Position numbers and translations under genes: made by a program. Positions 1 through 64,000 of a DNA stretch of 64,000 bases are shown here, piece after piece; the first letter of the stretch is position 1, and every line of letters begins with the position of its first letter. The notes under the pieces are model-generated. The model had not been told where the DNA came from. It was given only the letters and a program-made list of their open reading frames with translations, and ran no database searches. The stretch comes from Haloglomus salinum. Its GTDB lineage: Archaea > Halobacteriota > Halobacteria > Halobacteriales > Haloarculaceae. The stretch lies in the NCBI RefSeq assembly GCF_024298825.1, contig NZ_CP101153.1, positions 1,612,001-1,676,000 on the forward strand. Direction: 5' to 3'.

Positions 1-137
1 GAGTGGCGCGCCGGTCGGTTGCACGTCCGCGGATAGCGCCCGGGCCCCGACACGCCCGTCGTTCGCGTCGCGTACTTCAATGACCGTCCAGGGACGGGAC
101 AACCGCCAACCGGGGGGAGCGTAGAGTAGGCGTACGA

Positions 138-1145
138 ATGCGACTCGACGCACGAACGACCCTGACGGTGGTGGCGGTGCTCGTCGCCGCGCTGGCGCTG
201 GTCGCGGCGCCCGCGGCCGCTGACGACGACATCGGCATCGCCACCGGTGACGGCATCAACTCGACCATCGACCTGTCGGCCTCGGGTGGCGAGGCCGGCA
301 ACGGCGGCTCCGGGACCCTCGACTGCGAGGGCCAGCCCACGCACCACCAGTGCGACAAGGGCGGTGAGCTGAACAGCGAGGCCGGTTCGCTCACCTACAC
401 CGGCGATACGTACAGCGACGACGACGATACGCGCTTCGGCGGCGGCGACGAGGTCACCGTCGCGGGCCAGGGCGAACAGGCCACCGTCGAGTTCGACTGC
501 GACCTCAGCACGTCGCCCTCGCCGGACGACTGCGCGGTCAACGCCACGTCCTCGCAGGGCGACGCGCCCGGCCCGCTCGGGGAGAGCGGCGAGGAGGACG
601 ACTCCGGTGGCGACGACGGCTCCGGCGGCGCGCCGACCCTCCCGGCCCCCGGCGGTGAGGCACCGGGTACCGCCGACCTCGATGTCGGCCTCTTCCAGGG
701 CGAGGGCATCAACTCGACGGTCGGTGTCGCCTACCAGGGCGGCTCCGGGCCCGTCGCGAGCGACGGCGCAGTCGACTGTATCGGCCAGCCCAGCCACCAC
801 CAGTGTGACAAGGGTGGCTCGCTGACGCTGGGCCCGCTCGGCGTCGCGTACGTCGGTGACAACTACGCGGACGACGACGACATCCGCGTCGGCGGCGGCG
901 ACGAGTTCGTCGTCTCGGCCGGCGGCGAGGAACTGCTCGCCGGCTTCGACTGTGACTTCACCACCTCCCCGTCCCCGGAGACGTGTGACTTCGACCTAGG
1001 CTCCTCGCAGGCCGACGCGCCCGGGCCGCTCGGTCCGGAGGACGGCGAGTTCGACAACGAGGGCGAGGCCCCCGGCGACGAGCGCTCCGAGCAGGGTGAG
1101 GAGAACAGCAACGACCAGAACAACCGGAACGAGAACGCCGAGTAG
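138..1145 (+). CDS. Secreted acidic protein with two Cys-bearing repeats, function unknown
   Basis: I do not recognise a family. The 335-aa product starts with a Sec-type signal peptide (two Arg, then a hydrophobic stretch ending APAAA at about residue 28). The mature part holds two copies of a domain of about 115 residues (about 33-148 and 184-299). Each copy carries a GINST motif, HHQCDKGG, a DDDD loop and a closing DAPGPLG. Cysteines lie at 63, 72, 121, 132 and at 214, 223, 272, 283, so the spacing 9/49/11 is identical in both copies. Cysteines are uncommon in haloarchaeal exported proteins, so disulfide or metal binding in an extracellular domain is likely. The repeats are joined by a Gly/Glu/Ser linker, and the C-terminus is a hydrophilic Asn/Glu tail without a membrane anchor, which suggests release from the cell. 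Confidence 0.8.
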   Translation: MRLDARTTLTVVAVLVAALALVAAPAAADDDIGIATGDGINSTIDLSASGGEAGNGGSGTLDCEGQPTHHQCDKGGELNSEAGSLTYTGDTYSDDDDTRFGGGDEVTVAGQGEQATVEFDCDLSTSPSPDDCAVNATSSQGDAPGPLGESGEEDDSGGDDGSGGAPTLPAPGGEAPGTADLDVGLFQGEGINSTVGVAYQGGSGPVASDGAVDCIGQPSHHQCDKGGSLTLGPLGVAYVGDNYADDDDIRVGGGDEFVVSAGGEELLAGFDCDFTTSPSPETCDFDLGSSQADAPGPLGPEDGEFDNEGEAPGDERSEQGEENSNDQNNRNENAE

Positions 1146-1208
1146 CGCGCCCCGCGGCTCCGTTCTTGTCGGATATTCATGGGTTCGCCACGCGGGAGTC
1201 CAGCGAGC

Positions 1209-2117
1209 GTGGGCACACTGGGCCGGACCGTGTCAGCCTTTCCGCTCGCTCCCGGACGGCCGTGTGTGTTCGGAGAAGATGTCACTCCGGCCACGACGGT
1301 GCTCGGTCCCGGCGACGATGCCGACGTGGCCATCGTGGGGGGCGTCCACGGTGACGAGCCGAGCGGTGTTCGCGCCGTGCGGCAGGTGATCGAGTCCAAC
1401 CCCGACCTCCAGCGCCCGGTGAAACTCGTGGTGGCGAACCCGCCCGCAGTGGCCAGCCACCGTCGCTACCTCGATGCCGACATGAACCGGGTGTTCCCCG
1501 GAGATCCCGACAGTGGGGCCCGTGAACGCCGGCTCGCGGCCGCGCTCCTCGCGGAGATCGACGACTGTGGTCCGGTGCTCTCGATCCATTCGACCCACTC
1601 CTTCGACGACCCCATCGCGTTCGTCTCACGGTCGTATCCCCCCGTCCAGGAGCTGGCCGCACGCCTTCCGATACCGCACATCGTCGATCCGACGCCCTGT
1701 ATCGAGGGGTCGCTCCCGACCGCTGCCCCCGTCATCAGCATCGAGGCGGGGCGACAGCTCACCGAGGAGGCCACGGAGAACGCCACCGGGATCGTCGAGG
1801 CGTTCCTCCGGCTGGTCGACGTGCTCCCCGAGGAGCCGACTGGTGGCGACTCGACCTACTACACGGTGACCGACGCGGTCTCGCAACCGTCCGGCCCCGA
1901 CTACGAGCTACTCGTGGAGAACTTCGAACGAGTCTCCGAGGGGAGTACCGTCGCCCAGAGTGCCACTGAGGAGTACGTGGCCGACGAGCCGTTCGTCCCG
2001 ATCCTCATGTCCGAGACCGGGTACGACGATCTCCTCGGGTACCGTGGCGAGACCGCCGGCGAGTCGCTGTCTGCCGCCCGCGATACCTGGGGTGTCGACC
2101 GTCCGTCGGACGGTTGA
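1209..2117 (+). CDS. Succinylglutamate desuccinylase/aspartoacylase family protein
   Basis: A zinc-dependent M14-like amidohydrolase of the AstE/AspA family, whose members hydrolyse N-acyl amino acids. The zinc-site signature GGVHGDEPSG gives the His and Glu ligands (about H47 and E50 from this start). The DMNRVFPG motif typical of aspartoacylases follows, then a later SIHSTHS that probably gives the third ligand. Substrate is not predictable from sequence. The GTG at 1209 was chosen because a TATA-like GATATTC lies about 30 bases upstream; an in-frame ATG at 1179 would add 10 residues (MGSPRGSPAS) and would overlap that box. The gene stands alone between the secreted protein and a convergent SDR gene. 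Confidence 0.78.
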   Translation: MGTLGRTVSAFPLAPGRPCVFGEDVTPATTVLGPGDDADVAIVGGVHGDEPSGVRAVRQVIESNPDLQRPVKLVVANPPAVASHRRYLDADMNRVFPGDPDSGARERRLAAALLAEIDDCGPVLSIHSTHSFDDPIAFVSRSYPPVQELAARLPIPHIVDPTPCIEGSLPTAAPVISIEAGRQLTEEATENATGIVEAFLRLVDVLPEEPTGGDSTYYTVTDAVSQPSGPDYELLVENFERVSEGSTVAQSATEEYVADEPFVPILMSETGYDDLLGYRGETAGESLSAARDTWGVDRPSDG

Positions 2118-2166
2118 TGCGGCCCCGGAGCTGGTCCACCAGTCCCCGCGCCCCCGGCCGGCGCCG

Positions 2167-2898
2167 CTACGCGAACAGCCGCCGCTTCAGCACGTCGGGC
2201 ATAAGCCCGATGAGCCCCGCGACCAGCCACCAGCGCCGGGTGACGTACGCGTGGCGCTTCCCCCGCCGGACCGCCCGATATATCTGCGCGGCCGCGGTTT
2301 CGGGCGAGCACATCCAGAAGGTCCCGCCGGCCATCTCCGTGTCGACGAAGCCGGGCTCGATGGTCGTCACGTCCACGTCGGCGTCCAGATTCCGGGCCCG
2401 GTAGCGGAGGCTGTCGCAGTAGTTCGAGACGAACGCCTTCGACGCCGGGTACGCGGGGATGGCGCCGTTGGCCATGTGCGCGGCGACCGAGGAGATGCCG
2501 ACGAGGTGGCCGTGGCCCTGGCTCTCGAAGCGGTCCATCGCAGCCGTCGCCAGCGCCGTGAACCCACGGACGTTCACGTCGATGGTCTCGCGCTCGACCT
2601 CCCAGTCGAGGTCGCGGTTCTCGCGGCCGACGCCGGCACAGAGCACCACCACGTCCACGTCGCCCATCGCGTCGGCGACCTCGTGGAACCCCTCGCGGGC
2701 GTCCGCGAGGTCGGTCACGTCCATCTTCGCGACGTAGGCTTTCGTGTCGAGCTGGTTCCCGATGAACTCCAGCTTCTCGCGCCGGCGGGCTGTCAGGCCG
2801 ACCTCGTAGCCGTGGGCGGCGAACTCGCGGGCCAGCGCCTCCCCGATGCCCGAGGAGGCGCCGACCACGATGGCCGATGGCGGGTCGTCGTCGTGCAT
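2167..2898 (-). CDS. SDR family oxidoreductase
   Basis: Classical short-chain dehydrogenase/reductase of 243 aa. The Rossmann motif GASSGIG is at residues 13-19, the NAG-equivalent CAG at 87-89, the catalytic Ser in GISSVAA at about 136-137 and the YxxxK pair at Y150/K154. The C-terminal region (GKRHAYVTRRWW... then a hydrophobic stretch ending KRRLFA) resembles membrane-associated SDRs acting on lipid or acyl substrates, but substrate and coenzyme preference cannot be read. The start is the ATG at 2898 (MHDDDPPSAIVVGAS); the open frame continues upstream but translates there to low-complexity Arg/Pro sequence. It is divergent from fttA. Confidence 0.85.
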   Translation of the reverse strand: MHDDDPPSAIVVGASSGIGEALAREFAAHGYEVGLTARRREKLEFIGNQLDTKAYVAKMDVTDLADAREGFHEVADAMGDVDVVVLCAGVGRENRDLDWEVERETIDVNVRGFTALATAAMDRFESQGHGHLVGISSVAAHMANGAIPAYPASKAFVSNYCDSLRYRARNLDADVDVTTIEPGFVDTEMAGGTFWMCSPETAAAQIYRAVRRGKRHAYVTRRWWLVAGLIGLMPDVLKRRLFA

Positions 2899-3077
2899 AC
2901 GCCGGCGCTGGCGCCCGCCCTGTGTCAACCCCTCGGAATCCGTCGCTCCCCGTGGCCCGCTGCTCCCCAGCCCGTTCGGCGGAGCTGGGGGTCGGCCTGT
3001 TCGAATCTCGGGACGGGACTGTTCGGATTCCGGGGCGGCCCCGAGACACACCGGAGCCACCACGCGTCTCAAAAGTG

Positions 3078-3084
3078 TTATAAT
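3078..3084 (+). promoter_or_regulatory. Candidate TATA box upstream of fttA
   Basis: TTATAAT stands out in a GC-rich 267-base divergent spacer. It would place a transcript start near 3108 and give fttA a leader of roughly 58 nt. The box is nearly symmetrical and could also serve the SDR gene on the other strand with a long leader. Confidence 0.35.
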
Positions 3085-3165
3085 GTGGGGCCGCGGAGAA
3101 GCCAGTATCGCCCGGTTCGAGGGCGTCGTTTCTCCGGTTGGCGGCCTCGCACGGCGCACCTATCC

Positions 3166-5070
3166 ATGCACGAAGGAACCCTCAGTGAGTACCGTACGCA
3201 GTTACGCGAGGAACTCCCCGCGGACGCAGACCTCGACGACATCCGGTTCGAAGGCCCGGAGCTGGTCGTCTACACCAGTACGCCGGACGTGTTCGCCAGG
3301 GACGACCGGCTCGTCGGTCGACTGGCCAGTACCCTCCAGAAACGCCTGACCATCCGGCCGACGGCGGACGCCCGCAGCACCCGGAGCGAGGCCGAGACCA
3401 TCATCAGGAACGCCCTCCCCGAGGATGCTGGCCTGCGCGACATCGAGTTCCACCCCGAGACCGGCGAGGTGCTGATCGAGGCCGAGAAGCCGGGACTGGT
3501 CATCGGCCGTGGGGGTGAGACCAAACGCCAGATCGCCTCCGAGGCTGGCTGGACCGTCGAGGTCGTCCGGACCCCGCCGATGGAGTCCGATACCGTCGCG
3601 AACGTCCGGAACTACCTCACCCGTGAGCGGGCCGACCGCCGCGAGTTCCTCCAGCGCGTCGGCGAGAGCATCCACACCGGCTCGTCGGACCCGGAGTGGG
3701 TCCGCATCTCGACGCTGGGCTGCTGTCGGGAGGTCGGACGGGCCAGCTTCGTCCTCAGCACGGCCAACACGCGCATCCTCATCGACTGTGGCGACAAGCC
3801 CGGCGCCGAGGGCGAGGTCCCCTACCTCCAGGCGCCGGAGGCGATGCCGCTGACCGATATCGACGCGGTCGTGCTGACACACGCCCATCTGGACCACTCG
3901 GCGCTCCTCCCCATCCTGTTCAAGTACGGCTACGACGGACCGATCTACCTCACCGAGCCGACACGGGACCTGATGGGACTGCTCCAGCTCGACTACCTGG
4001 ATGTCGCCTCCAAACAGGGCCGTTCGCCCCCCTACGACTCCCTGATGGTCCGGGAGGCGCTCAAGCGGACCATCCCCGTCGAGTACGGCGACGTGACCGA
4101 CATCGCGCCGGACGTGAAGCTCACGCTGCACAACGCCGGTCACATCCTCGGGAGCGCGTCGGCACACTTCCACGTCGGCGACGGCTTCCACAACGTCGTC
4201 TTCTCCGGCGACATCCACTACACGGACACCCGGCTGTTCAACGGCGCCGACAACGACTTCCCCCGCTCGGAGACGCTGGTGATGGAGTCGACCTACGGCC
4301 GCCGGGGCGACTACTCGACCGACCAGGAGGACGCCGAGCGGAAGCTGGTCGATATCATCGGCGAGACGCTCGACGGGGACGGAACGGTCGTCATCCCGGC
4401 GTTCGCGGTCGGGCGCTCCCAGGAGATGCTGCTCGTCCTGGCCGACGCGATGCGAACCGGCGACCTCCCGACGGTGCCGGTCTACCTCGACGGGATGATT
4501 CGCGAGGCGACCGCCATCCACACCGCCTACCCCGAGTACCTGCGTGACGGGCTCCGCGAGCGCATCCTCTACGAGGACGAGAACCCGTTCCTGGCCGACC
4601 AGTTCCAGCACGTCGACGGTGGGTCGGACCAGCGCCAGGAGATCGCCGACGGCGAGCCCGCGATCGTCCTCTCGACCTCGGGGATGGTGACCGGCGGTCC
4701 CATCTTCTCCTGGCTCGACCTGCTCGGCACGGACCCGGCCAACACCCTCGTCTTCGTCGGCTACCAGGCCGAGGGCACGATGGGGCGACGCATCCAGCAG
4801 GGCCGACGCGACGTGCGACTCCCCCGCTACGACGGCGGGGAGTCCCGGGTCACCCTCGAACTCCAGGTCGAGGACGTCAGTGGGTTCTCGGGCCACGCCG
4901 ACCGGCAGGGGCTGGAGAACTACGTCCGGACGATGTCCGACCGCCCGGAGCGGGTCCTCTGTGTCCACGGCGACGAGACGGCGACCAACCAGTTCTCCTC
5001 GGCGCTGTACGAGGAGTTCGGGATGGCGACCTACCAGCCGCGCAACCTCGAGACGTTCCGATGCGACTGA
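3166..5070 (+). CDS. fttA: Transcription termination factor FttA (aCPSF1), KH-metallo-beta-lactamase-beta-CASP RNase
   Basis: Archaeal homologue of the CPSF73 nuclease. The family cleaves nascent RNA at 3' ends and terminates transcription together with RNA polymerase and Spt4/5. The 634-aa length matches the family. N-terminal KH domains (about 20-140, with GxxG as GRGG near 114-117) precede the metallo-beta-lactamase domain. Its zinc motif HAHLDH (H239, H241, D243, H244) and the later HNAGHILGSAS are intact. The beta-CASP part carries STYG, PAFAVGRSQE, LSTSGMVTGGP and SGFSGHADR, and ends with VLCVHGDE. The ATG at 3166 begins the conserved MHEGTLSEYR; open frame further upstream is GC-rich shadow. 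It is convergent with uspA. Confidence 0.93.
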   Translation: MHEGTLSEYRTQLREELPADADLDDIRFEGPELVVYTSTPDVFARDDRLVGRLASTLQKRLTIRPTADARSTRSEAETIIRNALPEDAGLRDIEFHPETGEVLIEAEKPGLVIGRGGETKRQIASEAGWTVEVVRTPPMESDTVANVRNYLTRERADRREFLQRVGESIHTGSSDPEWVRISTLGCCREVGRASFVLSTANTRILIDCGDKPGAEGEVPYLQAPEAMPLTDIDAVVLTHAHLDHSALLPILFKYGYDGPIYLTEPTRDLMGLLQLDYLDVASKQGRSPPYDSLMVREALKRTIPVEYGDVTDIAPDVKLTLHNAGHILGSASAHFHVGDGFHNVVFSGDIHYTDTRLFNGADNDFPRSETLVMESTYGRRGDYSTDQEDAERKLVDIIGETLDGDGTVVIPAFAVGRSQEMLLVLADAMRTGDLPTVPVYLDGMIREATAIHTAYPEYLRDGLRERILYEDENPFLADQFQHVDGGSDQRQEIADGEPAIVLSTSGMVTGGPIFSWLDLLGTDPANTLVFVGYQAEGTMGRRIQQGRRDVRLPRYDGGESRVTLELQVEDVSGFSGHADRQGLENYVRTMSDRPERVLCVHGDETATNQFSSALYEEFGMATYQPRNLETFRCD

Positions 5071-5120
5071 CCGCCGGTCACCGGCGACCCCAGCGATGTG
5101 GAGCGGTCTACGGGGTCAGG

Positions 5121-5564
5121 TCACGCCGCCTCCTCGTCGTCCGCGGCGTCGGCGTGCCGGACCGTCAGCACCGGCGCCGGCGAGAGCCGGACCACGCGCT
5201 CGGCGACGCTCCCCAGCAGCGCGTGTGAGAGGCCCGTCCGGCCGTGGGTCCCCATCACGACGAGGTCGATGTCGTTCCGCTTCGTGTAGTCGAGGATGGC
5301 CCGGTGTGGCGACCCGCGGGCGACGGCGGTGTGGACACGCAGGTTCCGCAGCCGCTCGGCGGCCTCGTCGACGACGTCCTCGCCGTGCCGTTCGAGTTCC
5401 TCGAGTACGTCCCCGGCGGTCGGTGTCGGCGCGATGGCGGGCGACTCCGTGACGTACAGCAGGTGGACCGCGGCGTCGTGGTCGGCAGCCAGTTCGGCGG
5501 CGTGGTCCAGCGCGGCCGTGGCCGCCTCGCTCCCGTCGGTCGGGACCAGGATGGTGTCGTACAT
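5121..5564 (-). CDS. Universal stress protein UspA family
   Basis: A 147-aa single Usp domain beginning MYDTILVPTDGSEAA and ending with the ATP-binding signature G-2x-G-9x-G-S (GTHGRTGLSHALLGS), so it belongs to the nucleotide-binding class. Usp proteins form dimers and are linked to stress survival; the specific role is unknown. The start is the internal ATG at 5564 rather than upstream ATGs because it matches the conserved Usp N-terminus. A short Asp/Glu/Ala tail is typical of halophiles. The tandem hydrolase genes lie upstream on the same strand, 145 bases away. Confidence 0.9.
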   Translation of the reverse strand: MYDTILVPTDGSEAATAALDHAAELAADHDAAVHLLYVTESPAIAPTPTAGDVLEELERHGEDVVDEAAERLRNLRVHTAVARGSPHRAILDYTKRNDIDLVVMGTHGRTGLSHALLGSVAERVVRLSPAPVLTVRHADAADDEEAA

Positions 5565-5709
5565 GGCCGGACTACCGATGGCCGGGGCCGAAAGTGTAGG
5601 GGTGGGTCCCGGATGCCGGGAACCGCCCGCCGACGCTGGATGGGGGACACCGAGCGACTCCGGTCTCGTCTCCGTCAATCGAGGAAGGAGTACCAGCTCG
5701 GGTCGGGCG

Positions 5710-8148
5710 CTAGTCGGCTTCGCCGGGCTGCCCGGCCGTACCGGCGTCGTCGGGGTGAGGGTTCACGAGCGGGCCGAGGTCGATGGTGGTGTCGCCCTCG
5801 ACCACCTCGACTGTCTCCCGGCCGAACGAGCCCGCGAGCATCAGCTCGGCGAGCCCGTCGCTCCGGACGATGAGTGTGAGGTCCTCGTCCGGTTCCAGCC
5901 CGGCCTCCTCGATCCACAGCGTGACGGCGTCGACGTTCTCCAGCTTGATGTGGAGCTCGTTGGCCTCGTCGTGGACGTGCTCGAAGTCGACCCACTTGGT
6001 GCCCTTCGTGATGCGGGTCTGCGGGTTGCTGCCGGTCTCCCGGAAGCTCTCGGAGACCGCCTTGTCGTACCCCTCGGCCAGCGAATGGGCGTCCACGAGG
6101 CCGCCTTCCTCCTGGTCGCGGACGCGGATGTCGCTCACCCAGTAGGCCTTGTCGTGGGCGAGGCCGAGCGCGGGCTCGTCGAACTCGGGGTCGCGCCGGT
6201 AGGTGACCCGTGTCGGACCGCGCTTGACGTGGCCGCGGGCGAGGAACTCGGGGGCCCGGTTCCACTGGTCACGGACCGCGAGCATCAGGTGGCCCGCCGC
6301 CGGGAAGATATCGAGCTGGTGGCGGTAGCCGTGTTCCTTGAGCTTCCGGCTGTAGTTGATGGGCCCCAGCACCGGCACCAGCTCGTCGATGCCGCCGTTC
6401 CACAGCAACATCGGGATGTGCCGGAGGTTGTCCGAGAGCTCCATCGCGTTCTCCTGGTGGGTGGTAAAGAGGGTGAGGAACTCCCCGCCGCCCCGTCCGC
6501 CGAGCAGGCCCTGGGTCAACAGCGGCGGCGACTGGACGAGCCCGGACGAGGGCCCCTCCAGCGGGTCCTCGGAGGGCGGCGCCACGACCGAGAAGCCCCG
6601 CGCGAACAGGTCGGGGTACTTCGCCGAGAGGATCTGCGTGCCGAACCCGCCCATCGAGTAGCCCGACACCGTCACCTGGTCGCGGTCGATCTCGTAGCGC
6701 GTCTCGAGGTCGCGCCACGCCTCGAACACGTCGACCTCGCCCTCCTTGCGGTACCAGCGCCCCGGCCCCCGGGCCTGTGGCATCAGGACGATGCCGTCCT
6801 GCTCTTTCGCGATGCTCTCGACGAGCCCGGGCATGAAGACGCTGTACTCGTTGTAGTTACAGCCCAGCGAGTGCAGCATCAGCGTCATCGGCGCTGGTTC
6901 GTCGGGGTCGTGCTCGGGCGGGACGTACGCGCCGTACGGCTGGAGCCGGCCCCAGAACACGTCGTTGTAGGGGTCGGTCCCCTGGCGGCCGTAGTCGTAC
7001 CGGGAGGGGTACAGCAGCGTCAGGTAGCCCGTCTTCGGGACGCGGCTGTCGTCCAGCCCCGAGCGCAGTTTGGCGAAGTCAAGGTCCGTGTGGAACCGCG
7101 AGATGTCCCGCTCGGCCAGGGCGCGGGCCTGGCCGTACTCGCGCCAGTTCCCCCGGCCGATGGTCCGCGGGAGTTCGCCGTCCAGTGCGGCTGTCACCTC
7201 GTCGACCGCCGAGTCCAGCCCCGGGATGGGGGTCACCCGGCTCAGCGTTCCCGTCAGGAGCCGTGGGAGCCCACCCACCAGCACGTTCCGGAACGCCTGG
7301 CTCAATCCCAGCAGGTTCAGCTCCTCCTCCTGGAGCGGCTCGTCGAACCGGAACCCCACGTTGAACACCGGCGGGGGATTCGAGGAGGGCCGGGCGCCAC
7401 CGGGCAGGTCGTCGGTCGGGTTCTCGCGGGGCTGTTTGAACTGCTCCCCGTCGGGGTCCCACAGCCCCGTCACGCAGTAGTGGCGCCAGGTCTCGACGCC
7501 CGGGTCCAGCGGGACCCGGACCTCGATCTGGTTGCGCTCGACGTCGACACTGACGCGGTCGTCGTCGAGACGCTCGCCGTCCAGCTCGGCGCCGGTGCCC
7601 CACGTCACGAGGACGTGGTCGGCGGGGGCGCCCAGGTCGCCCAGGCCGTACCCCCAGTCGCTCGACCCGTCGACGGGGCCACCCGACGCCGTCGTGTCGA
7701 TGCCGACCGCGACGGCGGTCAGGTCGGGTTCGGCCATCGCGTTCAGCGTGAAGCGGTAGACGATCTCGTCGCCCTCGTCCGGGTCGGCGTCGACCCGGGC
7801 GCGGAACTCCAGCAGGTCCGCGCAGTTGAACGCGTAGCGGTGGTGGTCGTTGGGGTAGAACAGGTCGCCGGTGGCCGGCGAGAAGCTCCCGTAGGCGCTC
7901 TGGGTGTTCTGCGGCGCGCGCGACAGCACGGAGCGCTGGTCGGCACCGTGGTCGTCGAAGACGTAATCCTGGTAGAGGTACTCGCCGTCGTCGTACGCGG
8001 CGGCGCCACAGACGAGTAGCGGGTCGGCCTCCCAGCCGGGGCCGTTCTCCAGCGGCGGCGGGGTCGGGTTCGACCCGTACAGCGCGTCCGGCCCCGGCCG
8101 CGGTGAGGTGGTCGGCAACTCGGCCGAGTCGCCGTGGTCCTCGGACAT
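5710..8148 (-). CDS. Large alpha/beta hydrolase (prolyl-oligopeptidase/esterase-like), paralogue 1
   Basis: An 812-aa protein. The N-terminal third (about 80-260) is beta-rich with FRARVDADPDEGD and a DWGYGLG motif, resembling the beta-sandwich modules of secreted hydrolases. The middle segment is family specific. The alpha/beta-hydrolase domain follows: MLHSLGCNYNEY (oxyanion side), the nucleophile elbow GYSMGG with Ser498, and later FPAAGHLML supplying the probable catalytic His. A C-terminal beta domain of about 140 residues follows. Peptidase or esterase activity is inferred only from the fold. No signal peptide is visible: the N-terminus MSEDHGDSAELPTT is hydrophilic, and the frame upstream of 8148 gives no convincing export signal. 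The gene just upstream is a full-length paralogue, so this is a tandem duplication. A possible TATA (TTTACAG, minus strand, 8172-8178) lies about 27 bases before the ATG. Confidence 0.75.
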   Translation of the reverse strand: MSEDHGDSAELPTTSPRPGPDALYGSNPTPPPLENGPGWEADPLLVCGAAAYDDGEYLYQDYVFDDHGADQRSVLSRAPQNTQSAYGSFSPATGDLFYPNDHHRYAFNCADLLEFRARVDADPDEGDEIVYRFTLNAMAEPDLTAVAVGIDTTASGGPVDGSSDWGYGLGDLGAPADHVLVTWGTGAELDGERLDDDRVSVDVERNQIEVRVPLDPGVETWRHYCVTGLWDPDGEQFKQPRENPTDDLPGGARPSSNPPPVFNVGFRFDEPLQEEELNLLGLSQAFRNVLVGGLPRLLTGTLSRVTPIPGLDSAVDEVTAALDGELPRTIGRGNWREYGQARALAERDISRFHTDLDFAKLRSGLDDSRVPKTGYLTLLYPSRYDYGRQGTDPYNDVFWGRLQPYGAYVPPEHDPDEPAPMTLMLHSLGCNYNEYSVFMPGLVESIAKEQDGIVLMPQARGPGRWYRKEGEVDVFEAWRDLETRYEIDRDQVTVSGYSMGGFGTQILSAKYPDLFARGFSVVAPPSEDPLEGPSSGLVQSPPLLTQGLLGGRGGGEFLTLFTTHQENAMELSDNLRHIPMLLWNGGIDELVPVLGPINYSRKLKEHGYRHQLDIFPAAGHLMLAVRDQWNRAPEFLARGHVKRGPTRVTYRRDPEFDEPALGLAHDKAYWVSDIRVRDQEEGGLVDAHSLAEGYDKAVSESFRETGSNPQTRITKGTKWVDFEHVHDEANELHIKLENVDAVTLWIEEAGLEPDEDLTLIVRSDGLAELMLAGSFGRETVEVVEGDTTIDLGPLVNPHPDDAGTAGQPGEAD

Positions 8149-8242
8149 AGCCGTCCCTTTACGTACGCAACTGTAAACCTGTTTCCTTGTTCCCGACGGT
8201 GGGTTTATATCGTGGCGCCGGTCGGGGCGGGATGGCTCCCGC

Positions 8243-10849
8243 TCACGCGATGGGGTCGACCGTCGTGGTCGCGCCGTCGCGGTCCTCGGGAAGCGTGACC
8301 TCGCGCTCGCCCTCGGCACTGGCGAGGACGACCGTCGTCTCGTTGCTCGCGCGGTAGTCGATGCGCAGCTCCTCGGTGGGGTCGAGCTTCGCCCCCTCCA
8401 TGTGGACCGTGACCTCCTCGACCCCCCAGCACGTGATGTTGAGGGCGTTGGCGGGCGCGTAGCGCTCGTGGCCGTCGCGCTCGTCGTCGTCGGCGAGGTT
8501 GCGCTCGCCGTCCCCGTCCACCTCGTCCGGGTCGACCCACTCGACGCCGCGGGTGACGTGGGGCTGGGGCTGGCTCCCGGTCCAGTTGAAATGCTTCACG
8601 TGTGGCGCTTCGTACCCCTCGGCCAGCGTGATGGCGTCGACGCGGCCGCTGGAGAACTCCTCGTGAGCGGTGATGCCGTCCACCCAGTAGGCCCCGTCGT
8701 GGACCAGGCCGAACTCGGGGTAGTCGAACTCGGGGACGTGTTTGTACGTGACCCGCTTCGGTTCGGCCTCGCGGTGGCCCTCGGCGACGTACTCCGGGCC
8801 GCCGCTCCACTCGTCGCACGCGGCCAGTATCATGTGTGTCCCGCCGGGGAACACGTCGATGCGGTGCCGATAGTCGAACTCGTCCATCCGGCGGGCGTAG
8901 TTCGCCGGGCCGAGGATGGGCACGAGCGGGTCCACGACCCCGTTCCACAGCAGCATCGGGACGTGCCGGAGGTTGTCGGTCAGGCGGAGTGCGTCCTCGG
9001 GCTTGTCGCCGAAGACGGTGATGAGGTCGCCGCCGTCCTCGCCGCCGAACAGGCCCGTCATGATCTCCGCGGGTGTCTCCAGCATGCTGTTCGTCGGCCC
9101 CTCCAGTGGGTCCTCGGAGGGGGTGCCGACGATGGAGAAGCCCCGCGCGAACACGTCCGGGTGCTTCCCAGTGAGGAGGTGAACACCGTAGCCGCCCATC
9201 GAGTAGCCCGACACCGTCACCCGGTCCATGTCGACCTCGTACCGCCCGCGGAGGTCCCGCATCGCCTCGAACACGTCGAGCTCGGCCTGGCGCTGGTACC
9301 ACAGCGCCGGGCCGCGGGCCTGTGGGGTCATCACGATGGCGCCGTACTCCTCGGCGAACCCCTTCACGTAGTTGGGCATGAACGTCGCGTACTGGTTGTA
9401 ACAGCAACCCAGCGAGTGCAACAGGAGCGCCAGCGGCGCCGGCTCGGGGTCGTCGTGGTCGTAGTCCTCGGGGATGTAGGCGCTGTACGGCTGGAGGCGG
9501 CCGTAGAAGACGTTCCGGTGGGGGTCGACGCCGTCGTGGTCGAACTCGTGGCGCGAGGGATAGAGGAAGCTGTGGTACCCACCCGTCGGGAGTTCACGCT
9601 CGGTCACCGCGTCGGCCAGTTTGCCGAAGTCGATATCGGCGTGGAACGCGGAGATGTCGCGGTCACGGAGCGCGAACGCCTGGCCGGTCTCGCGCCAGTT
9701 GCCGTGGCCGAACACGCGTGGGTAGCCGTCGAGGTCGCCGAAGACGTCGCTCACGTCGTCGGCCAGGCCGAGCGGGTCGAACGGGTTCCCGCCGAGCGGG
9801 TCACGGATGGTGTCGCCCAGCGCATCGCCGATGCCCTGCACGCGGCCGAGCAGGCGCTGGGGCTCCTGCAACTCCCCGAGGAGCGTGCCGGGCAGGTCCA
9901 GCCCCATCGCCGCCAGCCGCGGGAGGAGGTTCTCGGCTTCGACGTTCCGGTCCATCGGCTCGTCGAAGCGGAAGCCGACGTTGAACACGGGTGGGAGGTC
10001 CTCGGCCCCCTCGCCGCCGCCCGGGTACTCGTCGTCGACGGCCGTGTTCACCTGCTTGAACCCCTCGCGCTCGCGGTCCCAGAGCCCGACGGCGCAGTAG
10101 TGGCGCCAGGTCTCCGTGCCCGGCTCGAGCGGAACCTCGACCTCGATCTGGTTGCGGTCCGTGTCGACGACGACCCGCTCCTCCGAGAGGGGCTCGCCGT
10201 CGAGTTCGGCGCCGGTCCCCCACGTCACGAGCGTGTGGTCGACTGGGGCGCCCAGCTTGCCGAGGCCGTAGCCCCAGTCGGTCGTGCCGCGCTCGGGGGC
10301 CCCCTCGCCGGAGGTGTCGATGCCGATGGCGACCGCCGCGGCGTCCTCGGTGCGCATCGTGTTCAGCGTGATGCGGTAGGCGACACCCTCGTCCGTCGGT
10401 CGGGCGCGGAACTCCACGAGGTCGGCGGCGTTGTACGCGTAGCGGTCCTCGTCGCGTGGGTAGTAGTAGTCGCCCGTCGGCTGCTGGTAGACCCCGCCGA
10501 CCGCTTTCGCCCCCTCGGGTGGCTCGGCGTACATCGGCGTCACGTCGGCGCCGTGGTCGTCGAAGACGTAGTCCTGGTAGAGGTACTCCCCGTCGGCGTA
10601 CGCGTCGGTACCGGAGACGAGCAGCGGCTCGGCCTCCCAGCCCGGCCCGTTCTGCAGCACCGGCGGCGTCGGATTCTCCCCGTACAGCGCGTCCGGACCC
10701 GGTCGCGGCATCCCCTCGGGCACGAAGTCGTCGCGTCGGTCCTGTGCGGGCGCCGGCTCCGGCGCCGTGCCGTCCCCGGTGTCCGCGTCCGCATCCGCAT
10801 CCGCAGTCCCACCATCCGTGGCCGGCTGGGCCACGTCGTGCTCGGTCAT
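8243..10849 (-). CDS. Large alpha/beta hydrolase (prolyl-oligopeptidase/esterase-like), paralogue 2
   Basis: An 868-aa paralogue of the gene just downstream, alignable over its whole length with long identical blocks: [58 protein letters not shown]. The nucleophile is Ser550 in GYSMGG, preceded by [22 protein letters not shown] supplies the His. It differs by an acidic Ala/Asp N-terminal extension of about 50 residues and an extra Glu/Asp-rich insert near the C-terminus ([19 protein letters not shown]). It likewise shows no Sec or Tat signal. The ATG at 10849 is preferred over a TTG at 10858, since a TATA-like CTTTTGC (minus strand, about 10871-10878) lies about 26 bases upstream. Substrate is unknown; the tail-to-head pair suggests diverged substrates or a hetero-oligomer. 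Confidence 0.75.
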
Positions 10850-11013
10850 ACCCACCAATGACGGTCCTGTTGCAAAAGGCTTCAGCCGGCAGTTCTACGG
10901 GGTTTTATCCCCGATACGGCCGTGTCCACGCCTCTCACGAGACGGGGTGGCACGGGTCTGCCACGGCCGCCGGTCCGTCGGCTATTTCCCGGCCGGGCAC
11001 GGACGGGACGGCC

Positions 11014-13914
11014 ATGGACGAGGACGCCGGCACGGACCGGGACGGGGAGCCCGACGGGGCTCCGGACGGGGACGCCGACGGGGCTCCGGACGGCGGTGAG
11101 ACCGAGAAGTCGCCCCGGGGCGATGCCGAGGCCGCCACGGACCCGGCGCTGGGCGCGCCCGACGGGATGGACCCCGAGGAGCTGACGCCGATGCTGAGCC
11201 AGTACTACGAGCTCTGTGCCCGCTACGAGGACTCGCTCGTCCTGTTCCAGGTGGGCGACTTCTACGAGACGTTCTGCGAGGCGGCCGAGACCACCGCGCG
11301 GCTCTGCGAGATCACGCTCACCAAGCGCGAGGACTCCACCGGCCGGTATCCGATGGCCGGCATCCCCATCGACAGCGCCGAGAGCTACATCGAGACGCTG
11401 CTGGATGCGGGCTACCGCGTCGCCGTCGCGGACCAGGTCGAGGCCCCCGAGGAGGCGTCGGGCTGTGTCGAACGGGCCGTCACCAGGGTGGTCACGCCGG
11501 GCACCCTCACCGAGACGGAACTCCTGCGGGGCGCGGACAACAACTTCGTCGCGGCGCTGGCCGTCGAGGATGACGCCGACGGCGTCGCGGGCGGCCGCAC
11601 GTACGGCCTCGCGCTGCTTGACGTGTCGACGGGTGACTTCTACGCGACCGGCCTGCGCTCGCTGGACGCGGTCGCCGACGAGGCCGGCCGGTTCGTTCCC
11701 AGCGAGGTCGTCGTCGGCCCCGCGGTCGAGGCGCCAGACGTTCGCGAGGCGTTCCCCGCGGAGGCGATGGTGACCCGCTATGACCCGGTCGCGTTCGAGA
11801 CGGCGGTCGCCCGCGAGCGCGTGGGGACCTACTTCTCGGAGGAAAGCGACTCGCTCGCGAGCGCGGCCGAGACCCGCTCGTGCGGCGCCCTGCTCGCGTA
11901 CGCCGAGTACACCCGCGGCGGGTACCAGGAGGGCGCCGGCGCCGTCGACGACGGCGAGGTCGATGAGACGGGGCTGGACCCCGGCGACGTGCCCGCGGAG
12001 CCGCGACTGGACTACCTCAACCACCTCACCCGGTACGACCCCCGCGAGTACATGCTGCTGGATGCGGTCGCGGTCCGGTCGCTGGAGCTGTTCGAGCCCC
12101 GGCACGTCCACGGCGCCGCCGGGACCGCACTCGCGGACGTGCTGGACGAGACGGCCTGTGCGCTCGGGCGGCGAGAACTGACGGACTGGCTCCGGCGGCC
12201 GCTGCTCGATACGGAGCGCATCGAGGCGCGCCAGGACGCCGTCGAGGAGTTCCTGACCGACGTCCGCACCCGCGAACGGTTGCACGAGCGGCTGGCCGAC
12301 GTCTACGACATCGAGCGGCTCGTCGCACGCGTCTCGCGGAGTCGGGCGAATGCCCGGGACCTCCGGTCGCTCCACGACACGCTCGCGGTCGTCCCCGACC
12401 TCCGGGACGCCCTCGCGGACGCCGAGAGCGAGCCGGTCCGCCGGCTTCGGGAGCGGCTCGACCCCGTGGCCGACGTGCGCGAGGCCATCGCCACCGCCGT
12501 CCGGGAGGACCCGCCACCGGAACTGACCGAGGGCGGCGTCGTCCGGGAGGGGTACGACGACCGGCTGGACGAGCTGCGCGCGACCGAGCGCGAGGGCAAG
12601 CAGTGGATCGACGACCTCGAAGCGAGCGAGCGCGAGCGGACCGGCGTCGACTCGCTGAAGGTCGGGCACAACCAGGTCCACGGCTACTACATCGAGGTGA
12701 CGAAGGCGAACCTCGATGCGGTTCCCGAGGAGTACCAGCGCCGGCAGACGCTGAAGAACGCCGAACGGTTCGTCACGCCCGACCTGAAGGAGCGCGAGGA
12801 CGAGATTCTCCGCGCCGAGGACCGCGCCGACGACCTGGAGTACGAGCTGTTCCGCGAGTTGCGCGGCGACGTCGCGGCCGAGGCCGAGCGCATCCAGGGG
12901 CTCGCGTCGGCGCTCGCGGACCTCGACGCGCTGGTGGCGCTGGCGACGGTCGCGGCCGAACACGGCTACACGCGCCCCGAGGTCGGCGCCGACCGCTTCG
13001 ACATCGAGGCCGGTCGCCACCCCGTCGTCGAGCGCGCCGAGGAGCGGTTCGTCCCGAACGGGACCGACCTCGACCCCGGCACCATCGCCGTCATTACGGG
13101 CCCGAACATGAGCGGGAAGTCGACGTACATGCGCCAGGTCGCGCTCATCAGCGTGCTGGCGCAGGTCGGGTCGTTCGTGCCCGCCCGCGCGGCCCGACTG
13201 CCCGTCGTTGACCGCGTGTTCACCCGCGTCGGCGCCAGCGACGATATCGCGGGCGGGCGCTCGACGTTCATGGTCGAGATGACCGAGGTGGCCGACATCC
13301 TCCGCGCCGCCACGTCGCGCTCGCTCGTCCTGCTGGACGAGGTGGGCCGGGGCACCTCGACCGCCGACGGCTTCGCGCTCGCCCGGGCCGTCACGGAGTA
13401 CCTCCACGACGAGGTGGGCGCGACGGTCCTGTTCGCCACCCATCATCACGACCTGACCGAACTCGCCGCCGAGTTGCCCGAGGCCGTCAATCGCCACTTC
13501 CCGGCGACCGAGCGCGACGGCGAGGTCGTCTTCCGCCACGACCTCCAGCCCGGCGCGTCGACCGCCTCCTACGGCGTGGAGGTGGCGGACGCCGCCGGGG
13601 TGCCCGAACAGGTGGTCGAGCGCGCACACGAACTGCTGGCGCGGGAGACTGGTGGTGGGCGGCCCGAGGGCGGTGACTCCGGGGGCGCAGCGGCCGGGTT
13701 CGGTGCCTCCGGGGGGTCGGCTTCAGGTGGAACGGGGGGGTCGTCCACGAACGCTCCCGTTTCGGGTGGAACTGGCACCGTCTCCGGCGACGGCGGCCAC
13801 GATGTCGAGCGGCTGGTCGCGGAACTGGACGCCGTCGACCTCGGGAACACGACGCCGCTGGAGGCGCTGAACCAGCTGTCCGAGCTGAAGCGGCTGCTAG
13901 ATGAGTCGGAGTAG
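11014..13914 (+). CDS. mutS: DNA mismatch repair protein MutS
   Basis: MutS1-type mismatch-recognition ATPase, 966 aa. After an acidic Asp/Gly-rich N-terminal tail of about 50 residues comes domain I with the mismatch-reading motif QVGDFYETF. Connector, lever and clamp domains follow, then the ABC ATPase with Walker [10 protein letters not shown] (696-704), the [14 protein letters not shown] signature, Walker [14 protein letters not shown] and the FATHHHDL switch. A Gly/Ser/Thr-rich linker of about 50 residues separates the ATPase from a short helical C-terminus ([25 protein letters not shown]). The ATG at 11014 was chosen because upstream in-frame sequence is low complexity. No mutL is in the window. 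A TATA-like GGTTTTATCC at 10901-10910 would give a leader of about 80 nt. Confidence 0.93.
13846..13869 (+). repeat. 24-base direct repeat, copy 1 (inside the mutS 3' end)
   Basis: This stretch encodes NTTPLEAL near the MutS C-terminus. It recurs at 14659-14682 with 23 of 24 bases identical and in the same orientation. The two copies bracket the DUF5615/DUF433 gene pair. Confidence 0.75.
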
Positions 13915-13926
13915 GCGTGTCGGGCG

Positions 13927-14295
13927 CTACCGCTGGAGCCAGTCGTGCCACTCGTCGAGTTCGACGAGCTCGTTCTCGACGCCGTCCGTTCCGTACTGGT
14001 CGAAGACCGCGTCAACCGCACGAGCAAGCCCCTCTGGGTCGGTGTCCGGGAGCGTCTGCTCGTAGTACAGCAGTATTCCCGCGTGGTCGTGCTCGCGGTG
14101 CAGGCGCTCGAAATCCTTCGCGTTGTTCGTCAGGAGAACTCTGCCGTGCTCGCCACACCACTCCAGCAGTTCGGTGTCGCTCGTGTGTTCACCGAAGCGG
14201 TCCTTGGCCTGGTCGACGTCGTGCCCCCGCTCGTGGAGTAGCCGCTCGAAGACGCGACCGACGTGTTCGTCGAGGAGAAGCCGCGCCGCCGTCAC
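13927..14295 (-). CDS. DUF5615 PIN-like protein (putative toxin)
   Basis: A 122-aa protein of the DUF5615 (Mut7-C/PIN-like) family, which usually pairs with a DUF433 antitoxin. Visible features are the N-terminal acidic motif LLLDEHV, a Cys/Trp-containing middle (LLEWCGEHGRVLLTNNAKDF) with a second Asp, and a third acidic cluster. These resemble the metal-binding acids of PIN ribonucleases. RNase activity is inferred from the family and has not been generally proven. Its start overlaps the stop of the DUF433 gene by four bases (ATGA), so the two are translationally coupled. It is convergent with mutS, only 12 bases from that stop codon. Confidence 0.8.
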   Translation of the reverse strand: MTAARLLLDEHVGRVFERLLHERGHDVDQAKDRFGEHTSDTELLEWCGEHGRVLLTNNAKDFERLHREHDHAGILLYYEQTLPDTDPEGLARAVDAVFDQYGTDGVENELVELDEWHDWLQR

Positions 14296-14567
14296 TGCAC
14301 TGGTTCTTTCGGTTTCAGCGACGATTCCCGGACGCGCTCGAACGCGTCGCTGTTCTCCCGTTCGAACTCCCGCATCTCGTCGATGTGCTCGTAGTAGTAC
14401 GAGAGTGACTCGTAGACCACTGCCAGCGAGAGGTCCAGCTGGTCGGCGACGTACGCGGGGGACTGGCCGCCATCGATCACCCGTGCCGCGATGTGGCGAA
14501 CTCCGACGCGTGTTCCCTCGATGCGGGGTTCGCCGCCGAGGACATCCTCGTCACGAGTGATGCTCAT
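14292..14567 (-). CDS. DUF433 antitoxin-like protein
   Basis: A 91-aa protein of the DUF433 family: EDVLGGEPRIEGTRVGVRHIA followed by a winged-helix-like segment QSPAYVADQLDLSLAVVYESLSYYYEH. DUF433 proteins are thought to be DNA-binding antitoxins of DUF5615 partners, and the order antitoxin then toxin with an ATGA overlap fits. The last 30 residues are charged and may bind the toxin. A well-formed promoter precedes it, so autoregulated leaderless transcription is likely. Confidence 0.8.
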   Translation of the reverse strand: MSITRDEDVLGGEPRIEGTRVGVRHIAARVIDGGQSPAYVADQLDLSLAVVYESLSYYYEHIDEMREFERENSDAFERVRESSLKPKEPVQ

Positions 14568-14591
14568 AGGTGGTCTATGCTGCCTCGTCGG

Positions 14592-14605
14592 TTATACGTT
14601 TTCGG
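14592..14605 (-). promoter_or_regulatory. BRE/TATA promoter of the DUF433-DUF5615 pair
   Basis: Read on the minus strand this is CCGAAAACGTATAACC: a BRE-like CGAAAA followed by GTATAAC. The box centre is about 27 bases from the ATG at 14567, which predicts a leaderless mRNA. Confidence 0.6.
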
Positions 14606-14658
14606 CGGCTGTCGGCCCGACGACCAACTGCTGATTGGACCGAGCGGGGGGTTCCGGT

Positions 14659-14682
14659 AACACGACGCCGCTGGAGACGCTG
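14659..14682 (+). repeat. 24-base direct repeat, copy 2 (orphan copy of the mutS tail)
   Basis: 23 of 24 bases match the mutS 3' coding sequence at 13846-13869. Here the sequence is intergenic and has no coding role, so it is best read as a duplicated fragment of the mutS end. Confidence 0.75.
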
Positions 14683-14870
14683 GGTTTGCGATTTATTCTG
14701 AGTATCCCTCGAACCGATTGAATATTCCCATAATATATTTCTTTATTGCAGTTTTGTTCAGTTATTGGTGCTCTTTCGATGGGATATTGCTGGTTATTCA
14801 CGTCTCCGCACTACCTCACCCGACCGTCCACGAGCCGACGGTTTACCCGTCCGCCGACCCAACCCCCGGT

Positions 14871-15464
14871 ATGAGCATCGACGACGCCGATTTCGACGCC
14901 GACGCGTGGGCCAGCGAGCTCGAGGAGTACCGCGCCGAGAAGGACCAGTTCTTCGCCGAGCACCGGCAGTCGCCCATCCCGGAGGCCGACCGCGAGGAGT
15001 TCGAGGGGCTGACCTACTACGACCCGGACCCCTCGTTCCGCGTGGCGGCGCGGGTCGAACCCGCAGAGGGCGAGGACACCATCGAACTGGAGATGACGCA
15101 GGGCGAGCCCCAGCAGTACGAGCGCGTGGCGAAACTCGTCTTCGAACTCGACGGCGAGGAACAGGAGCTGTACGGCTACGAGCAGGCTGACCCACACGAC
15201 CACTCCGGTGAGGACGACACCACGACACTGTTCGTCCCGTTCCGGGACGGCACGACCGGCGATACGACGTACGGCGCGGGCCGGTACATGGAGTTCGAGG
15301 TGGAGGGTGACCTCGCCGAGGCCGACGCACTGCCGCTGGACTTCAACCTCGCGTACCACCCGTTCTGCGTCTACAACGAGGCCTTCGCCTGTCCGCTGGC
15401 GCCACCGGAGAACACGCTGGACGTGCGCATCGAGGCGGGCGAGCGGCTGGCGCGCTCGGTCTGA
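14871..15464 (+). CDS. DUF1684 family protein
   Basis: A 197-aa protein of the DUF1684 family, of unknown biochemical role. Family landmarks are the N-terminal helix WASELEEYRAEKDQFF, the FEGLTYYDPDPSFRVAARV segment, LFVPFRDGTTGDTTYGAGRYM, and the C-terminal block LAYHPFCVYNEAFACPLAP with conserved His, Cys and Asn. There is no signal peptide or membrane segment, so it is cytoplasmic. The start at 14871 gives MSIDDADFDADAW; frames further upstream run through the AT-rich spacer. It is convergent with the trkA gene 32 bases away. Confidence 0.82.
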   Translation: MSIDDADFDADAWASELEEYRAEKDQFFAEHRQSPIPEADREEFEGLTYYDPDPSFRVAARVEPAEGEDTIELEMTQGEPQQYERVAKLVFELDGEEQELYGYEQADPHDHSGEDDTTTLFVPFRDGTTGDTTYGAGRYMEFEVEGDLAEADALPLDFNLAYHPFCVYNEAFACPLAPPENTLDVRIEAGERLARSV

Positions 15465-15496
15465 ACGCGGGCCGTGCGTCGCGTCGTCGGCCGCGT

Positions 15497-16150
15497 TCAG
15501 CCCCGGAACAGCCGTGTGACCTCGTCGGCGACCTCGTTCTCGACGGCGACGAGGTAGCCGTGACCGGGCTCCAGCCGCGTGTCGGACGCCGCGACGGCGT
15601 GCCCCGCGGCACCCGACACCACGAGACTGCCCCGCGGGAGCGACACCTCCTGCAGGGTCTTGCCCGCGACGGGTGCGCCCTCGCTGACGGTCATCTCGAT
15701 GATCTCCAGCTCACCGGGGAGGTTCTCGACGGTGCGGACATCGCCCCCGAGGACGGCGTTGATGGCGGCGGTCGCGCCAGCGCGCTCGGGGAAGACCAGC
15801 GCGTCGGCGTAGTCCTCGTACTCCTCGATGTTGCCGTCGACGACACGCATCACCGTCCGGACGTCGGGTGCGAGCCGCTGGGCCAGCAGTGCCACCGAGA
15901 GGTTCGTCCCCATCGTGTCGGTCATCGTCGCCACCACGTCCGCGCGGTCGAGGTCGACCTGCTCCAGGACCGACGGATGTGTGGCGTCCCCTTCGATGAC
16001 CGTCGCGACGTAGGCGTCGAGGACGCGCTCGACGCGGTCCGGGTTCCGTTCGACCATCACGACATCGTGGCCGCGGGCGTCGAGCAGCCGGGTTACCCGC
16101 AGTCCGACCCGCCCACTTCCGACCACGACGACACGCAGGTCCCCGTTCAT
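15497..16150 (-). CDS. TrkA-type potassium/transport regulatory protein (TrkA-N and TrkA-C)
   Basis: 217 aa. The TrkA-N Rossmann domain (VVVGSGRVGLRVTRLL, with the acidic adenosine-binding residue at VERNP) is followed by a TrkA-C domain from about residue 140 (LEIIEMTVSEGAPVAGKTLQEV). Such RCK-type subunits bind NAD(H) or other nucleotides and gate transporters at the inner membrane face. Its gene follows an APC permease gene by 22 bases on the same strand and no Trk potassium channel is adjacent, so it more likely regulates that permease. Confidence 0.85.
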   Translation of the reverse strand: MNGDLRVVVVGSGRVGLRVTRLLDARGHDVVMVERNPDRVERVLDAYVATVIEGDATHPSVLEQVDLDRADVVATMTDTMGTNLSVALLAQRLAPDVRTVMRVVDGNIEEYEDYADALVFPERAGATAAINAVLGGDVRTVENLPGELEIIEMTVSEGAPVAGKTLQEVSLPRGSLVVSGAAGHAVAASDTRLEPGHGYLVAVENEVADEVTRLFRG

Positions 16151-16172
16151 GCGTCACCTCTGTACGGCATGG

Positions 16173-17639
16173 CTAATCATCCTCCGGGTCCGACGGGGTC
16201 GGTTCGGGGGGGCCTGCGTCCCCGGTTGCCACCTCCGGGCGGCGCTCGAGCGCGTAGTACCCGACCACTCCGAGGACGATCCAGCCGATACTCAGCGCCA
16301 GTGCCAGCAGGTCGGTCCGGAAGAGGTACTCCACGAGGACCACGGTGAGCAGGAGATTCAGGCCGATGGCCAGCACCGGCGTCACCGGATAGTACGGGAC
16401 CTCGTACGGTCGGCGCATGTCCGGGCGCTCCCGTCGCAGTTTGATGAGGGCGCCGTTGACCACGATGAAGGAGAGCAGGAAGAACAGGCTGGACATGTTC
16501 CCCGCGCTCTTCGTCGGGAGCACGACGGAGCCGAGCATCACGAGAGCGCTGCCGAGAATCGCGAGGAACGGCGTCCCGAAGCGGTGGTGGATGTGGCCGA
16601 ATCGGGGGAGCAACTGGCCCTCCCGTCCCATCGAGAACGCGACCCGCGAGGAGGCGATGACGACGGCGTTCAGCGCCGTGATGGTCGAGAAGACGGCGCC
16701 GAAGACGATGACCGCGCCCCCGTTCTGGATGACCGGGAGCCCCTTCGGCATGAACGAGGTCGCCGCCTCGGCGATACCGGCCTCGCCGGCCGCCGCGAGC
16801 CCCTCCGCTCCGAGGGTGCCGATGGCGACCGTCACGACGAGCAGGTAGACCACGACCGTCACCGCCAGACTCGCGAAGATGGCCTTCGGGATGTTCTCGC
16901 GGGGGTTCTTCACCTCCTCGGTGACGGTGGTGATGAGGTCGTACCCCTCGAAGGCGATGAACGTCAGCCCCATCGCCGGGAGGATGCTGAGCGCGCCCCC
17001 ATCGCCGGTGAACAGCGGGTCGAAGTTCTGGAACGTGAAGCTCGTCTCCCCGCCGCCACCCGCCGACAGGAAGCCGAAGGCGACGAAGATGACGAGGATA
17101 CTCACCTTGACGATGGTGAATATCGTCTCGACGCTGCCGCTTGCCGCGGTCGAGACGGCGTTCACGAGCACCAGCACGAGGACCGCGCCGAACGCCAGCG
17201 CCACCGTCGCCGGAATCGCCGGCAGCAGCGGGAGCGCGACGGCCCCCACCTCGCCCGGCGGCGGGACGTAGCCGTAGACGTGGAGGAGCTCGAGGAAGTT
17301 CGGCGCGAACCCCAGCGCGTACAGGCCGCCGGCGATCATGTAGGCGAACCACAGCATCCACCCCATCACGAACGACGGCAGGTCGTCGAAGATCTCCCGG
17401 ACGAAGGCGTAGCCGCCGCCGCTCTTGGGAATCGCGGAGGCCAACTCCGCGTAGGAGAGGCCCGTGAAGGCGGTGACGGCCCCGTTCAGGGCGAAGACCA
17501 GGATGGCTGCCGGTCCGGAGAGTTCCGCAGCTAGCCCCGTCAACACGAAGATGCCGGCGCCGATCATCGCCCCCATCCCGATCATCGTCGCGTCGAGCAG
17601 TCCGAGCTCCGCCGCGGGCTCACGTTCACCGTGGGACAT
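16173..17639 (-). CDS. APC family amino acid permease
   Basis: A 488-aa integral membrane protein with about 12 hydrophobic segments. It opens with the APC helix-1 signature DATMIGMGAMIGAGIFVLTG, where the unwound Gly-rich region binds the substrate amine and carboxylate. FAYMIAGGLYALGFAPNF and FIAFEGYDLI are further family blocks. Substrate is probably an amino acid or polyamine, but the specificity is not readable. It is first in an operon with the TrkA-type gene, an arrangement in which the cytosolic TrkA protein may gate the permease. A minus-strand TTAACTATC at about 17672-17680 is a possible TATA element. Confidence 0.88.
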   Translation of the reverse strand: MSHGEREPAAELGLLDATMIGMGAMIGAGIFVLTGLAAELSGPAAILVFALNGAVTAFTGLSYAELASAIPKSGGGYAFVREIFDDLPSFVMGWMLWFAYMIAGGLYALGFAPNFLELLHVYGYVPPPGEVGAVALPLLPAIPATVALAFGAVLVLVLVNAVSTAASGSVETIFTIVKVSILVIFVAFGFLSAGGGGETSFTFQNFDPLFTGDGGALSILPAMGLTFIAFEGYDLITTVTEEVKNPRENIPKAIFASLAVTVVVYLLVVTVAIGTLGAEGLAAAGEAGIAEAATSFMPKGLPVIQNGGAVIVFGAVFSTITALNAVVIASSRVAFSMGREGQLLPRFGHIHHRFGTPFLAILGSALVMLGSVVLPTKSAGNMSSLFFLLSFIVVNGALIKLRRERPDMRRPYEVPYYPVTPVLAIGLNLLLTVVLVEYLFRTDLLALALSIGWIVLGVVGYYALERRPEVATGDAGPPEPTPSDPEDD

Positions 17640-17861
17640 CTACCAGTTCGTCTCGAGTGTCCCGCCCACGGATAGTTAACGGTACGGTCAGAATCGGTCC
17701 GGGCCGTCGCTCCGGCCCTGAGGCAACGCCCGAACTTGCGGCCACATCCGTCACCACCTCGGGGAGCCCGGTGCAGGTGGCACCCGTAGCTGGGGGGTGT
17801 CGAGGGAGTGTCATTCCAGCGTCCGACGAAGCTTGAAGCGGCAGGCACGACGAGGAGGGGC

Positions 17862-18881
17862 ATGGAGGGGCTCGTCGAGGCCGCGCTCGACCACGCCGAG
17901 GCCGAGCGCCGGACGGTCGAGCAGGATGCACCGTCGACGGAGTTCGGCCCGCCGCGAGCGGCAGTCATCGGGTGCGGTGCGACCGGCGGCGAACGGGTCG
18001 GCAGGATTACGTCGGACTACAGAGCGGCAGACGATTCCCGGGAGACCGTCCTGATGTCGGTAGCCCTGTCGGGCGATAGCGACGACCCTCCCCGCGTCCA
18101 CGACATCGACGACGCGCTGGTGTGGGAGGTACCGGCGACCGACGACCCCCCGACACGGGCAGCGTCCACGACGGCCCCACCCGACCGACTGGTGTCGCTC
18201 GTCGAGGCCGCCGATATCCACGTGCTCACCGGGGCGCTGGGTGACTCTACTGCCCGCCGCCTCCTCCGCCGGACGACCGCGCTCGCGGCACGGGAGGACG
18301 TCCCGACGGTCGTCATCCCGACGCTGCCGGCGGGCCCGATTGACTCGCCCGTCCGGAATGCGCTCACCATGCTCCGGTCGACCGCGGACTGCCTGGTTCC
18401 CGTCGACCCGGGGCAACTCCCTCCAGCTCCGGGAGCCGGGTCGGGACAGCCGCCCGTCGCCGCCGTGACCGACCAGCTGGTGTCCGCGGTGCTCGGGTCG
18501 ACGTCCAGTTCGATGGCGTTCCCGGTCGACCTCGCGACGCTTCACGACCTGTTCGCCGCAGGTCACGTCGCAGTCCCGGTCGTCGCGACGCTCGACTACG
18601 ACGCTCCCCTCGGCCGCTCCCCACCTGACCGAGACGCCGTCGAGGCCTCGCTTCGGACCTGCTACGACGGCGCGGGGCTTCCACTCTCGTCGTCCCCGCA
18701 GGGCTGGCTGGCCTACCTCGTCGCGGGCGATGACCTCACGCTGGGCGCGTTCCAGCGCCTGGAACGGACGCTCTCCGAGGTCCTCGTCGACGATGCGGAT
18801 GTCCCCAGCGTCCGGGGTGGCCACATCGAGGCGTCGCGCGAGGGAGTGGGACTGCTCTCCTGCTTCGTCCTCCTCGAGTAG
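17862..18881 (+). CDS. Divergent FtsZ/tubulin-superfamily protein with degenerate GTPase motifs
   Basis: 339 aa. The whole chain follows the FtsZ layout. The first phosphate-binding loop is AAVIGCGATGGERVGRI (34-50), like FtsZ IGVGGAGGN. A DIHVLTGALGDSTARRLL segment (119-135) sits where FtsZ has the tubulin signature GGGTGTG, but most of those glycines are gone. VPTVVIPTLPAGP and NALTMLRSTADCLVPVD match the FtsZ strand and helix before the nucleotide-contact region. FPVDLATLHDLF (220-231) replaces the T7 loop NxDxxD, losing the Asn and the second acid. A C-terminal domain follows (WLAYLVAGDDLTLGAFQRL ... GVGLLSCFVLLE). I infer a pseudo-GTPase relative of FtsZ/CetZ. The ATG at 17862 has a GGAGGGG stretch just before it; an alternative ATG at 17808 adds 18 residues. 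Confidence 0.65.
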   Translation: MEGLVEAALDHAEAERRTVEQDAPSTEFGPPRAAVIGCGATGGERVGRITSDYRAADDSRETVLMSVALSGDSDDPPRVHDIDDALVWEVPATDDPPTRAASTTAPPDRLVSLVEAADIHVLTGALGDSTARRLLRRTTALAAREDVPTVVIPTLPAGPIDSPVRNALTMLRSTADCLVPVDPGQLPPAPGAGSGQPPVAAVTDQLVSAVLGSTSSSMAFPVDLATLHDLFAAGHVAVPVVATLDYDAPLGRSPPDRDAVEASLRTCYDGAGLPLSSSPQGWLAYLVAGDDLTLGAFQRLERTLSEVLVDDADVPSVRGGHIEASREGVGLLSCFVLLE

Positions 18882-18948
18882 CGGCGCCCGGGTATCGGTG
18901 TCGGCGGCCTCTCGAAGAGCGTAACTGGCGTACCCTGCTGGAGTGCGT

Positions 18949-19632
18949 ATGAGCGTTCGCGAGGAGTTCGACGCCTGGGCCGCCGACGGCCGCGACAGGG
19001 GGATGGAGGACCGCCACTGGCACACCGCGAAACACGTCCTGGCACGGATGCCCGTCGAGGAGGGGGAGACGGTGGTCGACCTCGGGACAGGGTCCGGGTA
19101 CGCGCTGCGGGCGCTCCGGGAGACGAAGGGAGCGGGCCGAGGCTACGGGCTCGATGCATCCCCCGAGATGCTGCGGAACGCCCGCTCGTACACCGACGAC
19201 AGTCGGGTCGGTTACGTCCGGGGCGACTTCGATGCGCTCCCGTTCGCGACCGATTCCGTCGACCACGCCTTCTCCATGGAGGCCTTCTACTATGCCTCCG
19301 ACCCGCTCCGGACGCTCCGTGAACTCCGGCGGGTCCTCCGCCCGGGTGGCACGTTCTTCTGTGCGGTGAACTACTACGAGGAGAACGTCCACTCACACGG
19401 CTGGCAGGAGAACATCGCCATCGAGATGACCCGCTGGGACAGACAGGAGTACCGCGAGGCGTTCCGGGAGGCCGGTTTCTTCGTCGCCGAGCAGGACAAC
19501 GTTCCGGACCGGGAGACCGAGATTCCACCCGAGGCGGAGTTCCCGACGGAGGCGTTCGACACGCGTGCGGCGATGGTCGAACGGTACCGCGAACTGGGGA
19601 CCCTGCTGACCGTCGGGGTCGCCCCGGAGTAG
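18949..19632 (+). CDS. Class I SAM-dependent methyltransferase
   Basis: A 227-aa Rossmann methyltransferase. Motif I is VVDLGTGSGYAL, the acidic ribose-binding residue lies in GYGLDASPEML, motif II/III region is GDFDALPFATDSVDHAFSMEAFYY, and the post-motif LRRVLRPGGTFFCAVNYYEEN follows. This pattern is closest to UbiE/SAM-dependent small-molecule methyltransferases; the acceptor is unknown. The ATG at 18949 is preferred over a GTG six bases upstream. It starts 67 bases after the FtsZ-like gene on the same strand, so the two could be cotranscribed. Confidence 0.85.
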   Translation: MSVREEFDAWAADGRDRGMEDRHWHTAKHVLARMPVEEGETVVDLGTGSGYALRALRETKGAGRGYGLDASPEMLRNARSYTDDSRVGYVRGDFDALPFATDSVDHAFSMEAFYYASDPLRTLRELRRVLRPGGTFFCAVNYYEENVHSHGWQENIAIEMTRWDRQEYREAFREAGFFVAEQDNVPDRETEIPPEAEFPTEAFDTRAAMVERYRELGTLLTVGVAPE

Positions 19633-19702
19633 CCGGGGCACCGGTCGACGGCTGCCCGGGTGGACCCCGGGGGTTTTGACTGCCGGCGTTCAGTTGCGCG
19701 AC

Positions 19703-20131
19703 ATGGTCGGACCCTCGCGCCGGTTCAGGACCGCCGACATCGCCCAGCAGGTCGTCGGCGGGTTCCTGCTCGCTGGCCCGTTCGTCGTCACCGAGGAGGT
19801 GTGGGTGCTCGCCGTGAGCATGTCCGTCTGGCAGGCCCTGCTCACCGTCGGCATCGTCTTCGCCATCGGCTACGGCGCGCTGTATCAGGCCGACGACCGT
19901 GACCCTGACCGTGAGACGGAGGTCGCCGGGGTTCCGGCCCGGTTCATCTCGCTGATGCTCGTCTCCTTTGGCTCCGTACTCGTGCTCGCGCTGGCGTTCG
20001 GCGCTCCCGAGACGTTCCTCTCGGGACTGGGTATCCCTGTCGCGGAGTGGCCGCTGGTCACCGCCTACGCCGTCAGTATCGGCGCCATATTCAGCGTCGT
20101 CGGCGCGGCGACGGCTGACTCCGTGTTCTAG
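19703..20131 (+). CDS. DUF2391-like integral membrane protein
   Basis: 142 aa with four hydrophobic segments: AQQVVGGFLLAGPFVVTEEV, WQALLTVGIVFAIGYGAL, ISLMLVSFGSVLVLALAFGA and PLVTAYAVSIGAIFSVVGAA. Charged Asp/Arg loops lie between segments two and three. It matches the DUF2391/TIGR02587 class of small membrane proteins, whose role is unknown. The ATG at 19703 is used; a TTG at 19676 would add nine residues. Confidence 0.75.
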   Translation: MVGPSRRFRTADIAQQVVGGFLLAGPFVVTEEVWVLAVSMSVWQALLTVGIVFAIGYGALYQADDRDPDRETEVAGVPARFISLMLVSFGSVLVLALAFGAPETFLSGLGIPVAEWPLVTAYAVSIGAIFSVVGAATADSVF

Positions 20132-20174
20132 ACGAGTCGCTTTGCGGCGAGCGGTAGCGGGCTGCCGCACGGGA

Positions 20175-20199
20175 TGTCTGACGTTCGCCCCGTCAGACA
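20175..20199 (+). terminator. Hairpin after the DUF2391 gene, possible terminator
   Basis: TGTCTGAC and GTCAGACA form a perfect 8-bp stem around a 9-base loop, 44 bases after the stop codon. A modest T-rich run follows (GGTTTTCACTTTC), so termination is plausible but unproven. Confidence 0.35.
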
Positions 20200-20216
20200 C
20201 GCCTCCCTCGTACGGT

Positions 20217-20250
20217 TTTCACTTTCACCGCGGACGGCGGGCGTTTATCC
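20217..20250 (+). promoter_or_regulatory. Promoter-like element sharing a 13-mer with the radA promoter
   Basis: TTTCACTTTCACC at 20217-20229 is followed 11 bases later by a TATA-like GCGTTTATCC (20241-20250). The same 13-mer occurs at 21827-21839, in the same position relative to the radA TATA box. No recognised gene begins within 150 bases downstream. Confidence 0.45.
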
Positions 20251-20394
20251 TCCCTCACGGCATCTATCCGAGTGCACACACGCTCCCTTGCTCCCGGGGT
20301 GGTCGGGGCGGCTCCCGCTCCGCTTCCCCGAAGCACTCACCGTCCGCCAGCGGCAGCGCCGGTGTGGGGCCGTCCGCGGGTCGCCCCTCCCTGG

Positions 20395-20407
20395 CCGAAA
20401 CTACAAC
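20395..20407 (+). promoter_or_regulatory. BRE/TATA promoter of the threonine dehydratase gene
   Basis: CCGAAACTACAAC: a BRE-like CGAAA followed by CTACAAC, centred about 27 bases before the ATG at 20431. Leaderless initiation is predicted. Confidence 0.45.
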
Positions 20408-20430
20408 TCCCGTGACCCGGTAGCCCGAGC

Positions 20431-21639
20431 ATGCTCGATATCGAGGACGTGCGGGCGGCCCGGGACCGCATCGAGGACGTGGTCCGGCGGACCCCGCTCG
20501 ACCACTCGTACACCTTCTCCCAGCGGACTGGCGCCGACGTCCACCTCAAACTGGAGAACTTCCAGCGGACGGGGGCGTTCAAGATACGCGGGGCGCTCAA
20601 CAAGATCCGCCTGCTCTCCGAGGCCGACCGCGAGGCTGGCGTCGTGACCGCGAGCGCCGGGAACCATGCGCAGGGCGTGGCGCTGGCGGCGACGACCGAG
20701 GGCGTCGACGCGAAGGTGGTGATGCCCGAGCAGGCACCCATCTCGAAGATCAACGCGACCCGCTCGTACGGTGCCGAGGTGGTGCTGGCGGGCGCCGACT
20801 ACGACGCGGCCGCAGAGCACGCACACGAACTCGAGCACGAGGAGGGCCGGACCTACATCCACGCGTTCGACGACTACGACGTGATGGCCGGGCAAGGGAC
20901 CATCGGGCTTGAGATGGTCGAGGCGCTGCCGGCCCTCGATACCGTCGTCGTCCCCATCGGCGGCGGCGGACTCATCAGCGGTATCGCGACCGTGCTGAAG
21001 GCCGAGACGGACGCGCGCGTCGTCGGCGTGCAGGCCGAGGGCGCCTCGGCGGTGGCCGAGTCGCTCCGGAAGGGCGAACCCGTCGAGCGAGACCGGGTCG
21101 ACACCATCTCCGACGGTATCGCGGTCCGCAAGACCGGTGAGAAGACGTTCCCCATCATCGAGGAGCGCGTCGACGAGGTCGTGACGGTGACCGACGCCGA
21201 GACGGCGAACGCGCTGGTCGCGCTCCTCGAACGGTCGAAGACGCTCGTGGAGGGGGCCGGGGCGGTCCCGCTGGCGGCGGTGGTCGAGCGGGCGTTCGAC
21301 TACGAGGACGACGAGACCGTCGTCACCGCGCTCTGTGGGGGGAACATCGACCTGAACGTGCTCACGACGGTCATCATGCGCGGGCTCGTTGAGTCGGGGC
21401 GCTACCTCCGGCTCCGGACGGTGCTGAAGGACCGCCCCGGGGCGCTCGAACAGCTCATCGAGGTCATCGCGGGGGCCCGCGCGAACATCTACGCCATCCA
21501 GCACGACCGCACCTCGCGGGACATCGAGATGAACGCCGCCGACGTGAAACTGGACCTGGAGACCCGTGGCCACGAGCACGTCGTGGAACTGGTCGACGCA
21601 CTGGAGGCACACGGCTACGAGGTTGATATCCTCGTGTAA
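20431..21639 (+). CDS. ilvA: Threonine ammonia-lyase (threonine dehydratase)
   Basis: PLP enzyme converting threonine to 2-oxobutanoate and ammonia, the entry to isoleucine synthesis or threonine catabolism. At 402 aa it is the short form: a fold-type II catalytic domain with the Schiff-base Lys in RTGAFKIRG (K51), the SAGNHAQGVA loop and the phosphate-binding GGGGLISG. A single ACT-like C-terminal domain follows (about 325-402, LRTVLKDRPGALEQLIEVI), typical of allosterically controlled enzymes. Whether it is biosynthetic (ilvA) or catabolic (tdcB) cannot be decided here. It is monocistronic, and radA follows after 246 bases. Confidence 0.88.
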   Translation: MLDIEDVRAARDRIEDVVRRTPLDHSYTFSQRTGADVHLKLENFQRTGAFKIRGALNKIRLLSEADREAGVVTASAGNHAQGVALAATTEGVDAKVVMPEQAPISKINATRSYGAEVVLAGADYDAAAEHAHELEHEEGRTYIHAFDDYDVMAGQGTIGLEMVEALPALDTVVVPIGGGGLISGIATVLKAETDARVVGVQAEGASAVAESLRKGEPVERDRVDTISDGIAVRKTGEKTFPIIEERVDEVVTVTDAETANALVALLERSKTLVEGAGAVPLAAVVERAFDYEDDETVVTALCGGNIDLNVLTTVIMRGLVESGRYLRLRTVLKDRPGALEQLIEVIAGARANIYAIQHDRTSRDIEMNAADVKLDLETRGHEHVVELVDALEAHGYEVDILV

Positions 21640-21826
21640 CCGTCTATCGCCTGAACTATCTCTCCCGGATAACCGCACCAGCCGTACTTCTACGACACGG
21701 TCCGTTCGGTCGGTCTCGGTCTCGGGACGGCGATTCCCCGGATATCCGCGATGACTTCCGCACCCTGCTGGCTTCCCACCTGAACCCTCGTCTCCGCCTC
21801 CGGACAACCACGGTCACGTCTCGCGA

Positions 21827-21862
21827 TTTCACTTTCACCTACCTGTTGACGAGACTTTATAT
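21827..21862 (+). promoter_or_regulatory. radA promoter with TTTCACTTTCACC element
   Basis: The 13-mer TTTCACTTTCACC (21827-21839) lies 15 bases before CTTTATAT (21855-21862), which is about 27 bases before the radA ATG. This predicts a leaderless radA transcript. The 13-mer is a doubled TTTCAC and probably a factor-binding or BRE-region element. Confidence 0.6.
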
Positions 21863-21885
21863 GACGGGGGGCACAACCCCTGGAT

Positions 21886-22920
21886 ATGTCGACGACTGCT
21901 GACCTGGAGGACCTGCCCGGTGTCGGACCCGCGACCGCGGAGAAACTCAAGGACAACGGCTACGATTCGTACCAGAGCATCGCCGTCGCGAGCCCCGCCG
22001 AGCTCTCGAACAAGGCCGACGTGGGTGAGTCCTCTGCCTCCGATATCATCAACGCCGCGCGTGACGCCGCCGACATCGGCGGCTTCGAGACCGGCGCCGA
22101 CGTACTGACCCGACGCGAGGAAATCGGGAAGCTCCAGTTCATCATCGACGAGCTGGACGACCTGCTGGGCGGCGGCGTCGAGACCCAGTCCATCACGGAG
22201 GTGTACGGCGAGTTCGGCGCCGGGAAGAGCCAGGTCACCCACCAGCTCTCGGTGAACGTCCAGCTCCCGCAGGAGCACGGTGGGCTGGAGGGCCGGGCCA
22301 TCTTCATCGACAGCGAGGACACGTTCCGCCCCGAGCGTATCGACGAGATGGTCCGCGGGCTCCCCGACGAGGTCATCGACGCCACCCTGGAGGCCCGCGA
22401 AATCGAGGGCGGCGCCGACGACGAGGACGCACTGGAGGCGCTCGTCGAGGACATGCTGGACAAGATCCACGTCGCCAAGGCGTTCAACTCCAACCACCAG
22501 ATCCTGCTGGCCGAGAAGGCCCAGGAGATCGCCGCCGAGTACGAGGACGACGAGTTCCCCGTCCGGCTGCTCTGTGTGGACTCGCTGACCGCCCACTTCC
22601 GTGCGGAGTACGTCGGCCGCGGTGAACTCGCCAACCGCCAGCAGAAGCTCAACAAGCACCTCCACGACCTCGACCGCGTCGGCAACCTCTACAACACCGC
22701 GGTCATCGTCACGAACCAGGTCCAGTCGAACCCGGACGCCTTCTTCGGCGACCCGACCAAGCCCATCGGCGGCAACATCCTCGGCCACAAGTCGACGTTC
22801 CGGCTCTACCTGAAGAAGTCCAAGCAGGACAAGCGTATCGTCAAACTCGTCGACGCGCCCAACCTCCCCGACGGGGAGGCCGTCATGCGCGTCCAGGGTG
22901 CGGGCCTCAAGCCAGAGTGA
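21886..22920 (+). CDS. radA: DNA repair and recombination protein RadA
   Basis: Archaeal RecA/Rad51 recombinase, 344 aa, the standard haloarchaeal length. It forms filaments on single-stranded DNA and performs strand exchange. An N-terminal helix-hairpin-helix ([20 protein letters not shown]) is followed by the ATPase core with Walker A GEFGAGKS (108-115). The Walker B region is [14 protein letters not shown], and the L2 region [23 protein letters not shown] follows. All core motifs are intact and there is no intein. The upstream promoter is unusually clear. Confidence 0.96.
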
Positions 22921-22959
22921 CAGCCGCGTAGCGCACCGAGAACAGTTCTGCCTCCGCTT

Positions 22960-24015
22960 TCACGGGGTCAGCCGCTGCACCCGGAGCCACTCGATGCTCG
23001 GGCTGTCCGCTCCGTCCCCGGCGCCGTCGACCAGCGCGAACATCATCTCCTTGCGGACGCCGTGGGCGAGCCGGACGTCGAGCGCGAGGTCTCGCGGGGC
23101 GAACGCGTGCCCCGCCGGGAGCACCCGCACGAGGAGTTCGGAGTGGCCCAGGTTCTCGACGCTCTCGACCTCGGCGTAGGTCCGGAAGTCGGCGCCGAAC
23201 TTGAAGCCGGTCTTGGGGACGACGCCGCGGTCGCGGAGGGTGGTGTAGACCGCGAGCCGGCGGTCGAACCGGTCGCCCTCGGCCTCGCGGCCGCGAGCGA
23301 GGACCGCCGCGTGCCCGTCGTCCCGGTCGTCGGCCTGCACGTCCAGCGCCCCGCGCTCGGCGAGGTAGGCGGCCTCGACGAGCGAGAGCTGGATGGCGTC
23401 GTCGTCGCGGTCGAGCGGCTGGCCGTAGAACCCCTGCTCGTACAGGCTCTCCGGCGGCTCCCACGCCACGACGCGGTCGCCCAGCAGCGTGGCAGCCACG
23501 CCGGTCGGGGGCTCGTGCTCGGTTGCACCATCGACGGGCGCGCGGCTGGTGTCGAGGTAGGTGATCTCGGACTCCTCGTCGACGACCGCGAGGACGCCGC
23601 CGTCGAGCTGGCTGGCGGCGACGGTCGTCCGCTCGCCGACGACGTGGACCCGGTGTTCGACGACCTCGTCCCAGGGCCCCTTCCCGCGCGGGTAGACGAG
23701 GAAGTCGGCCGTGTCGTCGGGGTCGACGGCGTCGCTCCAGCCCTCGCGCGTGGGCGAGCAGTAGAACCCGCGGTCCCGGAGGTCCTTGTAGACGAAGAAG
23801 CGAACCGCGAGGCCGCCGACGGCACTCAGGTACTCGCGGAAGCCCTGCCCGTCGACCGAATCGAGGTCCCCGCGGTAGAGCAGGTGCGCGGCCTCGACCG
23901 GCGCGAGGTCCAGCGCGTCACCTGCCGGCCGGCCGTAGCCCCGCGAGTCGTAGAACCGTTCGCGGCCGTTGGCCGGCACCCGGACGATGTCGTCCGTACG
24001 TGTCTGCCCCTCCAT
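22960..24015 (-). CDS. endA: tRNA-splicing endonuclease EndA (fused double-length form)
   Basis: Cleaves bulge-helix-bulge introns from pre-tRNA and pre-rRNA. At 351 aa this is the fused, two-repeat form that works as a homodimer, as in other haloarchaea and Archaeoglobus. The N-terminal repeat (to about 165) has lost the active site. The C-terminal repeat keeps the catalytic triad: Tyr in FGADFRTY (Y280), His in NLGHSE (H291) and Lys in GVRKEMMF (K322). It lies 81 bases downstream of a C4 zinc-finger gene on the same strand and may share its transcript. It is convergent with radA. Confidence 0.92.
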   Translation of the reverse strand: MEGQTRTDDIVRVPANGRERFYDSRGYGRPAGDALDLAPVEAAHLLYRGDLDSVDGQGFREYLSAVGGLAVRFFVYKDLRDRGFYCSPTREGWSDAVDPDDTADFLVYPRGKGPWDEVVEHRVHVVGERTTVAASQLDGGVLAVVDEESEITYLDTSRAPVDGATEHEPPTGVAATLLGDRVVAWEPPESLYEQGFYGQPLDRDDDAIQLSLVEAAYLAERGALDVQADDRDDGHAAVLARGREAEGDRFDRRLAVYTTLRDRGVVPKTGFKFGADFRTYAEVESVENLGHSELLVRVLPAGHAFAPRDLALDVRLAHGVRKEMMFALVDGAGDGADSPSIEWLRVQRLTP

Positions 24016-24096
24016 GACCGGCGGTTCGCCTCACCACGCATAGCGATGACGGTGTGGTGACGGGCTGGCGGGGGCGACGACGAGTTCGCCCCCGGC

Positions 24097-24885
24097 TCAG
24101 GGCTGGTCGTGCTCGCAGCCGGCGGCCAGACAGCGCTCGCTGCTCTCGCCCGCTCGCGGTTCGTACCTGGGGAGCCCACAGCCACACTCGCCGCTGAGCA
24201 CGCCGTCCGGCACGGCTGCGGAGAACGTGCAGTCCGGATAGGCGTCGCACCCGAGGATGAGTCCGCCTCGACGGAGCACGCGCAGCGGCACCCCACAGTC
24301 CGGGCAGTCGTACTCCTCGTCGAGTGCGGCGGTGACGGCCCGGTCGAGCGACTCGCAGGTCCGGTCCAGACAGACGGTGAACGCGTGGCCACGCTCGACC
24401 CGGAAGCGAGGGAGCCCGCAGTCCGGGCACGACTCCTCGGTGACGGTCGCGCCCGCGGGCAGGCCGTAGCGCGCCTCGCACGCGACGCATGCGACCCCGC
24501 CCGTGTCCCGGACGAGCGTGCCGCCGCAGTCGCAGGTCCCGACCGGCGCCCCCGACGCGGAGGTCGGGTGCGTCTCGCGGACGGCGGCGTCGACCCGGAC
24601 CCGGAGGCGGCTGTCCCCGTCGACCGCGGTGACGACCGTCCGGTCGCCCTCGGCGCTCGCGGGCCGTTCGCGCTCGACGGTCACGTGTTCCGGGCGCGTG
24701 AGCCACGCCACGGGCTGATAGCCGCTCTCGTCGTGGACGAGCGTGGTCCCGTCGGGCTTGACGACGGTGACGAGCCGGCCGTGCTGCTCGCGCTCGGGCC
24801 GCCACGCGCCGTCGCTGCCGCTGTTGGTGAAGAAGGTGGTCGTGCTCTCTCCGGCGATGACCCTGACAGCGTCCGTGTCGGGCAT
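24097..24885 (-). CDS. Topoisomerase-type C4 zinc-finger protein
   Basis: 262 aa. The N-terminal 75 residues (VIAGESTTTFFTNSGSD ... DGTTLVHDESGYQPVAWL) resemble the beta-barrel N-terminal domain of NucS-type (DUF91) proteins. They are followed by several zinc-binding modules: CDCGG...CVAC (about 117-136), CPDCGLPRF, CPDCGVPLRVLRRGGLILGCDAYPDC (a topoisomerase I-type C4 finger) and a closing CGCGLPRY...C. No nuclease core is visible, so it probably binds DNA or RNA and may act as a repair or processing adaptor. It precedes endA in the same direction. Confidence 0.72.
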   Translation of the reverse strand: MPDTDAVRVIAGESTTTFFTNSGSDGAWRPEREQHGRLVTVVKPDGTTLVHDESGYQPVAWLTRPEHVTVERERPASAEGDRTVVTAVDGDSRLRVRVDAAVRETHPTSASGAPVGTCDCGGTLVRDTGGVACVACEARYGLPAGATVTEESCPDCGLPRFRVERGHAFTVCLDRTCESLDRAVTAALDEEYDCPDCGVPLRVLRRGGLILGCDAYPDCTFSAAVPDGVLSGECGCGLPRYEPRAGESSERCLAAGCEHDQP

Positions 24886-24960
24886 GGGTGGTCTGGTCGC
24901 GTCCCCCTATTTCAACTTGAGCCGACCCCCCGGTTCCGGGACCAGGAAGCGCGCTCGCGC

Positions 24961-25034
24961 CCTCCTGTGGAGGCCGCTCGCGCTAGCGAGCGTGCCGGAA
25001 CACTCCGGCGTCCTCGTGAGCGAAGCGAACGAGG
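24961..25034. repeat. Cluster of four short inverted repeats
   Basis: CCTCC-TGT-GGAGG (24961-24973), CGCTCGC-GCTA-GCGAGCG (24975-24992), GCCGGA-acac-TCCGGC (24994-25009) and CCTCGT...ACGAGG (25012-25034) follow one another almost without spacers. Runs like GAGCGAAGCGAACGAGG are typical of dispersed haloarchaeal intergenic repeats. Confidence 0.6.
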
Positions 25035-25038
25035 GCTC

Positions 25039-25056
25039 GTCAGAGCTTGCTCTGAC
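25039..25056. repeat. Hairpin with CTTG loop downstream of trpS
   Basis: GTCAGAG and CTCTGAC form a perfect 7-bp stem closed by CTTG. A similar CTTG-containing hairpin lies upstream of trpS at 27082-27104. Confidence 0.55.
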
Positions 25057-25144
25057 GGCGCGAGCGCGGGGAGGTGTGGGGACACTGCGCTCCGCCGGAA
25101 CCACCACCCGCGAACGCTCGGTGCCACAGGCACGAGGGCGGGAC

Positions 25145-25261
25145 TGAAAGGGGCCGCTCGCTCGACGAAGCACGACGACGCAAGCACCGCAGCCGAGCGA
25201 CCGATGGGAGCGAGGCGAGGAGCGCAGCGAGGCGCGCGAGTCGAGCGAGCGGGGGCTTTCA
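25145..25261. mobile_element. MITE-like element (117 bp) with 22-bp terminal inverted repeats
   Basis: The ends 25145-25166 and 25240-25261 are inverted repeats matching at 19 of 22 positions: TGAAAG, then four variable bases, then CGCTCGCTCGAC. The interior is GC-rich and non-coding. No convincing target-site duplication is seen. The structure fits a non-autonomous, old MITE or a dispersed haloarchaeal repeat. Confidence 0.5.
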
Positions 25262-25361
25262 ACAGACTTCAGATTATCCGATTGGAATCCAAATTAACCA
25301 GATAGTGGATTTGTTTCCTGTTAGACGTGGGAACAAAGGCCGGAATATGTATATATCTGGC

Positions 25362-26975
25362 CTATCCCTTTCGCGGGCTCTCCAGTTCGATGTCCAGCTC
25401 CTCCAGCAACTCGGCGGCCTCCTCCCGTTTCTCCTGGTGCTCGTCGAGGAACTCGCGCATCAGCGTCGCGGCCTGCTCCTTGCAGTCACCGCAGAGCCGC
25501 TCGCCGCCGACGCACTCCTCGTACACCTCGGCGGCGAACTCGTCGTCGTCGCCGGCCAGCAGGTAGGCGTACAGTTCGTAGACGGGGCACTCGTCGGCCT
25601 CGCCGCCGAGTTCGCGCTGCTCCTCGGCGGTCTCGCGACCGCCTGTCGCGGCGGATTTCACCTTGTCGTACCCGTCCTCGGGGTCGTCGAGCAGCGAGAT
25701 GTGGCTCGCCGGGACCGACGAGGACATCTTCCCGCCCGTGAGCCCGGTCATGAAGCGGTGGTACACCGAGGAGGGTGGCTGGAAGCCGTAGCCGCCGTGG
25801 TCGACCTCCACCTCGCGTGCGAGGTCCTCGGCCGTCGCACGGTCCATGTCGAACGCGTCGACGTGGCCCTCGAAGACCCGCTTCTCGCCCTCGACGGCGT
25901 CGATGAGCGCCTCGAACGCCTCGTCGGTGGCGTTCCGGTCGAGGAAGCGCACGCGCGGGCGGAGCGGCTCCTTGCCCGCGGCGTCGAGGCTCTCGACGGC
26001 GCCGGCCCGGGCGTCGTTCGCGTCGGCGTGCTCGCGAAGCCAGTCGGCCGCGTCCTCGCAGCGCACGGGGTCGTCGTCCGCGCCGCGTTCGGCCTCCAGC
26101 GCCTCGTACGCCCGGGCGAGGAGGTCGCGCTCCTCGTCGTCGACCTCGAAGCTGGCGTACCCCTCGGTCACCTTGAAGAAGCGCATCCGCGCCGCGAGGT
26201 CCCGGGCCAGCCGGACGTGCGGGTCCTGGTCCGGGCCGACCGGGATGACGACCGGCCGGGGTTTCTCCAGTTGTGGGTAGAGGATGTCGGCCATCTGTGT
26301 GACCACGCTCTGCATGTACGACACCTCGGTCTCGCCGTCGAAGTCGTAGATGGCGCTCAACTCGGAGAAGTTCGCCTTCGTCCCGAGTTCGAACGCGAGG
26401 TCCTGCACCTCGCGGTTCGTCGACTGCCGGTAGAGTTCGCCCTCCTCGGGGTCGAAGCCGAGCGCGAGCAGCGAGAGCAGGTACGAGCGCGTGTGCTCGT
26501 CGATCTCGTTCCACGAGAGCCCGCGGGCGGCGTGGGCCTCGAGGTCCGCGATGAGGCCGAACGCGTCGGCGCCCTGCTCCTGATGCCAGATGATCTCGTC
26601 GAAGACCATCTTGTGGCCGATGTGCGGGTCGCCGGTGGGCATGAACCCCGAGAGGACGGCGGCGTCGGCGGGCTCGTCCGGGCCCGTGGTGTCGTTGCGC
26701 ATCGCGCGGGCCACGCGGCCGTAGTCGCGGTGGCCGAAGAGGACGCCCCGGCGCATCAGGTAGTGCGGCTCGGGGACCTCGGGGAGGACGTCGTCGAACT
26801 CCTCGATGCCGAACTCCTCGAACAGCTTGCGGTAGTCCCCGACGGTCGAGGAACCCCACGGGTCCAGCGCGACGTCGTCCGCTCCTGCTGCGCTCCCTCC
26901 ATCGGCGACCGGTGTCCCGGTGTCGGCCGCGGAGGGAGGCGTGTCGTCGCTCCCGTGAGTGTCGTCGTCGGTCAT
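25362..26975 (-). CDS. trpS: Tryptophan--tRNA ligase
   Basis: Class Ic aminoacyl-tRNA synthetase charging tRNA-Trp, 537 aa. The HIGH motif is intact (GDPHIGHKM, 118-121) after an acidic, poorly conserved N-terminus of about 40 residues, and the second signature KMSSS appears as GGKMSSSVPAS. The archaeal/eukaryal-type core carries VEVDHGGYGFQPPSSVYHRFMTGLTG. An insertion between the two (about 275-360, Asp/Ala/Arg-rich) is longer than in non-halophilic enzymes. It follows serA on the same strand after 153 bases, where a strong hairpin lies. Confidence 0.93.
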   Translation of the reverse strand: MTDDDTHGSDDTPPSAADTGTPVADGGSAAGADDVALDPWGSSTVGDYRKLFEEFGIEEFDDVLPEVPEPHYLMRRGVLFGHRDYGRVARAMRNDTTGPDEPADAAVLSGFMPTGDPHIGHKMVFDEIIWHQEQGADAFGLIADLEAHAARGLSWNEIDEHTRSYLLSLLALGFDPEEGELYRQSTNREVQDLAFELGTKANFSELSAIYDFDGETEVSYMQSVVTQMADILYPQLEKPRPVVIPVGPDQDPHVRLARDLAARMRFFKVTEGYASFEVDDEERDLLARAYEALEAERGADDDPVRCEDAADWLREHADANDARAGAVESLDAAGKEPLRPRVRFLDRNATDEAFEALIDAVEGEKRVFEGHVDAFDMDRATAEDLAREVEVDHGGYGFQPPSSVYHRFMTGLTGGKMSSSVPASHISLLDDPEDGYDKVKSAATGGRETAEEQRELGGEADECPVYELYAYLLAGDDDEFAAEVYEECVGGERLCGDCKEQAATLMREFLDEHQEKREEAAELLEELDIELESPRKG

Positions 26976-27081
26976 CCGTACAGGTCGGGCGAGGGCGTGT
27001 CACCGCAAAAAGCGTTCGTTCGGGTGGGGCGGGCTGGCACGATGCTCCAGCCGCTTGTTCTACAGGCAGAGCAGGTCGAGT

Positions 27082-27104
27082 GCCTCGGGGCTTGCCCCCG
27101 AGGC
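27082..27104 (-). terminator. Hairpin between serA and trpS, terminator or leader structure
   Basis: GCCTCGGGG and CCCCGAGGC form a perfect 9-bp stem around a 5-base loop CTTGC, 25 bases after the serA stop and about 106 bases before the trpS start. There is no U-tract, so it may be a dispersed repeat or an RNA-stabilising structure. Confidence 0.4.
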
Positions 27105-27128
27105 GGCTCACACCAATGTGTCTCGTCC

Positions 27129-28712
27129 CTACTCGTCTGCCAGCGAGATGTAGCGCGTCTCGATGACGCGCTCGTCGGATTCCAGCTCCTCGCGGGCCTC
27201 GTCGGGGACCTCCTGGTCGACGTTGTAGACGGTCATCGCCTCGCCGCCGATGGTCTGGCGGGCGTTGTACATGCCGGCGATGTTGATGTCGTACTCGCCC
27301 ATGACCGAGCCGATGAGCCCGATGACGCCGGGTTCGTCCGTGTTGCGCGAGACGATCATCCGGCCGCCGGGGATGGCGTCGACGCGGAAGCCGTCGATGC
27401 GGACGATGCGCGGGTCGTCGCCCGCGAACAGCGTCCCGCAGACGGAGACGGACTCCTCTTCGTTGTGGACCGTCACGGTCACCAGCGAGGTGAAGTCCTC
27501 GGCCTGGGAGTGTTTCGTCTCGGTCACCTCGATGCCGCGCTCCTCGGCGATATCACGCGCGTTGACGGCGTTGACCTGTGACTCGATGGGGAGGAAGACG
27601 CCCTTCAGCGCCGACGCGGTGACGAGCTCCACGTCCTCCTCGGCGATGTCGCCGGCGTACTCCACCTCGATCTCGTTGACGTGGCCGTCGAACAGCTGGA
27701 CGGCGATGCGGCCGGCGGTCTCGGCCAGTTCGATGTACGGCTTGACCCGCGGGAACGCGGCGGCGTCCATCGAGGGCGCGTTGAGCGCGTTCATCACGGG
27801 CTCGCCGAGGAAGGCGGCGAGCACCTGCTCGGCGGTCGAGGTGGCGACGTTCTCCTGGGCGGCCTCGGTCGAGGCGCCGAGGTGTGGCGTCACGATGATA
27901 TCGTCGACGTCGAGCAGCGGGGAGTCGTCGGGGAGCGGCTCCTCGGCGAAGACGTCGATGGCAGCGCCCGCGAGGACCCCGTCCTCGACGGCCTCGGCGA
28001 GTGCGGGCTCGTCGATGATGCCGCCGCGGGCGCAGTTGACGACGTAGCCGCCCTCCAGCTGCGCGAGCTCGTCCTCGCCGATCATATCCTCCGTCTCCGG
28101 CGTGAGCGGCGTGTGGATGGTGAGGAAGTCCGCGCGCTCGAGGGTCTCGTCGAGGTCCGCGAGCTCGGCGCCGAGCTGGTCGGCACGCTCCTCGCCGATG
28201 TAGGGGTCGTAGGCGACCAGGTCCATGCCCAGTCCGCCCAGCCGCTTCGCGACCTCCTGCCCGACGCGGCCGAGGCCGACGACGCCGAGGGTCTTGTCGC
28301 GCAGTTCCGTGCCGAGGAACTCGCCTTTCGCCCACTCGCCCCCGCGCAGGCGGGTGTGGGCCTGCGGGATGGAGCGCGCGGTGGCGAACGCCATCGCGAC
28401 CGTGTGCTCGGCGGCGGCGCGGACGTTGCCCTCCGGCGCGTTCGCGACGATGACGCCGTGCTCGGTGGCGGCGTCGATGTCGATGTTGTCGACGCCGATG
28501 CCGGCACGCCCGACGATCTGCAGTTCCGGTGCCGCGGCGAGGAGGTCGGCCGTGACCTCGGTGCCCGAGCGCACGATGAGCGCATGGGCGTCCGCGACGG
28601 CCGCCCTGAGTTCGTCGCCCTCCGCCTCGTATTCGGTGACGACCTCGTGGCCGGCTTCCCGGAGCCGATCCAGTCCCGCGTCCGCGATGGGGTCCGTGAC
28701 GAGTACCTTCAT
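27129..28712 (-). CDS. serA: D-3-phosphoglycerate dehydrogenase
   Basis: First enzyme of serine synthesis, oxidising 3-phosphoglycerate to 3-phosphohydroxypyruvate with NAD. At 527 aa it is the long (type I) form. The substrate-binding domain MKVLVTDPIADAGLDRLREAG and the NAD domain GVVGLGRVGQEVAKRL carry the catalytic Arg (VNCARGGIIDE) and His (VTPHLGASTEAAQ). An intervening ASB domain (about 315-445) and a C-terminal ACT domain (RMIVSRNTDEPGVIGLIGSVM) indicate serine feedback. The ATG at 28712 gives the conserved start. Confidence 0.94.
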   Translation of the reverse strand: MKVLVTDPIADAGLDRLREAGHEVVTEYEAEGDELRAAVADAHALIVRSGTEVTADLLAAAPELQIVGRAGIGVDNIDIDAATEHGVIVANAPEGNVRAAAEHTVAMAFATARSIPQAHTRLRGGEWAKGEFLGTELRDKTLGVVGLGRVGQEVAKRLGGLGMDLVAYDPYIGEERADQLGAELADLDETLERADFLTIHTPLTPETEDMIGEDELAQLEGGYVVNCARGGIIDEPALAEAVEDGVLAGAAIDVFAEEPLPDDSPLLDVDDIIVTPHLGASTEAAQENVATSTAEQVLAAFLGEPVMNALNAPSMDAAAFPRVKPYIELAETAGRIAVQLFDGHVNEIEVEYAGDIAEEDVELVTASALKGVFLPIESQVNAVNARDIAEERGIEVTETKHSQAEDFTSLVTVTVHNEEESVSVCGTLFAGDDPRIVRIDGFRVDAIPGGRMIVSRNTDEPGVIGLIGSVMGEYDINIAGMYNARQTIGGEAMTVYNVDQEVPDEAREELESDERVIETRYISLADE

Positions 28713-28734
28713 GCGCGGACGGTCCGTTGCGTGG

Positions 28735-28742
28735 CGGTAAAC
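28735..28742 (-). promoter_or_regulatory. Candidate TATA box of serA
   Basis: GGTTTACC on the minus strand lies about 27 bases before the ATG at 28712, consistent with a leaderless transcript. Confidence 0.4.
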
Positions 28743-28832
28743 CCTTCCGTTCCCGGTCCGTCTCGCCAGCATCGCCCGGACGTTGGCACGGACCAACCGA
28801 CGCGGCTTCGGATGGTCGGATTCCGCCCGGCG

Positions 28833-29585
28833 CTACCGCCCGATCGTTCCCTGCTTCGTGATCGGGGCGTCGGGGTCTATCTGGAACGCGACCACGAGCG
28901 AATCCGCCGTGGCGGTGAGCGCGAGGTCGCGGTCGTCGACGAGGAGGCCACTTTCGGCCTCCTCGAACCGGGTTCCGGCGGTCTCGACCGCTCCCTCGAA
29001 CACGTAGAAGTACGTGTCGTATCCGTTTCGCGACGGGAGCCTGCCGATGGCGCCCTCGTCGAGCCGGATATCGTAGAGATGGACGTCGTTGCGTACGAAC
29101 ACCGGCGCGTCGGCGCCCTCGGGACCGAAGAGATGGCGCCATTCGTTGGCGATGGAGTCGGGGATGGGTTCGTGCTGGATGTCCGGCTGGAGGTCGAGGC
29201 TGCGCGGGCGAACGAATATCTGCAGCATCCGCAGCGGCGGGTCGTCCGCGAGCGTGCGCTCCTCGTGCCAGAACCCCCGTCCCGCGTTCATCACCAGCAG
29301 GTGGTCCGGGTCGGTGACCAGGTCGTTCTCCTGCCGGTCCCCGTGTCGCATCACGCCGGCCGGGACCCACGAGACGATCTCCTCGTTCCGATGCTGGTGC
29401 ATCGAGATGAGCGTGTCCGGGTCCATGAACGACTCCACGACGGCGGCGAGCGGACCGTAGCCGTGGTCATCGTGGGTCGGATGGTTCCGTCCCGGGAAGT
29501 TCAGATGGATCCTGAACTGCCCCTGATTCTGTGAGACCGACGTTTGCGGTGCTTTGTAGAGTTCGGTCCGGGAGTCCGCGTTCAC
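28833..29585 (-). CDS. Pirin family protein
   Basis: A 250-aa bicupin of the pirin/YhhW family. The N-terminal cupin has the metal-binding cluster MHQHRNEEIVSWV, then RHGDR and GRGFWHEE. The second cupin (about 165-245) is degenerate. Some family members dioxygenate quercetin or bind transcription factors; the function here is open. The start MNADSRTELYKAP is followed by HLNFPGRNHPTHDDHG, a usual pirin opening. It is divergent from the PINA gene. Confidence 0.82.
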   Translation of the reverse strand: MNADSRTELYKAPQTSVSQNQGQFRIHLNFPGRNHPTHDDHGYGPLAAVVESFMDPDTLISMHQHRNEEIVSWVPAGVMRHGDRQENDLVTDPDHLLVMNAGRGFWHEERTLADDPPLRMLQIFVRPRSLDLQPDIQHEPIPDSIANEWRHLFGPEGADAPVFVRNDVHLYDIRLDEGAIGRLPSRNGYDTYFYVFEGAVETAGTRFEEAESGLLVDDRDLALTATADSLVVAFQIDPDAPITKQGTIGR

Positions 29586-29728
29586 GATACGCCCGGCTAC
29601 GCCCTGGAGCCTCCTTAGCTACCCGACGACACCACGGCAACCAGGTGACATCGGTAGCAGGTCCGGAGCGCCCGCTTGATGTCTCCGCCCGGTCCATCGA
29701 TACCCTCGCCCCGCGGTTATCCCGGTAC

Positions 29729-29735
29729 CTTATAC
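29729..29735 (+). promoter_or_regulatory. TATA box of the PINA ATPase gene
   Basis: CTTATAC centred about 27 bases before the ATG at 29759; leaderless initiation predicted. Confidence 0.55.
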
Positions 29736-29758
29736 ACGACAGCATCCAACTCCCGTGC

Positions 29759-31636
29759 ATGAACGTCGTCCCGGACACGAGCGCGGTCATCGACGGCCGT
29801 GTGTCCGAGTTCCACGAACGGGGCGAACCCGTCGAGACGGTGTACGTCCCCGAGGCGGTTGTCTCCGAGCTGGAGTCCCAGGCCAACGCCGGGCACGACA
29901 CCGGCTGGGAGGGGCTGGAGGAGCTCCAGCGCCTCACCGACCTCGCCGACGCCGGCGAGCTGACGGTCGAGTACGTCGGCGACCGGCCCACGAGCGACGA
30001 GATCGGCGGCGCCCACGAGGGCGACATCGACGCGGTCATCCGCGACATCGCACAGGAGTACGACGCCACGCTCCTGACCAGCGACGCGGTCCAGGCCGAG
30101 GTCGCCCGGGCGAAGGGCATCGCCGTCGAGTACGTCGAGGCCGAGACCCGCGACACCGGGTCGCTGGCCATCGAGGAGTTCTTCGACGAGACCACGATGA
30201 GCGTCCACCTGAAGACGGGGGTGGCGCCGATGGCCAAGCGGGGCGAGATCGGCGAGATGCACTACCAGGAGATCCGCGACGACCCCTCCACGGAGGCGGA
30301 CATGAAGGAGTGGGCCACCGACATCCTCGCCTCGGCGCGCCAGTCCAGCGAGGGGTTCATCGAGCTCTCCGAGCCCGGAATGGACATCGTCCAGTTCCGG
30401 GACATGCGCATCGCCGTCGCGAAACCCCCCTTCAGCGACGGCATCGAGATCACCGTCGTCCGCCCCATCGTGAAGACGGAACTCGACGACTACAAGATGG
30501 CCGACGAGCTCCGGGACCGGCTGAGCGAGCGCCAGCGCGGGGTCCTCATCAGCGGGGCCCCGGGGGCGGGCAAGTCCACGTTCGCCCAGGCCGTCGCCGA
30601 GTTCCTCGCGAACTCGGACTACGCGGTCAAGACGATGGAGAAGCCACGGGACCTCCAGGTCGGGCCGAACATCACACAGTACACGGAACTCGACGGCTCG
30701 ATGGAGAAGACCGCCGACTCCCTGCTGATGGTCCGGCCGGACTACACCATCTACGACGAGGTCCGCAAGACCTCCGACTTCTCCGTCTTCGCGGACATGC
30801 GCCTCGCGGGGGTGGGGATGATCGGCGTCGTCCACGCGACCCGCGCCATCGACGCCCTCCAGCGCCTCGTCGGCCGTGTCGAACTCGGGATGATTCCGCA
30901 GGTCGTCGACACCGTCGTCTACATCGAGGACGGCAGCGTCCACACCGTCTACGACGTCCACACGGAGGTGAAGGTCCCCCACGGTCTGATGGAGGAGGAC
31001 CTCACGCGCCCGGTCGTCGTCATCAGCGACTTCGAGACCGGCGAACCCGCCTACGAGATCTACACGTTCAACAACCAGGTCGTCACGGTCCCGCTGGAGG
31101 AGGGCGAGGACGGGAGCGACACGGGCGTCAACCGCATCGCGAAACAGGAGATCGAGCGCGAGGTCAAATCCGTCGCGCGCGACCGCGTCGACGTCGACAT
31201 CACGGGCCAGAACTCCGCCCGCGTCTACGTCTCCGAGAACGACATCTCCACGGTCATCGGGAAGGGCGGCGGCCGCATCTCCGACATCGAGAACCGACTG
31301 GGCATCGAGATCGACGTGCGCACGCACGACGAGCGCCCGGACGGTGCGCGCCATGCGGGCGGGTCGGGCGGTGGTAACTCCGGTGGGAGTTCCGGTGGTG
31401 GCGCGGCGGGCGGCTCCGGCGAGATCGTCACGCCGGAGGTCACCTCCCGGCACGTCATCGTCCCGGCAGAGGGCTACCAGGGCGAGACCGTCGAGGTACA
31501 GGCCGGTGGCGAGTACCTGTTCACGGCGACCGTCTCGCGCGGCGGCGAGATCCAGGTCTCGCGGGGCTCGGCCATCGCCGAGGAGCTGGAGCAGGCCATC
31601 GACCGCGGCAAGCAGATCACGCTCGCGCCGCAGTAG
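29759..31636 (+). CDS. PINA-type PIN/ATPase/KH protein
   Basis: 625 aa. An N-terminal PIN nuclease-like domain (VVPDTSAVIDGRVSEF with the acid cluster, then TSDAVQAEVA) is followed by a VirB11/PilT-like secretion-ATPase core. That core has Walker A GAPGAGKST (266-274) and the motifs YDEVRKTSDF and GVVHATRAIDALQRL. A KH domain with GKGGGRISDIE (near 501-511) comes next, then a Gly/Ser-rich linker and a C-terminal beta domain ending TLAPQ. This is the widely conserved archaeal PINA architecture, for which hexameric ATPase and Holliday-junction activities have been reported in Sulfolobus. The ATG at 29759 has a TATA box in the leaderless position. A helicase gene follows after 96 bases, fitting a nucleic-acid processing role. 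Confidence 0.88.
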   Translation: MNVVPDTSAVIDGRVSEFHERGEPVETVYVPEAVVSELESQANAGHDTGWEGLEELQRLTDLADAGELTVEYVGDRPTSDEIGGAHEGDIDAVIRDIAQEYDATLLTSDAVQAEVARAKGIAVEYVEAETRDTGSLAIEEFFDETTMSVHLKTGVAPMAKRGEIGEMHYQEIRDDPSTEADMKEWATDILASARQSSEGFIELSEPGMDIVQFRDMRIAVAKPPFSDGIEITVVRPIVKTELDDYKMADELRDRLSERQRGVLISGAPGAGKSTFAQAVAEFLANSDYAVKTMEKPRDLQVGPNITQYTELDGSMEKTADSLLMVRPDYTIYDEVRKTSDFSVFADMRLAGVGMIGVVHATRAIDALQRLVGRVELGMIPQVVDTVVYIEDGSVHTVYDVHTEVKVPHGLMEEDLTRPVVVISDFETGEPAYEIYTFNNQVVTVPLEEGEDGSDTGVNRIAKQEIEREVKSVARDRVDVDITGQNSARVYVSENDISTVIGKGGGRISDIENRLGIEIDVRTHDERPDGARHAGGSGGGNSGGSSGGGAAGGSGEIVTPEVTSRHVIVPAEGYQGETVEVQAGGEYLFTATVSRGGEIQVSRGSAIAEELEQAIDRGKQITLAPQ

Positions 31637-31732
31637 GCCGGCGCCGTGCCGCATAGGAAACCCCTTTGTCCGACGCCCCCTGCGGTCAGGTAACCCGCCG
31701 GCGGCGGCGATTCCGCCGCGGCATTCCACATC

Positions 31733-34120
31733 ATGCGCGTAGACGAGGCCGTCCCCGAGTTCGCCGACGCGTTCCCGTTCGAGGCGTTCAACCGGATGCA
31801 GACGGAGGCCCTGCCCGCGGTCCTCGACTCGGGCGAGAACGTGGTCGTGAGCGCGCCCACCGCCTCCGGGAAGACGGCGCTGGCCGAACTCGCCATCTGC
31901 CGGGCGCTCCGGAACGACGGCACCGCCCTCTTCCTCGCGCCGCTGCGCGCGCTCACCAACGAGAAGGAGTCCGAGTGGGAGCGCTTCGAGGAGCTGGGCT
32001 ACTCGGTGTACGTCGTCACGGGCGAGCGCGACCTGAATCCCCGCCGCGCCGAGCGCGCGGACGTGCTCGTGATGACGCCGGAGAAGGCCGACTCCGCGAC
32101 ACGCAAGCACGACACCGCGCGCCACGCGTTCATCACGGACGTCGACTGCTGCATCATCGACGAGGTCCACCTGCTCGACTCGGACAAGCGTGGCTCCGTG
32201 CTGGAGGTGACGGTCTCGCGGCTGCGCCGGCTCTGTGACCCGCGCGTGGTCGCGCTCTCGGCCACGATGCCCAACATCGAGGACGTGGCCGGCTGGCTCG
32301 ACGCGCCCGAGGAGTGCACGTTCACCTTCGGCGAGGACTACCGCCCGGTCCCGCTGCACGCGGGCGTGGAGACGTACTCGCACGGTGAGAACCCGTTCCA
32401 GGACAAGTACCGCCGCCTGTTCCGGGCCCTAGACCTCGCACAACCCCACATCGAGGACGAGGGGCAGGCGCTCGTCTTCGTCTCCAGCCGGCAGGACACC
32501 GTCCGCGCCGCGGAGAAGGCCCGCGACGTGGTCGCCGAGCGCGACATCGCGATGGGCGCCCGCGGCGACTACGACATGCACACCGAGGCCCAGGACCTGG
32601 ACAACGACACCCTCCGACAGAGCGTCGTCGATGGCGTCGCCTTCCACCATGCCGGGCTCTCGCGCTCGGACAAGGACCGCGTCGAGGAGTGGTTCCGCGA
32701 CGGCACGGTCCAGCTCCTCTTCTCGACCTCGACACTCGCGTGGGGCGTGAACCTGCCCGCGCGCTGTGTCGTCATCCGGGACACGAAGTACCACGACCCG
32801 CTCGAGGGGGAGGTCGACATGAGTCCGCTCGACGTGCTCCAGATGCTCGGGCGCGCCGGGCGGCCGGGCTACGACGACGCCGGCTACGCCTACGTGGTCT
32901 GTGACGGGTCGGACGCCGACAAGTACCGCACCCTGCTTCGCGAGGGCAAGGAGATAGAGTCCCGCCTCGCAGAGGACCTCGACGCCCACCTGAACGCGGA
33001 GGTCGCACTCGGCTACGTCCGCGAGATGGACGACGTGATGGAGTGGCTGGAGACCACCTTCTACTACGTCCGGGCCCAGGCCGCCCCCGACGGCGCCAGC
33101 GACGGCTCGACGGACTACCCGTTCGGGGGGAACCTCCGGACCCGCGCCCGGGAGACGCTCGACGCGCTCGTCGACGACGGGTTCGTCGAGGAGGACGGCC
33201 TCCGCTTGCGGCCGACCGCACTGGGCCGCCTGGCCTCGAAGTTCTACATGCGCCTCGACACCGCCCGCGAGTTCGCCGACCTGACCGAACTCGCCGCGGA
33301 GCGCCCCGTCGACGAGGCCGACGTGCTGCGGACGGTCGCAGCCGCCGCCGAGTTCGACTCCGTCAGCGCCCGCAAGAGCGAGCGCGACGCCGTCGAGTCC
33401 GTTCTCGGGATGTCGTTCGCCACCGACGCCGAGGGCGAGGACCTCGAACCCGGGCATCGGAAGGTGCTGGCCATCTGCCGGTCGGCGATGCGGGGGTCCA
33501 CCCCGGCCGAACTCCAGAGCGACGCGTGGGTCATCAAGCAGAACGTCCTGCGCCTGCTCGCGGCCCTGCACGCGTTCGCCCGCGAGTTCGCGCCCGCCCG
33601 CACCGCGAACCTCGTCCGCCGGGTCGAGGCCCGCGTCGAGACCGGTATCTCCGCCGACGCCGTCGGCCTCACCGCCGTCGAGGGGGTGGCCCGGGGTCGG
33701 GCGCAGAAACTCGCCGCAGAGGGTCTGACGACGCCTTCCGACATCGTCGCCGCCGGGGTCGATGGGCTCGTCGACGCGGGCCTCTCGGAGGGCGTCGCCG
33801 AGCGCGTCCTGCGGAACGCCCGCGACCTCCCGGTCGTCGAGATCGAGTGGGGTGCGTTCCCCGACAGCATCGCACTGGGCGAGCGGGCGATGTGCCCGGT
33901 CACGGTGCGCTCGGCCGCGGGCAGCGCCCGCGCGGGGGTCCGCGTGACGGTCAACGGCCGCGAGATGTCGAGCGGCGAGAGCCATCTCGGCGAGACGGAG
34001 ACGACGGTCGGTGTCTTCGGCACGGACCAGGCCGACGAGTTGACCTACCGGGTCGAGGTGACGTTCCCGGACCTGCCGCTCGCGCCCGTCTCCGAGAGCC
34101 GGACCGTGCGGGTGGAGTAG
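31733..34120 (+). CDS. Ski2-like DEAD/DEAH-box helicase
   Basis: 795-aa superfamily 2 helicase of the Ski2/Brr2/Hel308 group. Motif I is APTASGKT (41-48), motif II IIDEVHLL (DEVH, 143-146), motif III LSATMP, and the second RecA domain has VFVSSRQDT, HHAGLSRSDKDRVE, STSTLAWGVNLPA and QMLGRAGRPG. A winged helix and a Sec63-like helical region follow, including a helix-hairpin-helix-like AVGLTAVEGVARGRAQKLAAEG. A C-terminal immunoglobulin-like domain (about 700-795) ends the chain, a combination seen in Ski2-type Brr2 relatives and less typical of Hel308. The role is probably RNA or replication-fork remodelling. It sits downstream of the PINA gene. Confidence 0.85.
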   Translation: MRVDEAVPEFADAFPFEAFNRMQTEALPAVLDSGENVVVSAPTASGKTALAELAICRALRNDGTALFLAPLRALTNEKESEWERFEELGYSVYVVTGERDLNPRRAERADVLVMTPEKADSATRKHDTARHAFITDVDCCIIDEVHLLDSDKRGSVLEVTVSRLRRLCDPRVVALSATMPNIEDVAGWLDAPEECTFTFGEDYRPVPLHAGVETYSHGENPFQDKYRRLFRALDLAQPHIEDEGQALVFVSSRQDTVRAAEKARDVVAERDIAMGARGDYDMHTEAQDLDNDTLRQSVVDGVAFHHAGLSRSDKDRVEEWFRDGTVQLLFSTSTLAWGVNLPARCVVIRDTKYHDPLEGEVDMSPLDVLQMLGRAGRPGYDDAGYAYVVCDGSDADKYRTLLREGKEIESRLAEDLDAHLNAEVALGYVREMDDVMEWLETTFYYVRAQAAPDGASDGSTDYPFGGNLRTRARETLDALVDDGFVEEDGLRLRPTALGRLASKFYMRLDTAREFADLTELAAERPVDEADVLRTVAAAAEFDSVSARKSERDAVESVLGMSFATDAEGEDLEPGHRKVLAICRSAMRGSTPAELQSDAWVIKQNVLRLLAALHAFAREFAPARTANLVRRVEARVETGISADAVGLTAVEGVARGRAQKLAAEGLTTPSDIVAAGVDGLVDAGLSEGVAERVLRNARDLPVVEIEWGAFPDSIALGERAMCPVTVRSAAGSARAGVRVTVNGREMSSGESHLGETETTVGVFGTDQADELTYRVEVTFPDLPLAPVSESRTVRVE

Positions 34121-34256
34121 CGCCGGTCGGGAGCGGGGTTGCTCGCCCGGCCGATCCCGCCGACGGGATGCACGACCCAGCTGCTGGCCGGGCCCGTTGC
34201 TATCACGGCCCAGCCGCGAAGATTTATCCCCGGAGCCGACCCACCAGAACCCAGTA

Positions 34257-35075
34257 ATGGGATTCTTCAGCAGACTCAAGACCGGCTGGGCACTGTCGAT
34301 GGACAGCCTCGACGTCCTCCGCGACGAGCCGAGCCTCACGGTGTTCCCCGCCATCTCGGGCATCGCGGGCGCCATCTATCTCGCCCTGATTCTGGGCGGT
34401 GCGGTGTTCCTCGTCGGCCCGAACCCCGGCCCCACGCTGTACGCCGCGCTGTTCGTCGTCTACCTCGGCACCTCGTTCATCGCGGCGTTCTTCTCGGCCG
34501 CGCTGATGTACAACGCCCGCGAGGTGTTCCACGGGCGTGACCCCACGCTGAACGAGGGGCTCGCGGCCGCGTGGCGCAACAGACGCCCGCTGTTCGCGTG
34601 GGCGGTCATCTCGGCCGTCGTCGGGACGGTCCTCCAGCTGCTGGAGAGTACGGACAACCCGCTGGCCGAACTCGCCTCGTTCGTCTTCAGCGTGGCGTGG
34701 GGTATCCTGACGTACTTCGTCGTCCCCGTCATCGTCTTCGAGGAGGTCTCGGTCCGGGAGATGTTCGAGCGCTCCGGGCAGACGTTCAAGGAGACCTGGG
34801 GTGAGACCGCGGGCGCCAGCTTCGGCGTCGGCATCATCACCGTCCTGTTCACGCTCGCGGGGCTGGCGGTCGCCGCACTCGCGTTCTTCGTGCTCGGCGG
34901 CACCGGGCTGGGCCTCGTCGGCGCCATCGCCATCGGCGTGCTCGTCATCCTGCTGGCCTACCTGGGCGGCACGACGCTGGGCGCAGTCGCGAAGACCGCC
35001 CTCTACGTCTACGCCACGGAGGGCGAGCGCCCCCAGCAGTTCGAGAACGTCGACTTCCGGTCGGCCGGGCGGTAA
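34257..35075 (+). CDS. Polytopic membrane protein, DUF6159-like
   Basis: 272 aa with about six hydrophobic helices: VFPAISGIAGAIYLALILGG, YAALFVVYLGTSFIAAFFSAAL, FAWAVISAVVGTVLQLLE, ELASFVFSVAWGILTYFVVPVIVFE, a Gly/Ala pair near 195-245 and a terminal segment. The amphipathic N-terminus MGFFSRLKTGWALSMDSLDVLR and the motif VFEEVSVREMFERSGQTFKETWGE are typical of a widespread haloarchaeal family of unknown role. GATTTATC about 30 bases before the ATG is a likely TATA element. Confidence 0.72.
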   Translation: MGFFSRLKTGWALSMDSLDVLRDEPSLTVFPAISGIAGAIYLALILGGAVFLVGPNPGPTLYAALFVVYLGTSFIAAFFSAALMYNAREVFHGRDPTLNEGLAAAWRNRRPLFAWAVISAVVGTVLQLLESTDNPLAELASFVFSVAWGILTYFVVPVIVFEEVSVREMFERSGQTFKETWGETAGASFGVGIITVLFTLAGLAVAALAFFVLGGTGLGLVGAIAIGVLVILLAYLGGTTLGAVAKTALYVYATEGERPQQFENVDFRSAGR

Positions 35076-35189
35076 GCCGGCCCCGGAACCACCGGCGCCG
35101 GCCGCGGTAGCACCCGATATCGAAGTGTTCAACCCACTCCCCCGACCAGCACGGGCAACCATGCCACAGCACGAACGGCGGTGGTCCGC

Positions 35190-35771
35190 GTGAGCGCGGC
35201 GACCGAGAACGTCGAACTCGTCGGACAGGAGGTCGGCAAGAACGTCGCCCGCGCGGCGCTGCTCGCGGCCCTGACCGGCGCGTTCGCGTACGTCTCCTTC
35301 CCGAACCCCGTCTCGCCCATCGCCATCACGCTGCAGGGGCTGGGCATCTTCCTCGCGGGTATCTTCCTCGGCCCCGTCTGGGGTGGGCTGTCCATCGTCC
35401 TCTACCTCGTCGCCGGGGCGGCCGGAGCGCCGGTCTTCCAGGGTGGTGCGGCCGGTCTCGGCCAGTTCGCCGGGTCGAGCGCCGGCTACCTGTTCGCGTT
35501 CCCGGTCGCGGCGGCCGCCATCGGTGCCCTCGTCCACGGCTTCGACGGCCTCCGGGACCCCAGCGAGGTCCCCATCTGGCGGCTCGTCGGCGCCATGACC
35601 ATCGGCGTCGCCGTCATCTACGTCGGCGGCATCGCTGGCCTGATGGTGGTCCTCGGGCTGGGGCCCGTCGAGGCGTTCTTCGCGGGGGCGGCGGCGTTCA
35701 TCCCCGCCGAGGCGCTCAAGATGGCCGCCGCGGTCGGCATCGTCCGGAGCGAGGAGTTCTCCGCCGAGTGA
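35190..35771 (+). CDS. bioY: Biotin transporter substrate-binding subunit BioY
   Basis: S-component of the biotin ECF transporter, 193 aa with about six membrane helices. Family landmarks are [46 protein letters not shown] (the biotin-binding loop) and AGYLFAFPVAA. The GTG at 35190 is preferred, giving VSAATENVELVG; a GTG at 35181 is in frame. It heads an operon with bioM (21 bases later) and bioN. A 10-codon ORF (35161-35193, MPQHERRWSA) ends across this start codon as GTGA and could couple translation. Confidence 0.9.
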   Translation: MSAATENVELVGQEVGKNVARAALLAALTGAFAYVSFPNPVSPIAITLQGLGIFLAGIFLGPVWGGLSIVLYLVAGAAGAPVFQGGAAGLGQFAGSSAGYLFAFPVAAAAIGALVHGFDGLRDPSEVPIWRLVGAMTIGVAVIYVGGIAGLMVVLGLGPVEAFFAGAAAFIPAEALKMAAAVGIVRSEEFSAE

Positions 35772-35792
35772 CCGACCACCGCCAGCGATGAC

Positions 35793-36491
35793 ATGATAGA
35801 GACCCGCGCCCTCGAACACTCGTACGACGACGAGCCGGTCCTCGACGGCGTCGACCTCACCGTCGCGGACGGGGAGTTCCTGCTGCTCGTCGGGCCGAAC
35901 GGCGCCGGGAAGACCACGCTCGTCCGCCACTTCAACGGCCTCCTCGCCCCCGACGCGGGCGCGGTACTGGTCGACGGCCAGCCGGTCGCCGACGACCTCG
36001 TGGCCGCCCGCGCGGCCGTGGCGATGGTGTTCCAGGACCCACGCGACGGCTTCGTCGCGGCGACCGTCCGCGGGGACGTGGCCTTCGGCCCGGAGAACCT
36101 CGGCCTGCCGCACGCGGAGATCGACCGCCGCGTCGACGAGGCCCTCGAAGCGGTCCGGATGGCGGGCCGGGGCGAGGAACGCATCGACCAGCTCTCGGGC
36201 GGCGAACAGGCCCGGGTCGCCATCGCCGGCGCGCTCGCGATGGAGCCGAGCCACCTCGTACTGGACGAGCCGCTGGCCGGGCTCGACCACCCCGCGCGGA
36301 CGGCTGTCGTCGACCGGCTGGCCGCGCTCAACGAGTCGGGCACCGGCGTCGTCGTCGTCACGCACGACCTCCGCGACGTGGCCGAGTTGGCCGACCGCGT
36401 CGTGGTGATGCGCGACGGTGCCGTCGCACTGGACGGCCCTCCGGACGCCGTCCGCGACCGGTTGCTCGAGTTCGACGTCCGACCATGGTGA
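35793..36491 (+). CDS. bioM: Biotin ECF transporter ATPase BioM
   Basis: ECF A-component, 232 aa. ABC ATPase with Walker A GPNGAGKTT, Q-loop FQDPRDGF, signature LSGGEQARVAIAGAL, Walker B LVLDEPLAGLD and the H-loop THDL. The FQDP and FGPENLG motifs are characteristic of cobalt/biotin ECF ATPases rather than amino acid importers. It energises BioY together with BioN. Confidence 0.9.
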   Translation: MIETRALEHSYDDEPVLDGVDLTVADGEFLLLVGPNGAGKTTLVRHFNGLLAPDAGAVLVDGQPVADDLVAARAAVAMVFQDPRDGFVAATVRGDVAFGPENLGLPHAEIDRRVDEALEAVRMAGRGEERIDQLSGGEQARVAIAGALAMEPSHLVLDEPLAGLDHPARTAVVDRLAALNESGTGVVVVTHDLRDVAELADRVVVMRDGAVALDGPPDAVRDRLLEFDVRPW

Positions 36492-36546
36492 GCGGCGGTC
36501 GGGAGCGCGTGGCAGGGCTGGGCGCCAGCCGCCGCGGAGGGCGACC

Positions 36547-37284
36547 GTGCTGAGGTACGAGCCGGGGACCACGCTGGTCCACGACCTCGACCCGCGGACG
36601 AAACTCGCCTTCCAGGTCGCGTTCACCGCCGCCGCGTTCGCCCACACGACGCCGCGCGGCCTCGTCGTCCTGACGGGCATCGTGGGAGGGGTCCTGCTGG
36701 CCGCGCGGCTCCGACCGCGCTCGGTCGTGGCCGACCTCCGGTTCGTCCTCCCGTTCCTCGTCGCAGCACCGCTACTGGAGGGGCTCACGTTGGGCTCGCC
36801 GTGGTTCTCGCTCGCGGAGGCGCGGTTCCCGGCGCTGGCGAGCTACCGGGTCCTGCTGGTGTTGCTCGTGAGCGCGGCGTACGTCACCACCACGCCGAGC
36901 CGGGAGTCACGAGCCGCCATCCAGTGGCTCGTCCCCGGCCGCCCGGGCCAGTTCCTCGGCGTCGGCGTCGGGCTGGTCTTCCGATTCCTGCCGGTCCTCC
37001 AGCGGGATGCAGCGCGTGCCCGTGAGGCGATGCGCGCACGGCTCGGCGAGGCCCGCCCTCTCACCGAGCGGATGCGTATCGTCGCGACGACGGGCCTGCG
37101 TCGCGCGTTCGACCGCTCGGACACGCTGGCGTTCGCGCTCGGTGCCCGCTGTTTCGCCTGGAACCCGACGCTCCCACGGCTCGCGCTCGGGCGTACGGAC
37201 GTGCCCGTGCTGGCGGGCTGTGTCGCACTGGTCGGGTGGGCGCTCTGGCCGCTGGTCGGCTGGCCGCCGGTGCCCGGCGCCTGA
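36547..37284 (+). CDS. bioN: Biotin ECF transporter transmembrane protein BioN
   Basis: T-component of the ECF transporter, 245 aa. The chain starts VLRYEPGTTLVHDLDPRTKLAFQ, the usual EcfT opening, and continues through five membrane helices. The coupling motifs of the cytoplasmic helices appear as REAMRARLGEAR and FDRSDTLAFALGARCF. The GTG at 36547 was chosen because in-frame sequence upstream overlaps bioM and is not protein-like. A 22-codon frame (36485-36553) starts on the bioM stop (ATGGTGA) and ends across the bioN start (TGCTGA), so BioN may be made by coupled reinitiation. Confidence 0.86.
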   Translation: MLRYEPGTTLVHDLDPRTKLAFQVAFTAAAFAHTTPRGLVVLTGIVGGVLLAARLRPRSVVADLRFVLPFLVAAPLLEGLTLGSPWFSLAEARFPALASYRVLLVLLVSAAYVTTTPSRESRAAIQWLVPGRPGQFLGVGVGLVFRFLPVLQRDAARAREAMRARLGEARPLTERMRIVATTGLRRAFDRSDTLAFALGARCFAWNPTLPRLALGRTDVPVLAGCVALVGWALWPLVGWPPVPGA

Positions 37285-37322
37285 GCCGCCCAGGGCGGGG
37301 TGCCCGACCCGAAGCTTAACTG

Positions 37323-39446
37323 GTGTCACTGCATACCACGCGGCGGATGATGGGGGGATGGAACGCGCTCGTGACATTGCTCGTGCTGTCGCTGCTCGTG
37401 CCGGCGGGGGCGGTCGCCGTGACGGACCCGGCGACCGCCGCCGCCAGCGCGACGACCGCAGCCACGACCGACCCCGGTCTGGTCGACGTGCAGGTCGAGC
37501 CACGTCGCGACCCGGACGGCGACGGTCGCTACGGCGAGTTCGTGGTGACCGTCGTCGCCGACACCCGGATGCCGGACACGGACGTGCTCGGCAACAACCC
37601 CGGCGAACCGTATCTCGAGATCGAGGTCGACGGGGAGGACGTCCACGAGACCGACATCGTCGAGCGCCGCTCGGAGTACCGGCTCGCCGTCACGCTCGAC
37701 GAGTCGGAGCTCGGGGGCATCGAGACGGGCGACCACGACCTGACTGTCGAGCTCTGGGACGCCGACCAGGACCGGGACGATACCGACCTCGGCAACGACG
37801 ACCAGGTCGACAGCCGGACGGTCGATATCGGCTACGAGACGCCCGCAGCGCTCGCCGTCTCGGCGGCCCGGTCAGAGACCGTCGTCGGCTCGCCGGTCGC
37901 ATTCCGCACGCCGCCGACGTACGACGCGCCGACACGGTGGACACTAGTCGACGCGCCGCCCGGCAGCGACGCGACGCTCCGCACCTACGACCGCGGGACG
38001 GCTACCCTCCGGCCGGACGCGACCGGCCCCTACCGTATCCGGGTGACCAGCGGCGGCGAGACGGCGACGACGACGCTGCGCGCGACCAGCGCCGACCGCG
38101 TGCAGGCGCTCCGGCGGTACGCCCCGCGCATCCACTACGCCGCAGAAGAGCCCTACCAGCCGACGCGGTACGAGGCGCTGGTCTACAACGCCGAACTCCA
38201 GGACATCGCCCACCCGAACGTCGAGGAGCCGACGCTGTTCGACATCGCGGGACGGAGCGACGACTGGGAACTGGACATGCCCGCCGACGAGCGCGAGTTC
38301 CCGACCTACGACGACCGCTTCCCGCCGACCGTCTACGGGAGCGTCCACGAGGGCGTCACCTACCGTGGCGAGACGTACACGGCCTACACCTACTGGCTGT
38401 TCTACGTCTACGACCCGAAACAGCCCGACAGTATCGGCGCCATCGTCGCCCACCAGAGCGACCTGGAGACGGTGTCGGTGCTCGTCAACGAGTCCGGGCC
38501 GCAGTGGGTCGCCGCCTCCCAGCACTACGGGGGCGAGGTCCGCGAGTGGGCGAAGACGGGGCACACCGGGCATCACGCCGATATCTATCCCGCGTTCGGC
38601 GCGCACTCGAACTACCTCCGCAACACGGAGCGCTACGGCGCGGGCATCCCCATCCAGGACCAGTTCATCGACAAAGAGAGCCGGAAGACGGTCATCCCGG
38701 ACGTGGCCGAGGGGGTGTACGCCGACCGGACCGGGAACGCCCGGAACCTGACCCACGACGGCTCGCTCGGGGAGGCGTATCAGGTCGTCCCCCTCACCGG
38801 CGAGGAGGTGTGGGCGAGCTACGCCGGAGCGATGGGCCCCGACGACGAGACCGGGCAGGTCCCCTACCAGCGGACACGGTACACGGACCTCGAGGACTGG
38901 CTCACGACGTTCCCGGTACCCGACGAGCGCCAGGTCGACGGCAATCTGAGCGTCGCGGCGCTCGAGGCGGGCGAGGCCGTCGCCGCCGAGGCGCGGCTGG
39001 AGAACACCGGTCCGAAACCCCACACCTACTGGCTCGTGCTGGAGGCGGTCCCCGAGCAGGCCGACCGCGAGGTCCGCCGGCTCGACGCCACGGCCGTCCC
39101 GCTCGCGACGGATGCGACCGCGACCCGCGAACTGACGGGCACCCCCCCGGACCCGAGCGGGAACTGGTCGCTCCGGGTCCGGGCGCTGGCCTATCCACCC
39201 GGCGTGGCCGACCTCGAGGACGTGCTGACCGCGGTGGAGCGCCGGGGCGCACTGGTCGTCAGGGAGTCCGGTGCGGTGGTACTCGAATCGACACCGACGC
39301 CGGCCAGTGGCGACGGACGTACGTCGACGAGCGCGGGACCGCTCGGAGCCGTGGGCCCCGGATTCGGCCCGGGAGCAGCGGTGGTCGCCCTCGTGCTGGC
39401 GCTGGCGGGACTGGTCGCGAGCGGGCGCTGGGGGGAACGAGGATAG
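37323..39446 (+). CDS. PGF-CTERM-anchored surface protein with Vps62-like region
   Basis: 707 aa. An N-terminal signal peptide (RRMMGGWNALVTLLVLSLL...AGAVAV) is followed by an acidic beta-rich region with DPDGDGRYGEF (calcium-loop-like). The central domain (about 260-470, HYAAEEPYQPTRYEAL ... YTYWLFYVYDP ... VAASQHYGGEVREW ... IYPAFGAHSNY) resembles the Vps62/DUF946 family. Near the end, GPGFGPGAAVVALVLALAG (from about residue 677) followed by SGRWGERG is a PGF-CTERM sorting signal, processed by archaeosortase A and attached to a lipid at the S-layer face. GTG at 37323 keeps two Arg in the signal n-region; ATGs at 37347 and 37350 are alternatives. Function is unknown. Confidence 0.78.
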   Translation: MSLHTTRRMMGGWNALVTLLVLSLLVPAGAVAVTDPATAAASATTAATTDPGLVDVQVEPRRDPDGDGRYGEFVVTVVADTRMPDTDVLGNNPGEPYLEIEVDGEDVHETDIVERRSEYRLAVTLDESELGGIETGDHDLTVELWDADQDRDDTDLGNDDQVDSRTVDIGYETPAALAVSAARSETVVGSPVAFRTPPTYDAPTRWTLVDAPPGSDATLRTYDRGTATLRPDATGPYRIRVTSGGETATTTLRATSADRVQALRRYAPRIHYAAEEPYQPTRYEALVYNAELQDIAHPNVEEPTLFDIAGRSDDWELDMPADEREFPTYDDRFPPTVYGSVHEGVTYRGETYTAYTYWLFYVYDPKQPDSIGAIVAHQSDLETVSVLVNESGPQWVAASQHYGGEVREWAKTGHTGHHADIYPAFGAHSNYLRNTERYGAGIPIQDQFIDKESRKTVIPDVAEGVYADRTGNARNLTHDGSLGEAYQVVPLTGEEVWASYAGAMGPDDETGQVPYQRTRYTDLEDWLTTFPVPDERQVDGNLSVAALEAGEAVAAEARLENTGPKPHTYWLVLEAVPEQADREVRRLDATAVPLATDATATRELTGTPPDPSGNWSLRVRALAYPPGVADLEDVLTAVERRGALVVRESGAVVLESTPTPASGDGRTSTSAGPLGAVGPGFGPGAAVVALVLALAGLVASGRWGERG

Positions 39447-39701
39447 CACGGGACCGCCGGAAGCGCCCGAGACCACCGAGGATGAGGAAGATGGCGACGC
39501 TGTTCCCCCCGGCATCGCGTCCCATCGGGGACAGCCTCTCGGTCACGCTGGGGAAGCCCCCCTCGGAGGCGCTCCGCCGCGCCGAGCGCCGAATCGGGTA
39601 ATAACCACGGTACAATACAGATACTGCTGATATCTCGTTCAGAGTGGGGGATTGGGGGCGATAGAGAGAAAATCCGCAGTTTGCAGATGTTACGGGGACA
39701 G

Positions 39702-40949
39702 TTACAGCACGTTCTCGGGCGTCAGCTCGGGGTCGAACCGGAGCACGTCCTGGACCTCGGCCTCGTCGACGTCCTCGAAGGCCTCGCGGGCGATGGAGCG
39801 GAGGTGGACCTCGTCGGCGCCGTCGAAGATGCGGAACGCCCGGACCCCCTCGTAGAAGTGTGCCAGCGGCAGGTCCTTCGCGATGCCGTTGCCGCCACAG
39901 CACTGGACCGCGAGGTCGATGATTTCGTTGGTCACGCGCGCGGTGAACACCTTCGACATGGCGACCTCGATACGCGCATCGGACTGGTCGAGTTCGCGGG
40001 CGGCGTGCCGGACGCCGGTGCGGGCCATGTGGAGGCGGGTCTCGGCCTCGGCGATGCGCTGGCGGAGCGCCTGCTTCTCGTCGAGCCCGGAGCCGAACGC
40101 CTCGCGCTCGGAGATGTACGCCTTCGCGATGTCGAGCGAGCGCTGGGCCATCCCCGAGAAGCGCATGCAGTGCGTGAGCCGGCCGCCGCCCAGCCGCATC
40201 TGGGCGATGCGGAAGCCGGCGTTCTCCTCGCCGACGGTGTTCTCGACGGGCACCCGCACGTCACGGTACTTGATTTCCGCGTGGCCGCCGGGGTTCTCGA
40301 GGATGCCGTGGCCGCCGAGGTGCCCGGCGTTCCGGACGATCTCGACGCCGTCCGTGTCCGTCGGGACGAGGATGATGGAGCTCCCGGCGTACGGGTGCTC
40401 GTCCATATCCGTCCGGGCCATCACCAGGAGGAAGTCGGCGTCGTAGCCGTCCGAGGACCACCACTTGTGGCCGTTGATGACCCACTCGTCGCCGTCCTTG
40501 TAGGCGGTGGTCTGGAGCATCTTCGGGTCCGAGCCGGCGCCTTGCATCGGCTCGGTCATCGAGAACGCCGACTGCAGCTCCCCGGAGACGAGCGGCCGGA
40601 GCCACTCCTCTTTCTGCTCCTCGGTGCCGACCATCTCGAGGGTGTGCATGTTCCCCTCCTGAGGCGCGTTCGCGCGGATGGCCTGCGCGCCGATGAGCGA
40701 CCGGCCGGCCTGCTCGAACGCCGGCAGCATGTCGCTGAAGTCCAGCCCCTGGCCGCCGTACTCCTCGGGGACCTGCGGCGCGAACAGGTCGCGCTCCTTC
40801 GCCTGCTCCCAGAGGTCGTGCAGTTCGTCGTCGGAGATGTGCTCGCCCGTCCGAAGGGCCTCCCGCTCGCGGGGGATGACGACCTCGTCCATGAACGCCT
40901 CGACGCGGCCTGCCACCTCCTGCGCTTTCTCGGAGTCGTGGTACTCCAT
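39702..40949 (-). CDS. Acyl-CoA dehydrogenase family protein
   Basis: FAD enzyme of 415 aa with the family blocks FAPQVPEEYGGQG, SAFSMTEPMQGAGSD (flavin contact), INGHKWWSSDGYDADFLLVMART and the C-terminal VQCCGGNGIAKDLPLAHFYEGVRAFRIFDGADEVHLRS. The DGADEVH signature and lack of the usual IYEGT Glu place it nearer the ACAD10/ACAD11-like group, so the substrate may be a branched or hydroxylated acyl-CoA rather than a simple fatty acyl-CoA. The ATG at 40949 (MEYHDSEK) fits a TATA box 27 bases upstream better than the ATG at 40958. Confidence 0.88.
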   Translation of the reverse strand: MEYHDSEKAQEVAGRVEAFMDEVVIPREREALRTGEHISDDELHDLWEQAKERDLFAPQVPEEYGGQGLDFSDMLPAFEQAGRSLIGAQAIRANAPQEGNMHTLEMVGTEEQKEEWLRPLVSGELQSAFSMTEPMQGAGSDPKMLQTTAYKDGDEWVINGHKWWSSDGYDADFLLVMARTDMDEHPYAGSSIILVPTDTDGVEIVRNAGHLGGHGILENPGGHAEIKYRDVRVPVENTVGEENAGFRIAQMRLGGGRLTHCMRFSGMAQRSLDIAKAYISEREAFGSGLDEKQALRQRIAEAETRLHMARTGVRHAARELDQSDARIEVAMSKVFTARVTNEIIDLAVQCCGGNGIAKDLPLAHFYEGVRAFRIFDGADEVHLRSIAREAFEDVDEAEVQDVLRFDPELTPENVL

Positions 40950-40973
40950 GTCGCCCATCTCCGCGGGCAGGAC

Positions 40974-40979
40974 TTAAAG
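40974..40979 (-). promoter_or_regulatory. TATA box of the acyl-CoA dehydrogenase gene
   Basis: Minus-strand ACTTTAAGTC lies about 27 bases before the ATG at 40949, predicting leaderless transcription and supporting that start. Confidence 0.5.
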
Positions 40980-41051
40980 TTGTTAGCGACGGTGCCCAGA
41001 ATCTCGTAATCTGGTAGCGGACGGGGCGATGGGTAGCGGTCGCCCCGGCCG

Positions 41052-42014
41052 TCAGACCTCGTTCCGCAACCCCTCGAACGCCCCCGACTCGTTCACGCGC
41101 CGGACGTTCTCGGCGAGGATGTCGGCACACCGCTCGAAGTAGTGGGGCGTGTGGCCCGCGGTGTGGGGCGTGAGGAGGACGTTCTCCAGCGTCCAGAGCG
41201 GGTGGTCCTCCGGGAGCGGTTCGGGGTCGGTCACGTCCAGCGCGGCCGCGTGGAGGCCGTTGCGCCGGAGCGTCTCGACCAGCGCGTCCGTCTCGACGAC
41301 CGGCCCACGCGCGACGTTGACCAGCGTGGCGTCCGGCGGGAGGAGGTCCAGCGCCGCCGCGTCGACCAGCCCGCGCGTCTCGTCGGTCAGCGGACAGGCG
41401 AGCACGAGGTGGTCGGTGCGGGGCAGGACCGCGGGCAGGTCGTCGTAGCCGACCACCTCGTCGGTCGGCCCGCCCTTCCCGGGCGTGTACCGGACCCCGA
41501 CCGTCTCGACGCCGAAGCCCGCCAGCCGCTCGCCGATGGCCTCGCCGATGGCACCCAGTCCAACCACCGTCACCGTCGAGCCCTGCAGCTCGCCGGCGGC
41601 CTGGAAGTGGGCCCACTCGCGGCGCTCCTGGCGCCGCCACCCTTCGTCCAGCCGCCGGACCATCGCCAGCAGCCACCCGATGACGTGCTCGGCGACGTTC
41701 GGCCCGTGGACCCCGGAGGCGTTCGTGACGGCCACGTCGCGCTCGCGGAGCGCCTCGAGGGGGAGATGGTCCACGCCCGCGTACGTGCAGGCGAACAGCC
41801 CCAGGTCGTCGGCCGCCTCGAGCAGTTCGGCGTCGAGGTCGTTGCTCGTGACGACCGGGGCGTCCGCGACTGCCCGGCGCCGCTCGTCGGGGGTCGCGGC
41901 GAGCGTCACCGTCACGTCCGGCAGTCGCTCGCGGAGGGCGTCGGCGTACTCCGTTGCCGGCATCCCGTGCGGTTTGTGCTGCAGGACCGACAGTTCGGAG
42001 ATAGCGTTCGACAT
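41052..42014 (-). CDS. D-2-hydroxyacid dehydrogenase family protein
   Basis: 320-aa NAD(P)-dependent oxidoreductase. The Rossmann motif is VVGLGAIGEAIGERL. The catalytic Arg is in VNVARGPVVETD, the Glu in DVTDPEPLPEDHPLW and the His in LLTPHTAGHTPHYF. Substrate-domain residues ACTYAGVDHLP resemble GhrA/GhrB-like and other haloarchaeal D-lactate or 2-oxoacid reductases, but the true substrate is unknown. It lies between the acyl-CoA dehydrogenase and the urea transporter, with its own promoter. Confidence 0.85.
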   Translation of the reverse strand: MSNAISELSVLQHKPHGMPATEYADALRERLPDVTVTLAATPDERRRAVADAPVVTSNDLDAELLEAADDLGLFACTYAGVDHLPLEALRERDVAVTNASGVHGPNVAEHVIGWLLAMVRRLDEGWRRQERREWAHFQAAGELQGSTVTVVGLGAIGEAIGERLAGFGVETVGVRYTPGKGGPTDEVVGYDDLPAVLPRTDHLVLACPLTDETRGLVDAAALDLLPPDATLVNVARGPVVETDALVETLRRNGLHAAALDVTDPEPLPEDHPLWTLENVLLTPHTAGHTPHYFERCADILAENVRRVNESGAFEGLRNEV

Positions 42015-42040
42015 ATCCGCCGAGAGGGCGGAACTGACAA

Positions 42041-42048
42041 TAAATATA
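42041..42048 (-). promoter_or_regulatory. TATA box of the D-2-hydroxyacid dehydrogenase gene
   Basis: Minus-strand CATATATTTATTG is the strongest AT block in a 63-base spacer. Its centre is about 29 bases before the ATG at 42014. Confidence 0.6.
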
Positions 42049-42077
42049 TGTCCGTCTCGGACGAGGCCCAGGGCGCC

Positions 42078-42778
42078 TCAGACCGCGAGGTAGCTGGTGA
42101 GGCGCTCCTCGTCGGTGAGTGCGCTGGGCCCGAGTTCGTCGACCACCTCGCCACGCTCCATCGCGTAGCAGCGGTCGGCCATCTCGCGGATGACCCCGAG
42201 GTTCTGCTCGACGAACAGGATGGTCGTCCCGAGCTCCTGGTTGATGGTCCGCATGTCCTCGCTGATCTGGTCGACGATGGACGGCTGGATACCCTCCGAG
42301 GGCTCGTCCAGCAACAGCAGGTCCGGGTCGGCCACCAGTGCCCGCGCGATGGCGAGCATCTGTTGCTGGCCGCCCGAGAGTGTCCCCGCGTCCTGGTCGG
42401 CCCGCTCCTCGAGGATGGGGAAGTAGTCGTAGATCTCGTCGTACAGCGTCCGTTCGCTGCCGGTGTTGACGGTCTCGCCCATCCGGATGTTCTGCTCGAC
42501 GCTGAGGTCCGGGAACACGTCCCGGCCCTGCGGGATGTAGCCGATGCCCGCGCGGGCGCGCTCGTCGGCGTCGGCGCCCGTCACGTCCGCGCCGGCGTAG
42601 GTGACCGTCCCGGCGCGTGGTTCGAGCAGGCCGATGACGGTCTTCATCAGTGTCGACTTGCCGACGCCGTTCTTGCCCATCACGCCGACGATCTCCCCCT
42701 CCTCGACGGTCAGGTCGACGTCGCGGAGGATGGGCGTCGCGTCGTAGGCGGCCGTGACGCCGTCGAGTTCGAGCAGCG

Positions 42779-42782
<4 letters not shown>
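42078..42782 (-). CDS. urtE: Urea ABC transporter ATPase UrtE
   Basis: 234-aa ABC ATPase, last gene of the urt operon. Walker A is MGKNGVGKSTLMK and the Q-loop IGYIPQGRDVFPDL, both characteristic of UrtE/LivF. The signature is LSGGQQQMLAIAR, Walker B LLLLDEPSEGIQP and the H-loop FVEQNL. Its start overlaps urtD by four bases. Assignment to urea rather than branched-chain amino acids rests on the UrtE-type loop and on the urease genes nearby. Confidence 0.85.
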
Positions 42783-43620
<838 letters not shown>

Positions 43621-43624
<4 letters not shown>

Positions 43625-44751
43625 GCCTCGGTCACCTCGGGGTCGGTCGAGTCGGTCGTCTCGGTGGGGGGCGTCGTCCCTCCGCCGCGCAGGTTCCGGT
43701 AGGTCCGGTCGAGCCACGGGACGACGCCGCCGGGGAGCCCGAGGATGGACACCAGCAGCAGGGCCCCGACCGTGACGAACGCCCACTCGCCACCCAGCGA
43801 GTTCCGGAAGAACTCGATGCCGACGGTGGCCGCCACCGCGCCCAGCAGCGTGTCGCGGCCGCCGATACTCACCCAGACGACGGGGAGCGAGGCGAACGCG
43901 AGCTCGAACACGCCCGGACTGACGTAGTTGCCCCAGGCCGCGTACAGCACGCCCGAGAGCCCCGCGAGGGCGCCGCCGAGCGTGAACACGAGGAGCTTCG
44001 CCCGCCGGACGTCGTAGCCGAACATCCGGGTCCGGTCCTCGTCCTCGCGGACGGCGACCATCACGCGGCCGAAGTCCGAGTTGACCAGCACCCGCAGCCC
44101 CAGGTACGTGGCCACGAGCAACACCAGGACGAGGTAGTAGAACATCACGTCCGAGATGACGAGGGCGGCCCCGCCGACCCCGAGCGCGAGGTTCGGGATG
44201 GTGGGCATCCCGTTGAACCCGCCCAGTGCAGCCTCGCCGATGGTCCACTGGTCGCCCGCGGTCTGGGCCATGAACGTGTGCAACACCAGCGTCGACACCA
44301 GCGTGATGATGGTGACGTAGACGTCGCGGACGCCGCCGTAGAACATGAAGTAGCCCAGGACGGCGGCCACCAGCGCCCCGCCACCGATGCCGACGAGGAA
44401 CGCGCCGGTGATACCGGCCGGGGTGGCGAAGTTCACCGAGACGACGCCGAACGTGTAGCCGGCGACGCCGAAGAACACCACCTGCCCGAAGCTCAGCACC
44501 CCGGCGTACCCCCAGACCACCGACAGCGACAGCCCGAGGAAGGCGTACACCAGGAACAGCGAGAACCGCGAGGCCTGGTAGGCACCGACGATATAGGGGT
44601 AGACCAGCAGGGCCGCCACGGCGACGGCGAAGCCGGCCCAGTACGCCCGTGAGTTGCCGATGGTGTTCGGCCCCTCCAGCCGGCCGCGGATTCGGCCGAG
44701 GAGCCCCGACGGCTCCGGGTCGGTCCGCCCGGCGCCGGTCTCGGTCGCCAT
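43621..44751 (-). CDS. urtC: Urea ABC transporter permease UrtC
   Basis: About 376 aa, a LivM/UrtC-type permease with roughly 10 hydrophobic helices. Landmarks are SLSVVWGYAGVLSFGQVVFFGVAGYTFG and VLVNSDFGRVMVAVREDEDRTRMFGYDVRRAKLL, the coupling-helix region contacting UrtD/UrtE, then WVSIGGRDTLLGAVAAT. The ATG at 44751 follows the urtB stop by one base; an in-frame ATG at 44760 (MPEMATETG) would overlap it. Confidence 0.85.
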
Positions 44752-44752
44752 C

Positions 44753-45694
44753 TCAGGCACCCCCCTCCTGCCGGCGCGCGCGGACCCGCTCGACGAAGCC
44801 CGTGATGCCGTCCGGCAGGAACCGGATCATCACGATGGCGGTCACCAGCAGTGCGATGCGGCCGGCGGTCGTCCCCAGCAGGTTCGAGACGAGGGCGTTG
44901 ATGCCGCCGAGGAAGCCGCCGGCGAGTGCGGTCCCGAGGACGACGCTGGGGCCACCGACGACGACGGCGACGAACGCCTCGACGAGGAACGACCCGCCCA
45001 GTCCCGGCACCATCGTCACGGTGGGAGCGTACAGCGCGCCGGTCAGGCCGGCGAGGCCGGAGCCGATGACGAACGTGGCCGCGTACGTCCGTTCGGTGTC
45101 GACCCCGAGCGCGCGGGCGGTGTCCTCGTCCTGGATGGTGGCGCGGGCGCGCATCCCGAACTCCGTCCGGGTGAACACGAGGTACGCCAGCACCAGCACG
45201 CCGAGTGCGACTCCCGAGAGGACGACCCGGTACATCGAGTACGAGAAGCCGCCGTAGGCGAGTTCGCCGAGCGGCGTCCCGATCTGGTCCAGCGAGTTGC
45301 CCAGCGTGATGCGCACACCCTGGACCATGATGAGGCTCAGCCCCCACGTCGCGACCATCGAGTCGGCCAGCCGGTCGTACAGGGGCTCCATCAGGTCGCG
45401 CCCGGCCACGCGCTGGCCGATGGCGTTCGGAATCGACCCCGAGATGATGACCCGCTCGACGAGGAGGCCGAACAGCGCCGTCACGACCATCCCGACCAGC
45501 ATCGCCGCCACGAGCGGGAGCCCCAGCCGGACGCTCGCCAGCGTCGTGGCGTACGCCCCCAGCATGATGAACTCGCCGTGCGCGAGGTTGATGACGCCCA
45601 TGATGCCGAAGATGATGGCCAGTCCCGCCGCAGCTAACACGACGAACGCGAAGCTGTCGAGGAACTGGAAGAGCAGGTTCAGCCCGTTGATCAT
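44753..45694 (-). CDS. urtB: Urea ABC transporter permease UrtB
   Basis: 313-aa LivH/UrtB-type permease with about eight helices. The LivH signature FGIMGVINLAHGEFIMLGAYA is near the N-terminus, and the coupling region TEFGMRARATIQDEDTARALGVDTERTY is followed by AFVAVVVGGPSVVLGTALAGG. It overlaps the upstream urtA gene by four bases. Together with UrtC it forms the membrane channel. Confidence 0.87.
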   Translation of the reverse strand: MINGLNLLFQFLDSFAFVVLAAAGLAIIFGIMGVINLAHGEFIMLGAYATTLASVRLGLPLVAAMLVGMVVTALFGLLVERVIISGSIPNAIGQRVAGRDLMEPLYDRLADSMVATWGLSLIMVQGVRITLGNSLDQIGTPLGELAYGGFSYSMYRVVLSGVALGVLVLAYLVFTRTEFGMRARATIQDEDTARALGVDTERTYAATFVIGSGLAGLTGALYAPTVTMVPGLGGSFLVEAFVAVVVGGPSVVLGTALAGGFLGGINALVSNLLGTTAGRIALLVTAIVMIRFLPDGITGFVERVRARRQEGGA

Positions 45695-46989
45695 CCTGCC
45701 TCCTCGTAGAAGTCCTGTGGCGTGTACTGGGTCTCCTCGTCCTCCTCGGTGAGGTCACAGCCGACCGTGTCCTTGAGGAAGGTCTCCGGGATGACCCGGT
45801 CGTCGACGGCCTCGACGTTGTGGTTCTCGTCGGCCCGCATCACCCACATGTGGTGGTCGACGTGGTGGGTCTCCGGGACCAGACTGATCTCCTCCTCGCC
45901 GGGGGCCTCGGGCGCGCCGTAGGTGATACCCGACTCCAGGGCGGACTTGACCTCCTCCTGGTTGGTCGTGCCGGCCTGCTCGACCGCCGCCTTGTACATG
46001 TAGATGGAGAAGTAGTTGTTCTCCGCCTCCTCGTTGAGGTAGGGGGCGTCGGGGAACTTCTCGTAGTAGCGGTCGACGAAGCCCCCATCCGAGGTGTTGC
46101 GCTCGGTCGGGATCTCCTCCATGTAGTTGACGCCGGCGTAGATGTTGGCCATCGCGGGCGGGTCCAGACGGAGGTGCTCGTACCCCTGGGCCATCGCCGT
46201 CGACGTGCCGATGGGCACGTCCAGCCCGGCGGAGGCCTTCTGCTCGTAGAAGGAGGTGTGGTTCGCGCCGACGAGCATCGACATCACGAAGTCGGGGTCG
46301 GCCTCCTGGATGCGGTTGATGGTGGAGCCGAACTGGGAGTTCGACAGCGGGATGAACTCCTCGCCGATGACCTCGGCGTCGTTCTCGTCGGCCAGCACCT
46401 TCACCCAGTCCGCGCTCAGCTGGCCGAAGTTGTAGTCGGCCGCGATGGTGTATATCTCCGGCCCGTACTCCTCGCGGAGGTACGGCAGGACGCTCCCCAG
46501 CTGCTGGCGGGCGGTCGGCCCGACCGCGAAGACGTTCTTGTCGCAGACCCCGCCCTCGTACTGGGTGGTGTAGAAGTAGAGCTGGTCCTCGCGGTCGATG
46601 ATGGGGCGGATGGCCTCACGCGTCGCCGAGGAGTAGCCCGCCCACAGCGCGTCGACCTGCTCCTGCTGGATGGCCCGCCGTGTGAGTTCCTGGTAGCGCT
46701 GGTTGTCCGACTGCGGGTCCGGGTCGAACACCTCGATCTGCTTCCCGTCGATACCGCCGTTCTGGTTGATCTCCTCGATGGCCAGCAGTGACGCCTTGTG
46801 CTTCGGGTCGCCGACCAGCGCGAAGTTGCCCGAACGGTCTTCGAGGATACCGAGGGTGATGGTGTCGTCACCACTGCCGCCACCGCCACCGCTGGAGCCG
46901 GGGACGCCGGTACAGCCGGCCAGTGCCGCCAGCGTCGCCGCGGACCCGGAGGCGAGGAAGCCACGACGGCCGACACGACGGTCGCTCAT
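45691..46989 (-). CDS. urtA: Urea ABC transporter substrate-binding lipoprotein UrtA
   Basis: 432-aa periplasmic-binding-type lipoprotein. A Tat signal (RRGFLASGSAATLAAL) leads to the lipobox LAGC with lipidated C26, then a Gly-rich spacer. The binding protein carries the UrtA-typical FYTTQYEGGVCDKNVFAVG segment (LivJ proteins differ here) and a C-terminal THHVDHHMWV block also found in urea-binding proteins. Captured urea is passed to UrtB/UrtC. This first operon gene begins after a 449-base AT-rich spacer holding its promoter. Confidence 0.87.
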   Translation of the reverse strand: MSDRRVGRRGFLASGSAATLAALAGCTGVPGSSGGGGGSGDDTITLGILEDRSGNFALVGDPKHKASLLAIEEINQNGGIDGKQIEVFDPDPQSDNQRYQELTRRAIQQEQVDALWAGYSSATREAIRPIIDREDQLYFYTTQYEGGVCDKNVFAVGPTARQQLGSVLPYLREEYGPEIYTIAADYNFGQLSADWVKVLADENDAEVIGEEFIPLSNSQFGSTINRIQEADPDFVMSMLVGANHTSFYEQKASAGLDVPIGTSTAMAQGYEHLRLDPPAMANIYAGVNYMEEIPTERNTSDGGFVDRYYEKFPDAPYLNEEAENNYFSIYMYKAAVEQAGTTNQEEVKSALESGITYGAPEAPGEEEISLVPETHHVDHHMWVMRADENHNVEAVDDRVIPETFLKDTVGCDLTEEDEETQYTPQDFYEEAG

Positions 46990-47438
46990 TCGGCCACCTC
47001 CGTGCCGACAACAGAGTCATGGCGACAGACAGCGACATTTTCAGACATATCTACAACTTTCGTGCGAAGACGAACATACTCGTCCATATTCTCGGGCACA
47101 CACCGGCCAAATCGTGAGCAGCATATAACATTTACCAATCGTGTATTATACTGCCCTTTTCGTGGTGTGAAACGTATAAGGACGTGTTATTATCCACCGA
47201 ATGTAATCGAAAGTCCGCTATTACGGCAGATATTTTAGAAATTATCTCGGTTCGAGAGAGCCAGTGTGCGAGCGGTCGGGTTCGGAAAGAATTGCGACGG
47301 CGGACCCGGGGACGCAACGATGGGGACGGGCGAAGAACGAGCCGGCAGAAGAGGACGGGGCAGGGCGAAGGAGCGGAACGATGCGACGGGGCGGAGACGG
47401 AATCACCGCGAGAACGGCGACGGCATGGCGGACGTGCG
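46990..47438. other. Spacer upstream of urtA, AT-rich, regulatory
   Basis: 449 bases without a gene. The first 260 (46990-47255) are strikingly AT-rich for this genome and carry many TATA-like boxes. A minus-strand AGATATG near 47047-47054 could start urtA with a leader of about 30 nt. The remaining part (about 47330-47425) is a purine-rich tract on the plus strand, that is a CU-rich tail for the nickel-permease mRNA, possibly its terminator region. Confidence 0.45.
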
Positions 47439-48158
47439 TTACGCGGGCGGCGTGGCGGCGCCGAGGAAGAGAACGGCGGCCAGCGCCACCACGGCCACGC
47501 CGCCGATGGCCTGGACGGCGCCGTGGAGCGTCGCCCCGCGCTCGTCGAGTCGGCCGAAGACCGTGCCGACGCCGGCCCCGAGCAGACTCATCGTGACCGT
47601 GATGGCGACGGCGTAGGTCAGGACCGCGAGCGAGACGACACCCGCACCGGCACGCGGGAGCAGCGTCGAGGCGAACACCAGCATCGAGACGGGCGGCGAC
47701 AGCGTGAACAGCGCCCCCACGAGGCCCGTCTTGAGGTACGAGCGCACGTCGTGGGAGTGGTCGTGGCCGTCGAAGCCCGGCAGCGGGAGGTGGAGATGCG
47801 GGTGGCTATGCGTGGTGTGCTCGTGGTCGTGTTCGTCCGTCCGGAGGACCCGCCGGATGCCGGCGACGGCCATCGACGCGCCCAGCAGGCCGAGGACGAG
47901 GCCGGCGCCGATGGTTCCGAGGCGGTCGTACAGCGGCGGGAAGGCCGTCCGGTCGAGCAGGAGCGACGCGGCGGTGAGCCACACGACGACCAGTGCGACG
48001 TGGCCGAGGCTGAAGCAGGCCCCGACCAGCGCCGCGACCCGCGAGTCGCCGTACTCGGTCGTGACCGAGGAGATGCCGGCGACGTGGTCCGGTTCGATGG
48101 CGTGGGTCACGCCCAGCACGCCAGCGGTGGCCAGTGCCGCCACGAGCGGTCCGCTCAT
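47439..48158 (-). CDS. Nickel permease, UreH/NicO-like
   Basis: 239 aa with about six hydrophobic helices. The first helix motif ATAGVLGVTHAIEPDHVAG carries the His/Asp cluster of nickel/cobalt permeases (HX4DH type: HAIEPDH), and the central loop is very His-rich (DEHDHEHTTHSHPHLHL ... GHDHSH), as in nickel importers beside ureases. The ATG at 48158 (MSGPLVAAL) is chosen; longer frames start in the promoter region. Divergent placement next to ureB indicates nickel supply for urease. Confidence 0.85.
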   Translation of the reverse strand: MSGPLVAALATAGVLGVTHAIEPDHVAGISSVTTEYGDSRVAALVGACFSLGHVALVVVWLTAASLLLDRTAFPPLYDRLGTIGAGLVLGLLGASMAVAGIRRVLRTDEHDHEHTTHSHPHLHLPLPGFDGHDHSHDVRSYLKTGLVGALFTLSPPVSMLVFASTLLPRAGAGVVSLAVLTYAVAITVTMSLLGAGVGTVFGRLDERGATLHGAVQAIGGVAVVALAAVLFLGAATPPA

Positions 48159-48354
48159 CGCCAGTGCCTCACTGGAACACGGTCGACCGTGAGGGGGTTC
48201 GTACGCATTGCCTCGGGCTACACGAAGCGACTCCCAAACACCTTCTGATTCCGCAATTATTGACCAATATACCGCCTTTATGCACATACTCCATCAATTC
48301 GGCACTGATGCTGAACGAACACGCGAGTAGACAGCCACGAGGTGGACGGTCGGG
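48159..48354. promoter_or_regulatory. Divergent promoter region of the nickel permease and ure operon
   Basis: 196 bases with an AT-rich centre (48235-48300). An imperfect inverted repeat ATTATTG-ac-CAATAT (48256-48270) lies just upstream of a TATA-like CCTTTATGC (48275-48283) that would start the ure operon with a leader of about 45 nt. It is a candidate binding site for a nickel or nitrogen regulator. Confidence 0.4.
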
Positions 48355-48804
48355 ATGACCGACATGGTTCCCGGGGAGGTCCGGACCGGCGAGGGAACGG
48401 TGACGCTGAACGAGGGGCGCGAGACGGCGACCGTCTCGGTGGCCAACACCGGCGACCGTCCGGTGCAGGTGGGGTCGCATTTCCACTTCTTCGAGGCCAA
48501 CGCCGCGCTCGCGTTCGACCGCGAGGCCGCCTTCGGGATGCGACTGAACGTCCCCGCCGGAACGGCCGTCCGGTTCGAGCCGGGCGAGCGCGAGACGGTC
48601 GAGCTGGTCGCCATCGGCGGGAAGCGCGTCGCGCACGGCATGAACGGCCTCGTCAACGGGAGCGTCGACGGCGACCCCGGTGAGGCCGTCGAGCGGGCCC
48701 GCGAAGCGGGCTTCCGGTTCGCCGACGACCACGGTGCCGAGGACGCCGGCGCGGACGCCGACGGGGGCGACGATGGCGACGACGACGCGGGGGGCACGGA
48801 GTGA
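48355..48804 (+). CDS. ureB: Urease subunit beta
   Basis: 149 aa. First gene of the ure operon. Conserved beta-subunit blocks are [62 protein letters not shown] and the closing [21 protein letters not shown]. An acidic Asp/Gly/Ala tail of about 25 residues is a halophile addition. Its stop overlaps the ureC start by four bases. Confidence 0.95.
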
Positions 48805-50507
48805 CCCGCGACATCGACCGCGAGGCGTACGCCGAGCTGTACGGCCCCACCGAGGGCGACCGGGTCCGGCTGGGCGACACGGCGCTGTTCGCCGAGGTGG
48901 AGACCGACTACCGGACCCACGGCGACGAGGCGGTGTTCGGGGGCGGGAAGACGCTGCGGGACGGCCTCGGCATGGCCCCGGGCGTCACGCAGGCCGAGGG
49001 CGCGCTGGACTGGGTCATCACGAACGCGACCGTCATCGACCCCGTGCTGGGCATCGTCGCTGGCGACATCGGCATCCGGAACGGCGATATCGTCGGCGTC
49101 GGGAAGGCCGGCAACCCGGACACGATGGACGGCGTCGACATGGTCGTCGGCCCGTCGACGGACGTGTATCCGGCCGAGGGGAAGATCGCCACGGCGGGCG
49201 CGCTGGATATCCACGTCCACTGGAACTCCGCCCAGCTCCACGAGCACGCGCTCGCGGGCGGCATCACGACGATGCTCGGCGGTGGCTACGGCGGCGGCGC
49301 GACCACCTGCACGACCGGGCCGGAGAACGTGAAACGACACCTCCAGGCCGCCGAGGCCTGGCCCGTCAACGTCGGCTTCTACGCCAAGGGGAACGCCTCG
49401 GCCCCGGCGCCGCTACGCGAGCAGATCGAGGCGGGAGCCTGCACGCTCAAACTCCACGAGGACTGGGGCTCGATGCCCGAGGCCATCGACACCGCGCTCT
49501 CGGTCGCCGAGGACGAGGACGTGCAGGTCTGCATGCACACGGACACGCTGAACGAGGCCGGCTTCGTCGAGAACACGTTCGCGGCCGTCGACGGCCGGAC
49601 GATGCATCTGTTCCACATCGAGGGCGCTGGCGGCGGCCACGCCCCGGACATCATGGAGATGGTGGGCGAGCCGAACATGCTCCCCTCCTCGACGAACCCC
49701 TCGATGCCGTACACGGACAACACGTTCGACGAGCACCTGGACATGGTGATGGTCTGTCACCACCTCAACCCGGACGTGCCCGAGGACGTGGCGTTCGCCG
49801 AGTCCCGGGTCCGCGCCGAGACCATCGCCGCCGAGGACGTGCTCCACGACATGGGTGCCATCTCGATGATGACGACCGACTCCCAGGCGATGGGACGGAT
49901 GGCCGAACTCGTCCCGCGGACCTGGCAGACGGCCTCGAAGATGAAGACCCAGCGGGGGCCGCTCCCGGAGGACGAGGGGACCGGCGCCGACAACCACCGC
50001 ATCAAGCGCTACATCGCGAAGTACACCGTCAACCCGGCCATCGCGGCGGGTATCGACGGCTACGTCGGCACCCTCGAACCCGGGAAGCTGGCGGACATCT
50101 GCCTGTGGGACCCGGCCTTCTTCGGCGTGAAGCCGGCGATGATATTCAAGGGCGGTTTCCCGGTCCATTCGGAGATGGGCGAGGCCAACGGCTCGCTGAT
50201 GACCTGCGAACCCATCAAACAGCGTGAGCGGGCGGGTGCCGTCGGGAAGGCCAAACACGCCCTCTCGCTGTCGTTCGTCTCGCCGGCCGCGGCCGAGGCC
50301 GGCGTCGGCGAGGCGTACGGGCTCGATTCGCGGGTCGTCCCGGTCGAGGGGACCCGGACACCAGGCAAGGCGGACATGGTCTACAACGACTACTGCCCGG
50401 ACGACATCGACGTGGACCCCGAGACGTTCGAGGTGCGTGTCGACGGCGAGCACGTCACCTGTGAACCGGCCAGCGAACTCCCGCTCGCACAGCGGTACAT
50501 GTTATGA
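48801..50507 (+). CDS. ureC: Urease subunit alpha (catalytic)
   Basis: 568 aa, the nickel-bearing subunit hydrolysing urea to ammonia and carbamate. All active-site residues are present: nickel ligands H138 and H140 (ALDIHVHW), carbamylated K217 (TLKLHEDWG), H246 ([11 protein letters not shown]), H272 (EGAGGGH region) and D360 (TDSQAMGR), plus flap C319/H320 (VCHHL). From K217 on, numbering coincides with the Klebsiella enzyme. The [19 protein letters not shown] stretch after the first two His is more divergent than usual. It overlaps ureB and ureA by four bases each. Confidence 0.97.
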
Positions 50508-50866
50508 AACTGACACCGAAAGAGGAGGAACGGCTGACGGTCTTCACCGCCGCAGAGGTCGCCCGGCGCCGCAAGGAGCGCGGCGTCCTGCTGAACCACC
50601 CCGAGACGGTCGCCTACATCAGCGACTGGTGCATCGAGCGGGCCCGCGAGGGCCAGTCCGTCGCCGAGATCCGGTCCGGCGCCTCGCAACTGCTCGGTCG
50701 CGAGGACGTGATGGACGGGGTCCCGGAGATGGTCGACATGATACAGGTCGAGCCCGTCTTCCCGGACGGGACGAAGCTCGTCACCGTCCACGACCCCGTG
50801 CGCTCGGACAGCGTCGGGACCGCCGACACGGACGAGTCGAGCGACAGCAACGAGGAGGAAGCGTGA
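50504..50866 (+). CDS. ureA: Urease subunit gamma
   Basis: 120 aa. Family blocks [48 protein letters not shown] and [20 protein letters not shown] are followed by an acidic Ser/Asp/Glu tail. Gene order B-C-A differs from the bacterial A-B-C but is common in haloarchaea. The stop overlaps the ureG GTG start. Confidence 0.95.
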
Positions 50867-51486
50867 GCCCGACCCACCGCGACTTGGCGACGGTCGGTGT
50901 CGGCGGGCCCGTCGGGTCGGGCAAGACCTCGCTGCTGACCGAACTCGTGCCGCGGCTGCGCGAGGCCGGCCTCGATGTCGGGGTCATCGCCAACGACATC
51001 CTGACCCAGGAGGACGCCGACCGGCTCCGTGAGCGGTTCGCCGGCGTCGTCCCCGAGGACCTCGTCGCGGGCGTCGAGACGGGCGCCTGCCCGCATACGG
51101 GCATCCGCGAGGACCCGTCGATGAACCTCCGGCAGGTCGACGACTTCCTCGATTCCCACCCGGAGCTGGATATCGTCCTCATCGAGAGCGGCGGCGATAA
51201 CCTCGCGGCGACGTTCAACCCCGAACTCGCGGACTACTCGCTGTACGTCATCAGCGTGGCCGAGGGCGACGACATCCCCCGCAAGCGGGGCCCGGGCGTC
51301 GTCGAGTGCGACCTGCTCGTCGTCAACAAGACCGACCTCGCGCCCCACGTCGGCGCCGACCTCGACCGGATGGAGGCCGACGCCCGCGAGGTCCGGGACG
51401 GCCCGTACGTCCTCACGAACTGCAAGGACGAGACGGGCGTCGACGAGGTGCTGGAGCACGTGCAGGAGGGGGTGCTGTTCGCCTGA
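50863..51486 (+). CDS. ureG: Urease accessory GTPase UreG
   Basis: 207-aa SIMIBI GTPase delivering nickel to apo-urease. Walker A is [14 protein letters not shown], the nickel-binding CPH motif is [11 protein letters not shown], Walker B is [14 protein letters not shown] and the base-specificity motif is NKTD. The GTG at 50863 overlaps the ureA stop (GTGA), which explains the absence of an ATG. The stop overlaps ureD by one base. Confidence 0.95.
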
Positions 51487-52478
51487 TGGCGACGGACGCG
51501 CCGGGAGCGGCGGACCCGGATGCGACCGACCCGGACGCGGACGGCGAGGAGCCAGCGCCCGACGCCCCGCACCCGGCGTTCGCGGGATACGCCGCCGAGC
51601 CCGTCCCGCAGGCCGCGGTCGGCTCGCCCGGGAAGGACGGCGTCCTCGAACTCCGGTTCGAGCGGACGACGGGCGGTACCGCGCTCGTCCACGACTACGC
51701 CACCGTTCCGTTCCACGTCTCGGGGACGCTGGGCCACGACCCACACCCCGACGCGGAGACGGTGTTCGTCCAGTCGCCGACCGGCGGCGTCGCGCAGGGC
51801 GACCGCCACGACGTGACCGTCGAGGTCGGCGCCGACGCCGTGGCGCACGTCTCCACGCAGAGCGCCACCAAGGTCCAGACGATGCGGGCCAACTACGCGG
51901 CCGCGGAGACGCGGCTGTCGGTCGGCGCGGGCGGCCATCTCGACTACGTCCCCGAGCCGACCATCCTCCACGAGGGGGCGCGCTACCACGCGAGCCTCGA
52001 CCTCGACCTCGCACCGGGCGCGTCGGCGGTTCTGGGCGAGGTGCTGGTGCCGGGGCGCCTGGCCCGGGGCGAGCGGTTCGACTTCGAGCGGTGCCTCTCG
52101 CGGGTCCGGGCGACCGGCCCCGAGGGGCTGCTGTTCACGGACGCGACGCATCTCGCGCCCGGCGGCGCCGGGCCGGTCCCCGACGCGCCGGGCGTGCTGG
52201 GTGAGTTCACCGTCTACGGGACCCTGTTCGTCGTCGCGCCCGACCACAACGCCCCCGCCGACCTGAGTGACGCGCTCCACGAGGCCATCGTGACGGCGTG
52301 TGCCGGCGCCCCGAACTCGGCCCGCGGCGGCGCGACGCGGCTCCCGAACGGGGCCGGCGTGGCCGTCCGGGCGCTGGGCGCCCGGGCCGAGACCGTCTGG
52401 GCAGGCCTCCACGCGGCGTGGGACGCCGCCCGGCGTGACCTGCTCGACGCACCCGCACCCGCGGGGAGGAAGTACTGA
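51486..52478 (+). CDS. ureD: Urease accessory protein UreD (UreH)
   Basis: 330 aa. After a Pro/Asp-rich N-terminal extension come the UreD blocks GKDGVLELRFERTTGGT, VFVQSPTGGVAQGDRHDVTVEV, STQSATKVQTM, LDYVPEPTILHEGARY and RGERFDFERCLSRVRA. UreD scaffolds the UreF-UreG complex on apo-urease and channels nickel. Start ATG overlaps the ureG stop as TGATG. Confidence 0.92.
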   Translation: MATDAPGAADPDATDPDADGEEPAPDAPHPAFAGYAAEPVPQAAVGSPGKDGVLELRFERTTGGTALVHDYATVPFHVSGTLGHDPHPDAETVFVQSPTGGVAQGDRHDVTVEVGADAVAHVSTQSATKVQTMRANYAAAETRLSVGAGGHLDYVPEPTILHEGARYHASLDLDLAPGASAVLGEVLVPGRLARGERFDFERCLSRVRATGPEGLLFTDATHLAPGGAGPVPDAPGVLGEFTVYGTLFVVAPDHNAPADLSDALHEAIVTACAGAPNSARGGATRLPNGAGVAVRALGARAETVWAGLHAAWDAARRDLLDAPAPAGRKY

Positions 52479-53083
52479 TGCTGGTCGCCGAGACCTACCT
52501 CGGCCACCGGAGCGAGGAGGTGGTCACGAGCGCGCTGGCCGAGGCGGAGACCGGCACGGGCGGCGGCGTCCACCGGGTCGTCCTCACGGACACGGAGCGG
52601 CGGCGCTCGCGGGTCCGGACCGAGACGGCCGACGGGACCGACCTCGGCATCGTGGTCGCGCGGGAACTCGCCGATGGCGACGTGCTCCGAACCGAGAACG
52701 GGGGACTCCTCGTCGTCGAACTCGCGGCGGTCGAGGCGCTGGTTGTGGACCTCGCCGGGGCGGACGCCCCGACGACCGCGGCCGTCGCCTTCGGCCACGC
52801 CGTCGGCAACCGCCACTGGGACATGGCCGTCCGGGGGACCGAGGTGCTGTTCCCGGTGGCCGACGACCGCGAGCGGATGGAGCGGTTCGTCCGGGCCGAG
52901 GCGCCCGCGGGCGCGACGCTCCACACCGAGCGGGTCCCCCCGACCACGTTCGACGACGGCGGGCCGGACCACTCGCACGGCCCGAGTCTCGGGGACGACC
53001 ACGCCCACGAGGACGGCTCGCATCTGCGCCTGACCGACGACGGTGGCGTGGCCGGGGACGGGTCCGGAGGGTCGGACCGATGA
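52478..53083 (+). CDS. ureE: Urease accessory protein UreE
   Basis: 201-aa nickel metallochaperone. The N-terminal domain is degenerate. The C-terminal metal domain has AVAFGHAVGNRHWDMAV with the conserved His, and a His-rich tail (DHSHGPSLGDDHAHEDGSH) that should bind additional nickel. It overlaps ureD by one base (TGATG) and ureF by four. Confidence 0.9.
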   Translation: MLVAETYLGHRSEEVVTSALAEAETGTGGGVHRVVLTDTERRRSRVRTETADGTDLGIVVARELADGDVLRTENGGLLVVELAAVEALVVDLAGADAPTTAAVAFGHAVGNRHWDMAVRGTEVLFPVADDRERMERFVRAEAPAGATLHTERVPPTTFDDGGPDHSHGPSLGDDHAHEDGSHLRLTDDGGVAGDGSGGSDR

Positions 53084-53775
53084 GCGACGATGCGACGCTG
53101 TCGGCGTTCCGGCTGGCGGACTCGTTCCTGCCGGACGGGAGCCACACCGCCTCGTACGGCCTCGAACAGTTCGCCCAGGCCGACCGTGTGACGGACGCCG
53201 ACGACCTCGAGGCGCTGCTGGAGACGTACCTGCGGCGGCAGGTCGGCCCGGCCGACCTCGTGGCGCTGCGCGCGGCCCACGCCGGCGCGGGGGCAAGCGA
53301 GGGCGACCTCGATGCGGTGCTCCGTGCGGACCGGCGGCTCGCGGCCACGACGCTGGCCGCGGAGTTCCGCGAGAGCGCGACCGCGGCGGGCGAGCGCCTG
53401 CTCCAGTTGCAGTGCGAGGTCCGGGAGTCGCCATTGCTGGCGCGGTACGCCGACCGCGTCGACGCCGGGGACGCCCCGGGCATCCATCCGGCCGTGCTCG
53501 GCGCGGCGACGGCCGTCGCGGGCGTCGAGGCGCGCGAGGCCTGCCTGCTGTGCTGTCACGCGTTCGTCACGGGACTGCTCGGGGCGGCCCAGCGGCTGCT
53601 CGCGCTGGGGCATACCGACGCACAGCGCGTGCTGGTCGCGCTTCGGCCGGCGATGCGCGCGGCCGTCGACGACAGCGCGGGCCGCACGCTGGACGACATG
53701 ACACCGTTCGCGCCACTGGTCGACGTGCTCGCGGCCGAACACGAACGAGCCGACCGCAGGCTGTTCGTCAGCTGA
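53080..53775 (+). CDS. ureF: Urease accessory protein UreF
   Basis: 231 aa, all-helical. The family opening FRLADSFLPDGSHTASYGLEQFAQ is followed by helices ending with a conserved short tail (DRRLFVS). UreF acts as a GTPase-controlling partner of UreG on the UreD-urease complex. Last gene of ureBCAGDEF; no gene overlaps downstream. Confidence 0.9.
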   Translation: MSDDATLSAFRLADSFLPDGSHTASYGLEQFAQADRVTDADDLEALLETYLRRQVGPADLVALRAAHAGAGASEGDLDAVLRADRRLAATTLAAEFRESATAAGERLLQLQCEVRESPLLARYADRVDAGDAPGIHPAVLGAATAVAGVEAREACLLCCHAFVTGLLGAAQRLLALGHTDAQRVLVALRPAMRAAVDDSAGRTLDDMTPFAPLVDVLAAEHERADRRLFVS

Positions 53776-53856
53776 GCGGCGGCCGAACGCACGCGTGGTC
53801 GGGAATCCGCTTCCGACCCGGGAACCCCTCGATTAATCACCACACATATGTCGAAT

Positions 53857-53865
53857 AGTTAATAC
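53857..53865 (+). promoter_or_regulatory. TATA box of the malic enzyme gene
   Basis: AGTTAATAC lies about 26 bases before the ATG at 53887 in a short AT-rich patch; leaderless transcription predicted. Confidence 0.55.
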
Positions 53866-53886
53866 TTCTGAGGCCGAAGCCCCGGC

Positions 53887-56133
53887 ATGGGACTCGACGA
53901 GGACGCGCTGGCGTATCACGAACACGACCCGCCCGGCAAGATAGAGATATCGACGACGAAGCCGACGAGCACGCAGCGGGACCTCTCGCTGGCGTACTCG
54001 CCCGGCGTCGCGGCGCCGTGCGAGGCCATCGCCGACGCCCCCGGCGACGCCTACCGCTACACGACGAAGGGGAACCTCGTCGGCGTCGTCTCCGACGGGT
54101 CGGCGGTGCTTGGCCTCGGTGACATCGGTCCGCTCGCCTCCAAGCCCGTGATGGAGGGGAAGGGGGTGCTGTTCAAGCGGTTCGCCGACATCGACGTGTT
54201 CGACCTGGAGGTGGACGCGTCGGACCCGGACGCGTTCGTCGAGCACGTGGCGGCACTGGAGCCGACGTTCGGCGGCATCAACCTGGAGGATATCTCGGCG
54301 CCGGCGTGCTTCGAGATAGAGGAGCGCCTGCGCGAGCGCCTCTCCATCCCGGTCTTCCACGACGACCAGCACGGGACCGCCATCATCAGCGGCGCCGCGC
54401 TCGCCAACGCCGCCGACATCGTCGGCAAGGACCTCGCGGACCTCTCGGTGACCTTCGCGGGCGCCGGTGCGGCCGCGCTCGCGACCGCCCGCTTCTACGT
54501 CTCGCTGGGCGTGCCCCGCGAGAACATCACGATGTGTGACATCGACGGCATCCTCACGACCGAGCGGGCCGAGGCGGGCGACCTGGACCCGTACAGCGAA
54601 CCGTTCGCCCAGGACCGCCCCGCCGGTGACCTCGCAGACGCGATGGACGGTGCCGACGTGTTCGTCGGCCTCTCGGTGGGCGGCATCGTCGACGAGGCGA
54701 TGGTCCGGTCGATGGCCTCGGACCCCATCCTGTTCGCGATGGCCAACCCCGAGCCCGAAATCGACTACGAGGCGGCCAAGCACGCCCGGGAGGACACCGT
54801 CGTGATGGCGACGGGGCGCTCGGATTACCCCAACCAGGTGAACAACGTCCTCGGGTTCCCGTTCCTCTTCCGCGGCGCGCTGGACGCGGGCGCGACCGAG
54901 ATCAACGAGGCGATGAAGGTCGCCGCCGCCGAGGCGCTGGCCGACCTCGCGCGCCAGGACGTGCCCGACGCGGTCGTGAAGGCGTACGACGACGAGCCAC
55001 TCCAGTTCGGCCCGGAGTACATCATCCCGAAACCGCTGGACCACCGGGTGCTGTTCGAGGTGGCGCCCGCCGTGGCGCGGGCGGCCGTCGAGAGCGGCGC
55101 CGCCCGGCGCGACCTGGACCGCGAGCGGTACGTCGAGCGCCTCGAAGCGCGGCTGGGCAAGTCCCGCGAGATGATGCGTGTCGTCCTCAACAAGGCCCAG
55201 AGTGACCCCAAACGGGTCGTGCTGGCGGAGGCGAGCGACCGGATGGTCCGGGCGGCCTACCAGCTCGCCGACCAGGGTATCGCCGAGCCCGTCCTCATCG
55301 GCGATACGCGGGGCATCCTCCGGACGGCCGACCGGCTCGGGCTGGATTTCGACCCCGAAATCGTCGACCCGACCGGCGTCGAGCTCGCGCCCTACGCCGA
55401 GGCACTGTACGAGCGACGCAAGCGCAAGGGCGTCACCCGCCGCGAGGCGGCCGACCTCGTCCGCGACGGCAACTACCTCGGGAGCGCGATGCTGGCGCTG
55501 GGCGACGCCGACGCGATGCTGACCGGCCAGACCCACCACTACCCCTCGGCGCTGCGGGCCCCGCTGCAGGTCGTCGGGACCGCCCCCGACACCGAGTACG
55601 CGGCGGGCGTGACGATGCTCACCTTCCGCAACCGCGTCCTCTTCTGCGCGGACACGAGCGTCAACCAGGACCCCGACGCCGACGTGCTCGCGGAGGTGAC
55701 CCGCCACACCGCCGACCTCGCGCGGCGGTTCAACGTCGAGCCCCGGGCCGCGCTGCTGTCGTACTCGGACTTCGGCAGCGTCGACAACGAGGGCACCCGC
55801 AAGCCCCGCGCCGCGGCCGACCGCCTGCGCGCGGACCCGGACGTGGACTTCCCGGTCGACGGCGAGATGCAGGCCGACACCGCCGTCGTCGAGGAGATGC
55901 TCACCGGCGACTACGACTTCACCGACCTGGACGCACCCGCGAACGTGCTGGTCTTCCCGAATCTGGAGGCGGGGAACGTCGCGTCGAAGCTCCTCCAGCG
56001 GCTGGGCGGCGCGGAGGCCGTCGGCCCGATGCTCGCGGGGATGGCCAAGCCCGTCCACGTCCTCCAGCGCGGCGACGAGGTCAAGGACATCGTCAACCTC
56101 GCCGGTGTCGCCGTCGTCGACGCACAGGAGTAG
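53887..56133 (+). CDS. maeB: NADP-dependent malic enzyme, MaeB type (malic enzyme-phosphotransacetylase fusion)
   Basis: 748 aa, the standard two-part MaeB length. The N-terminal part (about 1-425) is a malic enzyme, decarboxylating malate to pyruvate with NAD(P): [45 protein letters not shown] and the Rossmann loop [14 protein letters not shown]. The C-terminal part (about 430-748) is a phosphotransacetylase-like domain ([31 protein letters not shown]) that in this family is regulatory, binding acetyl-CoA, rather than catalytic. It is monocistronic with its own TATA box. Confidence 0.93.
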
Positions 56134-56177
56134 GGCGCACGCTCTGGGCCCGGAAGCGCGCACGACCGCGCGGCAGC

Positions 56178-58184
56178 CTACTCGTCGGCCGGCGGGTTGG
56201 CCCGTGGGAGCCGGAGGACGAAGACGGTGCCGCGAGGGTCGTTCTCCTCGATGGCGGTCTCGCCACCGGAGGTGCTGGCGGTCCAGCGGACCATCCAGAG
56301 GCCGAGCCGCGAGGCGTGCATCAGCGGCGTCTCCAGCCCCTGCTCGATGACGCGGCGCTCCATCTCCGGGAGGCCGGGGCCGTTGTCCGCGACGCGTAGC
56401 TCGACGGTCCCGTCGTCCGGCGCGTCGCCGACCGAGACCGACACCTCGGGGTCGCGGTCGTTGTGCTCGATGGCGTTCTCGACGAGTTCCTCGACGGCGA
56501 CCCCGAGGAGGCCGTGCGAGCGCGCCCACGCCACCTCGGGAAGCGACGTCTCGATGGTCGCCCCGGGGAACTGCTCGCGGGCGTGCGCGACGGCCTGCCG
56601 GACTTCAGCTGTGACGTCCATCCCGGTGACCTCGACGCCGTCCGGGTCCGTCACGGCGCCGAAGCGCCGTGTCTTCTCGCTGAGCGTGAGCAGGTTCCGG
56701 GCCGCCTTGCTCGCCGCCGTCGCCGCCGTCACGACACTTCCGTCGTCGTGCTCGGTGAGGTCGTCGACGTTCCCGAGGACGATGGACAGCTGGTTGCGGA
56801 GGTTGTGGCGCAGGACGCGGTTGAACACCGAGAGCAGCTGCTCGTGGCGCCGGAGTTCGGTCACGTCGTGGGCGACGAAGACGGCCCCCGCGAACGCCTC
56901 GGCCTCGTACAGCGACGAGACGTTGACCCGGTACTCGCGCTGCTCGCCGCCGCCGATGCGGAACGACTCCTGGAAGGTCGTCGAGTCCGCCGCCTCGTCC
57001 TGGAGCGTCCGCATCCGCACCTGAATCTGCTGGGCCAGCGCCCCGGAGAACGCGAGCGAGGTGTCCGCGCCGACCAGCTCCGACCGGCGGTAGCCCGACA
57101 GGTCGACGAACCGCTGGTTGACCTCCGTCAGGGTCCCCGCGGTGTCGACGGCCCAGATGGGGTCGCTCGCCGCCTCGACCATCTCGCGGTAGCGCTCGGT
57201 CTCGTGTTCCCGGGCTGCCCGGTCCAGCACGGCCTCCGTGTTCGAGGCGAGGATGCGGAGCAGGTCGAGGTCGACCGCGGTGAACTCGGCCACCCGCGTG
57301 GTCGCCGTCGTGAGCACGCCGTACCGTCCGATGGGGACGTCGAGCTCCGAGCGGATGGGCGTCGAGGGGTTGTAGGCCCCCTCGACCTCGCCCACGTCGT
57401 CGTACTGACCGATATCGCCGGACTCGAACGCCTTCCACGCGAGGCTCTCGCCCCGCTCGAAACTGACGGGCTCGCCCAGCAGTTCGCGCCCCTCGTCGGT
57501 GACGGCCGCGGGCTCCAGCCGGTCGGTCTCGTCGTCGTAGAGCCAGATGCCCGTGACGGGACAGTCGAGCACCGTCCGGGCCGTCTCGACGGCGACCCGG
57601 GCGATCTCCGATTCCGACTGGGCCCGGAGCAGCGACTCGGCGGTGGTCTGCAACGCCCGGAGCTTCCGGTGCCGGTCATCGGTCCCGGTGTCGGCCCTCT
57701 GCGTGGCCGACTCGGGCAGCGACGCGCCGGTGCCCGCCCCGTCACCCGCCGCGGGGCCACCGGACGGCACCGGCGACTGGCCGTCACGTGACAGGACCGC
57801 GGCGGCGGCGTCCCCCAGCTCGCGGAGGAACGACCGGGCAGCCGTGTCGAACCCGCTCGGCTGGTCGGTACCGAGCACGAGCGCCAGCCGACCCAGCCCC
57901 GGCAGCGGGACGGCGGCGACCCCCACGCCACCGTGGTGCCGGGCCGTCACGTCCCCCATCTCCACCGCCCGGGAGACGGTCGCCGCGAGCAGGTCGTCCG
58001 GCAGCCGGTCACCGGCGCTCGCGACCTCGGACCACCCCTCGGACCCCCACTCGACGACGCTGGCCGCGGTGAACTGGTCCGTCCGCACACACCGCGTACA
58101 GAGCCCGCCCGCGCCGACCGCCGAGACCTGCGTGAACCACCGCAACAGGGCGTACCGTTCGTCCGCCTGGGCTCGGTCGGTCAT
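56178..58184 (-). CDS. GAF/PAS domain histidine kinase
   Basis: 668-aa cytoplasmic sensor kinase without membrane segments. An N-terminal bacterio-opsin-activator-like/GAF-like region (1-130), a Pro/Ser/Ala linker, a GAF domain (about 185-340, GIWLYDDETDRLEP ... FTAVDLDLLRILASNTEAVL) and a PAS domain (about 345-465, WAVDTAGTLTEVNQRFVDLSGYRRSELVG) precede the kinase core. The H-box is RVLRHNLRNQLSIVLG, the N-box ELVENAIEHND, and the G-box DNGPGLP. The phosphorylated His is in HNLRNQL, the common haloarchaeal HisKA form. No response regulator is adjacent, so its partner is elsewhere. It is convergent with maeB. Confidence 0.88.
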   Translation of the reverse strand: MTDRAQADERYALLRWFTQVSAVGAGGLCTRCVRTDQFTAASVVEWGSEGWSEVASAGDRLPDDLLAATVSRAVEMGDVTARHHGGVGVAAVPLPGLGRLALVLGTDQPSGFDTAARSFLRELGDAAAAVLSRDGQSPVPSGGPAAGDGAGTGASLPESATQRADTGTDDRHRKLRALQTTAESLLRAQSESEIARVAVETARTVLDCPVTGIWLYDDETDRLEPAAVTDEGRELLGEPVSFERGESLAWKAFESGDIGQYDDVGEVEGAYNPSTPIRSELDVPIGRYGVLTTATTRVAEFTAVDLDLLRILASNTEAVLDRAAREHETERYREMVEAASDPIWAVDTAGTLTEVNQRFVDLSGYRRSELVGADTSLAFSGALAQQIQVRMRTLQDEAADSTTFQESFRIGGGEQREYRVNVSSLYEAEAFAGAVFVAHDVTELRRHEQLLSVFNRVLRHNLRNQLSIVLGNVDDLTEHDDGSVVTAATAASKAARNLLTLSEKTRRFGAVTDPDGVEVTGMDVTAEVRQAVAHAREQFPGATIETSLPEVAWARSHGLLGVAVEELVENAIEHNDRDPEVSVSVGDAPDDGTVELRVADNGPGLPEMERRVIEQGLETPLMHASRLGLWMVRWTASTSGGETAIEENDPRGTVFVLRLPRANPPADE

Positions 58185-58402
58185 CGTTCGGTATCACAGA
58201 CACGAGGGAGTTCCACATAGGTGTGATGGGGTCCGTGGTCGCGTCGAGACCGAGGAAGGCCGGGGCGTCGCCGGTGTCCAGTCCGTAGTATTTCTGCTCG
58301 GAGCTGGGACTAAATCCAGAGATGTTCATATACTAGATAAAATCGAAATATTATCAGATAACGCCAGCAATCCGCTGACAATCCCGGTGGCCGTCGCGAC
58401 CC

Positions 58403-58789
58403 CTACCGCCAGGCCTCGCGCAGGAACGCCAGTGCGCCGCCGAACATGGCGAGGTTGCCCCAGAAGGCGAGGCGCTCACCGTCGCGGCTGTCCTCGTCGG
58501 CGTTCCAGAAGTCGTGCATCGTCAGCGTGACCACCGCCAGGAAGGTCGTTACGGCCCCCGTCGACAGTTTCGGCTTCTTCCAGAGCGCGACCATCAGTCC
58601 GCTCACGAGCATCATCCCGGAGGCGAACGGGGCCGCGAGTTCCGGCATCGGCACGCCCGCCGACTCCGCGTACTCGACGGTGTCCTCCATGTCGCGGAAG
58701 TCCTCGGAGGCCTGCAGCGCCATCCCCAGGCCGAACAGCACCCGACCGATACCGAACGGTGCGCCCTCGTCGCCGCTGTCGTCTGGCAT
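58403..58789 (-). CDS. DoxX-like small membrane protein
   Basis: 128 aa with four hydrophobic helices arranged as in the DoxX/SURF4-like family: GIGRVLFGLGMALQASEDF, LAAPFASGMMLVSGLMVAL, STGAVTTFLAVVTLTMHDFWNA (with the family HDFW motif) and LAFWGNLAMFGGALAFLREA. Some relatives act in thiosulfate or sulfide metabolism, but no such neighbour is present. The ATG at 58789 fits a TATA box 28 bases upstream; an ATG at 58801 would add four residues. Confidence 0.75.
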   Translation of the reverse strand: MPDDSGDEGAPFGIGRVLFGLGMALQASEDFRDMEDTVEYAESAGVPMPELAAPFASGMMLVSGLMVALWKKPKLSTGAVTTFLAVVTLTMHDFWNADEDSRDGERLAFWGNLAMFGGALAFLREAWR

Positions 58790-58813
58790 GCCCGTATCCA
58801 CGCCCGCATCGGG

Positions 58814-58820
58814 GATAAAT
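58814..58820 (-). promoter_or_regulatory. TATA box of the DoxX-like gene
   Basis: Minus-strand TTTATCC about 28 bases before the ATG at 58789, which supports that start. Confidence 0.45.
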
Positions 58821-58893
58821 CGGCGGGGCGCCGTCGGGAGGCGGGGCCACCCGCCACGTGGGTTTTAGCGCCCCGCCCACGACGGCCGGAGAC

Positions 58894-60837
58894 ATGGGAG
58901 ACCGCTCGACCCGGCGGGGCGCCGTCGGAACGGACCCCCGACGAGACTCGCGCGCCGCGCGCACCGCCGCCGCCGGGCTCCTGACCGCACTCTGGCTCGT
59001 GGCGTTCCTGCGGGCGCTCAACCGGGTCTTCGTCCTCAACTTCTCGACGGCGGGCCCGAACGTCACCGGCCTGCTGGCCCTGGCGCTGGTGACCGGCTGG
59101 ACGGTGCCCGTCGTCGCCCGCGTCGCGGACCGACCGGTGGCGTGGCACGCGACCGTGGCCGTCGCGCTCGGCGGCCTCGGCCTCTCGCTCGTCGGCGGGA
59201 CGCTCGTCTCGCTGGCCGGGGCGGTCGTCTTCCTCTCGGCCACGACGCCGCCGCTGGTCGCGCTCGCCGGTGACCTGCGCGAGCGGTTCGCCGTCGCCGC
59301 CGCGCTCGGCGTCCTGACCCACGGCGCCCTCCGCGCGGTGCTGGACACGGCCCCGCCGTACGCGACGCCGCTCGGGCGAGGACTGCTGGTCGCGCTCGCG
59401 CTCGTGACGCTCGCGGCCTGGTGGCTGGTGACCCGCGAGTCACCGCCAGACGCGACGGCGCTCGCGGCACCCGGCGGCGCGACGGCGACAGCGTTCCTGT
59501 TCGTACAGGCGACCTTCCTCGGGCTGGCGCCGCGTGTGAGCCTGTGGACCGGTCGCTCGCTACTGGTCGTGCTGGCGGCGACGACGCTGGGACTGGTCGC
59601 CGGCGCAGCGTGGGTGGCGCGCCGTGGCGCCCCCGGCCGCCGGGCGACGGTCGCGTGGAGTGTCGCCCTCCTCCTCGGGCTCGCGGCGCTGCTGTTCGGC
59701 CCGGGACCGGGCGTGGCGGCGCTCCCGGCGGCCGCCGCGACGGTCCTGCTGTGTGCCCGTGGCTGCCGGGCGGGGACCACGACGGCCCGTCGGACGGGCC
59801 TCGGCGTCGCCGGCGTGCAGGCGGTCGGGCTGGTGCTGACGGTGACGGTGGTGCTGGCGATGAACTGGGCGTTCGTCCCCGGCGTCGGCCCGCTCGTCCG
59901 GGGGTGGCAGGCCCAGCTGCTCCTCACCCTTGGAGCGATGCTCCCCGGTGCGGTCCTGCTCCGCGAGCGCACCGCGGCGGCCGACCGGGTCGACCCTGCC
60001 CCGGCCACGGAACCATCGCGCGAGCCGGTGGCGGGCGGCCGCCGCGCCCTCCTGACCGCCGCCGGTCTGGGCCTGCTGGGACTCGGCGGAGCCGCCGCCC
60101 GGCGAGTGACGCCCTCGGACGAGGTCCCGGCGGCGGATTCGGTGACAGCCCTGTCGTTCAACATCCACCAGTACATCGACGCACGCGGTCGCCACAACCT
60201 CGAATCGGTGCGGGACCTCCTCGCGGAGGCGGACGCCGGCATCGTCGGCCTGCAGGAGACTGCCGGTGGGCGGCTCACGGCCGGCGGGCTCGACGGCGTG
60301 CGCTGGCTGGCACGCGAGCTCGACCTGCACGCCGCCGCCGGCCCGCCGACGCGCATCGCGAGCTACGGGGTCGCGCTGCTGTCACGGTGGCCCATCCGCG
60401 AGGAACGGTGGGTCGTCCTCCCATCGACCGACACCGCAACCCGGGTCGCGCTGGCGGCGGTCGTCGAATCGCCGCTCGGCGACCTCCCGGTCGTCGTGGC
60501 GCACCTGGAGACCGAGGGCGCGGTCCGGGTCGAGCAGGCCGAGCGCGTGGTCGAACTGGCCCGCGAGACGGGCGACCCGGCCCGGGCGCTCGTGCTGGGT
60601 GATTTCAACGCGACACCCGACGAACGGCCGTACGCGGTCCTGACCGACGCCTTCGCGGACCCGTGGGCCGGCGTCGGGAGCGAGGGCGACACCTACAGCG
60701 CGAGCGACCCGCGGAAACGCATCGACTACGCCCTCGTCGGCCGGGACTGGGCCCACGAGCGCGGGACGGTGGTCGGGAGCCCGTCGGTGTCCGACCACCT
60801 CGGGGTCTCGGTCCGGCTGACGCGCCCGCCGGAGTGA
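58894..60837 (+). CDS. Membrane-anchored endonuclease/exonuclease/phosphatase family protein
   Basis: 647 aa. An N-terminal integral-membrane part (about 25-390) has ten or more hydrophobic helices. It is followed by a cytoplasmic or extracellular EEP hydrolase domain (about 415-647) with intact active-site motifs: FNIHQYID (Asn), GLQETAGG (catalytic Glu), VVVAHLET (His), LGDFNATPDE (Asp and Asn) and VSDHLGVSV (Asp-His pair). Such proteins cleave phosphodiesters of nucleic acids, lipids or sugars; the membrane part suggests a lipid or envelope substrate. The ATG at 58894 has a TTTTAG box about 28 bases upstream. A GTG at 58858 would add 12 residues but overlaps that box. Confidence 0.8.
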   Translation: MGDRSTRRGAVGTDPRRDSRAARTAAAGLLTALWLVAFLRALNRVFVLNFSTAGPNVTGLLALALVTGWTVPVVARVADRPVAWHATVAVALGGLGLSLVGGTLVSLAGAVVFLSATTPPLVALAGDLRERFAVAAALGVLTHGALRAVLDTAPPYATPLGRGLLVALALVTLAAWWLVTRESPPDATALAAPGGATATAFLFVQATFLGLAPRVSLWTGRSLLVVLAATTLGLVAGAAWVARRGAPGRRATVAWSVALLLGLAALLFGPGPGVAALPAAAATVLLCARGCRAGTTTARRTGLGVAGVQAVGLVLTVTVVLAMNWAFVPGVGPLVRGWQAQLLLTLGAMLPGAVLLRERTAAADRVDPAPATEPSREPVAGGRRALLTAAGLGLLGLGGAAARRVTPSDEVPAADSVTALSFNIHQYIDARGRHNLESVRDLLAEADAGIVGLQETAGGRLTAGGLDGVRWLARELDLHAAAGPPTRIASYGVALLSRWPIREERWVVLPSTDTATRVALAAVVESPLGDLPVVVAHLETEGAVRVEQAERVVELARETGDPARALVLGDFNATPDERPYAVLTDAFADPWAGVGSEGDTYSASDPRKRIDYALVGRDWAHERGTVVGSPSVSDHLGVSVRLTRPPE

Positions 60838-60982
60838 CCCGTGTGGGCCCGGCCGCTGGTGGCCATCCCACCACCGGCACGCCCGCGGGCGACACGTATC
60901 AGAGCAGGGCGCGTGGGTGCTAGGATGGCCCGCCCGTGGGGAGCGCCGCAGCCGGGGGGTGAGCGGGGCGGCGGGTAACTGC

Positions 60983-61813
60983 TCAGTCGAACAGTTCGCC
61001 GCGGTCGCGCTCGGCGACGGCCTGCTTGAAGCCGACCGCCTCGCAGCGCTCCTTGAACGCGACCCCCTCCGGCGTGTGGCGGGTCATCCCGTCGAAGATG
61101 GTGGCGAACATCTGGGTCGTCTCGAGCCCCATGTTCTCGTAGGCCTGGTTGATGGCGAGCTTCTGCATCATCAGCTGGTTCCGCGGAACGCCGGCGATGC
61201 GGCGGGCCAGCGCGTCGACGCGGTCGTCGAGGTCGTCGCCCGGCACCGCCTCGTAGACGAGCCCCATCTCGGCCGCTTCCGTGCCGTCGACGAGGTCGCC
61301 GGTGAACAGCATCCGTTTGGCGTCGGCCGGCCCCAGCCGGTACACCCACATCATCGTCGTCGGACAGCCCCAGACCCGCGCCGGTGGGTAGCCGATGGGG
61401 GCGTCCTCGGCCATCACGATGAGGTCGGCACAGAGCGCGATGTCGCTCCCGCCGGCGACGGCCGGCCCGTTCACCTTCGCGATGACCGGCGTGTAGCACC
61501 GCCAGAGGCTCATGAAGTCCTCCGTGTTCGACTTCATCATCCGATAGTCCTGCATCGGGTCCCAGGGCATCTCCTGGCTCCCCTGCACCGGCCGCGGGGC
61601 CTCGGCGTAGTGCTTCAGGTCGTAGCCCGAACAGAACGCCTCGCCGGCGCCCGTGAGGACGATGACGTGGATATCGGGGTCGGAATCGGCCCGCTCGACG
61701 GCCTCGCGCAACTCTCCCGGCATCGACTCGTCGATGGCGTTGTACCGCTCCGCCCGGTCGAGTGTCAGCGTCGCGACCCGCCCGTCCGTCTCGTACTGGA
61801 CCGTGGTACCCAT
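60983..61813 (-). CDS. Enoyl-CoA hydratase/isomerase (crotonase) family protein
   Basis: 276 aa crotonase fold. Present are the family opening VATLTLDRAERYNAIDESMPGEL, the CoA-binding/oxyanion segment VLTGAGEAFCSGYDLKH and KVNGPAVAGGSDIALCADLIV. The first catalytic Glu of true hydratases is replaced (AGGSD for GGGCE) and the second is absent (YPPARVWG for QPEI). A simple enoyl-CoA hydratase is therefore unlikely; isomerase, hydrolase or dehalogenase activities use other residues of the fold. It lies next to an acyl-CoA synthetase transcribed divergently. Confidence 0.8.
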   Translation of the reverse strand: MGTTVQYETDGRVATLTLDRAERYNAIDESMPGELREAVERADSDPDIHVIVLTGAGEAFCSGYDLKHYAEAPRPVQGSQEMPWDPMQDYRMMKSNTEDFMSLWRCYTPVIAKVNGPAVAGGSDIALCADLIVMAEDAPIGYPPARVWGCPTTMMWVYRLGPADAKRMLFTGDLVDGTEAAEMGLVYEAVPGDDLDDRVDALARRIAGVPRNQLMMQKLAINQAYENMGLETTQMFATIFDGMTRHTPEGVAFKERCEAVGFKQAVAERDRGELFD

Positions 61814-61941
61814 ACTCGGACCCGAGACATACCGGCGGGTTGAATCTACCGTCGAAGGTAACAGTGTTCACCAGATTCCGGGACTGGTGCTCCGGAGTTA
61901 ACCGTCAGCATCCAGCAACCGACAACTGTTTTCGTATCTCC

Positions 61942-61958
61942 GCCGGTATTTTACCGGC
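61942..61958. promoter_or_regulatory. Perfect palindrome upstream of the acyl-CoA synthetase TATA box
   Basis: GCCGGTA-TTT-TACCGGC, a perfect 7-bp inverted repeat whose right arm ends two bases before the TATA box, in the BRE region. Binding of a dimeric regulator here would block TBP/TFB. Confidence 0.55.
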
Positions 61959-61959
61959 A

Positions 61960-61967
61960 AATTTTAA
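61960..61967 (+). promoter_or_regulatory. TATA box of the acyl-CoA synthetase gene
   Basis: AATTTTAAC centred about 31 bases before the ATG at 61995, between two perfect palindromes. Confidence 0.55.
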
Positions 61968-61969
61968 CT

Positions 61970-61986
61970 GTGTGCTGGTAGCACAC
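61970..61986. promoter_or_regulatory. Perfect palindrome between the TATA box and acyl-CoA synthetase start
   Basis: GTGTGCT-GGT-AGCACAC, a perfect 7-bp inverted repeat of the same 7-3-7 geometry as the upstream one but different sequence, placed over the predicted transcript start. Confidence 0.55.
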
Positions 61987-61994
61987 GTAGTGGT

Positions 61995-63518
61995 ATGAAC
62001 GTCGCTGTGAGATTCCAGCACCGGATGGGGGAGCAGCCCGAGAAGACGGCCATCGTCGACGCCGGCGGGGCCGAGGTGACCTACGGCGACCTCGACCGAC
62101 AGACCCGACAGGTTGCGGCGTGGCTCGACGCGCAGGGACTCGGCGGGGGTGACCGGGTCGCAGTGTATCTACCGGATACGGCGACGTACCTGCCGGTCGT
62201 GCTGGGCATCTGGCGGGCCGGGGCCATCGCGAGCCCCATCAACACCCGGTTCGGCGTCGACGAACTGGCGTACACGCTCGGCGACCTGGAGCCGGCGGCG
62301 CTGCTGGGTTCGGACGCGTTCGCCGACACCATCGACGACCTCCACGACGAGGTCGACGGGCTCGACCCGTCGAACACCCTCCTCGTCGAGCGCGACGGGG
62401 CCTTCCAGGCGGACGACCTGCCCGCCGCCGACGCCGCGCCCGACCCCGCCCGCCGTCTCGACGACGAGCCGGCGGTCGTGATGTACACCTCCGGGACGAC
62501 GGGCCGGCCGAAGGGGGTCGTCCAGACCCACCGGAACGTCGGGGCACAGCTAGATGTCAACGTCACTGCCTTCGGCGTCACGCGGGCGGATACGTCGGTC
62601 GTCGCGGTTCCGCTGTTCCACGTCGGTGGCCTGTACGGCGGGGCGCTGCCGGTGCTGCTGGCGGGTGGAACCATCGTCGTCCAGCCTGCGTGGGACGCCA
62701 CGGAGTGGGCCGACCTCGTCGACGCACACGGGGCCACGTTCACCGGACTCATCCCGACGATGATGCTCGACGCGCTCAACACCGAGGCCGCCCGGGAGTA
62801 CGACACCTCGTCGCTGGAGCGGGCGGTGTACGGCGGGTCGCCCGCGACCGAGGAGACGCTCGACACGTTCCAGGAGGTCTTCGAGGTGGGGGCGCTCCAC
62901 AACTACTACGGCCAGACCGAGAACACCGGCCTCAGCGTCACGTACGATGCCGACACGGAGCGCCGGCCCGGTCTACTCGGGCGACCCGTCCAGGCTGTGG
63001 AGTACCGGGTCGTCGACGTGACCGCCGACGAACTGGTCGACGTGGGCCCGAACGAGGAGGGCGAACTGGTCCTCCGGGGCGACATCATCACGCCGGGCTA
63101 CTGGGACGAGTCGCTGGACGCGGACTACTTCACCGACGGCTGGCTCCACACCGACGACGTCGTCCGGGAGGACGAGGACGGTCTGCTGTACTACGTCGAC
63201 CGGGCCGACGACATGATAATCAGCGGTGGCGAGAACGTGGCCCCGAGCGAGGTCGAGAACGCGCTCCAGGAACACCCCGGCGTCGAAGCGGTCGCCGTAT
63301 TCGGGGCCCCCCACGAGCGATGGGGTGAGGCGGTCACGGCGGCCATCGTCGCCTCCGACCCGGACCTGACCGCGGCCGATATCGAGGACTGGTGGAACGA
63401 ACATGCCGGGCTCGCGGGATACAAGCGCCCTCGCCGGGTGGAGTTCGTCGAGGAGTTCCCGCGGACGGCGACCCAGAAGGTGGACAAGGTCACGCTGAAA
63501 GAACGGCTCGAGGAGTAG
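61995..63518 (+). CDS. AMP-binding acyl-CoA synthetase
   Basis: 507-aa ANL-superfamily ligase. The phosphate-binding loop is MYTSGTTGRPKGVV, the aromatic/acyl pocket motif YYGQTENTG, the adenylate motif GYWDES followed by DGWLHTDDVV, and the C-terminal core Lys is in PRTATQKVDKV. It should activate a carboxylic acid, probably medium-chain or aromatic, to the CoA thioester; chain length cannot be read. Paired palindromes around its TATA box indicate ligand-controlled repression. The divergent crotonase-like gene suggests a shared acyl-CoA pathway. Confidence 0.88.
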   Translation: MNVAVRFQHRMGEQPEKTAIVDAGGAEVTYGDLDRQTRQVAAWLDAQGLGGGDRVAVYLPDTATYLPVVLGIWRAGAIASPINTRFGVDELAYTLGDLEPAALLGSDAFADTIDDLHDEVDGLDPSNTLLVERDGAFQADDLPAADAAPDPARRLDDEPAVVMYTSGTTGRPKGVVQTHRNVGAQLDVNVTAFGVTRADTSVVAVPLFHVGGLYGGALPVLLAGGTIVVQPAWDATEWADLVDAHGATFTGLIPTMMLDALNTEAAREYDTSSLERAVYGGSPATEETLDTFQEVFEVGALHNYYGQTENTGLSVTYDADTERRPGLLGRPVQAVEYRVVDVTADELVDVGPNEEGELVLRGDIITPGYWDESLDADYFTDGWLHTDDVVREDEDGLLYYVDRADDMIISGGENVAPSEVENALQEHPGVEAVAVFGAPHERWGEAVTAAIVASDPDLTAADIEDWWNEHAGLAGYKRPRRVEFVEEFPRTATQKVDKVTLKERLEE

Positions 63519-63551
63519 CCAGAAGGAGACGCGAGTCGGTCGACCGGCGCG

Positions 63552-64000
63552 TCAGGCCTGCTCCTGTGCCCGCTCGACCAGCTCGCTCGCACGCTCCTCG
63601 CTGATCTCGGCTGCCTCGGCGACCGCGTCGGCGCTCGCGTCCGCGAGGTCGCCGACCGTCTCGATGCCGGCGTCGGCCAGGCGCTCGGCGTACGTCGGGC
63701 CGATGCCGTCGATGGCGTCGACGGAGGCCTCCAGCGCATCGCCGACGTCCTCGGCGGCCGTCTCCAGCGTCTCCTGGACGTCCTCGGCTGCCTCCTCCGT
63801 CGTGTCGGTCACGTCCTCGGTGGCCTCCTCGGTCGTCTCGGCCACGTCCTCGGCGGCATCGCCGACCTCCTCGGCAGCCGTCTCGAGGTCCTCCTCGAGG
63901 TCCTCGGCCGTCTCCTCGGTGCGGTCGATGCCGCTGCCGAGCGCGTCCTGGATGCCGTCGAACAGGTCATCCTGGGTCGACTCGATGTCGTCGAACAGGT
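63552..64000 (-). CDS. Acidic helical protein with C-terminal helix-hairpin-helix (partial)
   Basis: The frame is open to the window edge, so the N-terminus is missing; 149 codons are visible. Reading from the edge, the chain is a Glu/Asp/Ala/Thr-rich heptad-like helix (TEETAEDLEEDLETAAEEV, then AEDVAETTEEATEDV with near-repeats TEEAAEDVQETLETAAEDV). It is followed by a Rad51/RNAP-alpha-type helix-hairpin-helix DAIDGIGPTYAERLADAGIETVGDLADASADAVAEA. Such HhH domains bind DNA or mediate protein contacts. An internal GTG at 63845 is not a start. Function unknown. Confidence 0.75.
   Translation of the reverse strand, partial: LFDDIESTQDDLFDGIQDALGSGIDRTEETAEDLEEDLETAAEEVGDAAEDVAETTEEATEDVTDTTEEAAEDVQETLETAAEDVGDALEASVDAIDGIGPTYAERLADAGIETVGDLADASADAVAEAAEISEERASELVERAQEQA

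Follow-up and report, generated by a model that had tools for sequence, protein, structure and literature searches.

The cell division protein FtsZ2 of haloarchaea (PF00091) has an N-terminal tail, a nucleotide pocket, T7 catalysis and a C-terminal linker with a SepF-binding peptide; archaeal SepF binds the C-terminal peptide of FtsZ (PMC8178401, PMC8187382). An N-terminal amphipathic helix of Odinarchaeota FtsZ1 binds the membrane (PMC12583498). Among the divergent relatives outside the core families, FtsZl1 (Tubulin_2, PF13809) and FtsZl2 both retain the motif GGGTG(S/T)G, and FtsZl1 bears coiled-coil and helical extensions (Makarova and Koonin 2010, PMC2875224). Non-canonical archaeal members of the tubulin superfamily have been described as patchy and divergent (Brown and Duggin 2023, PMC9856176). 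CetZ, likewise a haloarchaeal paralogue within the FtsZ superfamily, retains GGGTGSG and has no N-terminal tail. In plants, the chloroplast protein ARC3 carries a degenerate FtsZ-like domain. ARC3 inhibits assembly of the Z-ring (PMC13335998). Here we analyzed a stretch of 64,000 nucleotides of the Haloglomus salinum genome (the window), which encodes a protein that, judged from its sequence, is a haloarchaeal FtsZ2 paralogue and catalytically dead: it descends from FtsZ2, has lost the nucleotide pocket, T7 and the C-terminal tail, retains the N-terminal tail and belongs to a family of accessory distribution.

The pseudo-FtsZ2 gene encodes 339 amino acids, and its N-terminus, MEGLVEAALDHAEAERR...EFGPPRAAVIGCG, aligned with the first residues of FtsZ2 from the same genome, MQDIVNSALENAEAESR...DFGDPRIVIVGAG. 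A longer frame starting from GTG 17808 was disfavored, since resemblance to the N-terminus of FtsZ2 sets in right at the ATG, which a GGAGG precedes by a few bases. Searches of the protein against Pfam and NCBIfam gave no match even at an E value of 10. The tubulin model of Pfam matched three other proteins of this genome, identified by sequence as canonical FtsZ1, FtsZ2 and one CetZ, all of which are encoded far from the pseudo-FtsZ2 gene. A first-pass annotation had correctly stated that no other division gene lies nearby and that a methyltransferase gene follows in the same direction. The immediate neighbors are this gene and a divergent permease gene, neither with a known link to division. 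The methyltransferase gene adjoins a family member elsewhere only in the relative from Haloglomus halophilum, and its functional link is unproven; the methyltransferases near the members in G313 and G250 proved on inspection to be different ones, and no synteny was counted. A partial match of the window methyltransferase to mad2 (PADLOC, 3e-20) was taken as generic methyltransferase similarity. Further upstream (13927-14567), the window contains two small adjacent minus-strand genes, which resemble a DUF433/DUF5615 toxin-antitoxin pair.

Table 1. Features of the pseudo-FtsZ2 locus (positions within the window)
Feature	Position	Strand	Evidence
GGAGG, Shine-Dalgarno-like, few bases 5' of ATG	17854-17858	+	direct reading
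Pseudo-FtsZ2 coding sequence, 339 aa plus stop (start ATG 17862, stop TAG 18879-18881)	17862-18881	+	ORF, phmmer, N-terminus coincident with FtsZ2 N-terminus
N-terminal tail, residues 1-32, MEGLVEAALDHAEAE...EFGPP, 46% identity to haloarchaeal FtsZ2 tails	17862-17957	+	alignment
T1 remnant GCGATGG (FtsZ2: GAGGAGN)	17970-17990	+	alignment
T4 position GALGDSTA (FtsZ2: GMGGGTGTG), GTP-phosphate loop lost	18231-18254	+	alignment
T7 position PVDLAT (FtsZ2: NLDYAD), both the catalytic Asn and the second Asp missing	18522-18539	+	alignment
Protein end; further linker and C-terminal GLDVIR peptide of FtsZ2 absent	18876-18881	+	alignment
Class I SAM methyltransferase, downstream (Methyltransf_11, 2e-22)	18943-19632	+	

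Homology to FtsZ2 extended over the full length of the protein. With phmmer, it matched FtsZ2 of nearly every haloarchaeon (25-27% identity, E values of ∼1e-8 to 1e-12), and neither the reversed query nor five shuffled queries gave any match. Profile-profile comparison with FtsZ2 of the same genome yielded a probability of 99.0% (E = 3e-18; columns 1-341 against 1-333). A profile of ten family members, searched against PDB chains, retrieved FtsZ structures over positions 32-338, with MjFtsZ1 as the best match (1.1e-15), and all other chains scored at chance level (E of 0.29 and above). The Pfam tubulin model matched none of the ten members even at an E value of 0.1. A further profile (A5) found FtsZ2 proteins at 1e-30 to 1e-39 and, near 1e-20, FtsZ1-like matches starting beyond the tail. 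One match, in G424 (L084), was first taken for a family member and is a canonical FtsZ2. An AlphaFold model, built from only two sequences that are 85% identical, had a pLDDT of 32, too low to be usable, and it is the sequence profiles that support a predicted FtsZ fold over the full length. Descent from FtsZ2 rather than from CetZ is indicated by the FtsZ2-type N-terminal tail, by profiles that score FtsZ2 higher than FtsZ1 and by the position with FtsZ2 in the tree described below.

The elements of the window protein follow each other in the same order as in haloarchaeal FtsZ2, and the motifs singled out in the first-pass annotation (GCGATGGERVG, GALGDSTA and FPVDLATLH) were all present and aligned as claimed. 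Its statement that the first loop is kept held for the GxGxxG of T1 (residues 37-47), but not for the Asn pair, which is gone. At the T4 position (residues 124-131), the tubulin signature GGGTGTG is missing, and FtsZ2 GGGTGTGAA is replaced by GDSTARRLL. At T7, with positions counted backwards from the GG that follows the loop, the alignment reproduced the described changes of Asn to Pro and of the second acid to Thr, with the first Asp unchanged (PxDxxT versus NxDxxD). T2 (NTD), T3, T5 and T6 are also lost.

These losses were common to the family, so that both the descent from FtsZ and the missing GTPase parts were borne out beyond the single gene. GGGTGTG was absent from all 12 full-length members; none thus has the intact tubulin signature that the annotation had named as one observation that would overturn it. 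In the ten members tabulated loop by loop, the T2, T3, T5 and T6 residues were gone throughout, and each had lost at least two of the three T7 residues, while all kept the GxGxxG of T1. The aligned full-length members stop about where the C-terminal linker and GLDVIR end of FtsZ2 begin, and the SepF-binding peptide is absent. The best-kept part of the tabulated members was the N-terminal tail (residues 1-32; 32-48% identical to FtsZ2), followed by the T1 stretch (23-44%) and most other regions (∼5-32%). In the same alignment, none of the filament faces was clearly better conserved than the rest of the protein; the N-terminal tail may therefore be the real contact.

The family thus shares with FtsZ2 its full-length homology, N-terminal tail and element order, but unlike FtsZ2 it lacks the nucleotide pocket, T7 catalysis, C-terminal linker and SepF-binding peptide, is accessory and is unrecognized by Pfam. 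In contrast to FtsZl1 and FtsZl2, it lacks the GGGTG(S/T)G motif, and it has neither the extensions of FtsZl1 nor a match to PF13809. Unlike CetZ, it has the N-terminal tail and lacks GGGTGSG. The non-canonical proteins of Brown and Duggin (PMC9856176), which we likened by description, may overlap with it. ARC3 is of separate origin and has extra domains, and its likeness is one of analogy only. A search of open-access papers found none describing a pseudo-FtsZ2 family, so this small, scattered haloarchaeal family has apparently gone undescribed so far. It would be invisible to the FtsZ surveys examined because these start from PF00091, as did a broad FtsZ/tubulin survey (PMC9871819), or from the GGGTGTG motif.

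Profile searches of haloarchaeal genomes, which had been proposed as a check, together with the reading of one neighborhood, identified members in 13 genomes out of some 550 (12 full length, one partial), spread over no fewer than four host families. Carriers were found in 7/146 genomes of the window's host family, in 4/170 (one partial) of a second and 1/125 of a third, plus one in a fourth; all counts are minimum values, as only few candidates per genome were scored in some searches. The closest relative (83-85% identical) is that of H. halophilum ZY41. In Haloplanus sp. GDY1, the member is located on a 163.8-kb plasmid and annotated only as "hypothetical protein." The further full-length members are in G313, G250, G413, G414, G423, G126, G382, G100 and G114, and the partial one (G511) is a fragment at a contig end. 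On a 189-kb contig of G423 (C2), two identical gene copies (L134 and L138) lie 146 kb apart, perhaps because a circular replicon was assembled beyond its true length. The gene was absent from the two other Haloglomus genomes searched (of four). In G393, permease and methyltransferase are separated by about 10.8 kb of other DNA, and the methyltransferase is inverted; in G366, the neighbors of the site are also rearranged. As most haloarchaea, and two of the four Haloglomus genomes, do without the gene, it is dispensable for division.

In a tree of the 12 members with 27 FtsZ2, 4 FtsZ1 and CetZ, the members formed one clade (support 100/99), which joined FtsZ2 (84/94) and not FtsZ1, although its exact attachment is unsure because the branches are very long. 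The clade mixes members from different host families, which suggests that the gene has been transferred horizontally. Between the two Haloglomus species, which differ by 9 codons in the length of the gene, dN was 0.084 and dS 0.195 (dN/dS 0.43), compared with 0.08 to 0.12 for neighboring genes and 0.03 for FtsZ2. Two other member pairs gave 0.32 and 0.32, dN thus being lower than dS in 3/3 pairs. These ratios indicated that the gene is under purifying selection, yet fast-evolving.

Since the parts for binding and cutting GTP are lost, the family probably regulates FtsZ2 or does a different job, rather than performing division itself. We tentatively favor, at somewhat less than even confidence, a putative pseudo-GTPase that modulates FtsZ2 assembly and does not itself polymerize. 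Such a protein would form no GTP-driven filaments and would not be anchored through SepF, but could still meet FtsZ2 or an FtsZ2 partner via the kept N-terminal tail, one longitudinal face or both. Docked on FtsZ2 and devoid of the T7 Asn and second acid, it would fail to complete the active site of its neighbor, so that this filament end would be capped or stabilized. It might thereby limit, cap or delay FtsZ2 assembly under some condition, comparable to ARC3 in chloroplasts. That the genome retains a canonical FtsZ2 counts for a modulator. The dN/dS ratio, high beside that of FtsZ2, counts against it, as do the dispensability for division and the company of seven of the twelve full-length members, which is one of phosphatase-type or SIMPL genes and not of division genes; moreover, the retained N-terminal tail could serve structure alone.

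This company points to another explanation, which we consider rather unlikely: the FtsZ2 fold may have been put to a new use, as a component, free of nucleotide, of a phosphatase/phosphoesterase neighborhood (cytoplasmic SIMPL/DUF541, dual-specificity phosphatase, metallophosphoesterases, DHH phosphoesterase), with contact to the division machinery gone. Phosphatase, phosphoesterase or SIMPL genes were found within about 10 kb of 7/12 full-length members, several directly adjacent and on the same strand. They encode cytoplasmic SIMPL (G126, G382, G413, G370, G414, G100), a dual-specificity phosphatase (G126, G382, G413, G423, G100), a YfcE-like phosphoesterase (G126, G382, G413, G100), a second metallophosphoesterase (G126, G382, G370, G100) and a DHH phosphoesterase (G370, G413). 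A related dual-specificity phosphatase was encoded, anywhere in the genome, by 7/7 carriers in the window's family versus 53/146 genomes, a comparison that ignores kinship between genomes. The neighboring SIMPL proteins also carry an internal peptide of the GMQDIVDEAL type, like the FtsZ tail. Against repurposing, no such neighbors were present for the window gene, its Haloglomus partner or the members in G313, G250 and G114. Moreover, G415 has genes for SIMPL, a dual-specificity phosphatase and a YfcE-like phosphoesterase in a row (L239:781-2544), and no pseudo-FtsZ was found in this genome; the trio therefore exists on its own. The links between the family and these neighbors are suggestive only.

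The SIMPL proteins with the loop peptide (L132:10557-11204, L133:11084-11722, L129:10907-11503, L182:8641-9357 and L179:8662-9291) form a cytoplasmic SIMPL/DUF541 subfamily. Their peptides (GMQDIVDEAM, GMSSIVDDAL, MSDIVEEAL) resemble the archaeal FtsZ N-terminus, and the other haloarchaeal SIMPL proteins examined had no loop peptide of this kind. Near the G126 member (L132:969-7436), we also observed a Tubulin_2 FtsZ-like protein (PF13809, 6e-10) together with small genes and a ThiF/E1-like protein; this neighborhood thus holds another FtsZ-superfamily system.

Directly upstream of the plasmid-borne gene of Haloplanus sp. GDY1 (L128:5993-8873) are genes for a short Argonaute (pAgo class I, 9e-131) and a partner nuclease (REase, 1.6e-112), both annotated as hypothetical. 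One reading is that the protein is an accessory of a mobile gene pool driven by conflict; it might, for example, be a decoy or a modulator by which FtsZ2 is shielded or manipulated when a virus or plasmid attacks. The patchy spread over host families that the tree mixes, the fast evolution and the differing site among Haloglomus genomes are consistent with this role. However, the Argonaute adjoins one member only, PADLOC gave no match for the protein itself, and no relative was found among viral contigs (IMG/VR) with three pseudo-FtsZ queries and one FtsZ2 query. On balance, a part in such conflicts seems improbable.

A nucleotide might still be bound in an altered pocket, with polymerization, as the kept GxGxxG of T1 could suggest; with the contacts from T2 to T6 lost or deleted in all tabulated members, this is very unlikely. 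A decaying FtsZ2 pseudogene, for which the high dN/dS and the length difference between the two Haloglomus species might speak, is largely refuted by the open frame conserved in 12 full-length members, by dN values that stay under dS in each of the three pairs tested and by a single clade sharing the losses, and is scarcely credible.

Returning to the modulator of FtsZ2 assembly, a bolder version, which we regard as a long shot, is that a horizontally spread, GTPase-dead FtsZ2 family controls archaeal division through display of the N-terminal tail of FtsZ. The MxDIVxxAL-like peptide in FtsZ1, FtsZ2, the pseudo-FtsZs and the loops of neighboring cytoplasmic SIMPL proteins would then mark a common binding partner. 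If the family acts on FtsZ2, its members would be, to our knowledge, the first archaeal GTPase-dead FtsZ regulators, and the little-studied N-terminal tail of FtsZ would be marked as a functional element.
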